Shown here: piece by piece, positions 1 through 64,000 of the stretch | Layout: the number at the start of each line of letters is the position of its first letter | Numbering within the stretch: the stretch's first letter is position 1 | From: Candidatus Fibrimonadaceae bacterium | GTDB lineage: Bacteria > Fibrobacterota > Fibrobacteria > Fibrobacterales > Fibrobacteraceae | Direction of reading: 5' to 3' | Assembly (NCBI GenBank): GCA_031281345.1 | Contig: JAITFN010000067.1 | Location: forward strand, 1 to 64,000 | Length of the DNA stretch: 64,000 bases | Notes under the pieces: model-generated | The model's input: only the letters and a program-made list of their open reading frames with translations | What the model was told of the DNA's origin: nothing | Databases searched by the model: none | Program-made: the position numbers and the translations under genes

Positions 1-40
1 GGTTTGGGTTTTTGGTTTAAAATTTTTTTTTAAATTTTTG

Positions 41-61
41 CCCCCCCCCCCCCCCCCCCCC
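41..61. repeat. Homopolymeric C21 tract upstream of a lipoprotein gene
   Basis: Direct reading: uninterrupted run of 21 C. Confidence 0.95.
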
Positions 62-162
62 ATATCGTCTGAGCCCCGATTCTCAGGATTCGCCCGATTT
101 ACCCGAATTAGGGGATTATATTCAATTTTTCAACTTTCAACCCTTAAAACGGAGGTAACACT

Positions 163-681
163 ATGAGAATACAATTCTCAAAATTCGCATGGATGGCAGG
201 CATTATGCTTGCTTTGGCATTCACATTTTCCTGCTCTTCGCCAGATGGCGGTGGCGGCGGCACAGACCCTAGCACTGGCGGCACATTCACCGTAACGGAT
301 ATTCCGGCGAAGTATAATGGAAAGTATGTGTACTGTTCTGGTTCGATTCTTAACGGTACAACCATTGTCACTAGCATTGGAGGCTACGAAAGCAGAAATA
401 CGAGTACTGGAAATTATACATGGTCTCGTATTTCAAATGGAAAGGTAAGTATTCCTGTATGGTTGCAACATAGGGATGGTAATCTTGTTCAACCTATTGT
501 AAGGTATTCAGGCAATGATACTTTTGATATGAGGTTTGCTATCTCTGAAGTTAGTACATCGCTGGAATATACGAGCGGCAATTATGGATTAGCTGCCGGT
601 ATTATTAATTCAGTTACCTTCTCTAATGGCAGTGCCATTATATCACGGAATGACGCAACCGCATGGACTGAATCTAAGTAA
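163..681 (+). CDS. Small lipoprotein with the FISUMP-family type signal peptide (LALAFTFSCSS)
   Basis: SD 'cggagg' upstream, lipobox signal peptide shared with other lipoproteins in the window. Confidence 0.7.
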   Translation: MRIQFSKFAWMAGIMLALAFTFSCSSPDGGGGGTDPSTGGTFTVTDIPAKYNGKYVYCSGSILNGTTIVTSIGGYESRNTSTGNYTWSRISNGKVSIPVWLQHRDGNLVQPIVRYSGNDTFDMRFAISEVSTSLEYTSGNYGLAAGIINSVTFSNGSAIISRNDATAWTESK

Positions 682-682
682 C

Positions 683-724
683 GGCAATGGTTTCTTGCTG
701 AGTGTTCGTTGCGTACAGGATTAA
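683..724 (+). pseudogene. Remnant of a FISUMP C-terminus (GNGFLLSVRCVQD*)
   Basis: Frame 2 reads ...NLSNGNGFLLSVRCVQD-stop directly after the stop of the 163..681 ORF; the intact FISUMP genes end SVRCVQN/SVRCVQD. Confidence 0.75.
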
Positions 725-741
725 GGCGTAGCCACCACCAC

Positions 742-785
742 AAAATCATTTCACATTTGGGGCAACCGCAAAGGTCGCCCCTACG
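742..785 (-). repeat. Dispersed repeat family C (GTAGGGGC(A/G)ACC..TGCGGTTGCC..CAAATGTGAAATGATTT)
   Basis: Matches copies at 7243 and 44561. Confidence 0.75.
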
Positions 786-792
786 GAACACA

Positions 793-827
793 AACCTCGT
801 GCGTTTGGGGGTGGTTGTAGGTGTTTT
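793..827 (+). repeat. 35-bp repeat (AACCTCGTGCGTTTGGGGGTGGTTGTAGGTGTTTT), copy 1
   Basis: Identical to 1436..1470, near-identical to 9150..9184. Confidence 0.9.
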
Positions 828-842
828 TTCTATATTTCCAAT

Positions 843-1073
843 ATGGAAACATCTCTATTTATTGAAACAGATATTTCAAAAGACGTTGAGCAAATCGCAA
901 AACGTCGTGAAGTTCCAGTTGAAACTATTTACATTATTGCAATAAAAGAGTTTGTTCAAAATCACAAAGATGACGATATTCTAATCGCCTTAAATAAAGT
1001 TTATCCCAAAACAAATTCCAAACTAGAAAAAGATATTGAATTCGCCCAAAGCTCAGTTATAGGCGAGGACTAA
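843..1073 (+). CDS. Putative antitoxin (MazE-like position)
   Basis: Small ORF directly upstream of a MazF/PemK-like sequence; TATATT box 6 nt upstream of ATG. Confidence 0.6.
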   Translation: METSLFIETDISKDVEQIAKRREVPVETIYIIAIKEFVQNHKDDDILIALNKVYPKTNSKLEKDIEFAQSSVIGED

Positions 1074-1389
1074 CTTACCTAGTCCTAGAGGCTCTGAACC
1101 AGCAAAAAGGCGACCAGTTTTAATAGTTCAAAATGATATTTTCAATAGGAGTGAAATAAACACCGTTATCTGTGCAGTGATAACATCTAATCTGCATTTG
1201 GCAAATGCCCCCTTCAATATCTTACTAGAAAAAAGTGTTTCTAAACTAGAAAAATCCTCTGTAATAAATATTTCTCAAATCATAACTTTGGACAAAGCCT
1301 ATCTAACGGATTTTGTCTCTATGCTTCCAAAATATCTTATTTCACAAGTAGATTACAGTTTGAAACAGATTTTCGATATTTCTATTTAG
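1063..1389 (+). pseudogene. MazF/PemK-like toxin lacking its N-terminus (LPSPRGSEPAKRRPVLIVQNDIFN...)
   Basis: Frame 1 carries the MazF/PemK motif, but there is no ATG/GTG/TTG between the in-frame stop at ~1060 and that motif. Confidence 0.65.
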
Positions 1390-1435
1390 GGCAAATAACG
1401 CCTCTCCTTCTGGCTTGTATCTCCAAATAAATGCG

Positions 1436-1470
1436 AACCTCGTGCGTTTGGGGGTGGTTGTAGGTGTTTT
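1436..1470 (+). repeat. 35-bp repeat, copy 2
   Basis: Identical to 793..827. Confidence 0.9.
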
Positions 1471-1537
1471 CTCGAAAACTAATTTACTATATTAAAATTG
1501 GTTGTTGTTTATATTACTATTACAGGAGGTTAGTATT

Positions 1538-1759
1538 ATGAATTACTCATTACAATTAGGCAGAAAGCCTAAAGGTGGCGGGGGCGACGGGTTTTTGCCC
1601 GCGTCCGACCAAGACGAGGATTTAGACGAATTCGACGAACTTGGGGAAGAAGAAGAGGATGTGGTAGAAGATGAGGAGAGTCTGGATGAAGAACTTAATT
1701 TTGACAAGCCGCATTTTCGCCGTTTAGGGCTGGATTACGAAGAAGAGGAAGAAGAGTGA
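1538..1759 (+). CDS. Small highly acidic protein (Glu/Asp-rich C-terminus)
   Basis: SD 'aggagg' before ATG 1538; stop overlaps next start (GTGA). Confidence 0.65.
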   Translation: MNYSLQLGRKPKGGGGDGFLPASDQDEDLDEFDELGEEEEDVVEDEESLDEELNFDKPHFRRLGLDYEEEEEE

Positions 1760-3654
1760 ATTATTTTAGAGCTATTTGCGTATTTTTGTTGCCAGCCATT
1801 TTATTTTCGGCTTGTTCAACGGCCCGCCAGAGCGGAGCCGTTTCTGTTTCCAAACATCCAAAAAATTCTACCATTAAAACGGTGGATTTGCCAGAACCTG
1901 TGGGGGCAGCAGGTAAAACATCTTGGTTGGAATATAAATCTGGAAAGCAGGCAGCCGAGGCAGAAGACATATTAACTGCCATATACTATTTAGACCTTGC
2001 ATTGTCTGAGCTTTATACCGAACAACGTATGGATTCTCTTGGGCAACCAGAAGATTCCATATATTTTTCCACAATGCCAAATCGGATAGTTCTGGATTTG
2101 GAGAGCCTTTACCCCAAGCTCCTTAATCAAACACAAAGTCAAGCCTTTTCATTGCTAAACGATTACGAAAAAAATATTGATGATTTTGAAGAAACCCCGC
2201 TGGATAGCGCAGAAAAAGAAATTCTTGAAAATTTTTTGGACACAACGGATTTATCAAAATTTTCTTTGCCTCTTACAGTAAATGCACGTGTTATGCAAGA
2301 AATTCACTTTTTAACCGTGAATGCCAGAACCTTCACCGAAGGCTCTCTTTCTAGAAAAACAGCTTTAGACAGCATGATTTATGCAAAGCTAAAACAACGC
2401 AACATGCCAGAAGATTTGATTTATTTGGCATTTATAGAAAGTGGTTTCAAGCTACATGCTTACAGCCGTGCAAAAGCCGCAGGGGTGTGGCAATTTATAC
2501 CTGGAACTGGCAAACGCTACGGTCTGCCTGTGGACTTTTGGTTGGATATGCGCCGCAACCCAGAAGCAGCTACCGATGCGGCTTTGAGTTATTTATCTGA
2601 TTTGTACAATGAATTTGGCGATTGGTATTTGGCAATGGCGGCTTACAATTGCGGCGAAGGCAGAATTAGGCGGCTTGTAAGGGAGAACACAACCGATTCT
2701 TCCAAAAAAGTTTCTTACTGGGATTTGAAGTTGCCTCGCGAAACAATGCTCTATGTTCCGAGAATTTTAGCGGCTGCAATTATAGGGCATTTCCCAGAAA
2801 ATTATTCGTTCACAGTTGAAAAACAGAGCCGTGTTCCATTTGATACAGTCACAATAAAAGACTGTATTCCTCTAGACAAAGCAGGCTCTGCGGTTGGCGC
2901 AAGCATTAACACAATGCGCGAATTGAATCCAGAACTAACGCGCTGGTGTACTCCTCCCAATTTAAAAACCTACACAATGAAAGTTCCCAAAGGTTCTAGA
3001 GAAAAATTTTTGGCAGCTTACGAAAAAATGGACAAAACCCAGCTTGTGCGCTGGCAGCAATACAAAGTGCAAAGAGGAGATAACTTGGGTCAAATATCAA
3101 GGCTCTTTGGGCTCAGGGTTGCAGACATACAAGCGGCAAATAATTTGAGAAACACAAGACTTAGCGTTGGGCAAGTTTTGATAATTCCAATGCCTACTGG
3201 AGCAAATCCTCCCGAAAAACAGAGGCAAATTGAAAAACAAGAAAGCGCGGCAGCACTCGCAAAAAAACAGCTCTTTGATACTCCCACCGAAAAAACAGGT
3301 CTTAGCATACGTTCTTATGTTGTTCGCAGGGGCGATAATTTGAGTTCCATTTCTAGGCGGTTTGGTATATCTTCGCAAAACTTAATGGCTTGGAATAATT
3401 TGCAAACCAACAAGGTTATAATTGGGCAACGTCTTTATCTGCAAGATCCTTCTAAACAAGATTCCAAAAAAAATGAAGGTTTAGCCCCAATAACTCAAAA
3501 AGAAGTTAAGGGCACAAGCTATATAATAAAACAAGGCGATAACCTATGGGAGATAGCTCGCAACAACAATGTAACAGTTCAGCAACTGTTGGAATGGAAT
3601 CCGGGTTTGGATAAAAAGATTTATCCTGGCATGAAGATTAAGATTGGCGACTAG
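1756..3654 (+). CDS. Lytic murein transglycosylase (MltD-like) with three LysM domains
   Basis: SLT motif 'LIYLAFIESGF..ASGVWQF'-like (AAGVWQFIPGTGKRYGL), three LysM repeats (YKVQRGDNLGQIS, YVVRRGDNLSSIS, YIIKQGDNLWEIA). Confidence 0.9.
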   Translation: MNYFRAICVFLLPAILFSACSTARQSGAVSVSKHPKNSTIKTVDLPEPVGAAGKTSWLEYKSGKQAAEAEDILTAIYYLDLALSELYTEQRMDSLGQPEDSIYFSTMPNRIVLDLESLYPKLLNQTQSQAFSLLNDYEKNIDDFEETPLDSAEKEILENFLDTTDLSKFSLPLTVNARVMQEIHFLTVNARTFTEGSLSRKTALDSMIYAKLKQRNMPEDLIYLAFIESGFKLHAYSRAKAAGVWQFIPGTGKRYGLPVDFWLDMRRNPEAATDAALSYLSDLYNEFGDWYLAMAAYNCGEGRIRRLVRENTTDSSKKVSYWDLKLPRETMLYVPRILAAAIIGHFPENYSFTVEKQSRVPFDTVTIKDCIPLDKAGSAVGASINTMRELNPELTRWCTPPNLKTYTMKVPKGSREKFLAAYEKMDKTQLVRWQQYKVQRGDNLGQISRLFGLRVADIQAANNLRNTRLSVGQVLIIPMPTGANPPEKQRQIEKQESAAALAKKQLFDTPTEKTGLSIRSYVVRRGDNLSSISRRFGISSQNLMAWNNLQTNKVIIGQRLYLQDPSKQDSKKNEGLAPITQKEVKGTSYIIKQGDNLWEIARNNNVTVQQLLEWNPGLDKKIYPGMKIKIGD

Positions 3655-4663
3655 CAAACCACGAATTTATATCCTCACCTTCTGGCAAAAGACCAAAAGA
3701 ATGTGTTTCCAAACCAGCTTCTTGCAGCATAGCAGAAATTCGGGCCTCGCTTGCCCTGCCAGCGGCATCGTTGTCTAGGCAGAGTATAATTTTTTTGTTC
3801 TTGAACATTTCCACCCACTCCGGCTTAAATGAATTAACGCCTGGCACTCCAACCGCGCAAAAATTGTGACCCAGCAGCGTTAAGGTATCTATGGCTCCTT
3901 CGCATAAATAAACAATGCCGGGTTTTCCGTCTAAAACCTCTTTGTTGTATGGAAATGGAATTGCTTTTTGAAGATTCAATTCTTTTGGCACAACATCTTT
4001 CTCTATTGCTCTTGCTTGAAAAAAGAAGGGGCGATGCTGCTCATCTATGTATGGAATTATAATTGGGTGCCTGCCATATCTCAAAATTCCTTGATTGTTG
4101 AACAAGCCAGCATATTGCAAATCTTCCAAAGAATATTTTGCCAGAAGCTCGCGGCTTGTGCGGTGGTAGTCGTCTATTAAACGCAAAAGGACTTTGTCCC
4201 AAACGGGTTTGTAAATATGCCTTTTTGCTAGCCACCAAGCAGCTTTGCTATTTGGCGGTATTGGTGAGAGCAAGTTTAAAAAATCAAATATAACTTTTTC
4301 TTTGAAAAATTTTGGACGTTCTGAATGTTCCTGTTTTTTTGATTTTTGAGCGGTGGATTTTTGCATATCTCTTTTTATTGAAGGCGCATCGCCTTTAAGC
4401 CATTTAAGAGCCTCTGCAAAACTTATTCCTAGATACATTTGCACAAGTGAAATAACATCGCCTTTAACATTTTCGCACACAAAGCACTTAAAATAACCCC
4501 TTTCTTCGTTAATGCTAACAGAGGGCGTTCTATCTCCGTGAGCGTGTTGCTCTGGGAAAAAACAACGGAAATGCCCTCGCTCAACCGACAATCCAAGCCT
4601 TTTAGCAACAACTGTTATTGAAAGCGAAGATTTTAATTCCTGAATTTCGCTGTTGCTCATCAT
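3638..4663 (-). CDS. DnaG-like protein: CHC2-type zinc finger plus TOPRIM domain
   Basis: CFFPEQHAHGDRTPSVSI...FKCFVC; TOPRIM 'VYLCEGAIDTLTL...IILCLDNDAAGRAS'. Confidence 0.8.
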   Translation of the reverse strand: MMSNSEIQELKSSLSITVVAKRLGLSVERGHFRCFFPEQHAHGDRTPSVSINEERGYFKCFVCENVKGDVISLVQMYLGISFAEALKWLKGDAPSIKRDMQKSTAQKSKKQEHSERPKFFKEKVIFDFLNLLSPIPPNSKAAWWLAKRHIYKPVWDKVLLRLIDDYHRTSRELLAKYSLEDLQYAGLFNNQGILRYGRHPIIIPYIDEQHRPFFFQARAIEKDVVPKELNLQKAIPFPYNKEVLDGKPGIVYLCEGAIDTLTLLGHNFCAVGVPGVNSFKPEWVEMFKNKKIILCLDNDAAGRASEARISAMLQEAGLETHSFGLLPEGEDINSWFASRQS

Positions 4664-4699
4664 AGATATAGATAAAGTAGTATTTCTATTTTTATTCAG

Positions 4700-5968
4700 A
4701 TGAAGTTCAAAGCTATTCTGGTTATTTTTTCCTTGTTTCTCTCTTGTCAGGGACCTTGGAGCTATTACCCAGAAGACCCAGAAAACTACAAAGGAATATG
4801 GATTACCGCATACATAGTCTCTGGCAGGCCGGTGACAAACGTGTACCTTGAGAAAATGCACAACTTAAACGAAGTTTATATGCGAGGTTTTGCGTTCTAC
4901 GAATCGGCAAATATAGAAATAAAAGGCATTTTCAATGGGAGAGACACTTCATTTTTTTTAAAACCAGATACCGCTAATTTTGCTCACAACCCAAACAGCT
5001 TTGTAGGAGATGAAAATTTAATTCCAGAAGCGGGCGCAAGTTATGAGATGTATGTATCTGTAACTTGGGACAGTGCAGGCAAAAAAGTAACCAGCGAGTT
5101 CAGTGCGAAAACGCATATTCCAAAAAAATTCAAAATAAAAAGAGCTTACGATTTGCTGGGCGAACAATTCAAAGAAAAAGACACCATTATGTATTTACCT
5201 CCGCCTATGGATATGGGTTCAAATTATTTTATTCCAGAATACAGCAACGAAGATATTGGCGGTGCCTTTGTTTCAATGGTTTACGATACCAATGGGCTTT
5301 ATTGGGGTGAGAATTTTATGGATAATATAATAGAGCAGTTCGATTCCGATGGTATCGATACAGCACGACATGCAAGATTTGGAGATAGGCGCCTGATATA
5401 CACGGCAACCAATATGCAAGTAGCAAACATGAATAAAGACATAGACAGCATTCCTGTACTTGGTTTTATGATGCCGGCCATTGGGAATATCAAGTTGTTG
5501 TTTTATGCCACCACTCGCGAATACATGGATTACCGAAGTACCTTCCTGCAAGGATCCAGAGACAGCCGCATAAAACCTATTTACAATATTGAAGGCGGAG
5601 CAGGAATTTTTGCTGGAATGCTTGTTGATACCTTTGAGCTAAATTTAAAAACTACGCCAGATTTGAAAACGTATTCTTATGCAGAAGCTCAAAAGAGCTA
5701 TTGCATGCAAGAAGACGAGGAATATAATGTTAAAAACTGGAAAACTCATAGCCAGTGCTTGGCATTTTGGGAAAAAATCCCAACCAAGGATTATATGAAA
5801 GATTTAGTCTCTTGGTGTGAAATGCAGAATTTCCCATTGGACAAATACCCCGATTGTGGTTCGGCAATGGTACATTTCTATAATAGCGGTAAAAGATCTC
5901 CGGTATTAGAGAGAGAGGTGAAAAAATGGTGCGAAGAGCATAAAGACGACAAGGAGTGTCTCAGTTAA
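4700..5968 (+). CDS. Lipoprotein, DUF4249-like
   Basis: Signal peptide with Cys (LFLSCQG); overall resemblance only. Confidence 0.5.
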
Positions 5969-7176
5969 TGTCTCCTCTTGCCTTGCTCCGCATAGCTTTT
6001 AAAGCATTGCTCAGGAACAGAATGAGAACATTCCTCTCTGTGCTTGGCATTGTCATTGGCGTTGCTGCTGTTATAACTATGGTGGCCATAGGCGAGGGTA
6101 GCAAGCAGTCCATAAAAGAGCAAATTGGCAGCTTGGGTGCAAATATAGTTATAATTTCCCCGAATCCTCGCCAAACAAGCGGTGTGCGCATGGATGCTTC
6201 GGCAACACAGCTTTTAACTTTGAACGATGCCTATGCCTTGCGAAAAAAATCAAAATATTTAGTGGCCGTTTCACCGGTGATTGATGCGAGGGGGCAGGTG
6301 GTTGCCGCAGGTGGAAACTGGCCTAGCGGAATAACGGGGGTATGGGCTGAATATTTGCAAATTCGCGGCTACGAATTGGAAGACGGCGTCATGTTTGAAG
6401 GCGATGAAAATATGTCTAAGGTTTGCGTTATTGGAAAAACTGTTGCAGACAATCTTTTTCCGGCTGGCAATCCGGTGGGGCAAACAATTCGTTATAGAAA
6501 TATTCCTCTCAAGGTTATAGGGCTACTAAAAAGCAAAGGAACTTCTGGGTTTGGGCAAGACCAAGACGATGTTATTTTAGCTCCCTTTTCAGCAGTTCAA
6601 AAACGTATTTTGGCAACAACTAATGTTAGAACCATTTATGCTGGTGCTAGTGACGAGTATAGTGCGCCGCTTGCGGTTGAAGAAGCACAGGAAATTTTGA
6701 GCGAAGAGCATAAACTTCCTTATGATAGCGATGCCTTTCGCATTCAAACCCAGCAGGAACTTTTGGATATGGTTTCTAGTACGGCAAATCTTTTAACCGC
6801 TGTTTTAACCGCCATTGCAGGCATTAGCCTTTTGGTTGGCGGAATTGGGATTATGAATATAATGTATGTTTCGGTAACCGAGCGTACCCGTGAAATAGGT
6901 CTTAGAATGGCGATAGGGGCGAGAGGTTCTGATATTTTAATGCAGTTTTTGATTGAAGCGGTTCTCATAAGTTTAACCGGAGGTCTTGTTGGAATTATGT
7001 TTGGCGCTTTAGCTTCTTTTTTTGTTATGTATTTAGCAAACTGGCCTGTTACCGTCACCTTCTCTAGCATTGTAATCAGTTTTTCTGTTTGTTTTGCAAC
7101 AGGTGTTTTTTTTGGTTGGTACCCCGCCCGCAAAGCGGCTAGGCTAGACCCTATTGAGGCGCTAAGGTACGAATAG
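5956..7176 (+). CDS. MacB-like ABC transporter permease
   Basis: MacB/FtsX architecture: '[27 protein letters not shown]', '[28 protein letters not shown]', '[17 protein letters not shown]'. Confidence 0.92.
7143..7175 (+). repeat. 33-bp direct repeat, left copy (macB-like 3' end / ancestral uvrB 3' end)
   Basis: gctagaccctattgaggcgctaaggtacgaata; one mismatch to 9840..9872. Confidence 0.92.
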
Positions 7177-7242
7177 CCCTTTTGTCTGAACCAGAATTCT
7201 CAGAATTTTGGGAATTTTCAGAATAATACAATGATCCGTTTT

Positions 7243-7285
7243 GTAGGGGCAACCCTTGCGGTTGCCTCAAATGTGAAATGATTTG
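7243..7285 (+). repeat. Dispersed repeat family C
   Basis: Matches 742..785 (inverted) and 44561..44602. Confidence 0.75.
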
Positions 7286-7342
7286 CAATATTTTTGTATC
7301 TTACTAAGTAAATTTAATGTACTTTGGTGGAGAAAAGTCATT

Positions 7343-8545
7343 ATGAAAAACAGCCCCTCAAAACTCGCACTAATGGCAACCCTAACGCTTGCCTTGACAT
7401 TCACATTTTCTTGCTCTGGCGGTGATAATGGAGGCAATGACAATGGAGGTGGCAATGGTGGCAGCACCGAGCAAAGCTACAACTATTGCATTACGGCAGA
7501 CAATATCTGCCTAGTTGGTCCTTATACTGCCAGCATTTGCAGAGGTCAAGTGAGCAATAGCTGCCCCAACGGTTCAAGCCCAAGCGTGGGCGGCTCGTCT
7601 TCCTCTATCGGTGGCGTTTCTAGTTCGTCTGTTGCAAGTGTGGGTAGTTCCAGTTCCGTAACAAGCAGTTCAAGTCCCAACGATATCGGCGATTATTGCA
7701 ATTGGAATCCTGAAAATTGTGGTTATGATAGTTGTTGCTTCATTATTAGTGATAATGAAGAGCGTGAAATATGCCGTTTATATGCACAAATAGTTGTTAC
7801 TTGCCCGAAAGGTGGTTCTAGCTCGTCTATTGCAAATGTGAGTAGTTCCAGTTCCGTAAAAGCCAGTTCGTCTTCCTCTGTCGGTGGAGTTTCTAGCTCG
7901 TCTGTTGTACCAAATTCAAGTTCAGCGGTATATTCATCGTCAGGCACAAAGCTGAGTAGTTCTAGCATTGCCAGTGCTGGCGGTTCTTGCGATATAAAAG
8001 ATTACAGAATAGTTAAAATCGGCAATCAAACTTGGATGGCGGAGAATTTGAACTGCGATGTTGCGGGTAGTAAGTGCTATGATAATAACCCTGTCTATTG
8101 CGACAACACGTATGGTCGTCTTTACAACTGGGCAACGGCTATGACTGTTTGCCCTAGCGGTTGGCATTTACCGAGCCATGCGGAATGGGAAAAGCTGATA
8201 AGCTACGTTATGAGCGATAATAATTTTTCAGGGATAGGAAGAGTAGGGGAATATCTGAAAGCACAAAGTGGCTGGGCCTATAGCAACGACTACTACAATG
8301 TCTATGCTAACGGCAATGACAAGTACGGCTTTTCCGCCCTTCCGGGCGGCGCCTGCATTCCACCCTATACCGGCATGGGAAATGACTCTTTCCAACGAGT
8401 TGGCGAGTCCGGTGGCTGGTGGAGTACCTTAGAGTACAGTAGAGACGATGCTTACGCTAGGACCATGAGCAATACAAGCAGAGGCATCTACGAAGCAGAC
8501 TACCCCAAGAACCGCTTGCTCAGTGTTCGTTGTGTGCAGAATTAA
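7343..8545 (+). CDS. FISUMP-domain lipoprotein with serine-rich linkers
   Basis: Lipobox LTFTFSCSGG; SSSSS linkers; 'NQTWMAENLNCDVAGSKCYDNN...YGRLYNWATAMTVCPSGWHLPSHAEWEKL...SVRCVQN'. Confidence 0.93.
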   Translation: MKNSPSKLALMATLTLALTFTFSCSGGDNGGNDNGGGNGGSTEQSYNYCITADNICLVGPYTASICRGQVSNSCPNGSSPSVGGSSSSIGGVSSSSVASVGSSSSVTSSSSPNDIGDYCNWNPENCGYDSCCFIISDNEEREICRLYAQIVVTCPKGGSSSSIANVSSSSSVKASSSSSVGGVSSSSVVPNSSSAVYSSSGTKLSSSSIASAGGSCDIKDYRIVKIGNQTWMAENLNCDVAGSKCYDNNPVYCDNTYGRLYNWATAMTVCPSGWHLPSHAEWEKLISYVMSDNNFSGIGRVGEYLKAQSGWAYSNDYYNVYANGNDKYGFSALPGGACIPPYTGMGNDSFQRVGESGGWWSTLEYSRDDAYARTMSNTSRGIYEADYPKNRLLSVRCVQN

Positions 8546-8562
8546 AATAGGAGAGAACCAAA

Positions 8563-9030
8563 ATGAGCAACACTACCACAGCTTTGTCGTATGATAAAAT
8601 TTTCAACGAAATCGCCGAAGAATGTAGAGAAAAAGAAATATTCTCCAATTCGGAAGAAATAAAACCGAATAAAAAGAAACCGAGGTTTTGCAGACTTCAG
8701 CGAACGTCAATACATTACGAATTACAGCATTATGATTTAGCTGGTATGGTAGGCATAGAAATTCATATTGAGAAAAAAAGTTATGGCGAAAAAAATGATT
8801 ATTCGGCAAAAAAAGAAAAAGTAGAATTATTGCAGAGATACTTAAAATATTTAACAGATGTAAAAATTTTTGGCAAACAAATAATGTATGACCCTTGCTG
8901 GTATAACTGTGGGCGGATATATCTTTTATGCGATTATTCTATGGGCAAAGAAAAAATACTTTGTTACATAAATGAGTTTATTTACCAAACTAGGGAAAGA
9001 ATAAATATAATTGTCCCGAACTGGGATTAA
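8563..9030 (+). CDS. Hypothetical protein
   Basis: ORF with upstream 'aggagag'; no family recognised. Confidence 0.55.
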   Translation: MSNTTTALSYDKIFNEIAEECREKEIFSNSEEIKPNKKKPRFCRLQRTSIHYELQHYDLAGMVGIEIHIEKKSYGEKNDYSAKKEKVELLQRYLKYLTDVKIFGKQIMYDPCWYNCGRIYLLCDYSMGKEKILCYINEFIYQTRERINIIVPNWD

Positions 9031-9149
9031 GCCACCCCCCACAAATCGTGTCATTGTGTTGTTTAACGTGTGGGGTTGTCGTGCCACATTTGTATTATTC
9101 TGTAAACCCTGTAAATTCTGTGAATTCTGGTTCAGATAAGATAAATGCG

Positions 9150-9184
9150 AACCCCGTGCGTTTGTGTGTGGTTGTAGGTGTTTT
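9150..9184 (+). repeat. 35-bp repeat, copy 3
   Basis: AACCCCGTGCGTTTGTGTGTGGTTGTAGGTGTTTT; near-identical to copies 1 and 2. Confidence 0.88.
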
Positions 9185-9209
9185 TCTATATTTACTCCAA
9201 GAGGTATTT

Positions 9210-9422
9210 ATGTTAAGACAAGTTATGGTTCCAAGTAAAGAAAATTCCACTATCTCCATTCCTGCCGAATTTTACGGAACAGAGGTAGAAGTTTTAGTTT
9301 ATCCATTTTACAGCCAGCCAGCCAGCCAAAACTCCAATGACATAAATGACATATTTGACAAACATCTCTACTCATTTGGCAATTTCAAGTTCAACAGAAA
9401 CGATGCAAACAATTATGAATAG
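9210..9422 (+). CDS. Putative AbrB/VapB-like antitoxin
   Basis: Small ORF overlapping the start of a PIN-domain gene; N-terminus resembles 39297..39497. Confidence 0.6.
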   Translation: MLRQVMVPSKENSTISIPAEFYGTEVEVLVYPFYSQPASQNSNDINDIFDKHLYSFGNFKFNRNDANNYE

Positions 9423-9819
9423 AATTGCATTAGACAGCAACATTTTAATCTATAACCATAGCTTAGATTACGAAAATAAAAGGCTCATAGCCAGAGATTT
9501 TTTCAAAGAAAATCCTATTATATCCTCGCAAGTCATATCCGAATATATAAATGTAATGAAGCGAAATTTCAAAATGCAAAAACAGGAATTATTGTATTTA
9601 TGTTCTTTGTGGTTGGAAAAATGTTCCATTCAACCAGTAGTTTTATCCACAATAAAACTAGCTCAAAATTTAATCAACAGATACGATTTTCAAATATTTG
9701 ACGGAATTATAATTGCTGCTGCACTAGAAGCAAATTGCGACATTCTTTACAGCGAAGATATGCAAAATGGGCAAATAATAGAAAACACACTTAAAATTGT
9801 AAATCCCTTTGCTGATTGA
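9415..9819 (+). CDS. PIN-domain toxin (VapC-like)
   Basis: 'IALDSNILIYNHS..', 'QVISEYINVMKR', 'FDGIIIAAALEANCDILYSEDMQNG'. Confidence 0.85.
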   Translation: MNRIALDSNILIYNHSLDYENKRLIARDFFKENPIISSQVISEYINVMKRNFKMQKQELLYLCSLWLEKCSIQPVVLSTIKLAQNLINRYDFQIFDGIIIAAALEANCDILYSEDMQNGQIIENTLKIVNPFAD

Positions 9820-9824
9820 AAATT

Positions 9825-9839
9825 GTGGTTGTAGGTGTT
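9825..9839 (+). repeat. Partial copy (GTGGTTGTAGGTGTT) of the 35-bp repeat, copy 4
   Basis: Exact 15-bp match to the distal part of copies 1-3, abutting the 33-bp repeat. Confidence 0.8.
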
Positions 9840-9872
9840 GCTAGACCCTATTGAGGCACTAAGGTACGAATA
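9840..9872 (+). repeat. 33-bp direct repeat, right copy (current uvrB 3' end / relic macB-like 3' end)
   Basis: gctagaccctattgaggcactaaggtacgaata; one mismatch to 7143..7175. Confidence 0.92.
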
Positions 9873-11905
9873 ATATCCCTAATCCGTGCTGCTTCTTCAA
9901 AATCAAGGCGTGCTGCCGCCGCTTTCATCGCTTGGTCTAATTCCTCAATATTGTATGAACCCGAACCCTTGATCCGTTTTTCACCGATTTTTTTATTTTT
10001 GCCGTGAACATCCATTAAAGGATCTTGAATTTCCATTAAGTCTTCTAATTTTCTCTGCACATTTTTTGGGGTTATCTTATGTTGCCTATTGAATTCAATT
10101 TGCTTGTTCCTGCGGCGGTTTGTTTCCAAAATTGCTTTTTTCATAGAGTCGGTCATTTTGTCTGCATAGAGAATAACCCTGCCTTTCACATTTCTGCTCG
10201 CTCTGCCCATAGTTTGAATTAGGCTTTTGTAATTTCTTAAAAAACCTTCTTTGTCTGCATCCAAAACCGCAACCAAGGCTACTTCTGGCAAGTCCAAACC
10301 CTCACGCAAAAGATTTATACCAACCAAAACATCAAATTTTCCAATTCTTAGGTCGCGTATAATCTCGTGCCTGTCCAATGTTTTAATATCGCTGTGCAAA
10401 TATCTCGCTTTTACCTTTTTGTCCAGCAAAAAATCCGTTAAATCCTGTGCCATTTTTTTTGTAAGCGTTGTAACTAAAATTCTGTTTCCCTCTGAAACCG
10501 TTGCGGTTATGTGTGAGAGCAAGTCTTTCATTTGCCCTTCCACCGGCATAACGTCAATTTTTGGGTCTAGCAAACCTGTGGGGCGGTTTATTTGCTCAAC
10601 AATGTTTCCAGTTGTTTTTTTGAGTTCGTAATCCGCGGGCGTTGCACTCACAAAAAGTACGCTTTTTGGCATTTCATACTCAAACTCCGTGAAGTTCATG
10701 GGGCGGTTATCCAAGGCGCAAGGTAGCCGCCAGCCATATTCCACAAGGGTTGTTTTGCGAACCTTGTCGCCCTCGCTCATGGCACCCACCTGCGGAATGC
10801 TAGCGTGCGATTCGTCAATAATCATAAGCCAGTCTTTGCCAAAATAATCCAAAAGCGTGAAGGGTCTGGTGCCGGGTCTTCTGTTTTCTACAATTCGCGA
10901 GTAATTTTCTATCCCTGGGCAAATGCCTGTTTCTCTTATGAGCTCCATATCATAGCGGGCGCGGCTGTTTAAGCGAGCAGCTTCCAAATCTTTGCCCTCG
11001 GCTTGCAATTCGTACAATCTCATATCCAATTCTTTTTGAATTCTATTTATTATTCTATTTCTGCTTTCTTCTCTGGTTACAAAATGCTTTGCAGGAGCAA
11101 CAACTATTTCGCCAACTTCTTTTATGGTCTCGCCGGATACCAAATGGAACCAAGATAGTTTTTCTATTGTGTCACCAAAAAGTTCAACACGAAGTCCAAT
11201 ATCATCGTAGCTAGGGTAAATATCTATGCGGTCGCCTCGCACCCTGAATGTTCCGCGTTCCAAAGCATAGTCGTTGCGGTCGTATTGAATGGCAACCAAG
11301 TCTTTCAAAATTCCGTCTCTGTCCCGTTCTTCTCCAACTTTAAGGCGAACCATAAGTTCAAAATATTCCGCTGGGCTTCCCAAACCGTAAATGCAGCTAA
11401 CAGAAGCCACTATTATTGTATCTCTGCGAGTGAGCAAATTTTTTGTGGCACGGAGTCGCAATTTATCTATTTCATCGTTTATAGAGGCATCTTTGTCTAT
11501 AAAAATATCGCTAGACACAATATAGGCTTCGGGTTGGTAGTAGTCGTAATAGCTGACAAAATATTCAACTGCGTTTTCTGGAAAAAATGCTTTGAATTCG
11601 TGGTAGAGCTGTGCTGCGAGTGTTTTGTTGTGTGTTAAAATCAAAGTTGGCTTTGACAGATTTCTAATGACATTTGCCATTGTGAATGTTTTTCCGCTAC
11701 CTGTTACGCCCAAAAGAACTTGGAATTTTTCTCCGTCTTGGAAGGACTTGGTTATTGCCTCAATAGCCTGCGGTTGGTCGCCTGCTGGGGAGTAGGGACT
11801 TTTTAGCAAAAAAGGAGTAGGTTCGCTAGGGGGGCAAATGTTCAAATGCCCCGGCCGGCTTTCCTCCGGGTTTAAATGTGGTACGGATAATTTCGCGTGA
11901 GGCAT
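9848..11905 (-). CDS. uvrB: Excinuclease ABC subunit B
   Basis: 'GVTGSGKTFTMANVI', 'VSYYDYYQPEAYI', 'DESHASIPQVGAM', C-terminal UVR motif. Confidence 0.97.
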   Translation of the reverse strand: MPHAKLSVPHLNPEESRPGHLNICPPSEPTPFLLKSPYSPAGDQPQAIEAITKSFQDGEKFQVLLGVTGSGKTFTMANVIRNLSKPTLILTHNKTLAAQLYHEFKAFFPENAVEYFVSYYDYYQPEAYIVSSDIFIDKDASINDEIDKLRLRATKNLLTRRDTIIVASVSCIYGLGSPAEYFELMVRLKVGEERDRDGILKDLVAIQYDRNDYALERGTFRVRGDRIDIYPSYDDIGLRVELFGDTIEKLSWFHLVSGETIKEVGEIVVAPAKHFVTREESRNRIINRIQKELDMRLYELQAEGKDLEAARLNSRARYDMELIRETGICPGIENYSRIVENRRPGTRPFTLLDYFGKDWLMIIDESHASIPQVGAMSEGDKVRKTTLVEYGWRLPCALDNRPMNFTEFEYEMPKSVLFVSATPADYELKKTTGNIVEQINRPTGLLDPKIDVMPVEGQMKDLLSHITATVSEGNRILVTTLTKKMAQDLTDFLLDKKVKARYLHSDIKTLDRHEIIRDLRIGKFDVLVGINLLREGLDLPEVALVAVLDADKEGFLRNYKSLIQTMGRASRNVKGRVILYADKMTDSMKKAILETNRRRNKQIEFNRQHKITPKNVQRKLEDLMEIQDPLMDVHGKNKKIGEKRIKGSGSYNIEELDQAMKAAAARLDFEEAARIRDIIRTLVPQ

Positions 11906-11947
11906 CTGTTTTGCAATATAGTAAAAAGATTTTCTATATTCTCCCCT

Positions 11948-12547
11948 ATGACATTCGAACTCCCAAAATTGCCTTATGGGTTCAGCGACCTTGAACCTCA
12001 CTATGATTCTGCCACGGTGGAAATTCACTATTCAAAACATCACGCTACTTATGCGGCAAATTTGAACAAGGCTGTGGAAGCGGCTGGGTGGCAAGGCAAA
12101 AGCATAACGGAAATTTTAAATGGTTTGGATGCGGCTCCCGAACAGCAAAAGGCGGCTTTGAGAAATCACGGCGGTGGTTATCATAATCATTGCTTGTTTT
12201 GGGAATCGCTTTGCCCCAAAAGCACAGGCATAAATTCAGGAAAATTGGCAGATGCAATAAATGCAAAGTGGGGAAATTTTGAAAGTTTTGCCGAGGCATT
12301 TACCGCAAAAGCCTTAGGGCATTTTGGTTCCGGTTGGGCTTGGCTTGTGAAAAATAAAGCTGGCGAATTGGAAATTGTTGACACCCACGACCAAATTAGC
12401 CCCGTGAGCCTTGGGTTCAAACCCATAACCGTAATTGATGTTTGGGAACACGCTTATTATTTGAAATACAAAAATGTTCGCGCAGACTGGATCAAAGCTT
12501 GGTGGAATATAGTGGACTGGAAAAAAGCTGAAGAACGATATAATTAA
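11948..12547 (+). CDS. Superoxide dismutase (Fe/Mn type)
   Basis: 'LPYGFSDLEPHYDSATVEIHYSKHHATYAANLN', 'DVWEHAYYLKYKNVRADWI'. Confidence 0.93.
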   Translation: MTFELPKLPYGFSDLEPHYDSATVEIHYSKHHATYAANLNKAVEAAGWQGKSITEILNGLDAAPEQQKAALRNHGGGYHNHCLFWESLCPKSTGINSGKLADAINAKWGNFESFAEAFTAKALGHFGSGWAWLVKNKAGELEIVDTHDQISPVSLGFKPITVIDVWEHAYYLKYKNVRADWIKAWWNIVDWKKAEERYN

Positions 12548-12550
12548 TTT

Positions 12551-12639
12551 TAAGCGTTCCCCCCGTTAGCTCTCCGAGCGAGAAAAACGGGGGGAGAAAT
12601 GGTGATTTTGTTAAAAAATCGCCATTCAAGGGGGGTTTA

Positions 12640-12642
<3 letters not shown>
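12551..12642 (-). repeat. Dispersed repeat family A (MITE-like), partial inverted copy
   Basis: ccccccgttagctctccgagcg...aacggggggagaaatggtgattttgttaaaaaatcgccattcaagggggg; matches 26323..26480 and 34257..34425. Confidence 0.85.
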
Positions 12643-15439
<2,797 letters not shown>

Positions 15440-15442
15440 AAT

Positions 15443-15979
15443 TTAAACCTTTGTTATATCAGCTTCTTTCTCTGCCAAAGCTGCATCTATTATGCCTATA
15501 TATTTATCGGTGGTCTTCTGAATATTCTCAATTTGCTTTTTAGATTCGTCTTCGGGCAACTCTTTGTTCTTTTTAACGGCATCGTTTGCCTCTCTGCGAA
15601 TGTTTCTTATGGCGGTGCGGCCATCTTCTGCGTGTTTTTTTGCCATTTTTGCGAGCTCTTGCCTGCGTTCGGCGGTTAAAATTGGCATTGCGATTCTAAC
15701 GCTGTCGCCTTCTTTTGAGGGGTTTAAGCCCAAGTTTGCAGACAAAATAGCCTTGCATATAGGGTCTATAAACTGCTTTTCCCAGGGGCTAACTAAGAGC
15801 ATTCTCGGTTCGGGGCTTTTCACAGTGGCTATTTGAGGAATTGGGGTTAAAGTGCCGTAATAATCCACTTTTACATCGTTTAGAATAGCTGGAGAGGCTT
15901 GCCCGGTGCGCAGTCTAGCGAATTCGCGGTGAGTAGCCTCAACCGCCTTTTCCATTTTGGCTTCCAATTCTGTTGCCAT
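15443..15979 (-). CDS. frr: Ribosome recycling factor
   Basis: 'EFARLRTGQASPAILNDVKVDYYGTLTPIPQIATV', 'AEDGRTAIRNIRREANDAVKK'. Confidence 0.96.
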   Translation of the reverse strand: MATELEAKMEKAVEATHREFARLRTGQASPAILNDVKVDYYGTLTPIPQIATVKSPEPRMLLVSPWEKQFIDPICKAILSANLGLNPSKEGDSVRIAMPILTAERRQELAKMAKKHAEDGRTAIRNIRREANDAVKKNKELPEDESKKQIENIQKTTDKYIGIIDAALAEKEADITKV

Positions 15980-16069
15980 AAAAAAACCTCCAATGCTATG
16001 CTATGTAAATATAACAATTTTATGCGAAAAATGCAAGTCCTAAAATTTTTTCTATATTTATAGACCAAT

Positions 16070-16159
16070 GGGAAGGTGACCGAGCTGGCCGAAGGTGCGT
16101 CCCTGCTAAGGACGTGTGGGCTTTAAAACCCACCGCGAGTTCGAATCTCGCCCTTCCCG
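16070..16159 (+). tRNA. tRNA-Ser (anticodon GCU)
   Basis: Acceptor GGGAAGG/CCTTCCC, anticodon stem CGTCC-CTGCTAA-GGACG, long variable arm, T-arm CGAGTTCGAATCTCG; T-run follows. Confidence 0.93.
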
Positions 16160-16178
16160 TTTTTTTACGTGGGGTAAT

Positions 16179-16931
16179 ATGAAAAGTTCATGCAATGTGA
16201 TTTTATTGGTTTTCTTTTTGGTTTTGTTTGCAAATGCCCAGGAAGTTCTGCCACCTCCGGCCCTGTCAAATGACAGTTTACCCTTGCCAATAGATAGTTC
16301 TTTGGTTGTTGCACAAGAAAGTTCTTCGTCTGTTGTACAGGAAAGTTCTTCGTCAATAGCAAATATGTGCGAACAAGAAAAACCAGACTATCAGAAAAAC
16401 CTTAGGATGGTGGCTTATTTAAACCCTTTCCAACTTTTTTATGGTGCGGCATACAATATGCTCATGTTCACTTCAACAGTTGAAAAACCTTTGAGCTTGA
16501 GCAGGTCCCTGATAATCCAGCCAACTGTTTGGTTGGGCAGCTCAGACGAATTTATTGCCGATATTGTTGAATACGAAGATCTCAAAAGATTTGGCGGTGG
16601 CATAGGGATACGTCAATATGCAACCGATAAAGGTTCTGGTTTTTATTTTCAGGCAATAGCTAGTGCATATTATACTTCTGCCAAAAAACTTCAATACAAA
16701 GAAGAGAATGAAAGCTATTGGAATGACTACAGAATAAAAAGTTGGACAAATGTAAAATGCGTGTTAGGCGAATTGATGCTCTACATAGGTTCAGCGCATA
16801 AATGGCAAAATATCAGTTTCTTTTACGAAGGTGGCTTAGGTTTTGGCTACGATGGCACAAACACTTTTAAAATTGGTTATATTAACAAATTGGCATCTAA
16901 CTTTAATTTTGGTTTAGGCTTACCATTCTAA
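16179..16931 (+). CDS. Secreted/outer-membrane protein with Ser-rich spacer
   Basis: Signal peptide; ESSSSVVQESSSSIAN; beta-rich C-terminal half. Confidence 0.6.
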   Translation: MKSSCNVILLVFFLVLFANAQEVLPPPALSNDSLPLPIDSSLVVAQESSSSVVQESSSSIANMCEQEKPDYQKNLRMVAYLNPFQLFYGAAYNMLMFTSTVEKPLSLSRSLIIQPTVWLGSSDEFIADIVEYEDLKRFGGGIGIRQYATDKGSGFYFQAIASAYYTSAKKLQYKEENESYWNDYRIKSWTNVKCVLGELMLYIGSAHKWQNISFFYEGGLGFGYDGTNTFKIGYINKLASNFNFGLGLPF

Positions 16932-18034
16932 AATACAACTAGGTCGTTCTTGTGAATGGCCTCTTTTTGGTTTTTTGTTCTGAGTATTTTTCGCAGGTTT
17001 TCGCTGTCAAAACGGCTTATTCCGCGAGCTATTTTATTGCCTTTTGAATCTTTGACATCTATAAGGTCTTTTGCGCTAAAATGGCCGCTAAGGCTTTCTA
17101 TACCAACTGGCAAAACGCTTGCGCTCTTTTTTCTTATTGCGTTTACGCCACCATCGTCTATGGTGATTGAGCCTTTGGGGGTGCTGACAAAAGAGAGCCA
17201 TTTTTTGCGGCTGCCAAGTTTTTTTGCATTGCCAAGGAATAGAGTTCCGGTGGCGTTTTCAAACAGAACTTGGTGAGGCAGAATTTTTGTTCCATTTGCC
17301 AAAAAAGCATTGCAGCCGGAGCGGGTAGCGGCTTTTACCGCTTCAACCTTGCTGTGCATGCCGCCTGTGCTAACTGTAGAGCCGGCATTGCCTGGTTTTC
17401 CTGCCGAATTCAAAATTTCTGCATTTATTTCTGGCACAAAATTCAATAGCCTAGCTTTTGGGTTTGTTTTTGGATTTGAGTCAAAAAGACCATCTTCGTC
17501 TGTGAAAAGGAGTAGCAAATCTGCATTCCAAAACAGGGCAACATCGCAGGATAGTTTATCGTTGTCTCCAACTTTTATTTCTGCCGTTGCCACGGAATCG
17601 TTTTCGTTTATTACGGGAATAACTTTGTGCTTTAGCATTGAGTTGAAGGTATTTTGCAGGTTTTTATAGCGGTTTCTATCTCTAAAATCCTCTGCGGAAA
17701 GGAGAATTTGCCCAACAGTTATCCCTTCTTTTTCAAAAGCGTTTCTGTATGCGTGCATTAAATCTATTTGCCCAACCGCTGCGCAAACTTGCTTGTCTGC
17801 TATGTTTTTTGGTTTATCTGCATAGCTAAGCCTTGCCATTCCAGTTCCCACCGCACCGCTGCTGACAATTGCGATTTCTTTGCCTGCTCTTTGCAAAATA
17901 GCGATGGACCCTGCGAATTTTTTTATGAATTCCAAATTAACGCCTTTATTGCTGGCATCCATCAATATTTTAGACCCAAGTTTTATGACAATTCGCCCAG
18001 CTTCGGCAAGTATATTTTTTCGCAAGTCGCTCAT
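16928..18034 (-). CDS. proB: Glutamate 5-kinase with C-terminal PUA domain
   Basis: 'IVIKLGSKIL', 'AIVSSGAVGTGMARL', 'VINENDSVATAEIKVGDNDKLS'. Confidence 0.94.
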   Translation of the reverse strand: MSDLRKNILAEAGRIVIKLGSKILMDASNKGVNLEFIKKFAGSIAILQRAGKEIAIVSSGAVGTGMARLSYADKPKNIADKQVCAAVGQIDLMHAYRNAFEKEGITVGQILLSAEDFRDRNRYKNLQNTFNSMLKHKVIPVINENDSVATAEIKVGDNDKLSCDVALFWNADLLLLFTDEDGLFDSNPKTNPKARLLNFVPEINAEILNSAGKPGNAGSTVSTGGMHSKVEAVKAATRSGCNAFLANGTKILPHQVLFENATGTLFLGNAKKLGSRKKWLSFVSTPKGSITIDDGGVNAIRKKSASVLPVGIESLSGHFSAKDLIDVKDSKGNKIARGISRFDSENLRKILRTKNQKEAIHKNDLVVF

Positions 18035-18702
18035 CGCCAGCACCCCGCCCATCCTCTATCCACAGGGGCGGAATTTTTGCTCTTTGCGGTTAGATTTTGA
18101 TAGTCCCAAAACAGAAGTTCGCCTTTTTTTCCGTCCCATATACTCCATTCGCTTTCCCAGTCAAAGGTTTTTCTGTCTTTTATGTTCACTTCAATATAAG
18201 AGGCAAAAGCCAAATAACGAACCTTGTATCGCGAACTCAAATTTTTCAAAAATATTTTTAATTCTTTGTTCTCGCTCAAGGGAATTTCCTTTAAACTTGC
18301 AAAGGCCTTCCAAAATTCTGTGGAATCTTTTTCTGGAACTCTGGAACTTGGAAAGAGCAAAACTCGTTCATTATTTGGAAACCAAGTTCTAAGAATTGAA
18401 TCCTCTCTTGCAGCAAAATCAAATTCAACCGCGCTTTCGCTAAAGCTGTGGCAATAATCGCATTTTTCCGGCGAACGAGCAATAACATTGAGTGCTGGCA
18501 AAACACCTATCAACTCGCCAGAATCAAGCATTAAAATTTCATATTTTTTTTCTTTGTAAGATTTATTTATTTTCACTTCAAAATTAGGATCTTCACCGCT
18601 GCGGCAATTATCGCAAGGAGGAGTTTCCCTGCCAGCGGGGGAGTTCTTAACAGCGCAAGCTGAGAGTAGCGAACTAATTAATATTAATACTACCAATCGC
18701 AT
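18031..18702 (-). CDS. Lipoprotein of unknown function
   Basis: Signal peptide with lipobox (LLSACAV). Confidence 0.6.
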   Translation of the reverse strand: MRLVVLILISSLLSACAVKNSPAGRETPPCDNCRSGEDPNFEVKINKSYKEKKYEILMLDSGELIGVLPALNVIARSPEKCDYCHSFSESAVEFDFAAREDSILRTWFPNNERVLLFPSSRVPEKDSTEFWKAFASLKEIPLSENKELKIFLKNLSSRYKVRYLAFASYIEVNIKDRKTFDWESEWSIWDGKKGELLFWDYQNLTAKSKNSAPVDRGWAGCWR

Positions 18703-19129
18703 CTAAAATATCTTTTTTGCGGTTTTCAAATTTTGAGCTTTCGCCTGTGGCTTCAACAACGAACATCTTTTCTTTTGACTGCACCGCCGCAACTAGATAT
18801 AAATCGTGACCTGTGCTGTTTACAAAGGAAAATATATAGCCTATTGCAACTTTGCCATCTATGCTTATATTCAAAGAATCTTCTTGCTTGTAGTTTGAGT
18901 TTTTCATTTTCAGCAAAAATGCCTCTTTCCAAAAATCCATTGAGGCTTCTGATTTTTGCTCATAGGCAGAAACCCTGTACAGAACACCGTCTGAACTTAT
19001 AGCTTTGAATTTATCGCTTTCGCTTTCGTAAGCTGCAAAGTTTCTCGGTTCGCTTGCTTTAAAAGAAGCACAAGAAATTGTCTGAACCACGATAGTCAGG
19101 ATGAATAGGATTTTCAAGATTTTAAACAT
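18674..19129 (-). CDS. Putative lipoprotein
   Basis: N-terminal signal with Cys (TISCAS). Confidence 0.55.
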   Translation of the reverse strand: MFKILKILFILTIVVQTISCASFKASEPRNFAAYESESDKFKAISSDGVLYRVSAYEQKSEASMDFWKEAFLLKMKNSNYKQEDSLNISIDGKVAIGYIFSFVNSTGHDLYLVAAVQSKEKMFVVEATGESSKFENRKKDILDAIGSININ

Positions 19130-19130
19130 G

Positions 19131-19706
19131 TTAAAAATCCCTCCGCAATGAGTTTAAGTTTGTTGAATTTATCCACACAAATGGCGAATTTATTTCTTTT
19201 ACGGGGCGAATAGTTGGCACAAGAGGTCTTGCGTAAATTGCGACTGAGGCGAGGGCTGCTCTTCTTTCTATTGCTTGCAGCATCCCTTGCAAACGCTCTA
19301 TTTGCGCATTCAAGCTAACCATCTCGCGTTCAACGGATTGCAATTCGGCAAAGGGAGCGTTTTTTACCAAGTCCATATATGTTGCCAAAAGTTTTTTTCT
19401 GGATTGTATTTGCGAACTCAGTTTTTCCTTCTCTGTGCTTTTATCTGTGCTTTCAAAGCCTTTTTGCTCAATGGTTGCAAGGCTACCTATCAACGATTGA
19501 ATTTCTTGCAGAGCCTCAGTAGGAAGCCTTAGAAAAACAGAATACCCCGTGAAACTCGTGAAATAACCACCTTTGGATTCTGCCATATCTATTATTTTTT
19601 GAAAAGCACTATCTGTATTTGCGGTTTTAATGTGAAATTCAAAACGCTGCTCAACTTGTGCAAAAGCCTGAACTGCGATTAGCAAAACTATTAGCCACAC
19701 TCTCAT
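19131..19706 (-). CDS. DUF4349-like secreted protein
   Basis: Paralogous to the upstream gene; 'GGYFTSFTGYSVFLRLPTEALQEI...LEREM'-type pattern. Confidence 0.6.
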   Translation of the reverse strand: MRVWLIVLLIAVQAFAQVEQRFEFHIKTANTDSAFQKIIDMAESKGGYFTSFTGYSVFLRLPTEALQEIQSLIGSLATIEQKGFESTDKSTEKEKLSSQIQSRKKLLATYMDLVKNAPFAELQSVEREMVSLNAQIERLQGMLQAIERRAALASVAIYARPLVPTIRPVKEINSPFVWINSTNLNSLRRDF

Positions 19707-20989
19707 TTTACCCTCCTCAAAACTTCCAACACAGCTTCGGAGTTCTTTTTTTCTGCTTCTATATCTGGAAAATAAGCCACAGCTATTCTCAAAGTTTTTT
19801 CATCGGATTTTTTTAACAGGGCAATGTAGTGAACTTCGGCTGTGATGGAATTTAGAAGGCGAACTAGAGAAAAATTTTCTTCGGTTTTTAGTTCTGCTGA
19901 ATACTTGTCTTTAAAGAATTCAAGCATTGCCTCTGCCCAAAAACTGGTGGTGCCTTTAGGTTCATTTTTCCTTTCAAAAGCGGAGAATTTTGCATTAAGT
20001 GCAGAAGCTGTGCTCCACATTTTGTTGGAATCTTCTATTTCTATGAAATCTTTTGGAACTGAAAGTTTGAGTGGTTTTTCCTTATTTGAAAGTGTATTTT
20101 TATTGGGCAAATTTGAAAACCATCCAAAGGCTCCTATGTTTGCTCTATATGGAATTGCTATGGGTATATTGCTCACCCAAAGGTTTATGGTGGAGAATGC
20201 GGCTTGGCGTAGCAATTCTTTTTCTTCCAGTTTTCTCTGCTCAATTTGCTCGCTCACTCTTTGTATTTCTTTTAAGAGGGCAATTTTTTCTTTCTCGGTT
20301 TTTGCGGCGGCTAAAAGATGTTGCAGCCTTGCCAAAGTACTTTCTGCTATTTTAAGGCGGGCGGCATTGTCTGCGTAAGCTTCTGTGATGTCGCTTGCGG
20401 ATATGTTTTTGCTTGTGACGCGCCCAAGTTTTAAAATTTGATTGAAAAAGTTTTTGAACTCCGCCACTGGAATTTGCAGGGAAATAAAGCCATTTCTGCG
20501 ATTGCTAATGGAACCGCCCTTTGCCTTTGTCCAAGCTGCAACCGTATCTATAAGCACCTCCGGCTCTGCGCTTTGCATGGTGATGCTACCGGTGTAATTA
20601 ATCATTCTAGCTTGGTAGCTTGTAGATGATGCACCTGCTTCTGCCATATCGCCGTCAGCACCAGTACCATAATCTGCCATCATCTGCCTGCCTAAAATAT
20701 CACCACTCTCTGCGTAGCCATCGTTAAAACCACCCGTTGCGGAGCCTCCTATACCCATACCCTTGTCCATCATAACCGAGGCAGCTCTGGGGCTACCACC
20801 CACTCCATATCCCTTTCTGGCTGGTGCAGGGGAATAGCCTGCCTCTGCCACCATCTCTCCATCTTCATAAGCTCCTGAGTTTTCATAAGATACTGAGTCG
20901 TAATGTCTAGGGGCCGCGCACGAAATGAGCAGAAAAACACTTGATAGTAAAAGTAAGTAGGGCACGAGTAAAATATAGTAATTTTCCAC
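19703..20989 (-). CDS. DUF4349-like lipoprotein
   Basis: 'MINYTGSITMQSAEPEVLIDTVAAWTKAKGGSISNRR..ISLQIPVAEFKNFFNQI..LGRVTSKNISASDITEAYAD'. Confidence 0.75.
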   Translation of the reverse strand: MENYYILLVPYLLLLSSVFLLISCAAPRHYDSVSYENSGAYEDGEMVAEAGYSPAPARKGYGVGGSPRAASVMMDKGMGIGGSATGGFNDGYAESGDILGRQMMADYGTGADGDMAEAGASSTSYQARMINYTGSITMQSAEPEVLIDTVAAWTKAKGGSISNRRNGFISLQIPVAEFKNFFNQILKLGRVTSKNISASDITEAYADNAARLKIAESTLARLQHLLAAAKTEKEKIALLKEIQRVSEQIEQRKLEEKELLRQAAFSTINLWVSNIPIAIPYRANIGAFGWFSNLPNKNTLSNKEKPLKLSVPKDFIEIEDSNKMWSTASALNAKFSAFERKNEPKGTTSFWAEAMLEFFKDKYSAELKTEENFSLVRLLNSITAEVHYIALLKKSDEKTLRIAVAYFPDIEAEKKNSEAVLEVLRRVK

Positions 20990-21037
20990 TAAAGAATTTT
21001 CTACATTATGCCGATATATAAGACTGAGAGGTTACGA

Positions 21038-21343
21038 ATGCAAATTTCCAACACAGGTGTCCAAAGCAATGCTGCCGAGTGGCTCAGAAAAGCCGCCGCA
21101 GAGGAAAGTATTCGTGAAAAAAAAGAAAAAGCTACCAAGAAAGACAAAGCTGCAACCGCCTATGATGTATCAATATCCCCAAATGCTGGAAATTCCTCAG
21201 AAGCCTTGGTGAAAGCTAGAGCAAATGCCTTGCCCGAGGTGAGGGAAGAACGCATAGCTCCGGTTAAAGAACGCCTTCAAAATGGTTATTACAATACTCC
21301 AGAATTCAGTAAAGAACTCGCAGAACGTTTAACTGAGGGCTAG
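21038..21343 (+). CDS. FlgM-like anti-sigma-28 factor
   Basis: C-terminal 'REERIAPVKERLQNGYYNTPEFSKELAERL'. Confidence 0.6.
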   Translation: MQISNTGVQSNAAEWLRKAAAEESIREKKEKATKKDKAATAYDVSISPNAGNSSEALVKARANALPEVREERIAPVKERLQNGYYNTPEFSKELAERLTEG

Positions 21344-21359
21344 GCCCCCTGATTCTCCA

Positions 21360-22022
21360 ATGTCTAAGCTGCTCTTTTTCGCTTGTCTTTTAGCTTGGGC
21401 ACTTGGCTTGGTTAGGGCAGAGGATGCCTGGTTTTCTGCAAAACTCCCGATAAATGGCACTTTTTACCCCGTAACAGCCCGAATTCACACCCAAAAAACA
21501 GGGGATACCATAGAATTTTCGTCTGAATTGCAGTATAGGGCGGTAGATACGGCTTTTTCAATGCACACAACGGGGCTTTATAGTATATCCAAAGAAAGCC
21601 CAATTTGGCAGAATTCCATTAGAGATGGCTTGTATTCCGTTGAGTGGAGTTTTAGGGATTATTCGGAGAGACCAGCGGCCATTTATTGGCGCTATCCGCA
21701 GAGCAATGGCACAATTACCTTTGAAAACGAGGCCATTCCAGAGGAATTTCTCTATTTTTTAACAGAAAAGATAGACGAAAAAAACAAGAACAAGGACCTC
21801 AAAGTACTCTCGCCTGTTTGGGAAATTCCATTTGAGCCTAATGCTTGGACTGCAACTGCCAAATACACAGGGCAAAAACTGCGTATTGATGGCGTGGACT
21901 GCTATATGGTTCTCTACACAAGGAGCGATGGTGCAAAAGCGGAATATTATATCACAACAAAAGGCAAGCAGGTGTGGCGTTTTCAAACTTTTAGAGGCGT
22001 GTGGTTCTATAGGGTGCAATGA
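21360..22022 (+). CDS. DUF3108-like secreted protein
   Basis: Signal peptide; 'VDCYMVLYTRSDGAKAEYYITTKGKQVWRF'. Confidence 0.5.
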   Translation: MSKLLFFACLLAWALGLVRAEDAWFSAKLPINGTFYPVTARIHTQKTGDTIEFSSELQYRAVDTAFSMHTTGLYSISKESPIWQNSIRDGLYSVEWSFRDYSERPAAIYWRYPQSNGTITFENEAIPEEFLYFLTEKIDEKNKNKDLKVLSPVWEIPFEPNAWTATAKYTGQKLRIDGVDCYMVLYTRSDGAKAEYYITTKGKQVWRFQTFRGVWFYRVQ

Positions 22023-22040
22023 ATTTCTAGATTTACCCCC

Positions 22041-22325
22041 ATGGATACGGAAAACACAGAACCTACAGTAGAGCAGGTGGACGAGGCTGGTGAGATAATT
22101 GTAAAAGAACTCGCCAAGGAATATCTCACAAAAGGCGCATGGGCTACCATAGCTTTTCTTTACCAAGAAAAAGATAAAACTGGAAATTTTGGAGAACCCA
22201 AAGTTTCTCTGAGGCGCTTTCAAAAAATCAGCGGCGTTTACAAACAGCGTAGCAAGTTCAATGTGAGTAGTAAAGCGCAAGCCGAGCAGATTATTGAGGT
22301 GCTCAAGAAATGGTATGAGATTTGA
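22041..22325 (+). CDS. Conserved hypothetical protein
   Basis: Stop overlaps ybeY start (ATGAGATTTGA). Confidence 0.6.
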   Translation: MDTENTEPTVEQVDEAGEIIVKELAKEYLTKGAWATIAFLYQEKDKTGNFGEPKVSLRRFQKISGVYKQRSKFNVSSKAQAEQIIEVLKKWYEI

Positions 22326-22714
22326 GGTTTTTTTCAACCATCCCTAAAAAAAAATTTCCCTGGCAGTCGCGCTTAGAGCCTCTGGCTAAGGCTTTGTTAA
22401 AAAAAGAAAAAAAGAACGACTTTGTAAACATTGTCCTTTGTGATGATACCATGCAAAGAACGCTGAACCGCGATTACCGCAAACTTGACAAAGTAACCGA
22501 TGTTCTCTCTTTTGTTTGGAACGATTCGAATTTTTTGGGCGAAATTTATATAGCCGAGGGTCAGGTTAAAAGGCAAGCCCCTCTCTATGGCAATTCCTAT
22601 TACAAAGAATTAAAGCGAGTTCTTGTGCACGGGCTTTTGCACTTATGCGGCTACGACCACCACAGCAAGGCAGAGCGCAAAATTATGAGGGAAAAAGAGA
22701 ATTTTTATTTTTAA
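22322..22714 (+). CDS. ybeY: Endoribonuclease YbeY
   Basis: 'LNRDYRKLDKVTDVLSF', 'VHGLLHLCGYDHHS'. Confidence 0.93.
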   Translation: MRFFSTIPKKKFPWQSRLEPLAKALLKKEKKNDFVNIVLCDDTMQRTLNRDYRKLDKVTDVLSFVWNDSNFLGEIYIAEGQVKRQAPLYGNSYYKELKRVLVHGLLHLCGYDHHSKAERKIMREKENFYF

Positions 22715-22731
22715 TTTTATATATTTAGAAT

Positions 22732-23097
22732 ATGTCCGTAGAAACCATTGCAGAAACGCTTTTAGAAAAGCTGAAAAGTATAGCGCAAACCGAAACAGTT
22801 ATTGGCGAACCAATACACTCCGGGGAATCAACGGTTATTCCCGTTAGCCGCGTGTCTGTTGGCATGGGCATGGGTGGGCATTCGGGCAAAAGCGATTTGG
22901 CTTCTAGCGGCGGTGGGCTTCGTATAGACCCTGTGGCTTTTTTGGTGTTAAAAGGCGATGATGTTAAGGTTTTGCCCATAGACAAGGGGCAATCCACGCT
23001 TTCAAAAATAGCAGACCTAACACCGGATGTGGTTGCATTCCTATTAAAAAACGTTTCAAAGAAAACTGAAAACTCCGAAAAGGAATCTGCAAAATGA
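22732..23097 (+). CDS. GerW/YtfJ family sporulation-like protein
   Basis: 'GEPIHSGESTVIPVSRVSVGMGMGG...SGGGLRIDPVAFLVLKGDDVKVLP'. Confidence 0.85.
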   Translation: MSVETIAETLLEKLKSIAQTETVIGEPIHSGESTVIPVSRVSVGMGMGGHSGKSDLASSGGGLRIDPVAFLVLKGDDVKVLPIDKGQSTLSKIADLTPDVVAFLLKNVSKKTENSEKESAK

Positions 23098-23276
23098 AAC
23101 CTCTAAGACTTTCAAAAACCAATAGAAAAATTGCTGGAGTTTGCGGTGCATTTGCCGAGAGTTTTGACTTAGACGCAACACTCGTGCGCATAGCTTGGGT
23201 TTGTTGCGCAATTTTTGCAGGCACTGGATTTTTGGCGTATGTAATATGCTGGCTTGTTATTCCTAATGAGGAGTAA
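23094..23276 (+). CDS. PspC-domain protein
   Basis: 'LSKTNRKIAGVCGAFAESFDLDATLVRIAWV'. Confidence 0.85.
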   Translation: MKPLRLSKTNRKIAGVCGAFAESFDLDATLVRIAWVCCAIFAGTGFLAYVICWLVIPNEE

Positions 23277-24416
23277 CTAATACGGCTCATTCACCACGCA
23301 CGGACCCGAAGCCAGCCTTTTCACATCGTTTAAAAGATCGGTTATGTTCATACTAGCAACCGCATTCAAGAGTTTCTTAGGGTCAACTGTGCCGCCTGCC
23401 ATAGCAGAGTTCAAGATGCCCTGCACAAAATTATCTACGCTTCCAATAATTTTATCTGTATTGGGAAAGCCATCTGGAATTTCATTCCTTACACCATCCA
23501 CAGCGCACTGTTGCATAAATGATTTAGGTTCTGGTTTTTTTCTACCTGGTATAAAAGACATTCCCATATTTTTCGCAAGATCTGTGGCACAACCTTTCAA
23601 CTGAGTGGGGAAACCTTCCTTCAAATTTATAAGAACTTCGTTGATGTTGTATGTTTTTGCACATTGTTTTTTGGCGGCCGCTTGTGCAGCCGCTACTCTA
23701 TCTATTGGCATATTATTGTGAGTAGGAGCTGGAGCTTGTGCTAGGGGAGTAGGCGAAACAGCTACGGGAGCACTGGCGACGGGCTGGGAAGCTTCGCCAA
23801 AAGAGCCAGAAGCGAGGAAAGCATACGGTGCATTAGAGTTTATCGCAGACTGTTTTGCAACTGGTGGTGATTTTGCAACTGGCGGTGAATTTACAATTGA
23901 CGGCGGTGGGAGAGCAGCAGGAGGAATTGCTACTGCCACAGGAGGAGAAGGAACAATGGCAACAGCGGTAGGCGGTAAAAGCTGCCGACTAAGCTCATTG
24001 GACACCGCTGTGAGGTCGTCTATTGATTTAAGCGAACGGTCTGTCAAACCAGTTTTAACAATTTGAGAACCTTCGATTTTTATCAAGCGGCCAGAAAATG
24101 AATAAGCACCAAATACCTCTACCATATTTACTACACAAACATAATCAGCGCCGTACCGCTTTGCTACTTGGATAATTGAGGCTAAGTCGTTCTTGCCGCT
24201 CTTAGCTAGTTCGTTATGAAAAGATTCGAGGTCACTTATTTCTGAATATATACCACTCCGTACCATTGTCACAAGCAATTTGTTGCTCAGAGATTTGTTT
24301 ATGCCAGCCTCATTTGCGCCAGATACATAAACGGCAAGTTTTTCGGATGCTTGCGCAAAGCTTAGAGAAAGCCCAAATACTATTGCAAATGCGATTTTAG
24401 ATAGCCGTGTTTTCAT
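23277..24416 (-). CDS. Secreted protein with Pro/Ala-rich linker
   Basis: Signal peptide; AVAIPPAALPPP/PPVAKSPPVAK low-complexity segment. Confidence 0.6.
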   Translation of the reverse strand: MKTRLSKIAFAIVFGLSLSFAQASEKLAVYVSGANEAGINKSLSNKLLVTMVRSGIYSEISDLESFHNELAKSGKNDLASIIQVAKRYGADYVCVVNMVEVFGAYSFSGRLIKIEGSQIVKTGLTDRSLKSIDDLTAVSNELSRQLLPPTAVAIVPSPPVAVAIPPAALPPPSIVNSPPVAKSPPVAKQSAINSNAPYAFLASGSFGEASQPVASAPVAVSPTPLAQAPAPTHNNMPIDRVAAAQAAAKKQCAKTYNINEVLINLKEGFPTQLKGCATDLAKNMGMSFIPGRKKPEPKSFMQQCAVDGVRNEIPDGFPNTDKIIGSVDNFVQGILNSAMAGGTVDPKKLLNAVASMNITDLLNDVKRLASGPCVVNEPY

Positions 24417-24473
24417 TGTTTTTCTCCTTAAATCATTTAGATATGAATGTAGAAAAATTGTCTGAACCAGAAT

Positions 24474-25025
24474 TCAATACGGATAAACCACCAACCCAAA
24501 ATTCATTTGTAGCCTTCTGCCAGAAATATCAATATCTTGTGAGTTATCGTAATGCTTGGGAATCCACCTGTGTTCAACTTCCATCACTATTGCGGCAAAG
24601 GGTGAAAGGGAAAATCTGTGCCCAATCCCAAGACCCCATTCGTTCCACGAAACATCGCTGTTTGGTGAATAAATTTTGCTTCTCACATACGAAGCAGTTA
24701 TGTACGGACGTTCCGGTCCTATTGCGGAAAAGCCTATTTGAGTGGAAAAATCAAATCTTTTTGTTTCGTTCATAGAACCTGTGGAGTCGGTTTGTTCCTT
24801 ACTGCCTGTGCTGGCTCCAATTCTTGCAAACCCAAGGCCATTTATCCAAACCCCTGCAAAGGGAGTGATTCTGAGTATTCCGGTGCCGTAGTTGTTATTT
24901 TCAAGCAACCCGGAACCGGTTTCTAAAACAGCTCCGAGCACAATAGGCAAATTTTGAGCATACCCGCAAATCGGGGCAGAGAGAAAAAAACCGAATAAAA
25001 TCGCACTACATAATGCATTTTTCAT
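24474..25025 (-). CDS. Outer-membrane beta-barrel-like protein
   Basis: Signal peptide (MKNALCSAILFGFFLSAPICGYAQ), alternating beta pattern ending in aromatic. Confidence 0.55.
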   Translation of the reverse strand: MKNALCSAILFGFFLSAPICGYAQNLPIVLGAVLETGSGLLENNNYGTGILRITPFAGVWINGLGFARIGASTGSKEQTDSTGSMNETKRFDFSTQIGFSAIGPERPYITASYVRSKIYSPNSDVSWNEWGLGIGHRFSLSPFAAIVMEVEHRWIPKHYDNSQDIDISGRRLQMNFGLVVYPY

Positions 25026-25026
25026 C

Positions 25027-26238
25027 TTATTTCTCAACCTCAAACTTATCAATTGGCACGTCTTTATCCACCTCGTAAACAGATACGGAAATGTTATTGC
25101 CATTAACTTCAAAAATTGTATATCCTGGTATTCTGTTTTGTTGAGCATACGTATTGGCTGGCAAAGGCTCGTTTGCTCCATAATATTTTATCCCGCTCGC
25201 AGTATTAAGAGTTATGTAATATATGCCACCCAAATTAATTCTGGCATATACGTGGTCGTGCCCGGCTAAAACAAAATCCACTTTGTATTTTTCCATGAGT
25301 TTCTCAAAACCTGCATCCATATAATATTGAATATCTTTCTCTGCGGAATGCCATGCAACGCTTCTGGTGGATTTGTGATGCTGAACTATAAGCCATTTAT
25401 ACTTCCCGCTGTACATAGCATCGGCAGCGGAAAGAGTTGCATCAAAGTATTCTATGTAAGGCTTTGCGTCTTCTGTGCTTTCAACATAGGCAGATGTGTT
25501 TAATGCAACAAATAGAATATTGTTGTATAGATAAAAGTAATTGCCATAGTTTTCTTCTGGAAAATTTTGCTCGTTTGGCAAATTGAAATGGTACTGGAAA
25601 ATTTGATGCCTATCGTGGTTGCCTACCGATGGAGCCATTGGTATGCTTTTGAGTTCGGAAGGTGCAAATAATTTTTCATATTCTTCTTCGTTAGAGCCAC
25701 TATCAACCTGATCACCTGTGCTTAAAATAAAATCTACATTTGCCGCAGTAATTCTCTCAACAGTGGTTTTCCAGCCAAGAGCCACGCTTTTGTCGGGACT
25801 GAACCAGTTGCTTTCGATGTCTTGTTCGCCTATTTTGATCTGCGGGTCGCCTATCGCTGCAAATTTGAATGTTTTTGTTTGCGGAGTTTTGTATTTGTAT
25901 TCTGCGCTCCAATTGATGCTGTCGTTAGATACACTATAAGCATATTCTGTATTCGGTTTTAAATTTTTTGCTGTTGCTTTGTGAAAATATTTACCTTCGG
26001 ATGCTGCCCCTGATGTTCCTTTTTCTGTTGAAACAATCGTGCCATTCTTAGTAATGCGCACAAAGGAGTTTCCGGCTCTGTCAGAATACCAGGCAAAATT
26101 GACTTCTGCAATGGTGGAACCTGGTGTAAGCCCAAGCATTTCTGGAACAAATTCAATTTCTTTGATAACTGGTTCTTTGTTATTATTAGAACACGTAGCA
26201 ATAAAGAAAGCGAGAAGCAAGAGGAGGTATTTATTCAT
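25027..26238 (-). CDS. Metallophosphoesterase lipoprotein with N-terminal purple acid phosphatase/Fn3-like domain
   Basis: 'FAAIGDPQI', 'ILSTGDQVDSGS', 'SVGNHDRH', 'LAGHDHVYAR'. Confidence 0.88.
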   Translation of the reverse strand: MNKYLLLLLAFFIATCSNNNKEPVIKEIEFVPEMLGLTPGSTIAEVNFAWYSDRAGNSFVRITKNGTIVSTEKGTSGAASEGKYFHKATAKNLKPNTEYAYSVSNDSINWSAEYKYKTPQTKTFKFAAIGDPQIKIGEQDIESNWFSPDKSVALGWKTTVERITAANVDFILSTGDQVDSGSNEEEYEKLFAPSELKSIPMAPSVGNHDRHQIFQYHFNLPNEQNFPEENYGNYFYLYNNILFVALNTSAYVESTEDAKPYIEYFDATLSAADAMYSGKYKWLIVQHHKSTRSVAWHSAEKDIQYYMDAGFEKLMEKYKVDFVLAGHDHVYARINLGGIYYITLNTASGIKYYGANEPLPANTYAQQNRIPGYTIFEVNGNNISVSVYEVDKDVPIDKFEVEK

Positions 26239-26256
26239 AATGATATAATATAATAA

Positions 26257-26480
26257 ATGCTGATTACCAGAACAATAAAAAACGCCCATCTATAAAATCT
26301 CCACCAAGTGTCTGTTATCCTTATTTAACTCACAACCTCAATTTTATCCAATCAGCATTCCCCCCTTGAATGGAGATTTTTTAACAAAAATCACCATTTA
26401 TCCCCCCGTTTTTTCCGCTCGGAGAGCTAACGGGGGGAACGCCACAGTGAGATTCAGAATTAATCAGTGGCTACTATATA
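26257..26480 (+). repeat. Dispersed repeat family A (MITE-like), copy with an internal extra ~60 bp near the left end
   Basis: atgctgatta...ccccccttgaatggagattttttaacaaaaatcaccatt...ccgctcggagagctaacggggggaacgcc...aatcagtggctac. Confidence 0.85.
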
Positions 26481-26501
26481 AAATCTATATTACCGTGAGA
26501 T

Positions 26502-26879
26502 ATGTTTCTTTTATTCACAATTCTTTTAGCGGTAAATGGTTTTGCCGCGGGCTGGTATTCTAATGGTCCTGGCTCCGAAAAATGCTACGGGCCAGAAAAT
26601 GGGATTTTGATTTGTCGCGAGATTTTTAAAGAATCAGACAATTTTTGCTACGGCAAAGAAAGAGTTTGGGATGGTTTTATAAGAGAACGGATAATGTACG
26701 ATAGAAACTGGAAAATGGGTTGGTACGATAAAAAATTGATATTTGTTGCAAATCTGAGCCGTAAATGCGAATATCACGGATGGGCAAGGCGGCGTGACAA
26801 TGGCTCTTGGAAATGGCAATGCTATATCAATAACCGCGAAGCAAAAGATGAAGATTGCAAGGGATTTACCAAGCATTAA
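26502..26879 (+). CDS. Small secreted Cys-containing protein
   Basis: Signal peptide; TATATT box upstream. Confidence 0.5.
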   Translation: MFLLFTILLAVNGFAAGWYSNGPGSEKCYGPENGILICREIFKESDNFCYGKERVWDGFIRERIMYDRNWKMGWYDKKLIFVANLSRKCEYHGWARRRDNGSWKWQCYINNREAKDEDCKGFTKH

Positions 26880-26882
26880 AAT

Positions 26883-27995
26883 TTAGCTGAGAAGCAAACT
26901 CTGTGCTCTAGCTATAAGGTATTTGCAGTCTTCTATATCTTTGTATTCCTTTTCCAATTCACGGTAAAATTTGCGAGCTTCGCCATTTTTTTCTTGAGAG
27001 ATTAAAACGCTTATGAGATAAACATAAGTTTTTGCCAGTCGCAAAGTGGAATAATTTGATTTGTTGTCCATTATTCCATAAAGCCAAGCGAGAGCTGTGT
27101 ACATATGATTGTCTATGTCTGTGTCTTTAAGTGCAAATTTGCACATCATAAAATTACTCACAACTATATCAAAACCATCTGTTGTTTGTTGCTCGCTCAT
27201 GTGCTTCAAGTTGAATTCGTTGAGCAACCAGGAGAGGTAGGCTGCGCCTTTTTCTCTGGGTATTCTAAAGAAAGCGTCTTCGTCTGCGCCGGTTTGTTGC
27301 ATTGCCAAATTGCGCCTCAAGGCAGCCGCATTAGAAAGCTTGGCTCTGTTTTCTGGCGTTAAATGAGATTCATAGCGCCCTTCAGGAAACACTATAGTGA
27401 ACCAATCTAGCCTTGTGGATGCATAAAAACATTTTGAACAAACAGAAACCTGATAAACAGAAAAGTCTATTGCATTTGGATCTGTTGCATCTGGCTCATA
27501 TATGGGAACAATCTCTGAATCACTCCATTTTTGCCTATAATAATTCTCATCCACCATAAAGCCAGCTACATTATCGTTGTTGCAAAGTGGGCAAATCATT
27601 TTTAATGTGCGGAAATGACCTTTGCCTTCTGCCAGTCTGAAAAAAGTCCTGTTCAATTCTGGATTTATTTCGTGGAAATCGCGCTCGAATTCCACTATTG
27701 TGGAGTATACCAAAAACGAATTAACGCTTTTCAATTGTTCATTAACCTCTGGCGTTCCACCAAAAAATGCGATTTTGCGATTTTCTTTGCTCAACTGGTC
27801 GTATATGTTTTTGAAGAACACCACAGCGGAACCATCTATGCGTTTTGTGCTACGCAAGTCAAAAGCCATATCCAATTTGGTATCTTTAATTTCGTCCATT
27901 AAAAATAATTTATATTTAAGCACTTGTGCAGAAGTAAATTCTTGACCTGCGTCATAACACATATAGTGTCCGCGGGTTTGTTTATGTAGGCTCAT
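26883..27995 (-). CDS. STAS-like domain fused to DUF2225-like zinc-binding domain and TPR-like tail
   Basis: 'FDLRSTKRIDGSAVVFFKNIYDQL' STAS-like; 'MICPLCNNDN...YQVSVCSKCFYAS' CxxC pairs. Confidence 0.65.
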   Translation of the reverse strand: MSLHKQTRGHYMCYDAGQEFTSAQVLKYKLFLMDEIKDTKLDMAFDLRSTKRIDGSAVVFFKNIYDQLSKENRKIAFFGGTPEVNEQLKSVNSFLVYSTIVEFERDFHEINPELNRTFFRLAEGKGHFRTLKMICPLCNNDNVAGFMVDENYYRQKWSDSEIVPIYEPDATDPNAIDFSVYQVSVCSKCFYASTRLDWFTIVFPEGRYESHLTPENRAKLSNAAALRRNLAMQQTGADEDAFFRIPREKGAAYLSWLLNEFNLKHMSEQQTTDGFDIVVSNFMMCKFALKDTDIDNHMYTALAWLYGIMDNKSNYSTLRLAKTYVYLISVLISQEKNGEARKFYRELEKEYKDIEDCKYLIARAQSLLLS

Positions 27996-28018
27996 AAGTA
28001 AAATAAAATGTAGAAAAT

Positions 28019-28810
28019 TTACGTGAGTGGCAAAGGAATATTAAACCTTCCATTGCTGGCTATGGCGGTATAACCTTCATGTACAGGATACAGGGGTTCG
28101 CCTTTTGCGGAAAAGAGCGATTTTTCGCCTTTTAGCGTTGAAAATACCCCCCCAGCTTCTGCAAAAATAAGCGGATAAGGAGCTATATCCCAAAGCGATA
28201 CCACAGGGTCTATCATAATTTCTGCTTTGCCACAGGCAACTTGGTAATAACCAAAGCAATCTCCCCAGCCGCGATACAGTTTGGCGTTTTTGCGCAAACT
28301 GGCAAACCACTCACCATAGCCCTTGCTTTCAATGGTGTTTATGGTTCCAGAAAGCACTAGGGAATTTTTGAGTTCAAGGGTATCAGAAACCTTCGCGGCA
28401 CGACCATCATCTGCAAAAGCCCCTCCGCCTTCGGTAGCCCACACTTTGCTGTTCAGCGCGGGGAGCTGAATTAAGCCTGCAATGGGGGAGCCTTTTCTTA
28501 AAATCGCAATTATCGTTCCAAATAGGGGAACTCCGTAAATAAATGATTTTGTGCCATCTATGGGATCTAGCACCCACTGGTACTCCGCCTCCGGTTTTTC
28601 CCCTCCAAATTCCTCGCCTATAAATCCGAATTCGGGGGTTTCTTTTTGCGCAAAATTCCGCACAAGTTCTTCTGCTTTTTTGTCTGCAATGGTCACAGGC
28701 GTTGCATCTGCTTTCCACTCAACACTCAAAGCGGTTTTCCAGTGTTTGAGAATTTCATTTTGGGCAATGCTCCCAGCTTGCAGAATTAGGGATAAGAGGT
28801 CTTTTTGCAT
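28019..28810 (-). CDS. Inositol-monophosphatase family phosphatase
   Basis: 'GEEFGGE', 'WVLDPIDGTKSFIYG', 'WDIAPYPLIFAEAGG'. Confidence 0.9.
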   Translation of the reverse strand: MQKDLLSLILQAGSIAQNEILKHWKTALSVEWKADATPVTIADKKAEELVRNFAQKETPEFGFIGEEFGGEKPEAEYQWVLDPIDGTKSFIYGVPLFGTIIAILRKGSPIAGLIQLPALNSKVWATEGGGAFADDGRAAKVSDTLELKNSLVLSGTINTIESKGYGEWFASLRKNAKLYRGWGDCFGYYQVACGKAEIMIDPVVSLWDIAPYPLIFAEAGGVFSTLKGEKSLFSAKGEPLYPVHEGYTAIASNGRFNIPLPLT

Positions 28811-30024
28811 TATATAATATCTTTTCCTTTAAGCCGCATATTGAGCATTAAACCTATCAAAATCATGCAGGTTAAAACAAATGAACCTCCATAAGACAAA
28901 AATGGCAATGGAAGCCCCGTAACCGGCATAAGACCTACAGTCATGGCCACATTTACAAAAGTGTGGAAAAATAAAATTGTGCAAGCACCCGCAACCACCA
29001 AATTGACAAATCTATTCTCGTATAATCTGCATATCATTATGCCTCGCCAAAGCAAAATAAAGAACAAAACTAAAACCACAAAGGTACCCACAAAGCCAAA
29101 TTGCTCGCCTAAAACACTAAAGATAAAATCTGTGTGTTCTTCTGGCAAAAACGAAAGATTTACCTGTGAGCCTTCACCAAAACCCTTACCGAACATACCG
29201 CCGCTGCCTATTGCCACTTGCGATTGTATAACCTGATAACCCTCGCCTTTAGGGTCTCTCATTGGATCTAGAAATGTAAGTATGCGGCTTCGCTGATGAT
29301 CTTTCATGGAATTCCAAGCCATTTGGCTAGCATAGCCTGAGCCTATGTCTAATGCCATCACAAAAATTATTATCCACAGCGGAAATTTGAATTTTATGGA
29401 AACAAAAAATACGCTTATTATGAGCAGGTTCCAATAAAGCGGGGAAATAGCGGAAAATATAATGCTTGCCACCGGACTTATGAGCAAAAATAAGTCCACC
29501 ATACGGAAACCAGCCCAGTAAAACTGCACTATAGCCATAGCGGTGAAAACCAAAGCTGTGCTTAAATTGGGCTGTTTTAAAACTAGCAAAAACGGGACTA
29601 TAAACAACAAGCCTGGAACAATTAATGTTTTGGGTTGCTCAATGCTAATTCTATTTTTTGAAAGCCAAAGGGAATTAGCGAGCAGGTAGGCGATTTTTGA
29701 AAATTCCGAGGGTTGAAGCCTGAATCCCCCAACATCTAGCCAGCGACCTGCACCTTTTGAAATATGCCCCGAACCCGCAACAATAACCAAGGCAATAATG
29801 GCAACAACATAAGTTATCCATGCAATATTTCTCCAAAATGTTGCAGGCATAAAAACTATAATGCCAGCTATTAAAGATCCAGCTGTGAAATGAATAACCT
29901 GCTTGAACCAATCGGTTTTATACCAAATTAAATCTGAGTTGCTGGTGGCGGAATACACAAGCGCAAGCCCTATTCCTATAAGGGCAAAAAGAGAAATCAT
30001 AAACAGCCAATCTAATCTTTTCAT
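28810..30024 (-). CDS. rodA: Peptidoglycan glycosyltransferase RodA (SEDS)
   Basis: SEDS motifs 'QPSEFSKIAYLL', 'PEEHTDFIFSVLGEQFG', 'GLPLPFLSYGGS'. Confidence 0.95.
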   Translation of the reverse strand: MKRLDWLFMISLFALIGIGLALVYSATSNSDLIWYKTDWFKQVIHFTAGSLIAGIIVFMPATFWRNIAWITYVVAIIALVIVAGSGHISKGAGRWLDVGGFRLQPSEFSKIAYLLANSLWLSKNRISIEQPKTLIVPGLLFIVPFLLVLKQPNLSTALVFTAMAIVQFYWAGFRMVDLFLLISPVASIIFSAISPLYWNLLIISVFFVSIKFKFPLWIIIFVMALDIGSGYASQMAWNSMKDHQRSRILTFLDPMRDPKGEGYQVIQSQVAIGSGGMFGKGFGEGSQVNLSFLPEEHTDFIFSVLGEQFGFVGTFVVLVLFFILLWRGIMICRLYENRFVNLVVAGACTILFFHTFVNVAMTVGLMPVTGLPLPFLSYGGSFVLTCMILIGLMLNMRLKGKDII

Positions 30025-31865
30025 TTTACCTCTGGATTAAAGTACGCATCCAAAATTTTTTGCGCTATCGGCGCAGCCATAGCACCACCACCACCCGCAT
30101 TTTCCAAAACAACGGAAATGGCTATTTCTGGAGCTTCCAGAGGTGCCACTGCCGCAAACCAAGCATGTGTTTTGTCTCCGTGCGGATTTTCTGCACTACC
30201 AGTTTTGCCGCCTACTTTAACACCATGAACTATTGCGCGGCGCCCTGTTCCATGCGGAGAATTAACAACTTCATCCATGCCTTTTAAAACAAGGTCTCTA
30301 GCTTTATCTGAGATTTTTCCTTCGCTTATTTTTTCTGGTGCGAATTTTCTGAGCACTTCTCCTTCGGGGTTTCTTATCTCTTTTAAGAAATGCGGTTTAT
30401 ACAAACCTTTTCCCCAAGCTATTGAACCTGCCATTGCAGCTTGCTGCAGGGGAGTTATCAAAAGCGCGCCCTGACCTATGGCGATATTGAGGATTTCTCC
30501 AGAACTCCACTTCCAACCTCTTCTCTCAAACCATTTTTCATAAGTGGCAGAATCTATCAAAAGCCCAGAACGTTCTCCCGGAATATCCACGCCAAGCGCA
30601 GAACCAAGACCAAAGCGTCTGCCTATTTCGCTAATTCTTTTGTTGCCCACATCCAAACCCAGCTGGTAAAAAAACACATCGCAAGATTCTCTAAGCGCGC
30701 CCACTACATTCAATACTCCGTGCCCCCTTGCATTCCAGCATTTTGCATATCTGTTTCCAAACTTATAACCGCCAAGGCAGGTTTTATATTTTGAGTGCTC
30801 CGTTATTACATTGTATTCCAAGCCAGCCGCCGCAGTGATTAGCTTAAAAACAGATGCAGGCGGATACACTCCGCTTATAGCACGGTTTGTTAGCGGTTTT
30901 GCTGTGTCTAAGGCAACCGATGCCCAAGCTTTGTGAAGTTCTCTTTTTTCCAAAGAAAATATATTAGGGTCAAGTGGTGGGCGGCTTACCATTGCATAAA
31001 TTTCGCCGTTTCTCGGATTAAGCGCAACAATGGCTCCCTTTAGTCCATCTGGAATGGCAGTTTCGGCAACTTGCTGGAGTTTCCAATCTATTGTTGTCAC
31101 AAGGGCATTTCCAGATACTGGTTCTATAAAAGGCATTCCTTCTACAGCTCCCATTTCACGCCCCATAGCATTTACCTCTACAAATTTGGAACCGTTTTCT
31201 CCCCTAAATTCTTTTTCGTAGCTGAGTTCCAAACCCTTTTTGCCAATACGGTCTCCCATAACATAATGCTCATTTTCTGGAAGCTCAAGCTCGGTTTCGG
31301 ATATTTCGCTGGTGTAGCCAAATATATGTGCGCCATGCGAGCCAAAAGGATAGTCTCTTCGTGATTCAACTAAAATTTCAATTCCTGGCAATTCTTCTGA
31401 ATGTTCCTCAAAAAGCGCAACTATTTCTGGTGAAGCATCTTCTATAAGCCTTTGCAATCTGAATTTCTGCCACTTTCCCCTTTCAAAAGAAAAAGCTAGT
31501 GAGGAGGAATCTAACAAACGTTTTCCATTGCTATATGTTATTTTTAAAAGCCTGTTGAAAACGCTGTCTCTCATTTCTTTGGTTTTTAAATTGTTGTATC
31601 GTAGCGATACTTGATAAGAAGGTCTGTTACGAACCAAAACCACTCCGTTGCGGTCTAAAATATATCCGCGACTCGCTTTTATAGTAACTGGGCGAATGCG
31701 ATTTTCTTCGGCTCTTTTTAAATTGTTTTCGTATTCAAAATATTGCAGTTGCAAAAGCCTTATGATTAATAGGGTAAAGGCCATTGCGCATACGCACACA
31801 AACACGAGAGATTTTAGGTTCATCTCGTGGCGCTGGTTTTCTGTTTCTTGAGAAGTTGAGAACAT
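30021..31865 (-). CDS. mrdA: Penicillin-binding protein 2
   Basis: 'SGVYPPASVFKLITAAAGLE', 'GQGALLITPLQQAAM', 'VGGKTGSAENP'. Confidence 0.95.
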   Translation of the reverse strand: MFSTSQETENQRHEMNLKSLVFVCVCAMAFTLLIIRLLQLQYFEYENNLKRAEENRIRPVTIKASRGYILDRNGVVLVRNRPSYQVSLRYNNLKTKEMRDSVFNRLLKITYSNGKRLLDSSSLAFSFERGKWQKFRLQRLIEDASPEIVALFEEHSEELPGIEILVESRRDYPFGSHGAHIFGYTSEISETELELPENEHYVMGDRIGKKGLELSYEKEFRGENGSKFVEVNAMGREMGAVEGMPFIEPVSGNALVTTIDWKLQQVAETAIPDGLKGAIVALNPRNGEIYAMVSRPPLDPNIFSLEKRELHKAWASVALDTAKPLTNRAISGVYPPASVFKLITAAAGLEYNVITEHSKYKTCLGGYKFGNRYAKCWNARGHGVLNVVGALRESCDVFFYQLGLDVGNKRISEIGRRFGLGSALGVDIPGERSGLLIDSATYEKWFERRGWKWSSGEILNIAIGQGALLITPLQQAAMAGSIAWGKGLYKPHFLKEIRNPEGEVLRKFAPEKISEGKISDKARDLVLKGMDEVVNSPHGTGRRAIVHGVKVGGKTGSAENPHGDKTHAWFAAVAPLEAPEIAISVVLENAGGGGAMAAPIAQKILDAYFNPEVK

Positions 31866-31875
31866 ATTTTAGCTT

Positions 31876-32370
31876 CTATTTGTATATATTCATTTTCTTT
31901 TTTACCCCTAAAGACAATAAATAAAAGAAAATTGCTCCAAGGCTAAGGGTGTATATGGCATTGGGAAAGGAAATGTATGCCATTGCTTGTAAAATTTCAT
32001 CGCTCTTTTTTCCAATAGCAATAAAATATATCAAATCTTTTATAAAATAGGCTATGGTAAGTACAATTATCTCTGGCAATAGGTTCAAATCTATAAAGCT
32101 TTCTTCAATTTGCCCCACTGCAAAACCGATAATGCAGTAAGAAAGAGAAAAGGCACCAAACCATTCAATGGGCGCATAAACATCGCATAGCAAGCCGGAG
32201 AAAAACCCAAACAAACAACCAGCAAGAGTACCATGTCTAAGTGCCGCTATAACCGTTAAAATCAAAAGAAAAGAAGGTTGCGCATCCAATATTTGAATTT
32301 GCGGAACAACAACCGTTTGCAAAACTGCGGCCACAAAAAACAAAATTGAATATAAAATAAAATTAAGCAT
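31876..32370 (-). CDS. mreD: Rod shape-determining protein MreD
   Basis: Membrane protein in mreBCD position. Confidence 0.88.
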   Translation of the reverse strand: MLNFILYSILFFVAAVLQTVVVPQIQILDAQPSFLLILTVIAALRHGTLAGCLFGFFSGLLCDVYAPIEWFGAFSLSYCIIGFAVGQIEESFIDLNLLPEIIVLTIAYFIKDLIYFIAIGKKSDEILQAMAYISFPNAIYTLSLGAIFFYLLSLGVKKKMNIYK

Positions 32371-32373
32371 ATC

Positions 32374-33222
32374 TCAGTTCTCGTCCCACACAATCCAGTC
32401 CATATTTTTTTTAATAACAAAAACTTCTTCTAAAGATTCTAGATGTTGCAATAATTTAATGTTTCCAAAACTTAAAACTTCAGAGTCATTTTTATCTAAT
32501 TTGGTAACAACGCCAACAGGAATTCCTTTTGGATAAATTCCTCCAAACCCAGAAGTCACGAGAGTATCGCCTGGTATTAAATCTGCGTAACTTGAAACCT
32601 GAATTTGCATATCGCCGTTATTTCTTGAAAACGCCATTCCAAGTACTCTTGAACGCTGGGAAATAACGGAGGTTCTAGAGTTTGGGTCGGAAAGGAGTTG
32701 CACCATTGAATGATACGGGAAAACTTTTGAAATTTTGCCAACCAAGCCATCTACAGTGAATACAGGCATTCCGTAAAAAATAGAATCTGTTTCTCCTTTG
32801 TTTATTACAACTGTTGTCATGTATGTGCCTGGATTATGCCCTATTATTTGAGTTAAAAAAATAGGATAATTCCATTGATTTTCAAACAGCAGCAGTTTTT
32901 TTAGCCTTTCATTTTCAATGGCATATTCCTTGGCTAAATCAATTTCCAATTTAAGTTTTGCATTCTCTTTTTTTAATTTTGCATTTTTTTCACTGAGGCT
33001 GCCTATATGCATAACATAAGAAAGAGTGGACTGCGGCAAATAAAAAACATTGGACAAGAGAAAATCAGCTATGTTTTGCTTGTGCTTAACATGTGAAAGC
33101 AGCATATAAAGAGATAGACCTACGAGTGACGCAAAAACAAGAGTTCCTCGCGCCCATCTACATATCTTGATTATATATTGTATTAAGTTCATTATACCGA
33201 AGAAGCCATAAGGACCTTGCAA
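32374..33222 (-). CDS. mreC: Rod shape-determining protein MreC
   Basis: 'INKGETDSIFYGMPVFTVDGLVGKI', 'GDTLVTSGFGGIYPKGIPVG'. Confidence 0.94.
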   Translation of the reverse strand: MQGPYGFFGIMNLIQYIIKICRWARGTLVFASLVGLSLYMLLSHVKHKQNIADFLLSNVFYLPQSTLSYVMHIGSLSEKNAKLKKENAKLKLEIDLAKEYAIENERLKKLLLFENQWNYPIFLTQIIGHNPGTYMTTVVINKGETDSIFYGMPVFTVDGLVGKISKVFPYHSMVQLLSDPNSRTSVISQRSRVLGMAFSRNNGDMQIQVSSYADLIPGDTLVTSGFGGIYPKGIPVGVVTKLDKNDSEVLSFGNIKLLQHLESLEEVFVIKKNMDWIVWDEN

Positions 33223-34220
33223 TTACGGTAATAATCCAAATTTTCCAAAATTCTAGCAGTACCTTTGCAAACGCATAATGGAGCATCATCTATCACACTC
33301 ACAGGAAGCCCTGTTTCGTGACGGAGCTTTGCATCCAAGCCCCTTAACAAGCTTGTACCACCAGCCATTATTATGCCTTTGTCTAAAATATCGGCAGAGA
33401 GTTCTGGCGGAGTGCTTTCCAGTGCCTTTTTGGCAGCATCTACAATTTGGAAAACAGATTCGCTCAAAGCTTCTCTTATCTCTTCGCTCTTGATAACTAT
33501 CGTACGTGGAATGCCGGCAGCCAAGTCTCTACCCTTAACTTCCATTTCAAGCTCTTTTTCAAGCGGGAATGCGGAACCGATTTTCTTTTTGACATCTTCT
33601 GCTGTGGACTCGCCAATCAAAAGCCCGTGGGTGCGCCGCAAATAGCTCACAATAGCGCTATCCATTTTGTCGCCGCCAACGCGTACAGAAGATTTGCAAA
33701 CCAAGCCGCCTAATGAAATAACGGCAACTTCCGAAGTTCCACCGCCACAATCTATAACCATGTGTCCAGAGGGTTCTGCAACAGGGATGTTCATGCCTAT
33801 AGCTGTAGCCATAGGCTCCGCCACCAAATGAACTTCTCTAGCTCCGGCCGCTCTGGTTGCATCTAAAACAGCTCTTTTTTCCACTTCTGTTATTCCAGAA
33901 GGAACGCCAACCACAACCCGAGGCTTAACCAAAAACAGCGGGTACCTTTGAACGCGGCTTATAAAATACTGAAGCAGAGCCTCAACTAAGTGGTAATCTG
34001 CAATAACGCCGTCTTTCATAGGGCGTACGGCAACAATTTCATCAGGAGTGCGTCCGAGCATTTTTTTTGCTTCGGCACCTATGTATGTAACCCTTTCGCT
34101 TTTTCTGTCCACAGCAACAACCGTAGGCTCATTGATAACTATACCCTTGCCAGACACGTGGACTAGGGTATTGGCAGTGCCTAAATCTATGCCTATGTCG
34201 CAGGAAAACAATCCGAACAT
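33192..34220 (-). CDS. mreB: Rod shape-determining protein MreB
   Basis: 'DIGIDLGTANTLVHV', 'GHMVIDCGGGTSEVAVISLGG'. Confidence 0.97.
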   Translation of the reverse strand: MFGLFSCDIGIDLGTANTLVHVSGKGIVINEPTVVAVDRKSERVTYIGAEAKKMLGRTPDEIVAVRPMKDGVIADYHLVEALLQYFISRVQRYPLFLVKPRVVVGVPSGITEVEKRAVLDATRAAGAREVHLVAEPMATAIGMNIPVAEPSGHMVIDCGGGTSEVAVISLGGLVCKSSVRVGGDKMDSAIVSYLRRTHGLLIGESTAEDVKKKIGSAFPLEKELEMEVKGRDLAAGIPRTIVIKSEEIREALSESVFQIVDAAKKALESTPPELSADILDKGIIMAGGTSLLRGLDAKLRHETGLPVSVIDDAPLCVCKGTARILENLDYYRNCKVLMASSV

Positions 34221-34256
34221 ATAAATTCCTCTGTTAAATTGTGAGATAATATAGAA

Positions 34257-34425
34257 AATGCTGATTAACTCATAATCTCAATTTTATCCAATCAGCATTT
34301 CCCCCCTTGAATGGAGATTTTTTAACAAAAATCACCATTCGTCCCCCCGTTTTTTCCGCTCGGAGAGCTAACGGGGGGGAACGCCACAGCGAGATTCAGA
34401 TTTAATCAGTGGCTACTATAGAAAA
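34257..34425 (+). repeat. Dispersed repeat family A (MITE-like), full copy with short terminal inverted repeats (CTGATTAA/TTAATCAG)
   Basis: Same sequence as 26257..26480; GC-rich hairpin CCCCCGTT...AACGGGGG inside. Confidence 0.88.
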
Positions 34426-34445
34426 AACAGGAAAATAGTGAAAGC

Positions 34446-36302
34446 CTAACTGCCAATGCGCTGAATTTCGTCATCTATCTTTATCAAGGCACGGTCACTG
34501 GTGGTGAAATCCTGAGCTGTGATAAAGCTGGAAATCCCTAGGCTTTTTATCTTTTGGGAATATTTTTTCTTCAAAAAATTATTTATGCTGCTAGCATCCG
34601 CAAAACCCAGAACTTCAGCGGAAATTGCCCTTGCTTCGTCGTAATTCACGGAGCGGATTATTTTTTTGCATTCCATAATGCACCAAGAAGACATGGAAAG
34701 CTCATCCACCCCAAGCCCTACCAAAAGCAGGGTGCTCAATGGGTCAGATGCCATTTCGCCGCAAACGCTAACGGGTATGCCTTCTTTGTGGGCAGCCTCA
34801 ACCACCAATTTTATGGACCTTAAAACTGCTGGATGGTGCGGTTCGTATAAAGAGGCTATTTTTCCATTAGACCTGTCCACAGCTAGGGTGAATTGAATTA
34901 AATCGTTTGTGCCAATGCTCAAAAAGTCCACTCTTTTGGCAATTTCCTCAATAATTATAACAGCAGAGGGTATCTCTATCATGGCACCCAGCTCTACTTT
35001 GGTTATCGAAAGCCCTTCTGCCCTTAGCTCTGCAGAGCATTCCTCATAAATTTCCTTGGCTTTTTCAAGTTCGCCTATGCTGGAAATCATAGGGAACATT
35101 ATTTTTAAGTTGCCTCTACTGCCAGCTTCTATAAGAGCCTTCATCTGCGTTCTAAAAATATCCTTGCGGTCTAGGCAAAGCCTTATGGAACGCCAACCCA
35201 TGAATGGATTGGATTCAACCTCTGCATTCACCAAAGCCAGCATTTTATCGCCGCCAGCATCCAGCGTTCTTATGGTAACGGGCAGAGGGTCTAACTGGTT
35301 GACAACCTTGCTGTAAGCCTCTGCCTGCTCTTTCCTCGTTGGTAGAGCATTTCGCCCAAAGTAAAGAAATTCGCTACGATAAAGCCCAACTCCCGAGGCT
35401 CCAAAAGATGTTATTTCGCTCGCTTCTTCGTATCTCTCTATGTTTGCGTTTAATCTTATATACTTTCCATCCATTGTTATGGGTTCCAAGTCCCTCATGG
35501 TGAAAAGCTCTAATTTTTGGTTTTGAAAAACCTCTATTTGCTTTTTGTATTTGTTTATATCATTTTCATCGGGGTTGACTATAACTATTCCGTTGGTGCC
35601 GTCTAGTATAAGCAAGTCGTTTGATTTAATTGATTCAGATAAACTTCCAAGACCCATCACCGCTGGTATTTGCATTGAGCGGGCAAGTATAGAAACGTGG
35701 CTTGTTACACTGCCAGAATCTATGGCAAGTCCTAAAATCTTGCCCTTGTCGAAGTTCATAAGCATATTTGGGCCTATGGAAAACCCTGTGAGCACGGCTC
35801 CGCCTTCTTCAATTTCTTCTTGCAAAGCGAAATCGCTTTCGCTGCTGTTGAGGCATAGCAGCGTGCGGTTGTAAATATCTTTTAAATCTTGAGCGCGCTC
35901 TTTTAATATACCATCGCTGTTTTCAAAATTCTCTATTAAACTTTGCATTTTAAGATGAAAGGCATAACCAGCGTTCCATCTCTCGTCTCTTATCAAGGAA
36001 ATAACGCCGTCTATCAAGAGTGGGTCTTGCAAAATCATAAGGTGCGAATCGAAAATTTCTGAGTCTTTTTTGCTAACCGCTTGAAGCGTTATGTCGCGCA
36101 GGTTTGAAATTTCTTTTTTGACCTGCATAATCCCTTTGCGGAAAAAATCAATTTGGCTTGCCGTTCCTTCTCTTGAAATTTTATATTGCGAAACAACAAC
36201 TTTTTGGCGAACAATCAATTTTGTTTTTGCGATTACGTATCCAGGCGAGGCAGCCTGCCCGATGAACATTTTTCTTTGATTTGTTTCTTGTTTAGGTGGC
36301 AT
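34446..36302 (-). CDS. ptsI: Phosphoenolpyruvate-protein phosphotransferase (EI)
   Basis: 'DSGSVTSHVSILARSMQIPAVMGLG', 'GVGLYRSEFLYFGR', 'FLSIGTNDLIQFTLAVDR'. Confidence 0.96.
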   Translation of the reverse strand: MPPKQETNQRKMFIGQAASPGYVIAKTKLIVRQKVVVSQYKISREGTASQIDFFRKGIMQVKKEISNLRDITLQAVSKKDSEIFDSHLMILQDPLLIDGVISLIRDERWNAGYAFHLKMQSLIENFENSDGILKERAQDLKDIYNRTLLCLNSSESDFALQEEIEEGGAVLTGFSIGPNMLMNFDKGKILGLAIDSGSVTSHVSILARSMQIPAVMGLGSLSESIKSNDLLILDGTNGIVIVNPDENDINKYKKQIEVFQNQKLELFTMRDLEPITMDGKYIRLNANIERYEEASEITSFGASGVGLYRSEFLYFGRNALPTRKEQAEAYSKVVNQLDPLPVTIRTLDAGGDKMLALVNAEVESNPFMGWRSIRLCLDRKDIFRTQMKALIEAGSRGNLKIMFPMISSIGELEKAKEIYEECSAELRAEGLSITKVELGAMIEIPSAVIIIEEIAKRVDFLSIGTNDLIQFTLAVDRSNGKIASLYEPHHPAVLRSIKLVVEAAHKEGIPVSVCGEMASDPLSTLLLVGLGVDELSMSSWCIMECKKIIRSVNYDEARAISAEVLGFADASSINNFLKKKYSQKIKSLGISSFITAQDFTTSDRALIKIDDEIQRIGS

Positions 36303-36564
36303 CTTCGTAGAATTTATTATTGAACAACTCTGTTAAGTCGTCCGCGGTTTTTTGCTCATCGGGGCCATTTATTATAAACTCAACTTCTGCGCCTGGTTCA
36401 ATGGCAAGCATCATTAAGTTCAAAATAGATTTTGCATTTACCTTTTGACCGGAATACAAAAGATCTACCGAGCTTTGCGCAGAGCTTGCTATATTGACTA
36501 TGTGTCCGGCAGGCCGGGCATGAATTCCAAGCGTGTTTTGTACTATTAGTTTGTGGTGTATCAT
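36292..36564 (-). CDS. ptsH: HPr phosphocarrier protein
   Basis: 'NTLGIHARPAGHIV', 'VNAKSILNLMMLAIEPGAEVEF'. Confidence 0.95.
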   Translation of the reverse strand: MIHHKLIVQNTLGIHARPAGHIVNIASSAQSSVDLLYSGQKVNAKSILNLMMLAIEPGAEVEFIINGPDEQKTADDLTELFNNKFYEDAT

Positions 36565-36575
36565 AGAGTTTGTCC

Positions 36576-37484
36576 TTAGAAGAAGCTTATGTTGATATCC
36601 AGACCGTCTTTTATTATAAGGCGAAATAGACTATCTGCCGAGTGTACAGTTGTAGATAAATCATCGTGCAGTTTGCGGTCGTTGAGCAATATGCCAAGCG
36701 TGTTGTTTTTGGATTCTAACTTGCCAGTTAAAGCCAAAACCCTTTGCACCGCAGTGTCTGCTTCGTATAATAAAATGTTTGTGTTGCCTAGCAGACCGTT
36801 TGCATCTGCTACGAGTTTTTTTAACGGCTCTTTGTTTTCGTCTAAAATATCGTTTACCTTTCTTGTTGCTCCAGATAGCCCCGCTAAACTACCTTGCAAC
36901 GCAGGCTCTGCTCTTTGAACTAGGTTGTTTGCCTGGTCTTCAAGGTCTTCGGCTTTTTCCAAAATGCGCCTAAATCTATCTCTAAAATCTTGGGTGGCTA
37001 AGGTGGAATCCAGAATTGTGTGCGCAACATTCATTATTATCCTTGCGCTATCCAAAACTTCACCAGCCATTCCCATAACCTCTGCTATACCAGCATCAAA
37101 AGACCCTTTTATAGTATCGCCTGCAGAAAAATACTTTGCGGAATCACCGAGCAGCATTCCAATTTGCCGCTCTCCCAAAAGCCCTATATTCTGTACCCTT
37201 ATATCCGAATCTACTGGAATTTTAATATCGCTTCTAACGGAAACCTTCACCAAAACGCCATTTTTGTGCAAAGCTATGTTGTTTACCTTGCCGAGCTTTA
37301 CCCCGTTTATTTTAACGGGATCATCTTGGGCAAGAGTGCTAACTTGGTTAAATCGCAGATGGTAGGTTAAAAAAGTTTCACGCGGGTCTTTGTCGTTTAA
37401 AAAGAATATGCCAAAAATAAGGATTGCAACAGCTACAACTATTACAAGGCCCACAATCAAGTAAAGAGTGTGGTCCTTTTTCAC
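36576..37484 (-). CDS. MlaD/MCE-domain protein
   Basis: N-terminal TM then 'FNQVSTLAQDDPVKINGVKLGKVNNIAL...IGLLGERQIGML'. Confidence 0.9.
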   Translation of the reverse strand: MKKDHTLYLIVGLVIVVAVAILIFGIFFLNDKDPRETFLTYHLRFNQVSTLAQDDPVKINGVKLGKVNNIALHKNGVLVKVSVRSDIKIPVDSDIRVQNIGLLGERQIGMLLGDSAKYFSAGDTIKGSFDAGIAEVMGMAGEVLDSARIIMNVAHTILDSTLATQDFRDRFRRILEKAEDLEDQANNLVQRAEPALQGSLAGLSGATRKVNDILDENKEPLKKLVADANGLLGNTNILLYEADTAVQRVLALTGKLESKNNTLGILLNDRKLHDDLSTTVHSADSLFRLIIKDGLDINISFF

Positions 37485-37523
37485 AGAATAAACCTCAGGG
37501 AACGCATATAGTTAGGATAATTT

Positions 37524-37675
37524 AGAAAAAATTTCCGTGCCTGTCCAAAAGCTTTGCCAAGAAAACAGGCATTGTTAGGAAATTTTTAATGTCCGCAGGA
37601 CAGCCCGTAGGGCGAACCCTGCCCACGAAGTGAAAATGGCAGGGTGAGTAAAAAAATGGCAGGGTGAGTAAAATT
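37524..37675 (+). repeat. Dispersed repeat family B, copy 1, with tandem 3' end
   Basis: gaaaaaatttccgtgcctgtccaaaag.tttgccaagaaaacaggcattgtta...ccctgcccacgaagtgaaaatggcagggtgagtaaaa. Confidence 0.88.
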
Positions 37676-38566
37676 CTAAACCCCGAAATTCCACCTTAAA
37701 TGGTCATATATAAAATCATTCCCATTGAATTTCAATCCAAAAAATTTCTCTATTTTTTCCAAAGAGAATAAAAGTGGGTCGCTGCCCCAGCCTTTGTTTT
37801 CTTCTTCAATGGTGGCTTTTGTGCCTGGACGCATTTTAATGGCTTGCTCGGCTATGCTTTTCCAGCTTATCCATTCCGTGCCAAGACCAAAAAAAATTTC
37901 TTCATTTAAATCGCTTTTGAGAACTGAGGAATATAGCATTGCAAGCTGTGAGGCGTGGATAAATTGGGTTCCATCGTTTTTGGTTAAGTGAACAACTCCG
38001 TTTTCTTTTACCGCTTGCGTTATGTTGAAAAATCTGCGGTCGGGTTGGGTTACTCCGTCTGGGAAAGCCAATTGCCCAAATGTGTAGCCTGGGCGAATTA
38101 TATTTCGCTTCATTTTTGAATTTGCCCCAAGAACATAAGCTTCGCCTGCTGCTTTTGTTGCGCCGTATAAATCCACCGGCTTGCAAACCATTTCTTCATT
38201 TGAATTGTGGCGAATTTTGCCAAGTGCTGCCGTGCTTGAAGTGTAAATGAATTTTTCGCAGCCGGCATTTGCGGCAAACTCCAAAAGCTGAACGGTTGCT
38301 GTGGTATCTTTTGCGAGCATTTCAAGAGGAGTTTCACCCCAGCCAAGTGCAATGTGAACGCAGGCGTCGCAGCCATCCAAGCCTTTTTTTATAGCCTCTG
38401 AGTCCAGCAAGCCCGCGTGAATCATTTTAACATTTTCGTGTTTTGCAAGGCTTGGGATTTTATCTGGATTTCTCGCCAAAATTTTTAATGAGTGCCCTTG
38501 TTCCAAAAATTCTTTTGCAACAAAATGCCCTATAAAACCTGTGCCACCTGTCAAAAAAATTTTCAT
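37676..38566 (-). CDS. NAD-dependent epimerase/dehydratase
   Basis: 'MKIFLTGGTGFIGHFVAKEF', 'YGATKAAGEAYVL'. Confidence 0.92.
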   Translation of the reverse strand: MKIFLTGGTGFIGHFVAKEFLEQGHSLKILARNPDKIPSLAKHENVKMIHAGLLDSEAIKKGLDGCDACVHIALGWGETPLEMLAKDTTATVQLLEFAANAGCEKFIYTSSTAALGKIRHNSNEEMVCKPVDLYGATKAAGEAYVLGANSKMKRNIIRPGYTFGQLAFPDGVTQPDRRFFNITQAVKENGVVHLTKNDGTQFIHASQLAMLYSSVLKSDLNEEIFFGLGTEWISWKSIAEQAIKMRPGTKATIEEENKGWGSDPLLFSLEKIEKFFGLKFNGNDFIYDHLRWNFGV

Positions 38567-38567
38567 T

Positions 38568-38894
38568 TCAAGTCCCTTTGTTTATTATGCAGTTTTCCAT
38601 CCATTCAAAGTAAGGAGCATAAGCTCCAACTCCCTTGAAAAACAAAATTTCTGGAAGCTCGTAAGGGTGCCTTTCCAAAATGGCTTTTTCCAAAGCCTCG
38701 TGGTGATAGGTTGGCGCTTTGCAAATTAGCAACACCTCGTTTTCTTCTTCTATTTTGCCTTTCCATCTGTAAATGGAATTTATCGGCATAATCTGAACGC
38801 AGGCAGCAAAGCGGCTTTCTACTAGTTCCTTTGCCATTTTCTTTGCGCTTTCCATATTCGGCATTGTTGTTGTGCACATCATCGGGTGAGACAT
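38568..38894 (-). CDS. cutA: CutA1 divalent ion tolerance protein
   Basis: 'FAACVQIMPINSIYRWKGKIEEENEVLLICK', 'HPYELPEI'. Confidence 0.93.
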   Translation of the reverse strand: MSHPMMCTTTMPNMESAKKMAKELVESRFAACVQIMPINSIYRWKGKIEEENEVLLICKAPTYHHEALEKAILERHPYELPEILFFKGVGAYAPYFEWMENCIINKGT

Positions 38895-38913
38895 ATTTTT
38901 CTCCTTACTATGT

Positions 38914-39297
38914 TTACCAAACACACGCTACAGGGTATAAATGAATATTTTCATCACGAGTTATCAATTTCATATTTTCAGAAATCGCAGTTGCTGTTAA
39001 AATTCTATCAAATGGGTCTTTGTGAAAATTTTCCAACTGTTCCAATTTGAAGATATAATTTTGATTTATATTCAACAATTTGAAACCATTTTTATAAATC
39101 AAATCCAAAAAACCTTTAGCCTTTCCGTCAAATTTTAGTTTATTCAAACTAACTTTTATAGATAATTCCCAAACAGAAACAATGCTTGCATATTTTTGAT
39201 TATTTGTATCTAGAATAATCTGTCTAGCATTTTCAGATAAATCTAAATCTCCATTGAAAAACCAGATAAGAGTATGGGTGTCCAATAAATATTTCAT
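38914..39297 (-). CDS. PIN-domain toxin (VapC-like)
   Basis: 'YLLDTHTLIWFFNGD', 'FHKDPFDRILTATA'. Confidence 0.92.
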   Translation of the reverse strand: MKYLLDTHTLIWFFNGDLDLSENARQIILDTNNQKYASIVSVWELSIKVSLNKLKFDGKAKGFLDLIYKNGFKLLNINQNYIFKLEQLENFHKDPFDRILTATAISENMKLITRDENIHLYPVACVW

Positions 39298-39497
39298 TAC
39301 ATATATTCCTTAAAGCAATCCAGAGGAGCATCGAAATCGCTTGCCATTTGGAATTGTCCTTTTGCACAACCGAATATAGGTTTAAGCTCCTGTTCTTCTA
39401 TGGGAAAAAGCAATATTTCAATGGTTGAACCAATATAATCCCTAGGTACAGACAAGGTTATTTGCTCTTTTTCGGCTTTACATATTGTTCTAACCAT
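39297..39497 (-). CDS. Antitoxin: AbrB-like N-terminus with FGC-KG..FKEYM C-terminus
   Basis: Overlaps the PIN gene by 1 nt; C-terminal motif shared with 43953..44177. Confidence 0.75.
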   Translation of the reverse strand: MVRTICKAEKEQITLSVPRDYIGSTIEILLFPIEEQELKPIFGCAKGQFQMASDFDAPLDCFKEYM

Positions 39498-39568
39498 AAA
39501 AACTCCAAAAACTTCTTATTAAGAATGTAGAAAATGTTGTCTGGTATTAACTTACTATATTTATATAC

Positions 39569-40948
39569 ATGGATAATAATAATGATGCAAGCAATTCAAA
39601 TATAGGACGGCGCGACTTTATTAAATTGGTGGGTGCTGGTGCTGCACTTGCTGCTTTAAGCGGTTGCGGTTCAAAGGATGGTTCTGCAAAGCAGGGAAAG
39701 GAGCCTACCGGAGAAATGACCTACAGAGTTGACCCCAAAAATGGAAACCACGTTTCTCTTTTAGGTTATGGTTGCATGAGATATCCGCGTATGCCCAAAT
39801 CGCAAGACTTAGCCACAGAAAACAACCTTGACCAAGAAGCTATCAACAGATCCATAGACTACGCCATTGAACACGGAGTGAATTATTTTGACACATCTCC
39901 GCTTTACTGCAAAGGTTTTTCCGAAAAAGCCACCGGCATCGCACTGAGCCGCCACCCACGCAATAAATATTTCATAGCTACCAAAATGTCTAACCGCAAC
40001 CAGCACAGCAGCCGCGAAGCATCGCTTGCTATGTATAAACGCTCATTTGAAGATTTAAAAACAGATTATATTGATTATTACCTCGTTCACAATGTTGGCA
40101 CATTTGAAGCACTGAAAGAACGCTATATAGATAACGGCATTATGGACTTTTTGCTACAAGAGCGTGAGTCTGGGCGAATACGCAGCCTTGGGTGGTCTTT
40201 TCACGGAGACGGCGAGTTTTTTGATTATATGGCGCTTAAATACCCTTGGGATTTTGTGATGATTCAGCTCAATTATTTTGACTGGGACATGACCGCCGAT
40301 TCAAAACGCACCAATGTAAGCGCCAAACACCAATACGACCTGCTCACAGAACACAACATTCCCATTGTGATAATGGAACCTCTTTTGGGTGGTCGCTTGG
40401 CAAAGCCGCATTACAAAGCACGTGCCGCTATGACTCAATTAAATCCAGAAGCAAGTGCTGCTTCTTGGGCGTTTCGCTTTGCGGGAAGTTTCCCAAACGT
40501 GATTACGGTGCTCAGCGGAATGACCTTTATGGAACACTTGCAAGATAATTTGAGTACTTATTCTCCGCTTGTGCCATTAAATGAAAGCGAAAGGGATATG
40601 CTGTTAAAAGTTTCGCAAGTTATGCTTGAATACAGAAACATAAACTGCACGCAGTGCCAGTATTGCATGCCCTGCCCCTATGGTCTTGACATTCCCGAAA
40701 TAATCGCGCACTACAACCGCTGCCTCAACGAAGGCAATTTCCCAGACGACAAGCAAAGCGAAGATTACAAAAGAGCGCGCCGCGCCTTCCTCGTTGGATT
40801 AGACCGCAAAATTGATTCTGTGCGCCAAGCAAGTAGATGCACGAATTGCAAAAAATGCGTTCCCAACTGCCCGCAGAATATAAAAATTCCTGAAGAGATG
40901 CAGCGTATAGATAGATTTGTGGAAAACTTGAAAATGGACATTGTTTAG
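39569..40948 (+). CDS. Aldo/keto reductase with Tat-type signal and C-terminal 4Fe-4S motifs
   Basis: 'GRRDFIKLVGAGAALAALSGCGS', 'CTQCQYCMPCPYGLDIP', 'CTNCKKCVPNCPQNIKIP'. Confidence 0.92.
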   Translation: MDNNNDASNSNIGRRDFIKLVGAGAALAALSGCGSKDGSAKQGKEPTGEMTYRVDPKNGNHVSLLGYGCMRYPRMPKSQDLATENNLDQEAINRSIDYAIEHGVNYFDTSPLYCKGFSEKATGIALSRHPRNKYFIATKMSNRNQHSSREASLAMYKRSFEDLKTDYIDYYLVHNVGTFEALKERYIDNGIMDFLLQERESGRIRSLGWSFHGDGEFFDYMALKYPWDFVMIQLNYFDWDMTADSKRTNVSAKHQYDLLTEHNIPIVIMEPLLGGRLAKPHYKARAAMTQLNPEASAASWAFRFAGSFPNVITVLSGMTFMEHLQDNLSTYSPLVPLNESERDMLLKVSQVMLEYRNINCTQCQYCMPCPYGLDIPEIIAHYNRCLNEGNFPDDKQSEDYKRARRAFLVGLDRKIDSVRQASRCTNCKKCVPNCPQNIKIPEEMQRIDRFVENLKMDIV

Positions 40949-40958
40949 GGGAATACTT

Positions 40959-42410
40959 ATGCTTCCAATAATCTGCTTTATTTCCATAACCTTGCTCTTC
41001 TTGGATTTTACCGGAACCGTGCACGCTTATTTGGGTTGGGTTGCAAAAATGCAATTTGTTCCGGCAGTTTTTGCCTCTAACGTTGTTATTGCCCTTGCCA
41101 TAGTATTCCTAACCCTGCTTTTTGGGCGCTTTTATTGTTCTATGCTCTGCCCGCTTGGTTTTTTTCAAGACATAGTTTCTTTTAAAACTAGTTTTTCTTA
41201 CAAAAAGCCGCGCAAAGGCTTTGTAATTTTGCGTTACGCATTGCTTGCAGGTTTTATAGCAACCGCATTACTTGGTGGCGGTCTTGTTTCTGTGCTTGAA
41301 CCTTATAGTGCTTATGGAAGAATTGTCTCGCAAATTTTTGGACCCATTTACAAATTCGGAAACAATTTGCTCGCTTATTTTTCGGAACATATAGGCAGTT
41401 ATGCCTTTTATTCTGTGGATGTATGGGTGAAAAGCTTGACCTCTTTTGTTCTTGCTATTTTAACTCTTGTAGGAATATCTATTTTTGCATACAAAAGCGG
41501 ACGTGGATATTGCAACACAATTTGCCCCGTTGGTACCTTTCTAGGTTTGCTATCAAAATATTCCTTTGTAAAACTCCGCATAGACCTCTCCAAATGCAAG
41601 CATTGCGATTTATGTTCTAAAAAATGCATTTCATCTTGCATTGATACAGAAAAGGGAAAAATAGATTATACCCGCTGCGTAACTTGTTTGAAATGTGTAA
41701 AAGCTTGCCCAACAAAAGCTATTTCATACTCCAAGCCTTTTAAAAAATCTGTGCAAAAAGAAGCGGAAATTTTAAGCGAAAGCGGCGCACATCGGCGCAA
41801 TATCTTTGTTGGTTCTACCATTGCGGCATTGAGTTGTGCCACCAAATTACAAGCCGGTAGTGGAGACGGAGGATTAACCGAATTAAAAGACAAAAAAGTC
41901 CCAAACCGCAAAAGACCGATAGTTCCGGCGGGTGCAGGAAGTTTCAAACATTTCCACGACCATTGCTTAGGTTGCCAGTTGTGCGCTTCTGTTTGCCCAA
42001 ACAATGTGTTGTCCAACAAAGCCTATGGATCCACAAAACCAAATATGTCTTATGAACGCGGCTATTGCAGACCGGAATGCGTTAAGTGTTCTGAGGTTTG
42101 CCCAACCGGAGCAATAAAGCCTATCACAAGAGCCGAAAAATCTTCCATACAAATAGGCTGTGCCGTATGGAACAAGGATCTTTGCATTGTAAATACAGAC
42201 AAAGTGGCTTGCGACTTATGCTCGCGCAAGTGCCCAAGTGCTGCGATAGCTATGATACCACCAAGCGCAGATGCCCCGCCAGATGCTCCAAAAATCCCGA
42301 TGATAGATACAGAACGCTGCATTGGTTGCGGTGCTTGCGAGCATTTATGCCCCGCCCGCCCGCATAGCGCAATTGTTGTGGAAGGTGTTGAGGTTCATAG
42401 GGTGGTGTAA
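40959..42410 (+). CDS. NapH/MauN-like membrane ferredoxin with additional 4Fe-4S modules
   Basis: 'FYCSMLCPLGFFQD', 'GRGYCNTICPVGTFLGL', multiple CxxCxxCxxxC motifs. Confidence 0.9.
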   Translation: MLPIICFISITLLFLDFTGTVHAYLGWVAKMQFVPAVFASNVVIALAIVFLTLLFGRFYCSMLCPLGFFQDIVSFKTSFSYKKPRKGFVILRYALLAGFIATALLGGGLVSVLEPYSAYGRIVSQIFGPIYKFGNNLLAYFSEHIGSYAFYSVDVWVKSLTSFVLAILTLVGISIFAYKSGRGYCNTICPVGTFLGLLSKYSFVKLRIDLSKCKHCDLCSKKCISSCIDTEKGKIDYTRCVTCLKCVKACPTKAISYSKPFKKSVQKEAEILSESGAHRRNIFVGSTIAALSCATKLQAGSGDGGLTELKDKKVPNRKRPIVPAGAGSFKHFHDHCLGCQLCASVCPNNVLSNKAYGSTKPNMSYERGYCRPECVKCSEVCPTGAIKPITRAEKSSIQIGCAVWNKDLCIVNTDKVACDLCSRKCPSAAIAMIPPSADAPPDAPKIPMIDTERCIGCGACEHLCPARPHSAIVVEGVEVHRVV

Positions 42411-43015
42411 CTAAAATAACACACCACGTGTTTTTCTAAAATCCAGTCCAAATTTTCTAGAATTTGGGGTAGCAATAATATATCACTTTTTTCCAAACGC
42501 TCGGTTAGATTTTCTGGCGTGAAATTTTCCTCAATTTTTTTGGATTCGGGCACATAGCTCAAATGCCAAGGCTCCTGTTGCACCCTGCCTATGCCCGGCA
42601 AAAAAACCCGCCTGAATCCAAAGGAATTTCCGCTTTCAATTTGAGAATCCAGCCATTTGTGAAATTTTCCAAAAACCCCAAAAGATTCTTCCAAACTTAG
42701 CTCTGCCTCATAGCCTTCTGGAACTGCAGCCGCATCTATAACATCGATATCTGTACCCCATTCGTGCCTGCTGGTACCGGGCAAGGCACTCCAAAGCAAA
42801 ATCGCTTTCATACATTCCAAATCGGAAAGTTCGTCTCTATTTAGCGGTTTTCCCATTTCGTCTAAAATTTTTCTTTTTCCCAAAGCCTTCTCATTCCAAA
42901 TCAAAAGCTGCCTCTCAAAGCTGCGCCAACCGCTTTCAATTTTAGGTTCAAAGCCCTGCTTTCTTGCTTCTGCGCAAAAATTTTCAAATGCGTTCAATGT
43001 CTCGGGTTTTAGCAC
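42395..43015 (-). CDS. D-alanyl-D-alanine carboxypeptidase (VanY/M15B-like)
   Basis: 'SGWRSFERQLLIW', 'SRHEWGTDIDV', 'EPWHLSYV'. Confidence 0.85.
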   Translation of the reverse strand: MLKPETLNAFENFCAEARKQGFEPKIESGWRSFERQLLIWNEKALGKRKILDEMGKPLNRDELSDLECMKAILLWSALPGTSRHEWGTDIDVIDAAAVPEGYEAELSLEESFGVFGKFHKWLDSQIESGNSFGFRRVFLPGIGRVQQEPWHLSYVPESKKIEENFTPENLTERLEKSDILLLPQILENLDWILEKHVVCYFSYTTL

Positions 43016-43017
43016 TG

Positions 43018-43779
43018 CTACCTTGAAATTGGAACAGGCGAGAGTTTAGGGGCTGTTTTGCCTTCTGCCACACGCATAGTTTCTTTTATGGCTGTACGGA
43101 GCGCAAAATTTTCTCCGGCATTTTCCCATTTTCCGGTTTTGTTGTTCAGCCATAAAACAGTTTCTCCGTTTTGGCTTGTGAAAATTGAAGCAACCGTGCC
43201 ATAGCGAAAAAATTTGCCTGCTATCATTTTGCCGTCTAAATCCAAATTACCATTCCAAGTTTCGGCGGTGTAGCCAAGCCGAACCCTATCGAGCATAACT
43301 TCCCAAACCCTGCCAAAAGCCGCCTCGGAACTTATGAGGGATTTTTTGAGTTGCGAAGAAATTTCACGCAAGGCATCTGCGGCTTCGCTGTTTTTATATG
43401 GAAAACCGCTTTCCACAAATAACGCCAGAGTATCTATTGTTTTTGCCAAATCTTCGCTGTATTTTACCTTGCGTGTTTCAAAATAGCGAGTGGCTCCAAG
43501 TGCTTTTTGCCTTGCCCCTTTGAGTTTTTCTATTTCCGCTTTAAGCGAATCTATTTGCCCAAGCAATTCCTTTTCTTGATTTTCCAAAGCCGCGGTTTTT
43601 TGCCTTGCATTTGCAACAAAATCTGTGTGCCGTTTTGCTTCTGCCTGCGTTAAGTTTTTTTCCCTTTCCGTTTCTGCATTCACGGTCTTTATATTGCGGC
43701 GAATTTCTGCAACGCTGTTATCTTGCGCAAACAGCAGGGTGTTTGCGAGGGCAAGGGTGAGGAAAAGGAGGCAACGCAT
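43018..43779 (-). CDS. DUF3450-like secreted coiled-coil protein
   Basis: Signal peptide; long coiled-coil; 'DLDGKMIAGKFFRYGTVASIF'. Confidence 0.7.
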   Translation of the reverse strand: MRCLLFLTLALANTLLFAQDNSVAEIRRNIKTVNAETEREKNLTQAEAKRHTDFVANARQKTAALENQEKELLGQIDSLKAEIEKLKGARQKALGATRYFETRKVKYSEDLAKTIDTLALFVESGFPYKNSEAADALREISSQLKKSLISSEAAFGRVWEVMLDRVRLGYTAETWNGNLDLDGKMIAGKFFRYGTVASIFTSQNGETVLWLNNKTGKWENAGENFALRTAIKETMRVAEGKTAPKLSPVPISR

Positions 43780-43790
43780 AGAGGTAATGT

Positions 43791-43883
43791 AGAAAAAATT
43801 TCCGTGCCTGTCCAAAAGTTTTGCCAAGAAAACAGGCATTGTTACCCTGCCCACGAAGTGAAAATGGCAGGGTGAGTAAAATT
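43791..43883 (+). repeat. Dispersed repeat family B, copy 2
   Basis: Near-identical to 37524..37675 minus an internal segment. Confidence 0.88.
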
Positions 43884-43952
43884 TTTCAGGATTGCTGAAT
43901 ATATGTGTGTGACTTGCAATATCTTTTTCTATCTTTAATGATGAGGTAAATT

Positions 43953-44177
43953 ATGCCACAAACACTTTCTGCTACGATAGCCAACCCTGTACATTCGGCT
44001 CTTAATGAGTTGCCGCAAAATGCGTTGCAAGAACTTTATGATTTTGCAGAATTTTTGTTATCGAAACATAAACCCACTGAAAAGAAACATCCTACTTTTG
44101 GTTGTATGAAAGGTATGTTGAAATATATGAGTGATGATTTTAATGAGCCGCTAGAAGATTTCAAGGAGTATATGTAA
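43953..44177 (+). CDS. DUF2281-like antitoxin with FGC-KG..FKEYM C-terminus
   Basis: 'LPQNALQELYDFAEFLLSKH'; stop adjacent to PIN start. Confidence 0.8.
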   Translation: MPQTLSATIANPVHSALNELPQNALQELYDFAEFLLSKHKPTEKKHPTFGCMKGMLKYMSDDFNEPLEDFKEYM

Positions 44178-44561
44178 ATGGATGTTATTTTAGATACGCA
44201 AACATTTATTTGGTTTTGCGAAGGCGATGAGAAATTGCCAAATAATGTTAGAGATATAATTAGTAATAAAGAAAACAATATAAAAGTGAGTATAGCAAGT
44301 TTATGGGAAATGACGATAAAAATGAGCATTGAAAAATTAGTTTTGTCTTTTAATATAATTGAGATTATGAATTTGGTTTTTGAAAATGGCTTTAAAGTTT
44401 TGCCAATTGAAGCAAAGCATTTAATTTCACTATTCGGTTTGAAATATTTTCACAGAGATCCTTTTGACAGAATGATAATAGCACAAAGCGTATCAGAGAA
44501 TATTCCTGTTATTTCGTCAGATAGCGTTTTTAAGGAATATCCTGTGCAGGTTATTTGGTAA
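44178..44561 (+). CDS. PIN-domain toxin (VapC-like)
   Basis: 'VILDTQTFIWFCEGDEKL', 'FHRDPFDRMIIAQS'. Confidence 0.92.
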   Translation: MDVILDTQTFIWFCEGDEKLPNNVRDIISNKENNIKVSIASLWEMTIKMSIEKLVLSFNIIEIMNLVFENGFKVLPIEAKHLISLFGLKYFHRDPFDRMIIAQSVSENIPVISSDSVFKEYPVQVIW

Positions 44562-44602
44562 GGGCAACTCTCGCAGTTGCTCCAAATGTGAAATGATTTG
44601 CG
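44561..44602 (+). repeat. Dispersed repeat family C
   Basis: agggcaactctcgcagttgctccaaatgtgaaatgatttg. Confidence 0.75.
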
Positions 44603-44608
44603 GTGCGA

Positions 44609-45358
44609 TTAATCCTGCACGCAACGAACGCTTATTAGGTTGGTCTTAGTACCAGTGGACCAGCGTACGTCCTCGGTACTGTAGATCATACGCCAGTTAT
44701 AGGCACCATGTCCATAGTAACTAGCACTCCACCAGTGGCTGAGGTTGTCGACACTTCGAAAATAATCCTCATTAAAGCGGACACCCGCTGGCAGGGCAGA
44801 AAACCTATAAGTGTCTAGACCATTGCCAGATTCTCCATCGTAATCGTTCCAGCCAATTTCCGCTTTAAGATGTTTTCCCGCGCAATTACTGCACTCACTA
44901 TTGCTCTCAACGTAGCTTACCAGTTCTTCCCACTCCGCCTTGCTAGGAATATGCCAACCGCTGGGACAAATGCCTTGATGTTTTACATCACTTCCATCCC
45001 ATTCTGCTTCATTGTATTTTGCGTCTATGCTCATAGCTGTTGCCCAGTCGTATAATCTGCCGTACTTATCGCAATAGCTTTCTTTATTATCATAACATTT
45101 ACTGCCACTTGCTTTGTAGTTAAGGTTCTCCGCCATCCAAGTCTGAGTGTTAATTACAACGGTTCTATACTCTTGACCACCGCAAGACAAAATTCCGCTA
45201 CTAGTCGTAGCATTAGGACAGCTGCCTTGCCCGTTGCCTCCACCGCTAGGGTCGTTGTTGTTGTTGTTGCCGCCGCTGTCATCGCTAGAGCAAGAAAAGG
45301 TGAATGCCAAGGCAAATCCGAAAATTGCCGCTAGTAGAAAACGTCTATTTGTTTTCAT
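44609..45358 (-). CDS. FISUMP-domain lipoprotein
   Basis: Lipobox LAFTFSCSSDD; 'TQTWMAENLNYKASGSKCYDNKESYCDKYGRLYDWATAM...SVRCVQD'. Confidence 0.94.
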   Translation of the reverse strand: MKTNRRFLLAAIFGFALAFTFSCSSDDSGGNNNNNDPSGGGNGQGSCPNATTSSGILSCGGQEYRTVVINTQTWMAENLNYKASGSKCYDNKESYCDKYGRLYDWATAMSIDAKYNEAEWDGSDVKHQGICPSGWHIPSKAEWEELVSYVESNSECSNCAGKHLKAEIGWNDYDGESGNGLDTYRFSALPAGVRFNEDYFRSVDNLSHWWSASYYGHGAYNWRMIYSTEDVRWSTGTKTNLISVRCVQD

Positions 45359-45390
45359 AGTGAACTCCTTTGTTGAAGGGAATTAGTGTA

Positions 45391-45412
45391 GGGGGGGGGG
45401 GGGGAGGGGGGG
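45391..45412. repeat. G14-A-G7 tract (C7TC14 on the coding strand of the FISUMP gene), upstream of its ATG
   Basis: Direct reading. Confidence 0.95.
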
Positions 45413-45680
45413 TAAAACATTAAAAACGTTTTTAGAGCTTGCACTGCAAGCCCTAGCGTTAAATGTTGTTTTGCCAGTATTGGTCATATTTGGGTATAAT
45501 ATAGAAAATTGTTTTCGGCTTTATTCTGAAAATCCTGCAAATTCTGTGAAATAAGTATAACAGACACTTGATAAAGCATTTATAGATAGGCGTTTTTCAT
45601 TGCTCTGGTAATTCTGATTCAGACAAAGTAAATGCAAATATACCGAAATTAAGTTAAAAATCGGGGTTCAGATAAAATGA

Positions 45681-45762
45681 TTTTTACTCACCCTGCCATT
45701 TTCACTTCGTGGGCAGGGTAACAATGCCTGTTTTCTTGGCAAAACTTTTGGACAGGCACGGA
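45681..45762 (-). repeat. Dispersed repeat family B, copy 3 (inverted)
   Basis: tttttactcaccctgccattttcacttcgtgggcagggtaacaatgcctgttttcttggcaaaacttttggacaggcacgg. Confidence 0.88.
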
Positions 45763-45829
45763 CGCCTATCCAATTTGCATTTCGCTGGCGAACAGCCGTA
45801 GGCTGGTCATTTTTTTCTATATTACCCCC

Positions 45830-47065
45830 ATGAAAAATCTCTCTGATGTCGATTCCGCAATTTTCAATCTCATAAATAAAGAAGCTATGCGCCAAGAAGA
45901 TGGCATTGAGCTTATAGCTTCCGAAAATTATGTGTCAAAAGCTGTTATGGAGGCTATGGGTAGCTGCTTAACCAATAAATATAGCGAAGGCTACATCGGC
46001 AAGCGTTATTATGGCGGCAATGAGGTGATAGACGAAGTTGAGCTTCTGGCTGTGGAAAGGTGCAAAAAGCTCTTTGGTTGCGAACACGTAAATGTTCAGC
46101 CGCTTTCTGGCAGCCCTGCAAATGCTGCGGTTTATTTTGCAACCATAAAACCGGGCGACAAAGTTCTCGGCTTGCAGCTAGACCACGGCGGGCATTTGTC
46201 ACACGGACATCCTGTGAATTTTTCAGGAATGCTCTATAATTTCACGCAATATCAGGTGGAAAAAGAAACAGGCAGAATAAATATGGAAAAAGTACGGGAA
46301 ATAGCCATGCGCGAAAAACCGAAAATGATTTTGGCAGGCTTCTCGGCATATAGCAGGAATCTAGACTGGAAAAAATTTAAGGAAATAGCAGACGAAGTTG
46401 GTGCAATTACATTTGCCGATATTGCTCATATAGCAGGCTTAATAGCAGGCAAGGCTATAGATAGCCCAATTCCTTATTTTGATATTGTTAGCACCACAAC
46501 CCACAAAACTTTGAGAGGTCCGCGTGGTGCAATAATAATGTGCAAAGAGGCTTTTGCAAAAGCTATAGATAAATCTGTGTTCCCCGGTATGCAGGGAGGT
46601 CCTCACGACCATTCAACTGCGGCAAAAGCGGTGACTTTTGAAGAGGCATTGCATCCTGAATTTCAAACTTATGCAAAGAATGTTATAGAAAATGCACGTG
46701 CAATGGCGGCAGAGCTTATGGCATCTGGTTTTAAAATAATTTCCGATGGCACTGATAATCACCTTATGGTTGTTGACGTAACTAGCAAGGGAATTTCTGG
46801 CAAAGAAGCGGAGCAGGTTTTGGATTTAGTTGGCATTTCTTCAAGCCGCTCAACCATTCCTTTTGACCCTCGAAAACCTATGGATCCGTCTGGGGTTCGC
46901 TTGGGAACAGCGGCAATCACAACCAGAGGCTTTGACATCCAAGACACCAAAGCAGTTGCAAAAGCCATTGCGCAGGCTATTGAAAATCCCAAAGACGAAG
47001 CAAAACTGAAAAGCATTAGGGAAAGCATTTTGGAGCTGTGCAGAAAAAGACCTTTGTATAAGTGA
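45830..47065 (+). CDS. glyA: Serine hydroxymethyltransferase
   Basis: 'EDGIELIASENYVSKAVMEAMGS', 'STTTHKTLRGPRGA', 'GVRLGTAAITTRG'. Confidence 0.97.
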   Translation: MKNLSDVDSAIFNLINKEAMRQEDGIELIASENYVSKAVMEAMGSCLTNKYSEGYIGKRYYGGNEVIDEVELLAVERCKKLFGCEHVNVQPLSGSPANAAVYFATIKPGDKVLGLQLDHGGHLSHGHPVNFSGMLYNFTQYQVEKETGRINMEKVREIAMREKPKMILAGFSAYSRNLDWKKFKEIADEVGAITFADIAHIAGLIAGKAIDSPIPYFDIVSTTTHKTLRGPRGAIIMCKEAFAKAIDKSVFPGMQGGPHDHSTAAKAVTFEEALHPEFQTYAKNVIENARAMAAELMASGFKIISDGTDNHLMVVDVTSKGISGKEAEQVLDLVGISSSRSTIPFDPRKPMDPSGVRLGTAAITTRGFDIQDTKAVAKAIAQAIENPKDEAKLKSIRESILELCRKRPLYK

Positions 47066-47068
47066 GGG

Positions 47069-47368
47069 TTAATTACTGTAGCAACCCTCAGATTCGTAAT
47101 GTGCTTCGCATTCTTTTTTGTCAGTGCCATTGCAACCATCAGGCATAACGCATTTGTTCACTGATTCTACATCAAGACCATCGAGACAATCCCAATCATC
47201 TCTACAAGCCTCTTTTTCTGCTTCATATTTACTTATGCATTTCGTTGCAAGAGACTTAAACTCTTCACAAGTGAGCCAGCCGCCTTTATCATCATCTGAG
47301 CAGGAAAATGTGAACGCCAAGGCAAGCCCAAAGGTTGCCGCCAATGTGATTTTTGAGACTATTTTCAT
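47069..47368 (-). CDS. Small Cys-rich lipoprotein with FISUMP-type signal peptide
   Basis: 'LAATFGLALAFTFSCSDDD'. Confidence 0.7.
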   Translation of the reverse strand: MKIVSKITLAATFGLALAFTFSCSDDDKGGWLTCEEFKSLATKCISKYEAEKEACRDDWDCLDGLDVESVNKCVMPDGCNGTDKKECEAHYESEGCYSN

Positions 47369-47510
47369 ATAAAACTCCTATTGGTATGTTTTTACAATAA
47401 TAATATACATATTTTTATGCTTTTTGTCAAGTGTAAGTCAATAAATAGGCTATTTAGTTAGGTGGACTTTGTGCAACAAAGGGGTAACATAAATTCTATA
47501 TTATCCAAAT

Positions 47511-48917
47511 ATGTCCCCATTCATAGCCTTGGATTGTATCTTTATATTGCTCCCCTTTGTGGTTTTGGCCTTTGGGTTATTTTCTAAAAAAATCTCTGTT
47601 TTATTGGCTAATTCCTGTTCGGCGGTTTTGTTTTTGCTTTATGCGGGTTTTTCTATTTGTGGATTTGAGGAAGGGAACTTAAATGCGAGTTTTTTAACTT
47701 GGAATGTGAATGGCTTTGGAATTTTGATAAGGGAACTTTTGCTGCTGTCTTTCTTTTTTGCCTCTGTTTTGAGCAATAATTACGATTTAAAAAACAAACC
47801 GGAATTTTTGGGTGCTATGCTATTTGTAGCGGTTGGCGGAATGCTTGTTGCCTCGGCTGGCGAACTTTTATCCCTGTTCATAGGCCTTGAGCTTGCAACT
47901 ATGCCCATGTATTTTTTGGTTGCTTGGAACAAAAGCTCTGCAAAAGGAGCAGAAGCAGCCCTTAAATATGTGCTTATGGGTTCAATAGCCACTGCGGTAT
48001 TGCTGTTTGGTCTCAGTTATCTGTATGGTTTCGCAGGGTCGCTTTTTTATGAAGATATTTACAACGCAGTAGGCAATACCCTTGAAACAGATGCCAAGTT
48101 ATTGCTGGTGGCTGTGGTTTTTATAGTTATGGGAGTGGGTTTTAAACTCACTTTGTTCCCCTTCCACACTTGGGCTCCCGATGTTTACGAGGGTGCGCCA
48201 ACACCGATAACAGCCTATTTATCCGTTAGCTCAAAAGCCGTTGCCCTTGTTTTTTTAAGCGCTCTTATATACTATCCTTTGTCGGATTTGGGCTTTGTGT
48301 TCAGGATTATATTTTCTGCGCTTGCTATGGCAACCATATTCATAGGCAATTTGGGAGCATTGAAGCAGAGCAGGCTGCGCAGGTTTATGGCGTATAGTTC
48401 CATTGCGCAGGCGGGTTACATTTTAATAGGGCTATGCGGTAGCGAGAGGCTTGGCATTTCTTCTTTTGTTTATTACTTGTTTCTTTATGCTTTTTCAAAT
48501 TACCTTATGTTCTTTTTAATTAGCATAATAGGCAAAAGCCGCCCAGAGAGCTTTGATTCTCTTGCGGGGCTTTCCAAGCAAAGCCCTTTGCTCGCTGTTA
48601 TGTTCGCCATTAGCGCATTTAGCTTGGCTGGAATTCCGCCGCTTGCTGGTTTTATAGGCAAATGGATGGTATTTGCGAGTGCGGCTTCTGTGGGAAATTA
48701 TGTGCTTGTCGGTTTTGCTGCCATAAACAGCGTTATTGCTCTGTATTATTATTTGCAAATAGTGAAAGCTGCTTGGGTTAATGATGCAAACGAAAATTTG
48801 CCTCCTGTGGAAGTTTGCCTATGGCAAAAGATAATCCTTGTTGTGCTTGGTACTTGCGTTTTATTCTGTGGCATTGCCCCCTGGCTGCATACTTATATAT
48901 ATTCGTTGGCGTGGTAA
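47511..48917 (+). CDS. nuoN: NADH-quinone oxidoreductase subunit N
   Basis: 'ALKYVLMGSIATAVLLFGLSYLYG', 'FPFHTWAPDVYEGAPTPITAYLSVSSKAVA'. Confidence 0.95.
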   Translation: MSPFIALDCIFILLPFVVLAFGLFSKKISVLLANSCSAVLFLLYAGFSICGFEEGNLNASFLTWNVNGFGILIRELLLLSFFFASVLSNNYDLKNKPEFLGAMLFVAVGGMLVASAGELLSLFIGLELATMPMYFLVAWNKSSAKGAEAALKYVLMGSIATAVLLFGLSYLYGFAGSLFYEDIYNAVGNTLETDAKLLLVAVVFIVMGVGFKLTLFPFHTWAPDVYEGAPTPITAYLSVSSKAVALVFLSALIYYPLSDLGFVFRIIFSALAMATIFIGNLGALKQSRLRRFMAYSSIAQAGYILIGLCGSERLGISSFVYYLFLYAFSNYLMFFLISIIGKSRPESFDSLAGLSKQSPLLAVMFAISAFSLAGIPPLAGFIGKWMVFASAASVGNYVLVGFAAINSVIALYYYLQIVKAAWVNDANENLPPVEVCLWQKIILVVLGTCVLFCGIAPWLHTYIYSLAW

Positions 48918-48936
48918 CATTTATGGACATAAAAAC

Positions 48937-49509
48937 ATGAAGATAAGAGAATTGCTGTTTAGGCGTTTTAGCTTGCCAGCGGGTCTTCTCGCTCTTGTTT
49001 CTGTTCTTGTTTTGTCTTATTTTTATTATCGCTTGCAAATAAACACTCCTTTTGCTTATGAACAGATAATTGCCAATATTTCAGAGTATAGGTTGCTGGA
49101 TTCTCGGATATATGTTTATGAAAATCCTGAGCAAATAAATTTTTCTTATGTTAGGGATAATTTGAATATTCAGCAATCTCTTGTGGCATCTACAGAGGAA
49201 TTGTTGAACAATTTGAACAGCGGTGGAATTAAGGTTCCAAGTACAGATGCGCTTTTTGAAATTGAAAAAAATATAACTTTGAGAATACGCTGGCTCTCGG
49301 AGTGCTTAAAAAACGATTCTTGCAATGTTGAAGAATGGAATTACAGCAGAGCCAAGGCACACGATGCTTGTGGAATTTTGCTCGCATCTTTTTACAATTT
49401 GGTGGCAGAGCAAGAAGAAGCTTGGTCTAAAAACCTGAAAATATTTTACATATTATCTGTTATGCTTTTGCTCTCCACGTTGTTTTTTGCAGCGAAGAGA
49501 AAGGAATAA
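48937..49509 (+). CDS. Hypothetical membrane-anchored protein
   Basis: N- and C-terminal hydrophobic segments. Confidence 0.55.
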   Translation: MKIRELLFRRFSLPAGLLALVSVLVLSYFYYRLQINTPFAYEQIIANISEYRLLDSRIYVYENPEQINFSYVRDNLNIQQSLVASTEELLNNLNSGGIKVPSTDALFEIEKNITLRIRWLSECLKNDSCNVEEWNYSRAKAHDACGILLASFYNLVAEQEEAWSKNLKIFYILSVMLLLSTLFFAAKRKE

Positions 49510-49519
49510 GGTTAAGTTT

Positions 49520-52225
49520 TTACTCTGTAACCAATTCAATGATTTTTACGAACAAACTGTTTGTCAGAGCATAGGTATCCAAGCCTTCAAAATTCAATGT
49601 GCTGAAAATAATTTTGCCCTTTCCGTACTCCATTATCTGCAAATCCACACCGGCTTGCAATTCAGAATTTTTTATGGAAACCGAGTGTACATAGCTCACA
49701 GCATCTTTAATTTTAAGCATAGATAGGCTAGGCACAACGGCAGAGCAGGTTTTATCCAACACAGATTTCTCAAATAACTCGCTTTCAAGTTCGGATTTTT
49801 TTGGGATGTAGTGAATGCTTGCCCCCGCAGCTCCAGAGGAATAAAAACACTCAAAAGAATTGCCAAATGCGGAAAAGTTGTTGAGCAACCTGATGTCTTC
49901 TGGAATTATGTCTGAGATAAAGAGGACTTTTCCAGATTTGACTGCGTTTGCAACGGATTCCAAAATTGAGTTATCTGCCCAAGAACTGAGTGCCGCTGTG
50001 AATAACACCGGTTTTTTGCTGTTTATCATCTTGATTATTTCAGATGAATTTTCTGCGGTGTCTAAGAATTCGGATTTTGCAAGCACGTTTTTAATGTTTG
50101 GAGTTTCAATAATTTCTATTGGTTCTTCCAAGGAATAAATTTCTTTTTCGTTGCTTTCAAGCGTTAGCTTTAAGATGTAAGAACCTGTTTTTTGCGGAGC
50201 TTTTAGGCTTAGGTCGCCAAGAGATGCAAGTGTGAATTTTGGAACGGAGAAATTTTTGCTTTGCGAAACCTCTGCTTTCCCGCTTTTATTCAAAAGCTGC
50301 ACAGATACGGTTATTTCGTTTAATCTTTTTTCGTTGAGCAAACTGAGCTGAAACGAAATGCTTTCGTTTTTTGCCACAACACGCTCCAAACCGCTCAAAA
50401 GCAACCTAGTGGAAGCGTTTATGTTTTTAATGCCTTGCTCTAAATTTTTGCTCTCTCCGTTTTCTTTTACTATTCCGCTAAAATCATTTTTGAAATCTGC
50501 CCATTCTTCAATGAAATATCCGCTAACAACAGGGCTGCTCTGCAAGCATTGAATGTTTTGGTCAAGCCCAGACAGAGCAAGCTCATTTGAATCTTTTACA
50601 AAAGATTCTGGATTTTGCCAAGTGTCTTTTGCGTGTTTGCTTATGAAGTTCTTTATTTTTTGCAACAAACTTTGCATATCAGCATCGTTTTTTGCAGAAC
50701 CAAAGATATGATGATTTTTTATGGAGAGCAAAACTTTTCCGTTTTTCTTTATATCATCGGTAAACAGCTTGTAGTTCTCTTGCAGCCAGTCGTCTCCAAA
50801 GAATGGGTCTGGAATAACAAAATCTTTGTCTTCTGAAATTCCGTAGCGAGATAAAAACAAGGTGAAAGGAACTCCGCCAAAAATTTTGAGTGCGAGATAG
50901 TGCGAAGAATATGGAAGCACTGTGCCATCGGTTACGCCTATTATTTTTCCCGTTGCGCTGAATGTTTTTTCGTGCCCGTGCTTGAAATTTTGGTCGTTGT
51001 CTATGGAGACGTTGTTTATGTTGCTTATAGCCGGATGGCAACTTTCCAAAGTGTCTATGCGGTTTAAAAGTTTTGCTCCATTTTCTAAAATTAACCTACC
51101 GTTTTCTGAACCTAAAATCCAAGCCGCAAGTGATGGGTGGTTTGAACTTTCGCACACTATTTCTGGAGCGATTGCTTTAATGGCTTCTAAACCCATTTTG
51201 CTAGATTGCTCATCGCATATAGGGAATTCTTGAAAAACCAAAAGCCCAAGTCTATCGCATTCGTCTAAAGCCTCTCTGTTAAAAGGAGCGCCTCCTGTGC
51301 GAACAGCATTAAAACCCAGTTCCTTGATTTGTTCCAATTCTTTTGCAATAGAGGCATCTCTGCGGTGGCTATATGTTATGCCGTGTATTTTAATTATGGA
51401 ATCGTTTAAAAAGAAATCGCCCTGCTTGCAGTCAAATTTTTTAAAACCAAAATTAGAAGACAGGTAATTAGAACCATCTAAACGAACTTCCAGAGCGTAA
51501 TTATCTGGCGTTTCAGTGGACCAAAGCTTTATATCCTTAAATCTCAAATGCAGAGTGACATTCGTATTTTCCTTTTCAAGTTTAACTTCTTTTTGAATAG
51601 ACGAAACTTCCAATTTTGGGTCGCGGGCAAAAATTTTCAGTTTTGCCACATAGTTGCGCGGGTTGTTGAAAGACAATTTCACATTTATTCGCCCGTGGTC
51701 TGCATTTGAGGCTATTTCCATAGAGGTGAGCAAGGCTCTTTCGCCGCTTATTATGTATGCTTTGCCTGTAAGCCCTGCAAAGGGGTAGCGTTTCCAAGGC
51801 AGTCCTAGGGGCATTTGCTCGGCTGGTATAGGGTCGCCACCGGAAATTAGTTCAAAGCTATCGCTCGGCGAAACGCTGGATATTTTAACGCACAGCAAAT
51901 TTTCGTGATTTGTTTTTGCAAACTGCGAAATATCAAATTCAAAAGGAGTACTTGAGCCAAAATGGTCTCCCACTAATTTTCCGTTTACCCAAACAACCGC
52001 ATAAACTGATGCCTGCTCAAAGTGCAGCAAGCATCTTTTGTCTTTGGTAGATAGTGAAAATTTTTTGTAATAAAAGGCTGTTTCAGCCGTATTTTCTTCC
52101 CAAATATGCGGAATTTCCACATTTTTAGCCTTGCTAGGGATTTCAGCAAACCAGCGGCCAGCTACCCCTTTATTTTCTGGGTCCAAAATAATTTTCCAAG
52201 TGCCGTTCAAATTCGTTTCGCTCAT
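49520..52225 (-). CDS. Glycoside hydrolase family 2-like protein
   Basis: GH2 N-terminal sandwich/Ig; 'HGITYSHRRDASIAKELEQIKELGFNAVRTGGAPFNREALDECDRLGLLVFQEFP'; 'NHPSLAAWILGSENG'. Confidence 0.85.
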   Translation of the reverse strand: MSETNLNGTWKIILDPENKGVAGRWFAEIPSKAKNVEIPHIWEENTAETAFYYKKFSLSTKDKRCLLHFEQASVYAVVWVNGKLVGDHFGSSTPFEFDISQFAKTNHENLLCVKISSVSPSDSFELISGGDPIPAEQMPLGLPWKRYPFAGLTGKAYIISGERALLTSMEIASNADHGRINVKLSFNNPRNYVAKLKIFARDPKLEVSSIQKEVKLEKENTNVTLHLRFKDIKLWSTETPDNYALEVRLDGSNYLSSNFGFKKFDCKQGDFFLNDSIIKIHGITYSHRRDASIAKELEQIKELGFNAVRTGGAPFNREALDECDRLGLLVFQEFPICDEQSSKMGLEAIKAIAPEIVCESSNHPSLAAWILGSENGRLILENGAKLLNRIDTLESCHPAISNINNVSIDNDQNFKHGHEKTFSATGKIIGVTDGTVLPYSSHYLALKIFGGVPFTLFLSRYGISEDKDFVIPDPFFGDDWLQENYKLFTDDIKKNGKVLLSIKNHHIFGSAKNDADMQSLLQKIKNFISKHAKDTWQNPESFVKDSNELALSGLDQNIQCLQSSPVVSGYFIEEWADFKNDFSGIVKENGESKNLEQGIKNINASTRLLLSGLERVVAKNESISFQLSLLNEKRLNEITVSVQLLNKSGKAEVSQSKNFSVPKFTLASLGDLSLKAPQKTGSYILKLTLESNEKEIYSLEEPIEIIETPNIKNVLAKSEFLDTAENSSEIIKMINSKKPVLFTAALSSWADNSILESVANAVKSGKVLFISDIIPEDIRLLNNFSAFGNSFECFYSSGAAGASIHYIPKKSELESELFEKSVLDKTCSAVVPSLSMLKIKDAVSYVHSVSIKNSELQAGVDLQIMEYGKGKIIFSTLNFEGLDTYALTNSLFVKIIELVTE

Positions 52226-52342
52226 AAGTAGAGAAATATACTAAATTTTTTTTACTAATTTATTATTAAATAAGCTAGCTCTACAGCTTCTTTCGTTCTT
52301 GCGGAGGAGGCTTTCGGGGTTTAAAAAAATGGAGGGGGTCCA

Positions 52343-52942
52343 ATGATATACGGATATATCCGTGTAAGTGCGGATAATCAAAACGCAGAAAATCAGAAAT
52401 GCGAAATAGAGAATTTCGCTAAGCAAAACAACATAGTCATAGACGAATGGATAGAGGAGAATGTCTCTTCTATGCAAGAATTGCAAAAGCGCAAGCTCGG
52501 AAAGATTATCAGCGGTGCCAAGAGTGGCGACCTTATAATAGCTTGTGAGCTTTCGCAGATGGGGCGTAACCTATTGCAGGTTATGGAGATGCTCAATCAT
52601 CTATTGAACAGCGGGGCGCGGATTTGGACAATAAAAGACGGTTACAAGCTGGGAGACGATATTTCCAGCAAAATGCTCGCTTTTGCGTTTGGGCTTTCTG
52701 CAGAAATAGAGCGCAAAATGATTTCACAACGCGTTAAGGAAGCTCTTGCTAACGTAAAAGCTAGTGGCAAGGTGCTTGGCCGCCCGCTTGGGCGGCGCAA
52801 CACTAAATCCAAGCTAGCTAGCAGGGCAAGCGAAGTGCAATACCTGCTCTCCTGTGGCTATAGCCGAACGGCAATAGCTAAGAAACTAAATGTACACAGG
52901 GACACATTGGCGGCGTTTTTGAACAGCCAAGCCGATAAATGA
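52343..52942 (+). CDS. Serine-type DNA invertase/recombinase, Mpi-like family
   Basis: 'IYGYIRVSADNQNAENQKCEIENFAKQNNIVIDEWIEE...WTIKDGYKLGDDISSKMLAFAFGLSAEIERKMISQR' then C-terminal HTH. Confidence 0.9.
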   Translation: MIYGYIRVSADNQNAENQKCEIENFAKQNNIVIDEWIEENVSSMQELQKRKLGKIISGAKSGDLIIACELSQMGRNLLQVMEMLNHLLNSGARIWTIKDGYKLGDDISSKMLAFAFGLSAEIERKMISQRVKEALANVKASGKVLGRPLGRRNTKSKLASRASEVQYLLSCGYSRTAIAKKLNVHRDTLAAFLNSQADK

Positions 52943-52989
52943 GCGTTTACTATATTTACAACAAGTGTACTTTAAATCGGAGAGGTTTT

Positions 52990-55900
52990 ATGATTCGTAG
53001 AATAGCTCTTTTTCTATTCTTGGCTCTTGCCACAGTAGCTTTCGCGCAACGCCCAAATCGCATTGTTGTCTTTAAATTCTTTGATGGGCAATATAGGACG
53101 GGAGGTTTTGATTATTCTTATGGAGGAAAATCCAAGGTAGAAATAGACAAAACCCAAGGCTATAAATCAGCTGCTTCTCTGAGATTCGCCTTGGATCCAA
53201 GTGATTACTCAGGTTCTTCTATATGCCTTTACAATGAAGTCTCTGATCTTAGCAAAGTTTTGCTAGATGGTGCAGTTGAGTTTGATATTAAAGGCGCAGT
53301 TGGCGGCGAACAGGCCTGGTTTGGATTTTTGGATTCAGACGGCAAAGGCAAAAAAACGCAGTCCAAGCTTTCTCTGAATAAATACGTGCAAATAACCAAA
53401 GATTGGCAGCACGTGAAAATTCCCTTGGCAGATTTCCCCGATAGAGGTATGTATTGGGACGACACAAAGAAAACCGAGCTTCCAGACCGCATAAATTGGG
53501 ATAAAATTGCAGAGTTCCGCGTTTCGGTTGACAAGGGAACCAACCCCCAAGGCTTTCAGGTGTGGGTTGCCAATGTTGAAGTTGTGAAAGGCACAGTTCC
53601 CGTTGCAAAACCAAAACCGAAAATTGTTTACTGGGACGAAAAAACAGAAACCATAGAAGGACCAAAAAATCCAGAGAAGCTAGATGGCAAAGCAAAAGCC
53701 CTGCAACCGAATGGAGTGTTCTATGCCGGTAATCTCAAAGGATTTGGCTATGTATATGGCGGATTAACCGCATTCAAAGAACAACCTTCTAAAACTCCAA
53801 ACAGAAATGTTTTAGCTGCCTATATGGACGACAATGAATATTCCGGTGTAACTCTTTCTTTGGGCGAAGGTAAATACATAGACCTTTCTAAAGTTAGGAA
53901 CAAAGGCGGTGTTTATTTTTGGGCAAAGGGCAAGCAAGGTGGAGAAAAAGTTGGTTTTGGCATACTTGATAATCAAGGTGGCGATATAAAGAGCCAAACA
54001 AAAACCAATTTGCAAGACTGGGTTGAAGGACAAACACTTTCCAAAGACTGGAAGCTGGTAAAAATTCCTTTGAAAAAATTCCAAGATGCAGGCAAGGCTT
54101 GGGATGCCAACAAACAGGCAGAAGTTACCAAAAACATACAGTGGAACAAAATTCAGGAAGTTCGTTTTTCAGTTGGCAAAGCAGATAACAAACGCGATGG
54201 TCGCCAAGACGATCCTGTAACTATATATGTTGACCAAATCACCTTTACCGAAAACATAGATTGGGTAGATCCGGATTTAAAGTGGGATTCTTTCAAAAGC
54301 AATGCGCCAGATTTGGTTTTGCACGATTTTGAAAACAACCCTGGATTTGAACCATCCACAGGTCCAAAATCCAAAGTATCTTTTGATATAAGCAAAGGCC
54401 ATTTAGACGGCAAGTCGTTGAATGTTTCTCATTATATGCTAGGCGACTGGGTTGACATTGTTTATGATTTTGAAAAGCAGAAAGCGAAAAAAGAACTTAC
54501 TGACTGGACAAAGCACTGGGGTATAATGTTTGATATTTACACAGATAAAGCTTGGCAGGGTATAACCGTTCAAATAGGCGATAAAGGCAGGGAAATTTTT
54601 GTGAGCAGCACCGGTGCGCCAAGAGGCAGAAGCACAGTGCTTGTCTCTTTCCGTTCATTCACCAAGTTCCCGTATTACCAGCCACCCGAGGCAGTTCAAA
54701 ACGGTACTTTTGATTTAGACGGAGTAAAAGTTCTGGACTTTAAACCCAGCGGAGAAGGCTCCGAAGGCTCTTTCCAAATAGACAATGTTAGACTCACCAA
54801 TTTGCGCGAAGTGCCGCGTCCAAAAGTTCCAGAAAGTGCTAGCCTAACAATAACCGGAGATTTGAACAAGGTTATAAATCCAAATATATCAAGTGCTATT
54901 TTTGGCATTAACGCGGCTCTTTGGGACGGCGATTTGCTAAAACCCGAAACAAAAAAATATGTGAAAAGAATCAATCACGGCGTGGTTCGCTATCCAGGCG
55001 GACTCCGTGCTGACGATGACCACTGGAAAAAGATTTTGGAAGCCAAAGACTGGATGGTTGACACAGACGAATTCCTTGAGTGGTGCAAAGAAACAGGCAC
55101 AACACCTATGTTCACAGCTAATTTTGGCACAGGAACAGCAGAAGAAGCCGCAGACTGGGTTAAGCACACCAACATAACCAAAAAAGCAAATGTTATCTAT
55201 TGGGAAATAGGTAACGAAATTTACGGCGATTGGCATCCTCAATACGCAAAATATGGTGCAGACAAAGGGCACACTTATGGCAAACGCGCTCGCGAATTTA
55301 TTACTGCTATGAAAAAGGTTGACCCAAAAATTAAAGTTGGAGTTTTAGGCGTGCTAGACGGCGAATGGAATGAGAATGTTCTCAAATACACCGCTGATGT
55401 TGCCGATGCCCTTATCATTCACCATTATCCACAGCATTTTGGTGAAGAAAATGATTTTGGCTTGCTCGCCTCTCCGCAAACTTTGGATAAAATTTTCGGT
55501 CGCGTTAGGGAAAGCATCAAAAAACTTTCACCCAAAAAGGATATTGAAATTTGGCTAACCGAGTGGAATTCTGTTGATTTCAACCCAGGACCTCAGTCCA
55601 TATCTTTGATAAATGGTTTGTTTGTTGCAGATTACCTAGGCACGCTTGCCAAAGTTGGAGCAGGTTCCGCTCAGTATTGGGATATTCACAACGATATAAC
55701 CCCAGAAGGCGGTGATTACGGCTATCTTTCCCGTTCTTACGAAGAGATAATCGGTGGCAACAAACCGCGCCCAAGCTATTATGCTTTCCAAATGGCCGCA
55801 GACGGCATTAGAGGCAAACTTGTTGAAAGCAATAGCGGTAGCACAGATTTAACCACTTATTTGTCGGTGAACGGCAAAAAGAAAACCTTGCTTGCTATAA

Positions 55901-56109
55901 ACAAAAGCCCCTACACCGCTTTCAATAGCACAATCAAGATTCCTGGTTTTGCTGGAAAAGCAAAGGTGGAGGTTTTGGCTACTCCAAAAGGGCAAGCAGC
56001 AGGCAAAGTTGTTAAAGTTGACCCGCCAAAAGCGAGCAGTCAAGAGATAAAAGAGGGTGCTGCGATAACATTCCCCGCGCATTCCATAACATTGATTACC
56101 ATTGAATAG
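52990..56109 (+). CDS. Cellulase, GH51 catalytic domain with N-terminal CBM-like repeats (resembles F. succinogenes Cel51A/EGF)
   Basis: Signal peptide; two CBM11/30-like repeats; 'VRYPGGLRADD', 'YWEIGNEIYGDW' acid/base, 'IWLTEWNSVD' nucleophile. Confidence 0.8.
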   Translation: MIRRIALFLFLALATVAFAQRPNRIVVFKFFDGQYRTGGFDYSYGGKSKVEIDKTQGYKSAASLRFALDPSDYSGSSICLYNEVSDLSKVLLDGAVEFDIKGAVGGEQAWFGFLDSDGKGKKTQSKLSLNKYVQITKDWQHVKIPLADFPDRGMYWDDTKKTELPDRINWDKIAEFRVSVDKGTNPQGFQVWVANVEVVKGTVPVAKPKPKIVYWDEKTETIEGPKNPEKLDGKAKALQPNGVFYAGNLKGFGYVYGGLTAFKEQPSKTPNRNVLAAYMDDNEYSGVTLSLGEGKYIDLSKVRNKGGVYFWAKGKQGGEKVGFGILDNQGGDIKSQTKTNLQDWVEGQTLSKDWKLVKIPLKKFQDAGKAWDANKQAEVTKNIQWNKIQEVRFSVGKADNKRDGRQDDPVTIYVDQITFTENIDWVDPDLKWDSFKSNAPDLVLHDFENNPGFEPSTGPKSKVSFDISKGHLDGKSLNVSHYMLGDWVDIVYDFEKQKAKKELTDWTKHWGIMFDIYTDKAWQGITVQIGDKGREIFVSSTGAPRGRSTVLVSFRSFTKFPYYQPPEAVQNGTFDLDGVKVLDFKPSGEGSEGSFQIDNVRLTNLREVPRPKVPESASLTITGDLNKVINPNISSAIFGINAALWDGDLLKPETKKYVKRINHGVVRYPGGLRADDDHWKKILEAKDWMVDTDEFLEWCKETGTTPMFTANFGTGTAEEAADWVKHTNITKKANVIYWEIGNEIYGDWHPQYAKYGADKGHTYGKRAREFITAMKKVDPKIKVGVLGVLDGEWNENVLKYTADVADALIIHHYPQHFGEENDFGLLASPQTLDKIFGRVRESIKKLSPKKDIEIWLTEWNSVDFNPGPQSISLINGLFVADYLGTLAKVGAGSAQYWDIHNDITPEGGDYGYLSRSYEEIIGGNKPRPSYYAFQMAADGIRGKLVESNSGSTDLTTYLSVNGKKKTLLAINKSPYTAFNSTIKIPGFAGKAKVEVLATPKGQAAGKVVKVDPPKASSQEIKEGAAITFPAHSITLITIE

Positions 56110-56131
56110 AAAATAAGGATAATTGCAGTGC

Positions 56132-57154
56132 TCAAAAGCCTGCAATTGTCCAATCTAATTTACCTTGTTCCGTTTGAGAACGACCGCGTTTGTAAAGCAA
56201 TTCGCCAAGAGCTAGTTTAATTGCATTTCTCTCTAAGAACCCTTCAAAATTTGAAAGAATGCTAAATGTCTCTTGTGCCTTTGCTTCAAATTTAAGAGGT
56301 GGTATATTTGCATCGCTCCAAGCAATGGTCAAATTTTTTGGAAAGTTTTTGGGATTATAGGTTTTTTCATTTTCAAGCACAGAAGCAGGATAAATGATTT
56401 TAGATACACCTTCTACGTTATGAATTGAATAGCCATAAGGAGTGCCGTTTTTGGTTATTCCTATGCGCCCTGCTATAAATGATTTTTGCTGTGGCATACT
56501 GAGCGTGAGCATTCTGGTTGCCATTTCAGCGGGTTTTTCGTTTTGCCAAACGTGATCCATATAGCCATATCCGCTTATTTCCACAGTATCTTCTCCAATA
56601 CCCACGCGGCCTTTAATTCTGCCATAAGGAATGTGCACATACAAACCGAATTTGTTTCCGTCTATATTGAACACGCCATCTCCTTGAACAACACCGTTCA
56701 CAGCACTTGTAAATGAGACATCTAAGAATTTTTTGCCATTTTTATTAGCAGAAAACAACACGCGGTGCCCTGTGCCGGGTAATTTTTCCATTAAATAATC
56801 GCCACCAGCAATAGAAATGCTGTTTGTGCTTTTATCTTCAACAAATCTATCCGTTGAATATTGCCGCCCCACGCTATGGCTTTTGCCTTTGAAATTCCAT
56901 ATTGAAAAATCGGTGCCTATTTTAAAACCCTGAGTTGGAACATACATCCAAGTATAATTCACATATATTTTTGTACCATTGTCAAGTACAAAAACATAGC
57001 TCCACATTTCGTTGTATTTATCGCTTTTTTGTGGATGCCTAAAGAAATCGGCTGCATTGGTTTTTCTTTCTTCACCAGCAGGGTTGTTAATAGCAGATAT
57101 GCCAAGCGATGCGAGGCATAAGAGGATAAGCGCGATTTTGGGTAGTTTTGTCAT
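56132..57154 (-). CDS. Secreted lipocalin-like (CrtC/Svf1-type) protein
   Basis: Signal peptide; 'ISGYGYMDHVWQN'. Confidence 0.6.
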   Translation of the reverse strand: MTKLPKIALILLCLASLGISAINNPAGEERKTNAADFFRHPQKSDKYNEMWSYVFVLDNGTKIYVNYTWMYVPTQGFKIGTDFSIWNFKGKSHSVGRQYSTDRFVEDKSTNSISIAGGDYLMEKLPGTGHRVLFSANKNGKKFLDVSFTSAVNGVVQGDGVFNIDGNKFGLYVHIPYGRIKGRVGIGEDTVEISGYGYMDHVWQNEKPAEMATRMLTLSMPQQKSFIAGRIGITKNGTPYGYSIHNVEGVSKIIYPASVLENEKTYNPKNFPKNLTIAWSDANIPPLKFEAKAQETFSILSNFEGFLERNAIKLALGELLYKRGRSQTEQGKLDWTIAGF

Positions 57155-57223
57155 AGGAATAATAAAATACTAATTTTTATGAAAAAAGAATAAATTATGC
57201 CAAAAAAAATGTATATTAAATCA

Positions 57224-58363
57224 ATGTTGAATATCAAAAGAAATATTTTGTTAAATCCTGGGCCTGCTACAACAACAGATACCGTGAAAATGGCTCAGGT
57301 AGTGCCCGATATTTGCCCTAGAGAGACCGAATTTGGCAATATTTTAGCTCAAATGCAGGATGATTTGGTAAAAATTGTTCACGGTGATACCAAAGAATAT
57401 ACGGCTGTTCTTTTTTGCGGTTCTGGAACAATCAATATGGATATTTGCCTGAACTCGCTTTTGCCAGACGGGAAAAAAATACTTATTGTGAATAATGGAG
57501 CTTATAGTGCTAGGGCAGCGGAGATATGCGAGTACTACAATTTGCCACATATCAATATGAAAATTCCAGTTGACGAAATTCCAAAGATGGAAGCAATAGA
57601 AGACATTTTGCAAAAAAATCCCGATATACATCTTGTTTATACAACGCACAACGAAACGGGAACAGGTTTGCTGAATCCCATACGCGAGATAGGTGCTTTG
57701 GCACACAAATATAACTGCGTTTTCACCGTAGACACAACATCAACTTATGCAATGCTGCCTATTGATATGGAAAAAGACAATATTGATTTTTGCATGGCTT
57801 CTGCACAAAAAGGTTTAATGTCAATGACAGGTTTATCATTTGTAATAGGGAAAATTAAATTTATTGAGGAATCGGAGCATTATCCAAAACGCTCTTATTA
57901 TTGCAATTTGTATTTGCAATATAAATATTTTCTCCAAACAGGGCAAATGCATTTTACTCCGCCTGTGCAAACTGTATATGCCACCAAACAAGCCATTGAG
58001 GAATATTTTAAAGAAGGGGAAGATGAAAAATTTTCAAGGCATAAAATGGTAAATGAAACGATATGCAATGGTTTAAAAAAACTCGGTTTTAAAGAATTCA
58101 TAAAAAAAGAATTGCAATCGGGTCTTGTTGCATCTGCAATTTACCCAGATGATAAAAATTGGGATTTTGACAAAATTCACGATTATTGCTATGAACGCGG
58201 ATTTACAATTTATCCGGGCAAAATTTTTGATACAAATACATTCAGATTATGCTCGCTTGGTGCTATTGACGTTTCTGATATTGAGGCTTTTTTCAAGGTA
58301 TTTGAAAAAGCATTGGAGCATTGCAAGGTAGCCGTACCAGTTAAATACGCTGAGGGAATTTAA
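57224..58363 (+). CDS. phnW: 2-aminoethylphosphonate-pyruvate transaminase
   Basis: 'NILLNPGPATTTDTVK', 'VDTTSTYAMLPIDMEKDNIDFCMASAQKGLMSMTGLSF'; next to PEP mutase and PPD genes. Confidence 0.88.
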   Translation: MLNIKRNILLNPGPATTTDTVKMAQVVPDICPRETEFGNILAQMQDDLVKIVHGDTKEYTAVLFCGSGTINMDICLNSLLPDGKKILIVNNGAYSARAAEICEYYNLPHINMKIPVDEIPKMEAIEDILQKNPDIHLVYTTHNETGTGLLNPIREIGALAHKYNCVFTVDTTSTYAMLPIDMEKDNIDFCMASAQKGLMSMTGLSFVIGKIKFIEESEHYPKRSYYCNLYLQYKYFLQTGQMHFTPPVQTVYATKQAIEEYFKEGEDEKFSRHKMVNETICNGLKKLGFKEFIKKELQSGLVASAIYPDDKNWDFDKIHDYCYERGFTIYPGKIFDTNTFRLCSLGAIDVSDIEAFFKVFEKALEHCKVAVPVKYAEGI

Positions 58364-58364
58364 A

Positions 58365-59486
58365 ATGAAATCCGAACTATTAGCTTTGTGCATTAAACAA
58401 CTAGGAATTGAAGTTTTGACAGGAGTTCCAGACTCTACTCTCAAAGAATTTTGCGACTACATAAATTCCGAAGATACGGGGCTTACTCACTACACCGCAC
58501 CTAACGAGGGTTCGGCGGTGGGTATTGCCACGGGAGTTTATCTGTCAACTGGAAAACCTGCCTGCGTTTATATGCAGAACAGCGGCATAGGCAATGCGGT
58601 AAATCCAATCACTTCAATTGTGAGCCCCGAAGTCTATAATATCCCAATGCTCTTTATTGTTGGATATAGAGGTTCCCCTGGTTTGAAAGATGAGCCTCAG
58701 CATAAATTTATGGGGCGAATAACAGAGAAAATGTTTGATTGCCTTGAAATTGAGTATGAAGTTATTGATAGCAGCATATCTGAGTCAAAATTGAAAGAAA
58801 TATTTGATAAAATAAAAAATATTTTGTCAAATAAAAAACAATTTTCGTTGATAATAAAAAAAGATACCTTTGAGAAAAGAGCAAATGCTGCATACACCAA
58901 TAGTTACAAATTAAATCGCGAGTATGTTATCTCTGAAATTATGAAAAAAATAACGGAGAAAGATTTGGTTGTGTCCACAACAGGCAAAATTTCAAGAGAG
59001 GTTTATGAGCAGAACAATCGCAATCAATGTTTTTTAACGGTGGGAGGCATGGGGCATGCTTCAATGATAGCTTTTGGCATAGCTGAAAATTCTCCGAATA
59101 AAAGAGTTATTTGCCTAGATGGAGACGGTGCGGCTTTGATGCATTTGGGCAATTTAGCCTTTATAGGCAGCAGGGGAATTGGAAATTTGGTTCATATTTG
59201 CCTGAATAACGATGCACACGAATCCGTGGGTGGTATGCCAACCGCTGCACCAAATTTCAAATATGCCGAAACAGCAAAAGTTTGCGGTTATTCTAATATT
59301 TTTGTTATTCAAACAGCAGATGAATTCAACAATCTTATGAACGATTTTAATAATCTTGGAAAATTGACCTTTATAGAAATAAAGGTTGCCAATGAATCAA
59401 GAGATGATTTGGCGCGCCCCAAAGAATCCGCTTTGGATAACGCAATCAGTTTTATGAATTATATTAACAAGGAGCAGACGAAATGA
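58365..59486 (+). CDS. aepY: Phosphonopyruvate decarboxylase (ThDP-dependent)
   Basis: 'GVPDSTLKEFCDYI', 'YMQNSGIGNAVNPITSI', 'VICLDGDGAALMHLGNLAFIG..NLVHICLNNDAHESVGGMPT'. Confidence 0.93.
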   Translation: MKSELLALCIKQLGIEVLTGVPDSTLKEFCDYINSEDTGLTHYTAPNEGSAVGIATGVYLSTGKPACVYMQNSGIGNAVNPITSIVSPEVYNIPMLFIVGYRGSPGLKDEPQHKFMGRITEKMFDCLEIEYEVIDSSISESKLKEIFDKIKNILSNKKQFSLIIKKDTFEKRANAAYTNSYKLNREYVISEIMKKITEKDLVVSTTGKISREVYEQNNRNQCFLTVGGMGHASMIAFGIAENSPNKRVICLDGDGAALMHLGNLAFIGSRGIGNLVHICLNNDAHESVGGMPTAAPNFKYAETAKVCGYSNIFVIQTADEFNNLMNDFNNLGKLTFIEIKVANESRDDLARPKESALDNAISFMNYINKEQTK

Positions 59487-60778
59487 AAAAAGTATATACG
59501 TGTTTTACCACCGATGTAATTCACAGCGGGCATTTAAACATAATTGCAAATGCCAAAAAATACGGAAAATTAATTGTTGGTGTGTTAAGCGACAAAGCCA
59601 TGATACGATACGACAGATTTCCAACTATCTCTTTTGAAGAACGTTTGGAAATGATAAAAAATGTTGAGGGTGTGGACGAGGTGGTGAAACAAGATGATGT
59701 TTTATACGATAATGTTATAAGTTCCATTAAACCAGATTACGTTGTACACGGCGATAATTGGAAACAATATCCGCAGTCCGTTATTAGAGACAATGTTATT
59801 AAAAATTTGGAAAAATACGGCGGTGAGTTAATTGAGGTGCCATATACTTATAACTATGATATAGCAAAAATTGATTCCATTACAAGAGAAAAACTGGCTA
59901 TGCCAGAATACAGGCGCAAAAGGTTACGACAGTTATTGAATTTATGCCCCATAGTAAAAGTTATTGAAGCGCATAATGGGCTTAGCGGTTTAATTGCAGA
60001 AAAAACAATAGTTGAAAGAAATGGAGAACTAGACCAATTTGATGCAATGTGGGTATCTAGCTTATGCGATTCAACAGTAAAAGGAAAACCCGATATAGAG
60101 CTGGTTGATATTTCATCTAGAATGAGAACTTTGGATGATATTTTGGATGTAACCACAAAACCGATTATACTTGACGGCGATACGGGCGGGCAAACAGAGC
60201 ATTTTGTTTACAATGTTAGAACTTTGGAAAGAATGGGAATTTCTGCCGTGATAATTGAAGATAAAATTGGATTAAAACGCAATTCCTTATTCGGTACGGA
60301 AGTGGAGCAAAGCCAAGATACCATAGAATCGTTTTGCAATAAAATAAAAATGGGTAAAGAAGCTCTGAGAACAAAAGATTTTATGATTATTGCGCGAGTT
60401 GAAAGTCTGATTTTGGAACAGGGAATGGAAGATGCTCTGGACAGAGCCTTTGCTTATGCAGAGGCTGGCGCAGACGGAATTATGATACACAGCCGTCAAA
60501 AAACTCCTGACGAAATTTTTGAATTTTGCGAAAAATTCAGAGAAAAAGAAAAACAAATACCTGTGGTTGTTGTGCCCACTTCTTATAGTAGCGTAACCGA
60601 AAGCGAGTTAATTTCGCACGGCATAAATATTGTTATTTATGCAAATCATCTAACAAGAAGTGCGTTTCCCGCTATGAGAAATACAGCAGTTGAAATATTG
60701 AAAAATCATAGAGCGTTGGAAGTTGAACGCAATATAATGCCATTTGGCGAGATTATAAAACTTATTGACGAATTATAG
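59483..60778 (+). CDS. aepX: HIGH-superfamily cytidylyltransferase domain fused to phosphoenolpyruvate mutase
   Basis: N-term 'TDVIHSGHLNIIANAKKYGKLIVGVLSD'; PepM signature EDKxxxxxNS ('EDKIGLKRNSLFG'). Confidence 0.94.
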   Translation: MKKVYTCFTTDVIHSGHLNIIANAKKYGKLIVGVLSDKAMIRYDRFPTISFEERLEMIKNVEGVDEVVKQDDVLYDNVISSIKPDYVVHGDNWKQYPQSVIRDNVIKNLEKYGGELIEVPYTYNYDIAKIDSITREKLAMPEYRRKRLRQLLNLCPIVKVIEAHNGLSGLIAEKTIVERNGELDQFDAMWVSSLCDSTVKGKPDIELVDISSRMRTLDDILDVTTKPIILDGDTGGQTEHFVYNVRTLERMGISAVIIEDKIGLKRNSLFGTEVEQSQDTIESFCNKIKMGKEALRTKDFMIIARVESLILEQGMEDALDRAFAYAEAGADGIMIHSRQKTPDEIFEFCEKFREKEKQIPVVVVPTSYSSVTESELISHGINIVIYANHLTRSAFPAMRNTAVEILKNHRALEVERNIMPFGEIIKLIDEL

Positions 60779-60786
60779 AGAGATAT

Positions 60787-61491
60787 ATGAAATTACAAAG
60801 CGAAACTGCAATAATTATGGCTGCTGGCACAGGAACAAGGATGTTGCCTCTCACCGAAACCACAGCAAAACCTTTAATCCCTGTTTTTGGCACTCCGATG
60901 ATAGAAACCATAATAAATGCCTTGAAAAAGCGTGGCGTTTCAAAAATTTACATTGTGGTAGGTTACAAAAAAGAGCAATTTGAATATTTAAAATCTAAAT
61001 ATGAAAATATAGAACTTATTGAAAACAAAGAGTATTTAGAAAAAAATAATATTTCTTCGCTCAAAGCCGCAGAAAATGTACTTGGCACTGAAAATTGCTT
61101 TATTTGCGAAGGCGATTTATATATAGGCGATAGCGCCGTATTTTTGCCTGAATTTAAACAGTCTTGCTATTTTGGAAAATTTATTGATGGATATTCAGAT
61201 GACTGGATTTTTGAAACAGAGGAAAATAAAATTGTCAATATAAAAAAAGGTGGAACAAATCTTTTTAATATGTGCGGTGTATCTTATTGGTTAAAAGATG
61301 ATATTGCCGAAGTTGCAAAAGCGATTTCTGCTGCATATCAGGAACCAAGTCACAAAGATTTATTTTGGGATGAAGTTGTGAATAGGGTATTAAATAAAAT
61401 AAATGTCTCTGTATATCCGATAAACATTGGGCAAATAGTGGAACTCGATACCGAAGACGATTTGAACAAATTGACTAAAGGTATAAAATGA
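60787..61491 (+). CDS. LicC/PntC-like nucleotidyltransferase, candidate CTP:2-AEP cytidylyltransferase
   Basis: 'AIIMAAGTGTRMLPLTETTAKPLIPVFGTPMIE', 'CFICEGDLYIGD', gene context. Confidence 0.8.
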   Translation: MKLQSETAIIMAAGTGTRMLPLTETTAKPLIPVFGTPMIETIINALKKRGVSKIYIVVGYKKEQFEYLKSKYENIELIENKEYLEKNNISSLKAAENVLGTENCFICEGDLYIGDSAVFLPEFKQSCYFGKFIDGYSDDWIFETEENKIVNIKKGGTNLFNMCGVSYWLKDDIAEVAKAISAAYQEPSHKDLFWDEVVNRVLNKINVSVYPINIGQIVELDTEDDLNKLTKGIK

Positions 61492-63800
61492 TATTTTTAG
61501 AATCGGCAATACATTTCTGTTTGACTAGCTTTTATGAATTGACGAATTCTTACGGAATTTCGCTAATATTGCTATCCCTTGCTGTTAGCGCATTTCTTGC
61601 CCCTTTTTACTATTTAACCGGAATTTTAGAGAACAAGGAGCGTGCAATAAAACAAAGGCTAGAACCATTTATTCAAAAGATAAACACAATAAGAGATTCC
61701 AAAATAAGGCATTCTCAACTGAGAGAGCTTTACAAATCCTTTTCTTATTACCCGTTTTATGCACTCCGCTCGCTTGCAAGTTTGTTCATACAAATTCCAA
61801 TGCTGTTCGCCGCTTATGGAGTTCTAACAAAAAATCCGCTGAACGGAGAGCAATTTTTGTTCATAGGTGATCTTGGCAAACCAGACGTTTTGCTTTTTGG
61901 AATAAATTTATTGCCTATGGTGATGACAGCAATAAACATAGCCTCTGTTTTGCTCTCTGCAAAAGCCAACACCCCTGAACGCAGGCAGGGTATTTTTATA
62001 GCGATGCTGTTTTTCTTTATGCTCTATGACCAAAATGCTGCTCTTTTGATATATTGGAGCTTTAACCAGTTTTTCAATTTTGTAAGATATTTAATGGTTT
62101 GCAAATTGCCTAAAATAAAAATGCCTCCAACACTGAACTTTGATTTCGCTTGGCAATTTTTGTTGGTACTTTCAATACATTCTGTGCTCACTTCATTTGT
62201 GGGGCAAAAAATATCCGATGTGTATGCAATTTTTGCCGCGTTCATAGCCTTGCTCGTTTACAAAATCATCAAAAAAAGCAAAATTTATTTTTCGGTTCCT
62301 AATTTGAAAACCATAATCCTCAACATAAGTGTAATGGCATTTCCTGCTATTCTCATTTTCAAATCCAACGCTGTTTATTTTGATTTTGTGGACACAATTA
62401 TCTATGGAGCCGCTCTTCTGATTTTTTCAATTGCTGCTCCTTTCATTCTTTCTCCGAAATTTTCTGTTTCCTTTATTCTGGCTATAATGTTTTTGCCTAT
62501 GGTCAGGGAAATTACGCATTACACTAGCGAGTTGAGAATAGCATTTTGGGTTTTGTTTGTTGCAGCTTTGATATTCATTAACTCAATTATAAGGCAAAAA
62601 ACCGCCATTATGGTATTTTCTTTAATGGCCTCTGCTTATCTTTTGTTTTTTGTTGGGGATATAAGTTTAGGTTCCAAAAATCCTGGCGAAAAAATTGATA
62701 TTCCCAAAGAACTTTCTGAACTTGAATTAAAAGATTCTGCAAACATATATCTCTTTATGCACGATGCCTTTCCGCACAAAGATTATGCCGAGTATTTTAG
62801 CCTGCCACATTACGACAGTTTGATGAATCTTTTTGAGCGGAGCGATTTCAAAATATACGATGTCTATTCTATGTCAGATGCCACAATACCAACAATGTCT
62901 AGCGTTTTTGATTTTAACATAGATTATTTGACCAATATAAACAAAATACCAACCACAGGCAACAGAAATTATATAAGCTCTCTTAAAGATGCCGGAATTC
63001 AGGCAACTGTTTCGAAAAGCAGAGGTGATGATTTTTTCAGAGAAAGAATGGCCGGAAACAACATAACCAACATACTGTTGCAAAGCAAAGGTTACAGCAC
63101 AGGGAATTACAATCCTCACGACAGATATATATCCAGTGGAGAAAATTTTTACAATTTTGTATTACACGATGAAGTCACTTCTATGCATTTGCTGGAACCC
63201 AAAAATTTGATATTCAAAAATCTATTGAAAGCTACTTTAAATTCCACTATGGTGAGTACGACCAGACAATACCTTGTGAAAATGGCGGAACTTGCACAGA
63301 GCAATTCTGGTAAAGGCAAAGTTTTTGCATGGGGAATGGGGTGCCCTGGGCATTCCACTCTAGGGGCAATGGGAACAACGGAAAGAGAAATTCAGCTATT
63401 CTTGCCCGTTTACAATAAATGCCTTGCAGCTATGAAGGAAGAGATAGTAAAAGCGTCATCGAACAGCAATGCAATTGTGATTTTTATGAGCGACCACGGT
63501 TTGTTTTTCGTAGATGACGGAGACAGATTTCCAAAAAACTACGATTTCGGTAAAACCGACTATATGAAATTTCGGGACATATTCGGGGCATTTATGGCAG
63601 TTCGCTGGCCAAACAAAGAAAAAGCATCCGAATATGATAGTGAATTTTATGTTTCGCAAGATCTCTTTCCTATTGTTTTTGCTTATCTCTTTGATAGCGA
63701 AATTCCATTGAAGCATAAAATTCAAAATACCGAACTGAGGCTAGGTCCCCATAAATTTGATAAAGGCATTTTTTATAGAGATTTTTACAAAGGAGAATAG
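61488..63800 (+). CDS. YidC/Oxa1-like N-terminal membrane domain fused to a sulfatase/alkaline-phosphatase-superfamily domain
   Basis: N-term 'GISLILLSLAVSAFLAPFYYLTGILENKERAIKQRLEPFIQKI..LRELYKSFSYYPFYALRSLASLFIQIPMLFAAYGVL'; C-term 'YLFMHDAFPHKDY', 'ATIPTMSSVF', 'VIFMSDHGLFF'. Confidence 0.75.
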   Translation: MIFLESAIHFCLTSFYELTNSYGISLILLSLAVSAFLAPFYYLTGILENKERAIKQRLEPFIQKINTIRDSKIRHSQLRELYKSFSYYPFYALRSLASLFIQIPMLFAAYGVLTKNPLNGEQFLFIGDLGKPDVLLFGINLLPMVMTAINIASVLLSAKANTPERRQGIFIAMLFFFMLYDQNAALLIYWSFNQFFNFVRYLMVCKLPKIKMPPTLNFDFAWQFLLVLSIHSVLTSFVGQKISDVYAIFAAFIALLVYKIIKKSKIYFSVPNLKTIILNISVMAFPAILIFKSNAVYFDFVDTIIYGAALLIFSIAAPFILSPKFSVSFILAIMFLPMVREITHYTSELRIAFWVLFVAALIFINSIIRQKTAIMVFSLMASAYLLFFVGDISLGSKNPGEKIDIPKELSELELKDSANIYLFMHDAFPHKDYAEYFSLPHYDSLMNLFERSDFKIYDVYSMSDATIPTMSSVFDFNIDYLTNINKIPTTGNRNYISSLKDAGIQATVSKSRGDDFFRERMAGNNITNILLQSKGYSTGNYNPHDRYISSGENFYNFVLHDEVTSMHLLEPKNLIFKNLLKATLNSTMVSTTRQYLVKMAELAQSNSGKGKVFAWGMGCPGHSTLGAMGTTEREIQLFLPVYNKCLAAMKEEIVKASSNSNAIVIFMSDHGLFFVDDGDRFPKNYDFGKTDYMKFRDIFGAFMAVRWPNKEKASEYDSEFYVSQDLFPIVFAYLFDSEIPLKHKIQNTELRLGPHKFDKGIFYRDFYKGE

Positions 63801-63802
63801 GA

Positions 63803-64000
63803 ATGAATTTTGGAAGCAAAAAAGGCTACTTAGACCCTGGTACAGGCAATGCCTTGTTTGCCGCATTATTTGGCATTATTGGAAGCGTTGTTTATTTTGC
63901 CAAAAATCTTTTTTATAGAATTAAGGGTCAAAAGCAAGAGGTGTTTGAATGCGATTTGGCAATTTTCAGTGAAGGGAAAATGTATTGGATTTATTTCAAG
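63803..64000 (+). CDS. Small membrane protein (YLDPGTGN motif), open at window end
   Basis: ATG 2 nt after previous stop with SD 'aggag'; 66 codons open to the edge. Confidence 0.65.
   Translation, partial: MNFGSKKGYLDPGTGNALFAALFGIIGSVVYFAKNLFYRIKGQKQEVFECDLAIFSEGKMYWIYFK

Follow-up and report, generated by a model that had tools for sequence, protein, structure and literature searches.

The macB-uvrB locus lies in a window of 64,000 nucleotides, i.e. the whole stretch of DNA that was analysed, which comes from a termite-gut Fibromonas-type bacterium (contig C32 of genome G000; 2.56 Mb, 84% complete). The termite-gut Fibromonas group has been described previously (PMC4704652). A macB-like ABC-transporter permease with MacB_PCD and FtsX domains is encoded on the + strand (5956-7176; PF12704 E 5e-45, PF02687 E 7e-20) and uvrB on the - strand (9848-12028; PF17757, PF12344). 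The nearest named relatives of the window macB are Fibrobacterota, e.g. 'Fibrobacteria bacterium GUT31' and Candidatus Fibrimonadaceae. For comparison we used 12 further species of the same genus (G001-G012); the nearest to G000 is G008, which shares 95.5% amino acid identity with the window in macB and 94.6% in uvrB.

Each of the two genes ends in one copy of a 33-bp direct repeat. These repeats, with their single mismatch, had been described in a first-pass annotation of the window, and the coordinates proved exact: GCTAGACCCTATTGAGGCGCTAAGGTACGAATA lies at 7143-7175 and ...GCACTAAGG... at 9840-9872, the copies being identical at 32 of 33 positions and spaced 2697 apart. The left copy is the 3' end of macB and encodes the macB tail on the + strand, and the right copy is the 3' end of uvrB, whose tail, RTLVPQ*, it encodes on the - strand. 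The same annotation had also let the repeats mark the bounds of a cassette between the two genes. The repeats stand, while the bounds need to be moved inwards, since the last base of the macB stop codon is supplied by the first base of the cassette (GAATA|G, giving TAG; the stop in the empty site described below is TAA). The cassette proper is therefore the 2664-bp segment at 7176-9839, which is absent from the same site in G008.

Chance cannot account for the repeat, as the expectation for such a pair in 64 kb is ~9e-9, i.e. about 1e-8 in the window. The 33-mer is also not a dispersed repeat: in G000 (84% complete) it occurs at two places only, both bounding the cassette. An assembly k-mer artefact is unlikely, as one base distinguishes the copies and their flanks are distinct.

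Contents of the cassette

The cassette is woven from dispersed intergenic repeats. Its first two genes are surrounded by a 50-nt inverted pair (84%), the left arm of which (7182-7231, - strand) belongs to a family of dispersed intergenic repeats (...GGTTCAGACAA) with further copies in G000 and G008, and the right arm of which lies at 9090-9139 (+ strand). The genes within encode a FISUMP-domain lipoprotein (7343-8545, + strand; PF09603 E 1e-27, TIGR02145 E 7e-45) and a 155-aa protein (8563-9030, + strand) that had no match in Pfam, NCBIfam, PADLOC or PHROGs. The right arm is followed at 9140-9182 (+ strand) by a copy of a second dispersed repeat, RPT-A (ATAAATGCGAACC..GTGGTTGTAGGTGTT), which occurs about 20 times in the DNA that was sampled. 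The last 16 bases of RPT-A (...GTGGTTGTAGGTGTT) return as an end fragment at 9824-9839 (+ strand), where they close the segment and directly abut the right 33-bp copy; the cassette thus has a 16-bp direct repeat of its own, TGTGGTTGTAGGTGTT, at 9167-9182 and 9824-9839.

Between the two RPT-A sequences lies a gene pair that had been called VapBC-like. The toxin half of this assignment held, i.e. the gene at 9415-9819 (+ strand) encodes a VapC-like PIN-domain protein (PF01850 E 5e-10) with homologues of 76-82% amino acid identity in G004, G005 and G011. The antitoxin half is putative: the 70-aa product of 9210-9422 (+ strand) had no family match, and it is assigned by position, as its ORF overlaps the toxin gene and is kept beside it in the same three species. 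Searches of Pfam, NCBIfam, PADLOC and PHROGs found no recombinase or transposase gene within the cassette, which agrees with the initial reading that it contains no integrase, and in Rfam nothing rose above a family threshold. A phage, plasmid or viral origin of the cassette was also considered and rejected, as there were no matches.

An empty site in G008

In G008 (contig C31), macB and uvrB are convergent and overlap by 26 bp, with a single copy of the 33 bp and no cassette; uvrB ends at position 8719 of L093 and macB ends at 8694 on the other strand. The gene order ligA - sod - uvrB - macB - DUF4249 protein - DnaG-like gene is common to the window and this contig, the one exception being an additional gene in G008 between the DUF4249 protein and the DnaG-like gene. 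When the window is aligned to G008, position 7175 is followed directly by 9840, and the two aligned parts overlap by 33 bp in G008 (a gap of -33 bp). Because of this empty site and the jump in the alignment, we conclude that the cassette was inserted with duplication of the shared gene end, and the insertion itself is secure. This is the event that the first-pass annotation had proposed, namely an insertion into convergent, overlapping genes that duplicated their shared end and left both proteins intact, and the single-copy site that it expected at the macB-uvrB junction of a relative was found in G008, where the same genes show the predicted overlap with one copy in conserved synteny.

The two sister species form a before-and-after pair in which the overlap of convergent genes was hit and the duplication spared both of them, and the pair indicates that foreign DNA can be accommodated even where gene ends are tightly packed. 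In the other members of the genus whose uvrB locus was read, uvrB does not adjoin macB, and they gave no deeper empty site.

Both 33-bp copies carry TAGACCC where G008 has TGGATCC. We had used these shared bases to date the insertion after the split of G000 and G008, and withdrew this dating because the TAGACCC states are ancestral, being present in the outgroups L113 and L115. The same two differences would fit an insertion older than the split, with G008 having lost the cassette by recombination between the 33-bp repeats. However, such a loss requires an extra precise deletion, and there is one difference in 33 bases between the two copies, whereas between the species the divergence at fourfold sites is about 0.25-0.28. 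We consider loss in G008 unlikely; it would alter only the polarity of the change, and the insertion would stand either way. The simpler course would be insertion in the G000 line, with no need for a later exact loss in G008.

Divergence at the end of macB

The last 40 codons of macB have the highest divergence from G008, with a third-position divergence of 0.38 vs about 0.20. A peak at the macB 3' end is consistent with homology-facilitated recombination, in which a donor with macB (or uvrB) beside the cassette would have been joined by homology at one end and illegitimately, 33 bp back, at the other, so that one of the two copies would be the donor allele. The left copy does differ from both the right copy and G008 at GCG/GCA and by TAG for TAA, and both GCG and TAG also occur in the relative GUT31 (L113). 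However, when the macB tail was compared with outgroups most of the unusual states were found in G008 and not in G000. A foreign macB tail in G000 was rejected on these grounds, as the 3' divergence is raised but the polarity is wrong. We also found no relative in which the cassette adjoins macB (L113-L115 have other neighbours there), and we regard a donor allele as doubtful.

Comparison with site-specific integration

Genomic islands and IMEs that integrate at the 3' end of a gene duplicate and restore the gene end. The present locus is like them in that direct repeats restore the target gene and a relative has the empty site. The gene ends could have been restored in this way if a trans-acting tyrosine (or other) recombinase had recognised an attB in the shared gene end, the 33 bp being the att core, and there are 8 tyrosine recombinase genes elsewhere in G000. 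However, unlike islands and IMEs the cassette is without an integrase, the repeat is unique and without a dyad, and the duplicated piece serves as the end of two convergent genes and not of one. The best dyad in the 33 bp was no better than those in shuffled sequences (P about 0.5), i.e. the repeat does not resemble a core site with inverted arms. Neither cassette end has a recognisable 28-bp Xer site, the 33 bp matching dif at no more than 12 of 28 positions, where the reference is the dif of E. coli and that of the host may differ. A search for the 33-bp core in viral contigs found none, and G000 has no second occupied or attP-like copy. Other cassettes are bounded by unrelated repeats and their duplications differ in length. 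The resemblance to site-specific integration at a gene 3' end, to which attention had been drawn at the outset, is not borne out by these results, and we think it quite unlikely that the cassette entered by this means.

Other insertions and duplications in G000 and G008

Comparison of the window with its counterparts in G008 revealed about ten indels. Two of these are short MITE-like elements (26258-26472 and 34258-34429) with 8-9-bp duplications. The gene-bearing indels of the window have either no duplication or one of 8-14 bp, and only the macB-uvrB insertion has one longer than 20 bp. A search for isolated direct repeats in 0.93 Mb of DNA from G000 and G008 revealed further cassettes with gene-end or gene-start duplications, one at a dnaA-like gene with 58 bp and others with 115 and 194 bp. 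The duplications at the other gene insertions of G000 and G008 measure 0, 8-14, 40, 58, 115 and 194 bp; because these are absent or of very different lengths, no fixed duplication length is used, and one fixed length for all gene insertions of the window relative to G008 is ruled out.

Three of the cassettes were considered as further cases and rejected. The cassette at the dnaA-like gene (G008, contig C50) has a near-empty site in G000 (contig C58), but its repeat recurs after other lipoprotein genes. The rsmG/VapBC locus (L100) was tried as a gene-end duplication, and its bounding repeat is dispersed, being found elsewhere in G008. The cassette with the 115-bp duplication (L209) has no clean empty site.

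Direct repeats around VapC loci

To survey the genus, VapC homologues were fetched by sequence only and scored for isolated direct repeats directly flanking them within 3 kb; the scored segments extend 1.5 kb per side, so that the present macB-uvrB locus scores negative. Flanking direct repeats are enriched at VapC loci. They were found at 7 of the 11 scorable VapC-type loci and at none of 41 core-gene control loci (Fisher P 2.5e-6), although these controls are imperfectly matched, as core genes sit in repeat-poor DNA. In a broader background of 311 ORFs (110-320 aa; G000 and G008), 14 were flanked by direct repeats, and relative to this background the VapC loci remained enriched (6/10, P 4.8e-6) when L100, which had first been found by the repeat scan, was left out. 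Taken with these repeat-flanked loci, the before-and-after pair makes the movement of small recombinase-free toxin-antitoxin cassettes testable by strain comparison.

The repeats at the homologous VapC-type loci differ from one another in sequence and in length (27-94 bp). A close VapBC pair of G005, flanked by prfA and a peptidase gene, is bounded by a perfect 32-bp repeat that includes the start codon of the peptidase, and a 49-bp repeat is nested within. The perfect 32 bp in G005 and the 33 bp here, both around homologous VapBC pairs, could mean that a specific enzyme makes duplications of ~32-33 bp, e.g. a long-target-duplication transposase acting in trans on VapBC-bearing cassettes, like those of the IS1202 group. 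The macB-uvrB cassette also has a subterminal inverted match of 12 of 14 bases, 13 and 9 bp inside its ends (P = 0.003 vs shuffles). However, the very ends do not match, i.e. there are no terminal inverted repeats there, and the cassette has no transposase. The G005 and macB-uvrB cassettes have vapBC alone in common and not their ends, and the repeats at other VapC loci span the range of 27-94 bp. No empty site was found for the prfA-peptidase junction of G005, at which G004, G007 and G009 carry a different gene. Insertion sequences of the IS1202 group have long target duplications of 16-28 bp (PMC10132070), so that the known cases reach 28 bp and fall short of the 33 bp found here. Transposition of this kind is, in our judgement, quite unlikely.

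Probable insertion without a dedicated recombinase

The variable lengths of the repeats and their unrelated sequences favour a route that is independent of a recombinase. We therefore propose that the cassette probably entered by recombinase-independent duplicative insertion and was kept because both genes survived. The ancestral macB and uvrB would have been convergent genes with a 26-bp overlap. Into this overlap an accessory segment of 2664 bp was inserted, with duplication of 33 bp of the target; as the empty site shows, macB now ends in the left copy and uvrB in the right. The joining may have occurred either (i) by integration of a circle, carrying a short stretch of the target, through a single crossover or (ii) by illegitimate joining at a staggered break or by template switch; both routes would leave a duplication of variable length around the insert. 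That the duplication matches the gene ends would be the result of selection, as one of less than about 25 bp at this site would be expected to cut the tail of macB or uvrB; of the 26 overlapping bases, about 25 or more have to be covered. The 33-bp duplication covers 25 overlap bases plus 8 more.

In an E. coli assay the main outcome was single-crossover integration with partial target duplications of 109-950 bp (PMC3240628). The macB-uvrB insertion is like such homology-facilitated illegitimate recombination or single-crossover integration in that duplicated parts of the target, of variable length, flank the insert, although the E. coli cases involved plasmid or linear DNA with long homology whereas here there are only 33 bp. 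More speculatively, Fibromonas-type genomes may have a form of recombinase-free toxin-antitoxin cassette mobility that leaves direct duplications of ~32-33 bp (or of variable length) at gene boundaries, whether by a trans-acting enzyme or by an undescribed circle-based homologous route; we offer this as a tentative possibility that is more likely to be wrong than right.

Comparison with known cassette systems

Integron gene cassettes are promoter-poor and rich in toxin-antitoxin genes, and have one repeat each. To our knowledge integron insertion makes no 33-bp target duplication, unlike the insertion described here, the repeats of which are dispersed and do not form an array. The dif modules (pdif) of Acinetobacter, which are moved by the XerCD of the host, are short recombinase-free cassettes that are bounded by short repeats and very often carry toxin-antitoxin genes (PMC13141974), and in these respects the macB-uvrB cassette is like them. 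However, the pdif sites belong to one conserved 28-bp family and stand in inverse orientation, whereas the repeats here are not dif-like and are direct, with unrelated sequences and lengths.

Further observations in the window and related genomes

In the sister species, a gene for a PIN-domain toxin of the VapC type in stretch L094 (contig G008:C50) appears from its sequence to be a mosaic toxin gene, because its final 68 bp (1398-1465) are 96% identical to the vapC of the window, whereas over its full length the protein is only ∼45% identical to the window's. In further species of the genus, perfect direct repeats enclose two VapBC or VapBC-like pairs. One (L096 3117-4206, G005:C90) lies within a 32-bp repeat that takes in the downstream peptidase gene's start codon and has a 49-bp repeat nested within it; the other, a VapBC-like pair (L372, G011:C87), lies between 86-bp repeats at 1454 and 2862, the right copy of which sits in the apparent start of a serine-recombinase gene. 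In the window itself, at 811-1468, two full copies of the dispersed intergenic repeat RPT-A (GGTGGTTGTAGGTGTT), 643 bp apart from copy to copy, enclose another small two-gene unit, apparently a toxin-antitoxin unit.

In L213 of the sister species (G008:C50), a 194-bp duplication of a 60-aa ORF, which adjoins a PIN-like toxin gene, lies on both sides (2113 and 3730) of an AAA-ATPase gene that is missing from the window's own genome (G000) at the corresponding site. At the site matching window 56108-56132 (L093 2226-2937), the sister species carries a small HigBA-like pair, and adjoining it the final bases of the gene upstream are copied in tandem over 14 bp. The 3' tail sequence of a dnaA-like gene is repeated after the subsequent lipoprotein genes (L215 1963-3550, G008:C50; L297, G000:C58); the sister species has two additional lipoprotein genes there, along with a residual fragment of the dnaA-like 3' end. 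Two copies of a MITE-like element in the window (26258-26472 and 34258-34429; AATGCTGATTAA...CCCCCCGTTTTTTCCGCTCGG...), with target duplications of ∼8-9 bp, are missing from the sister species.
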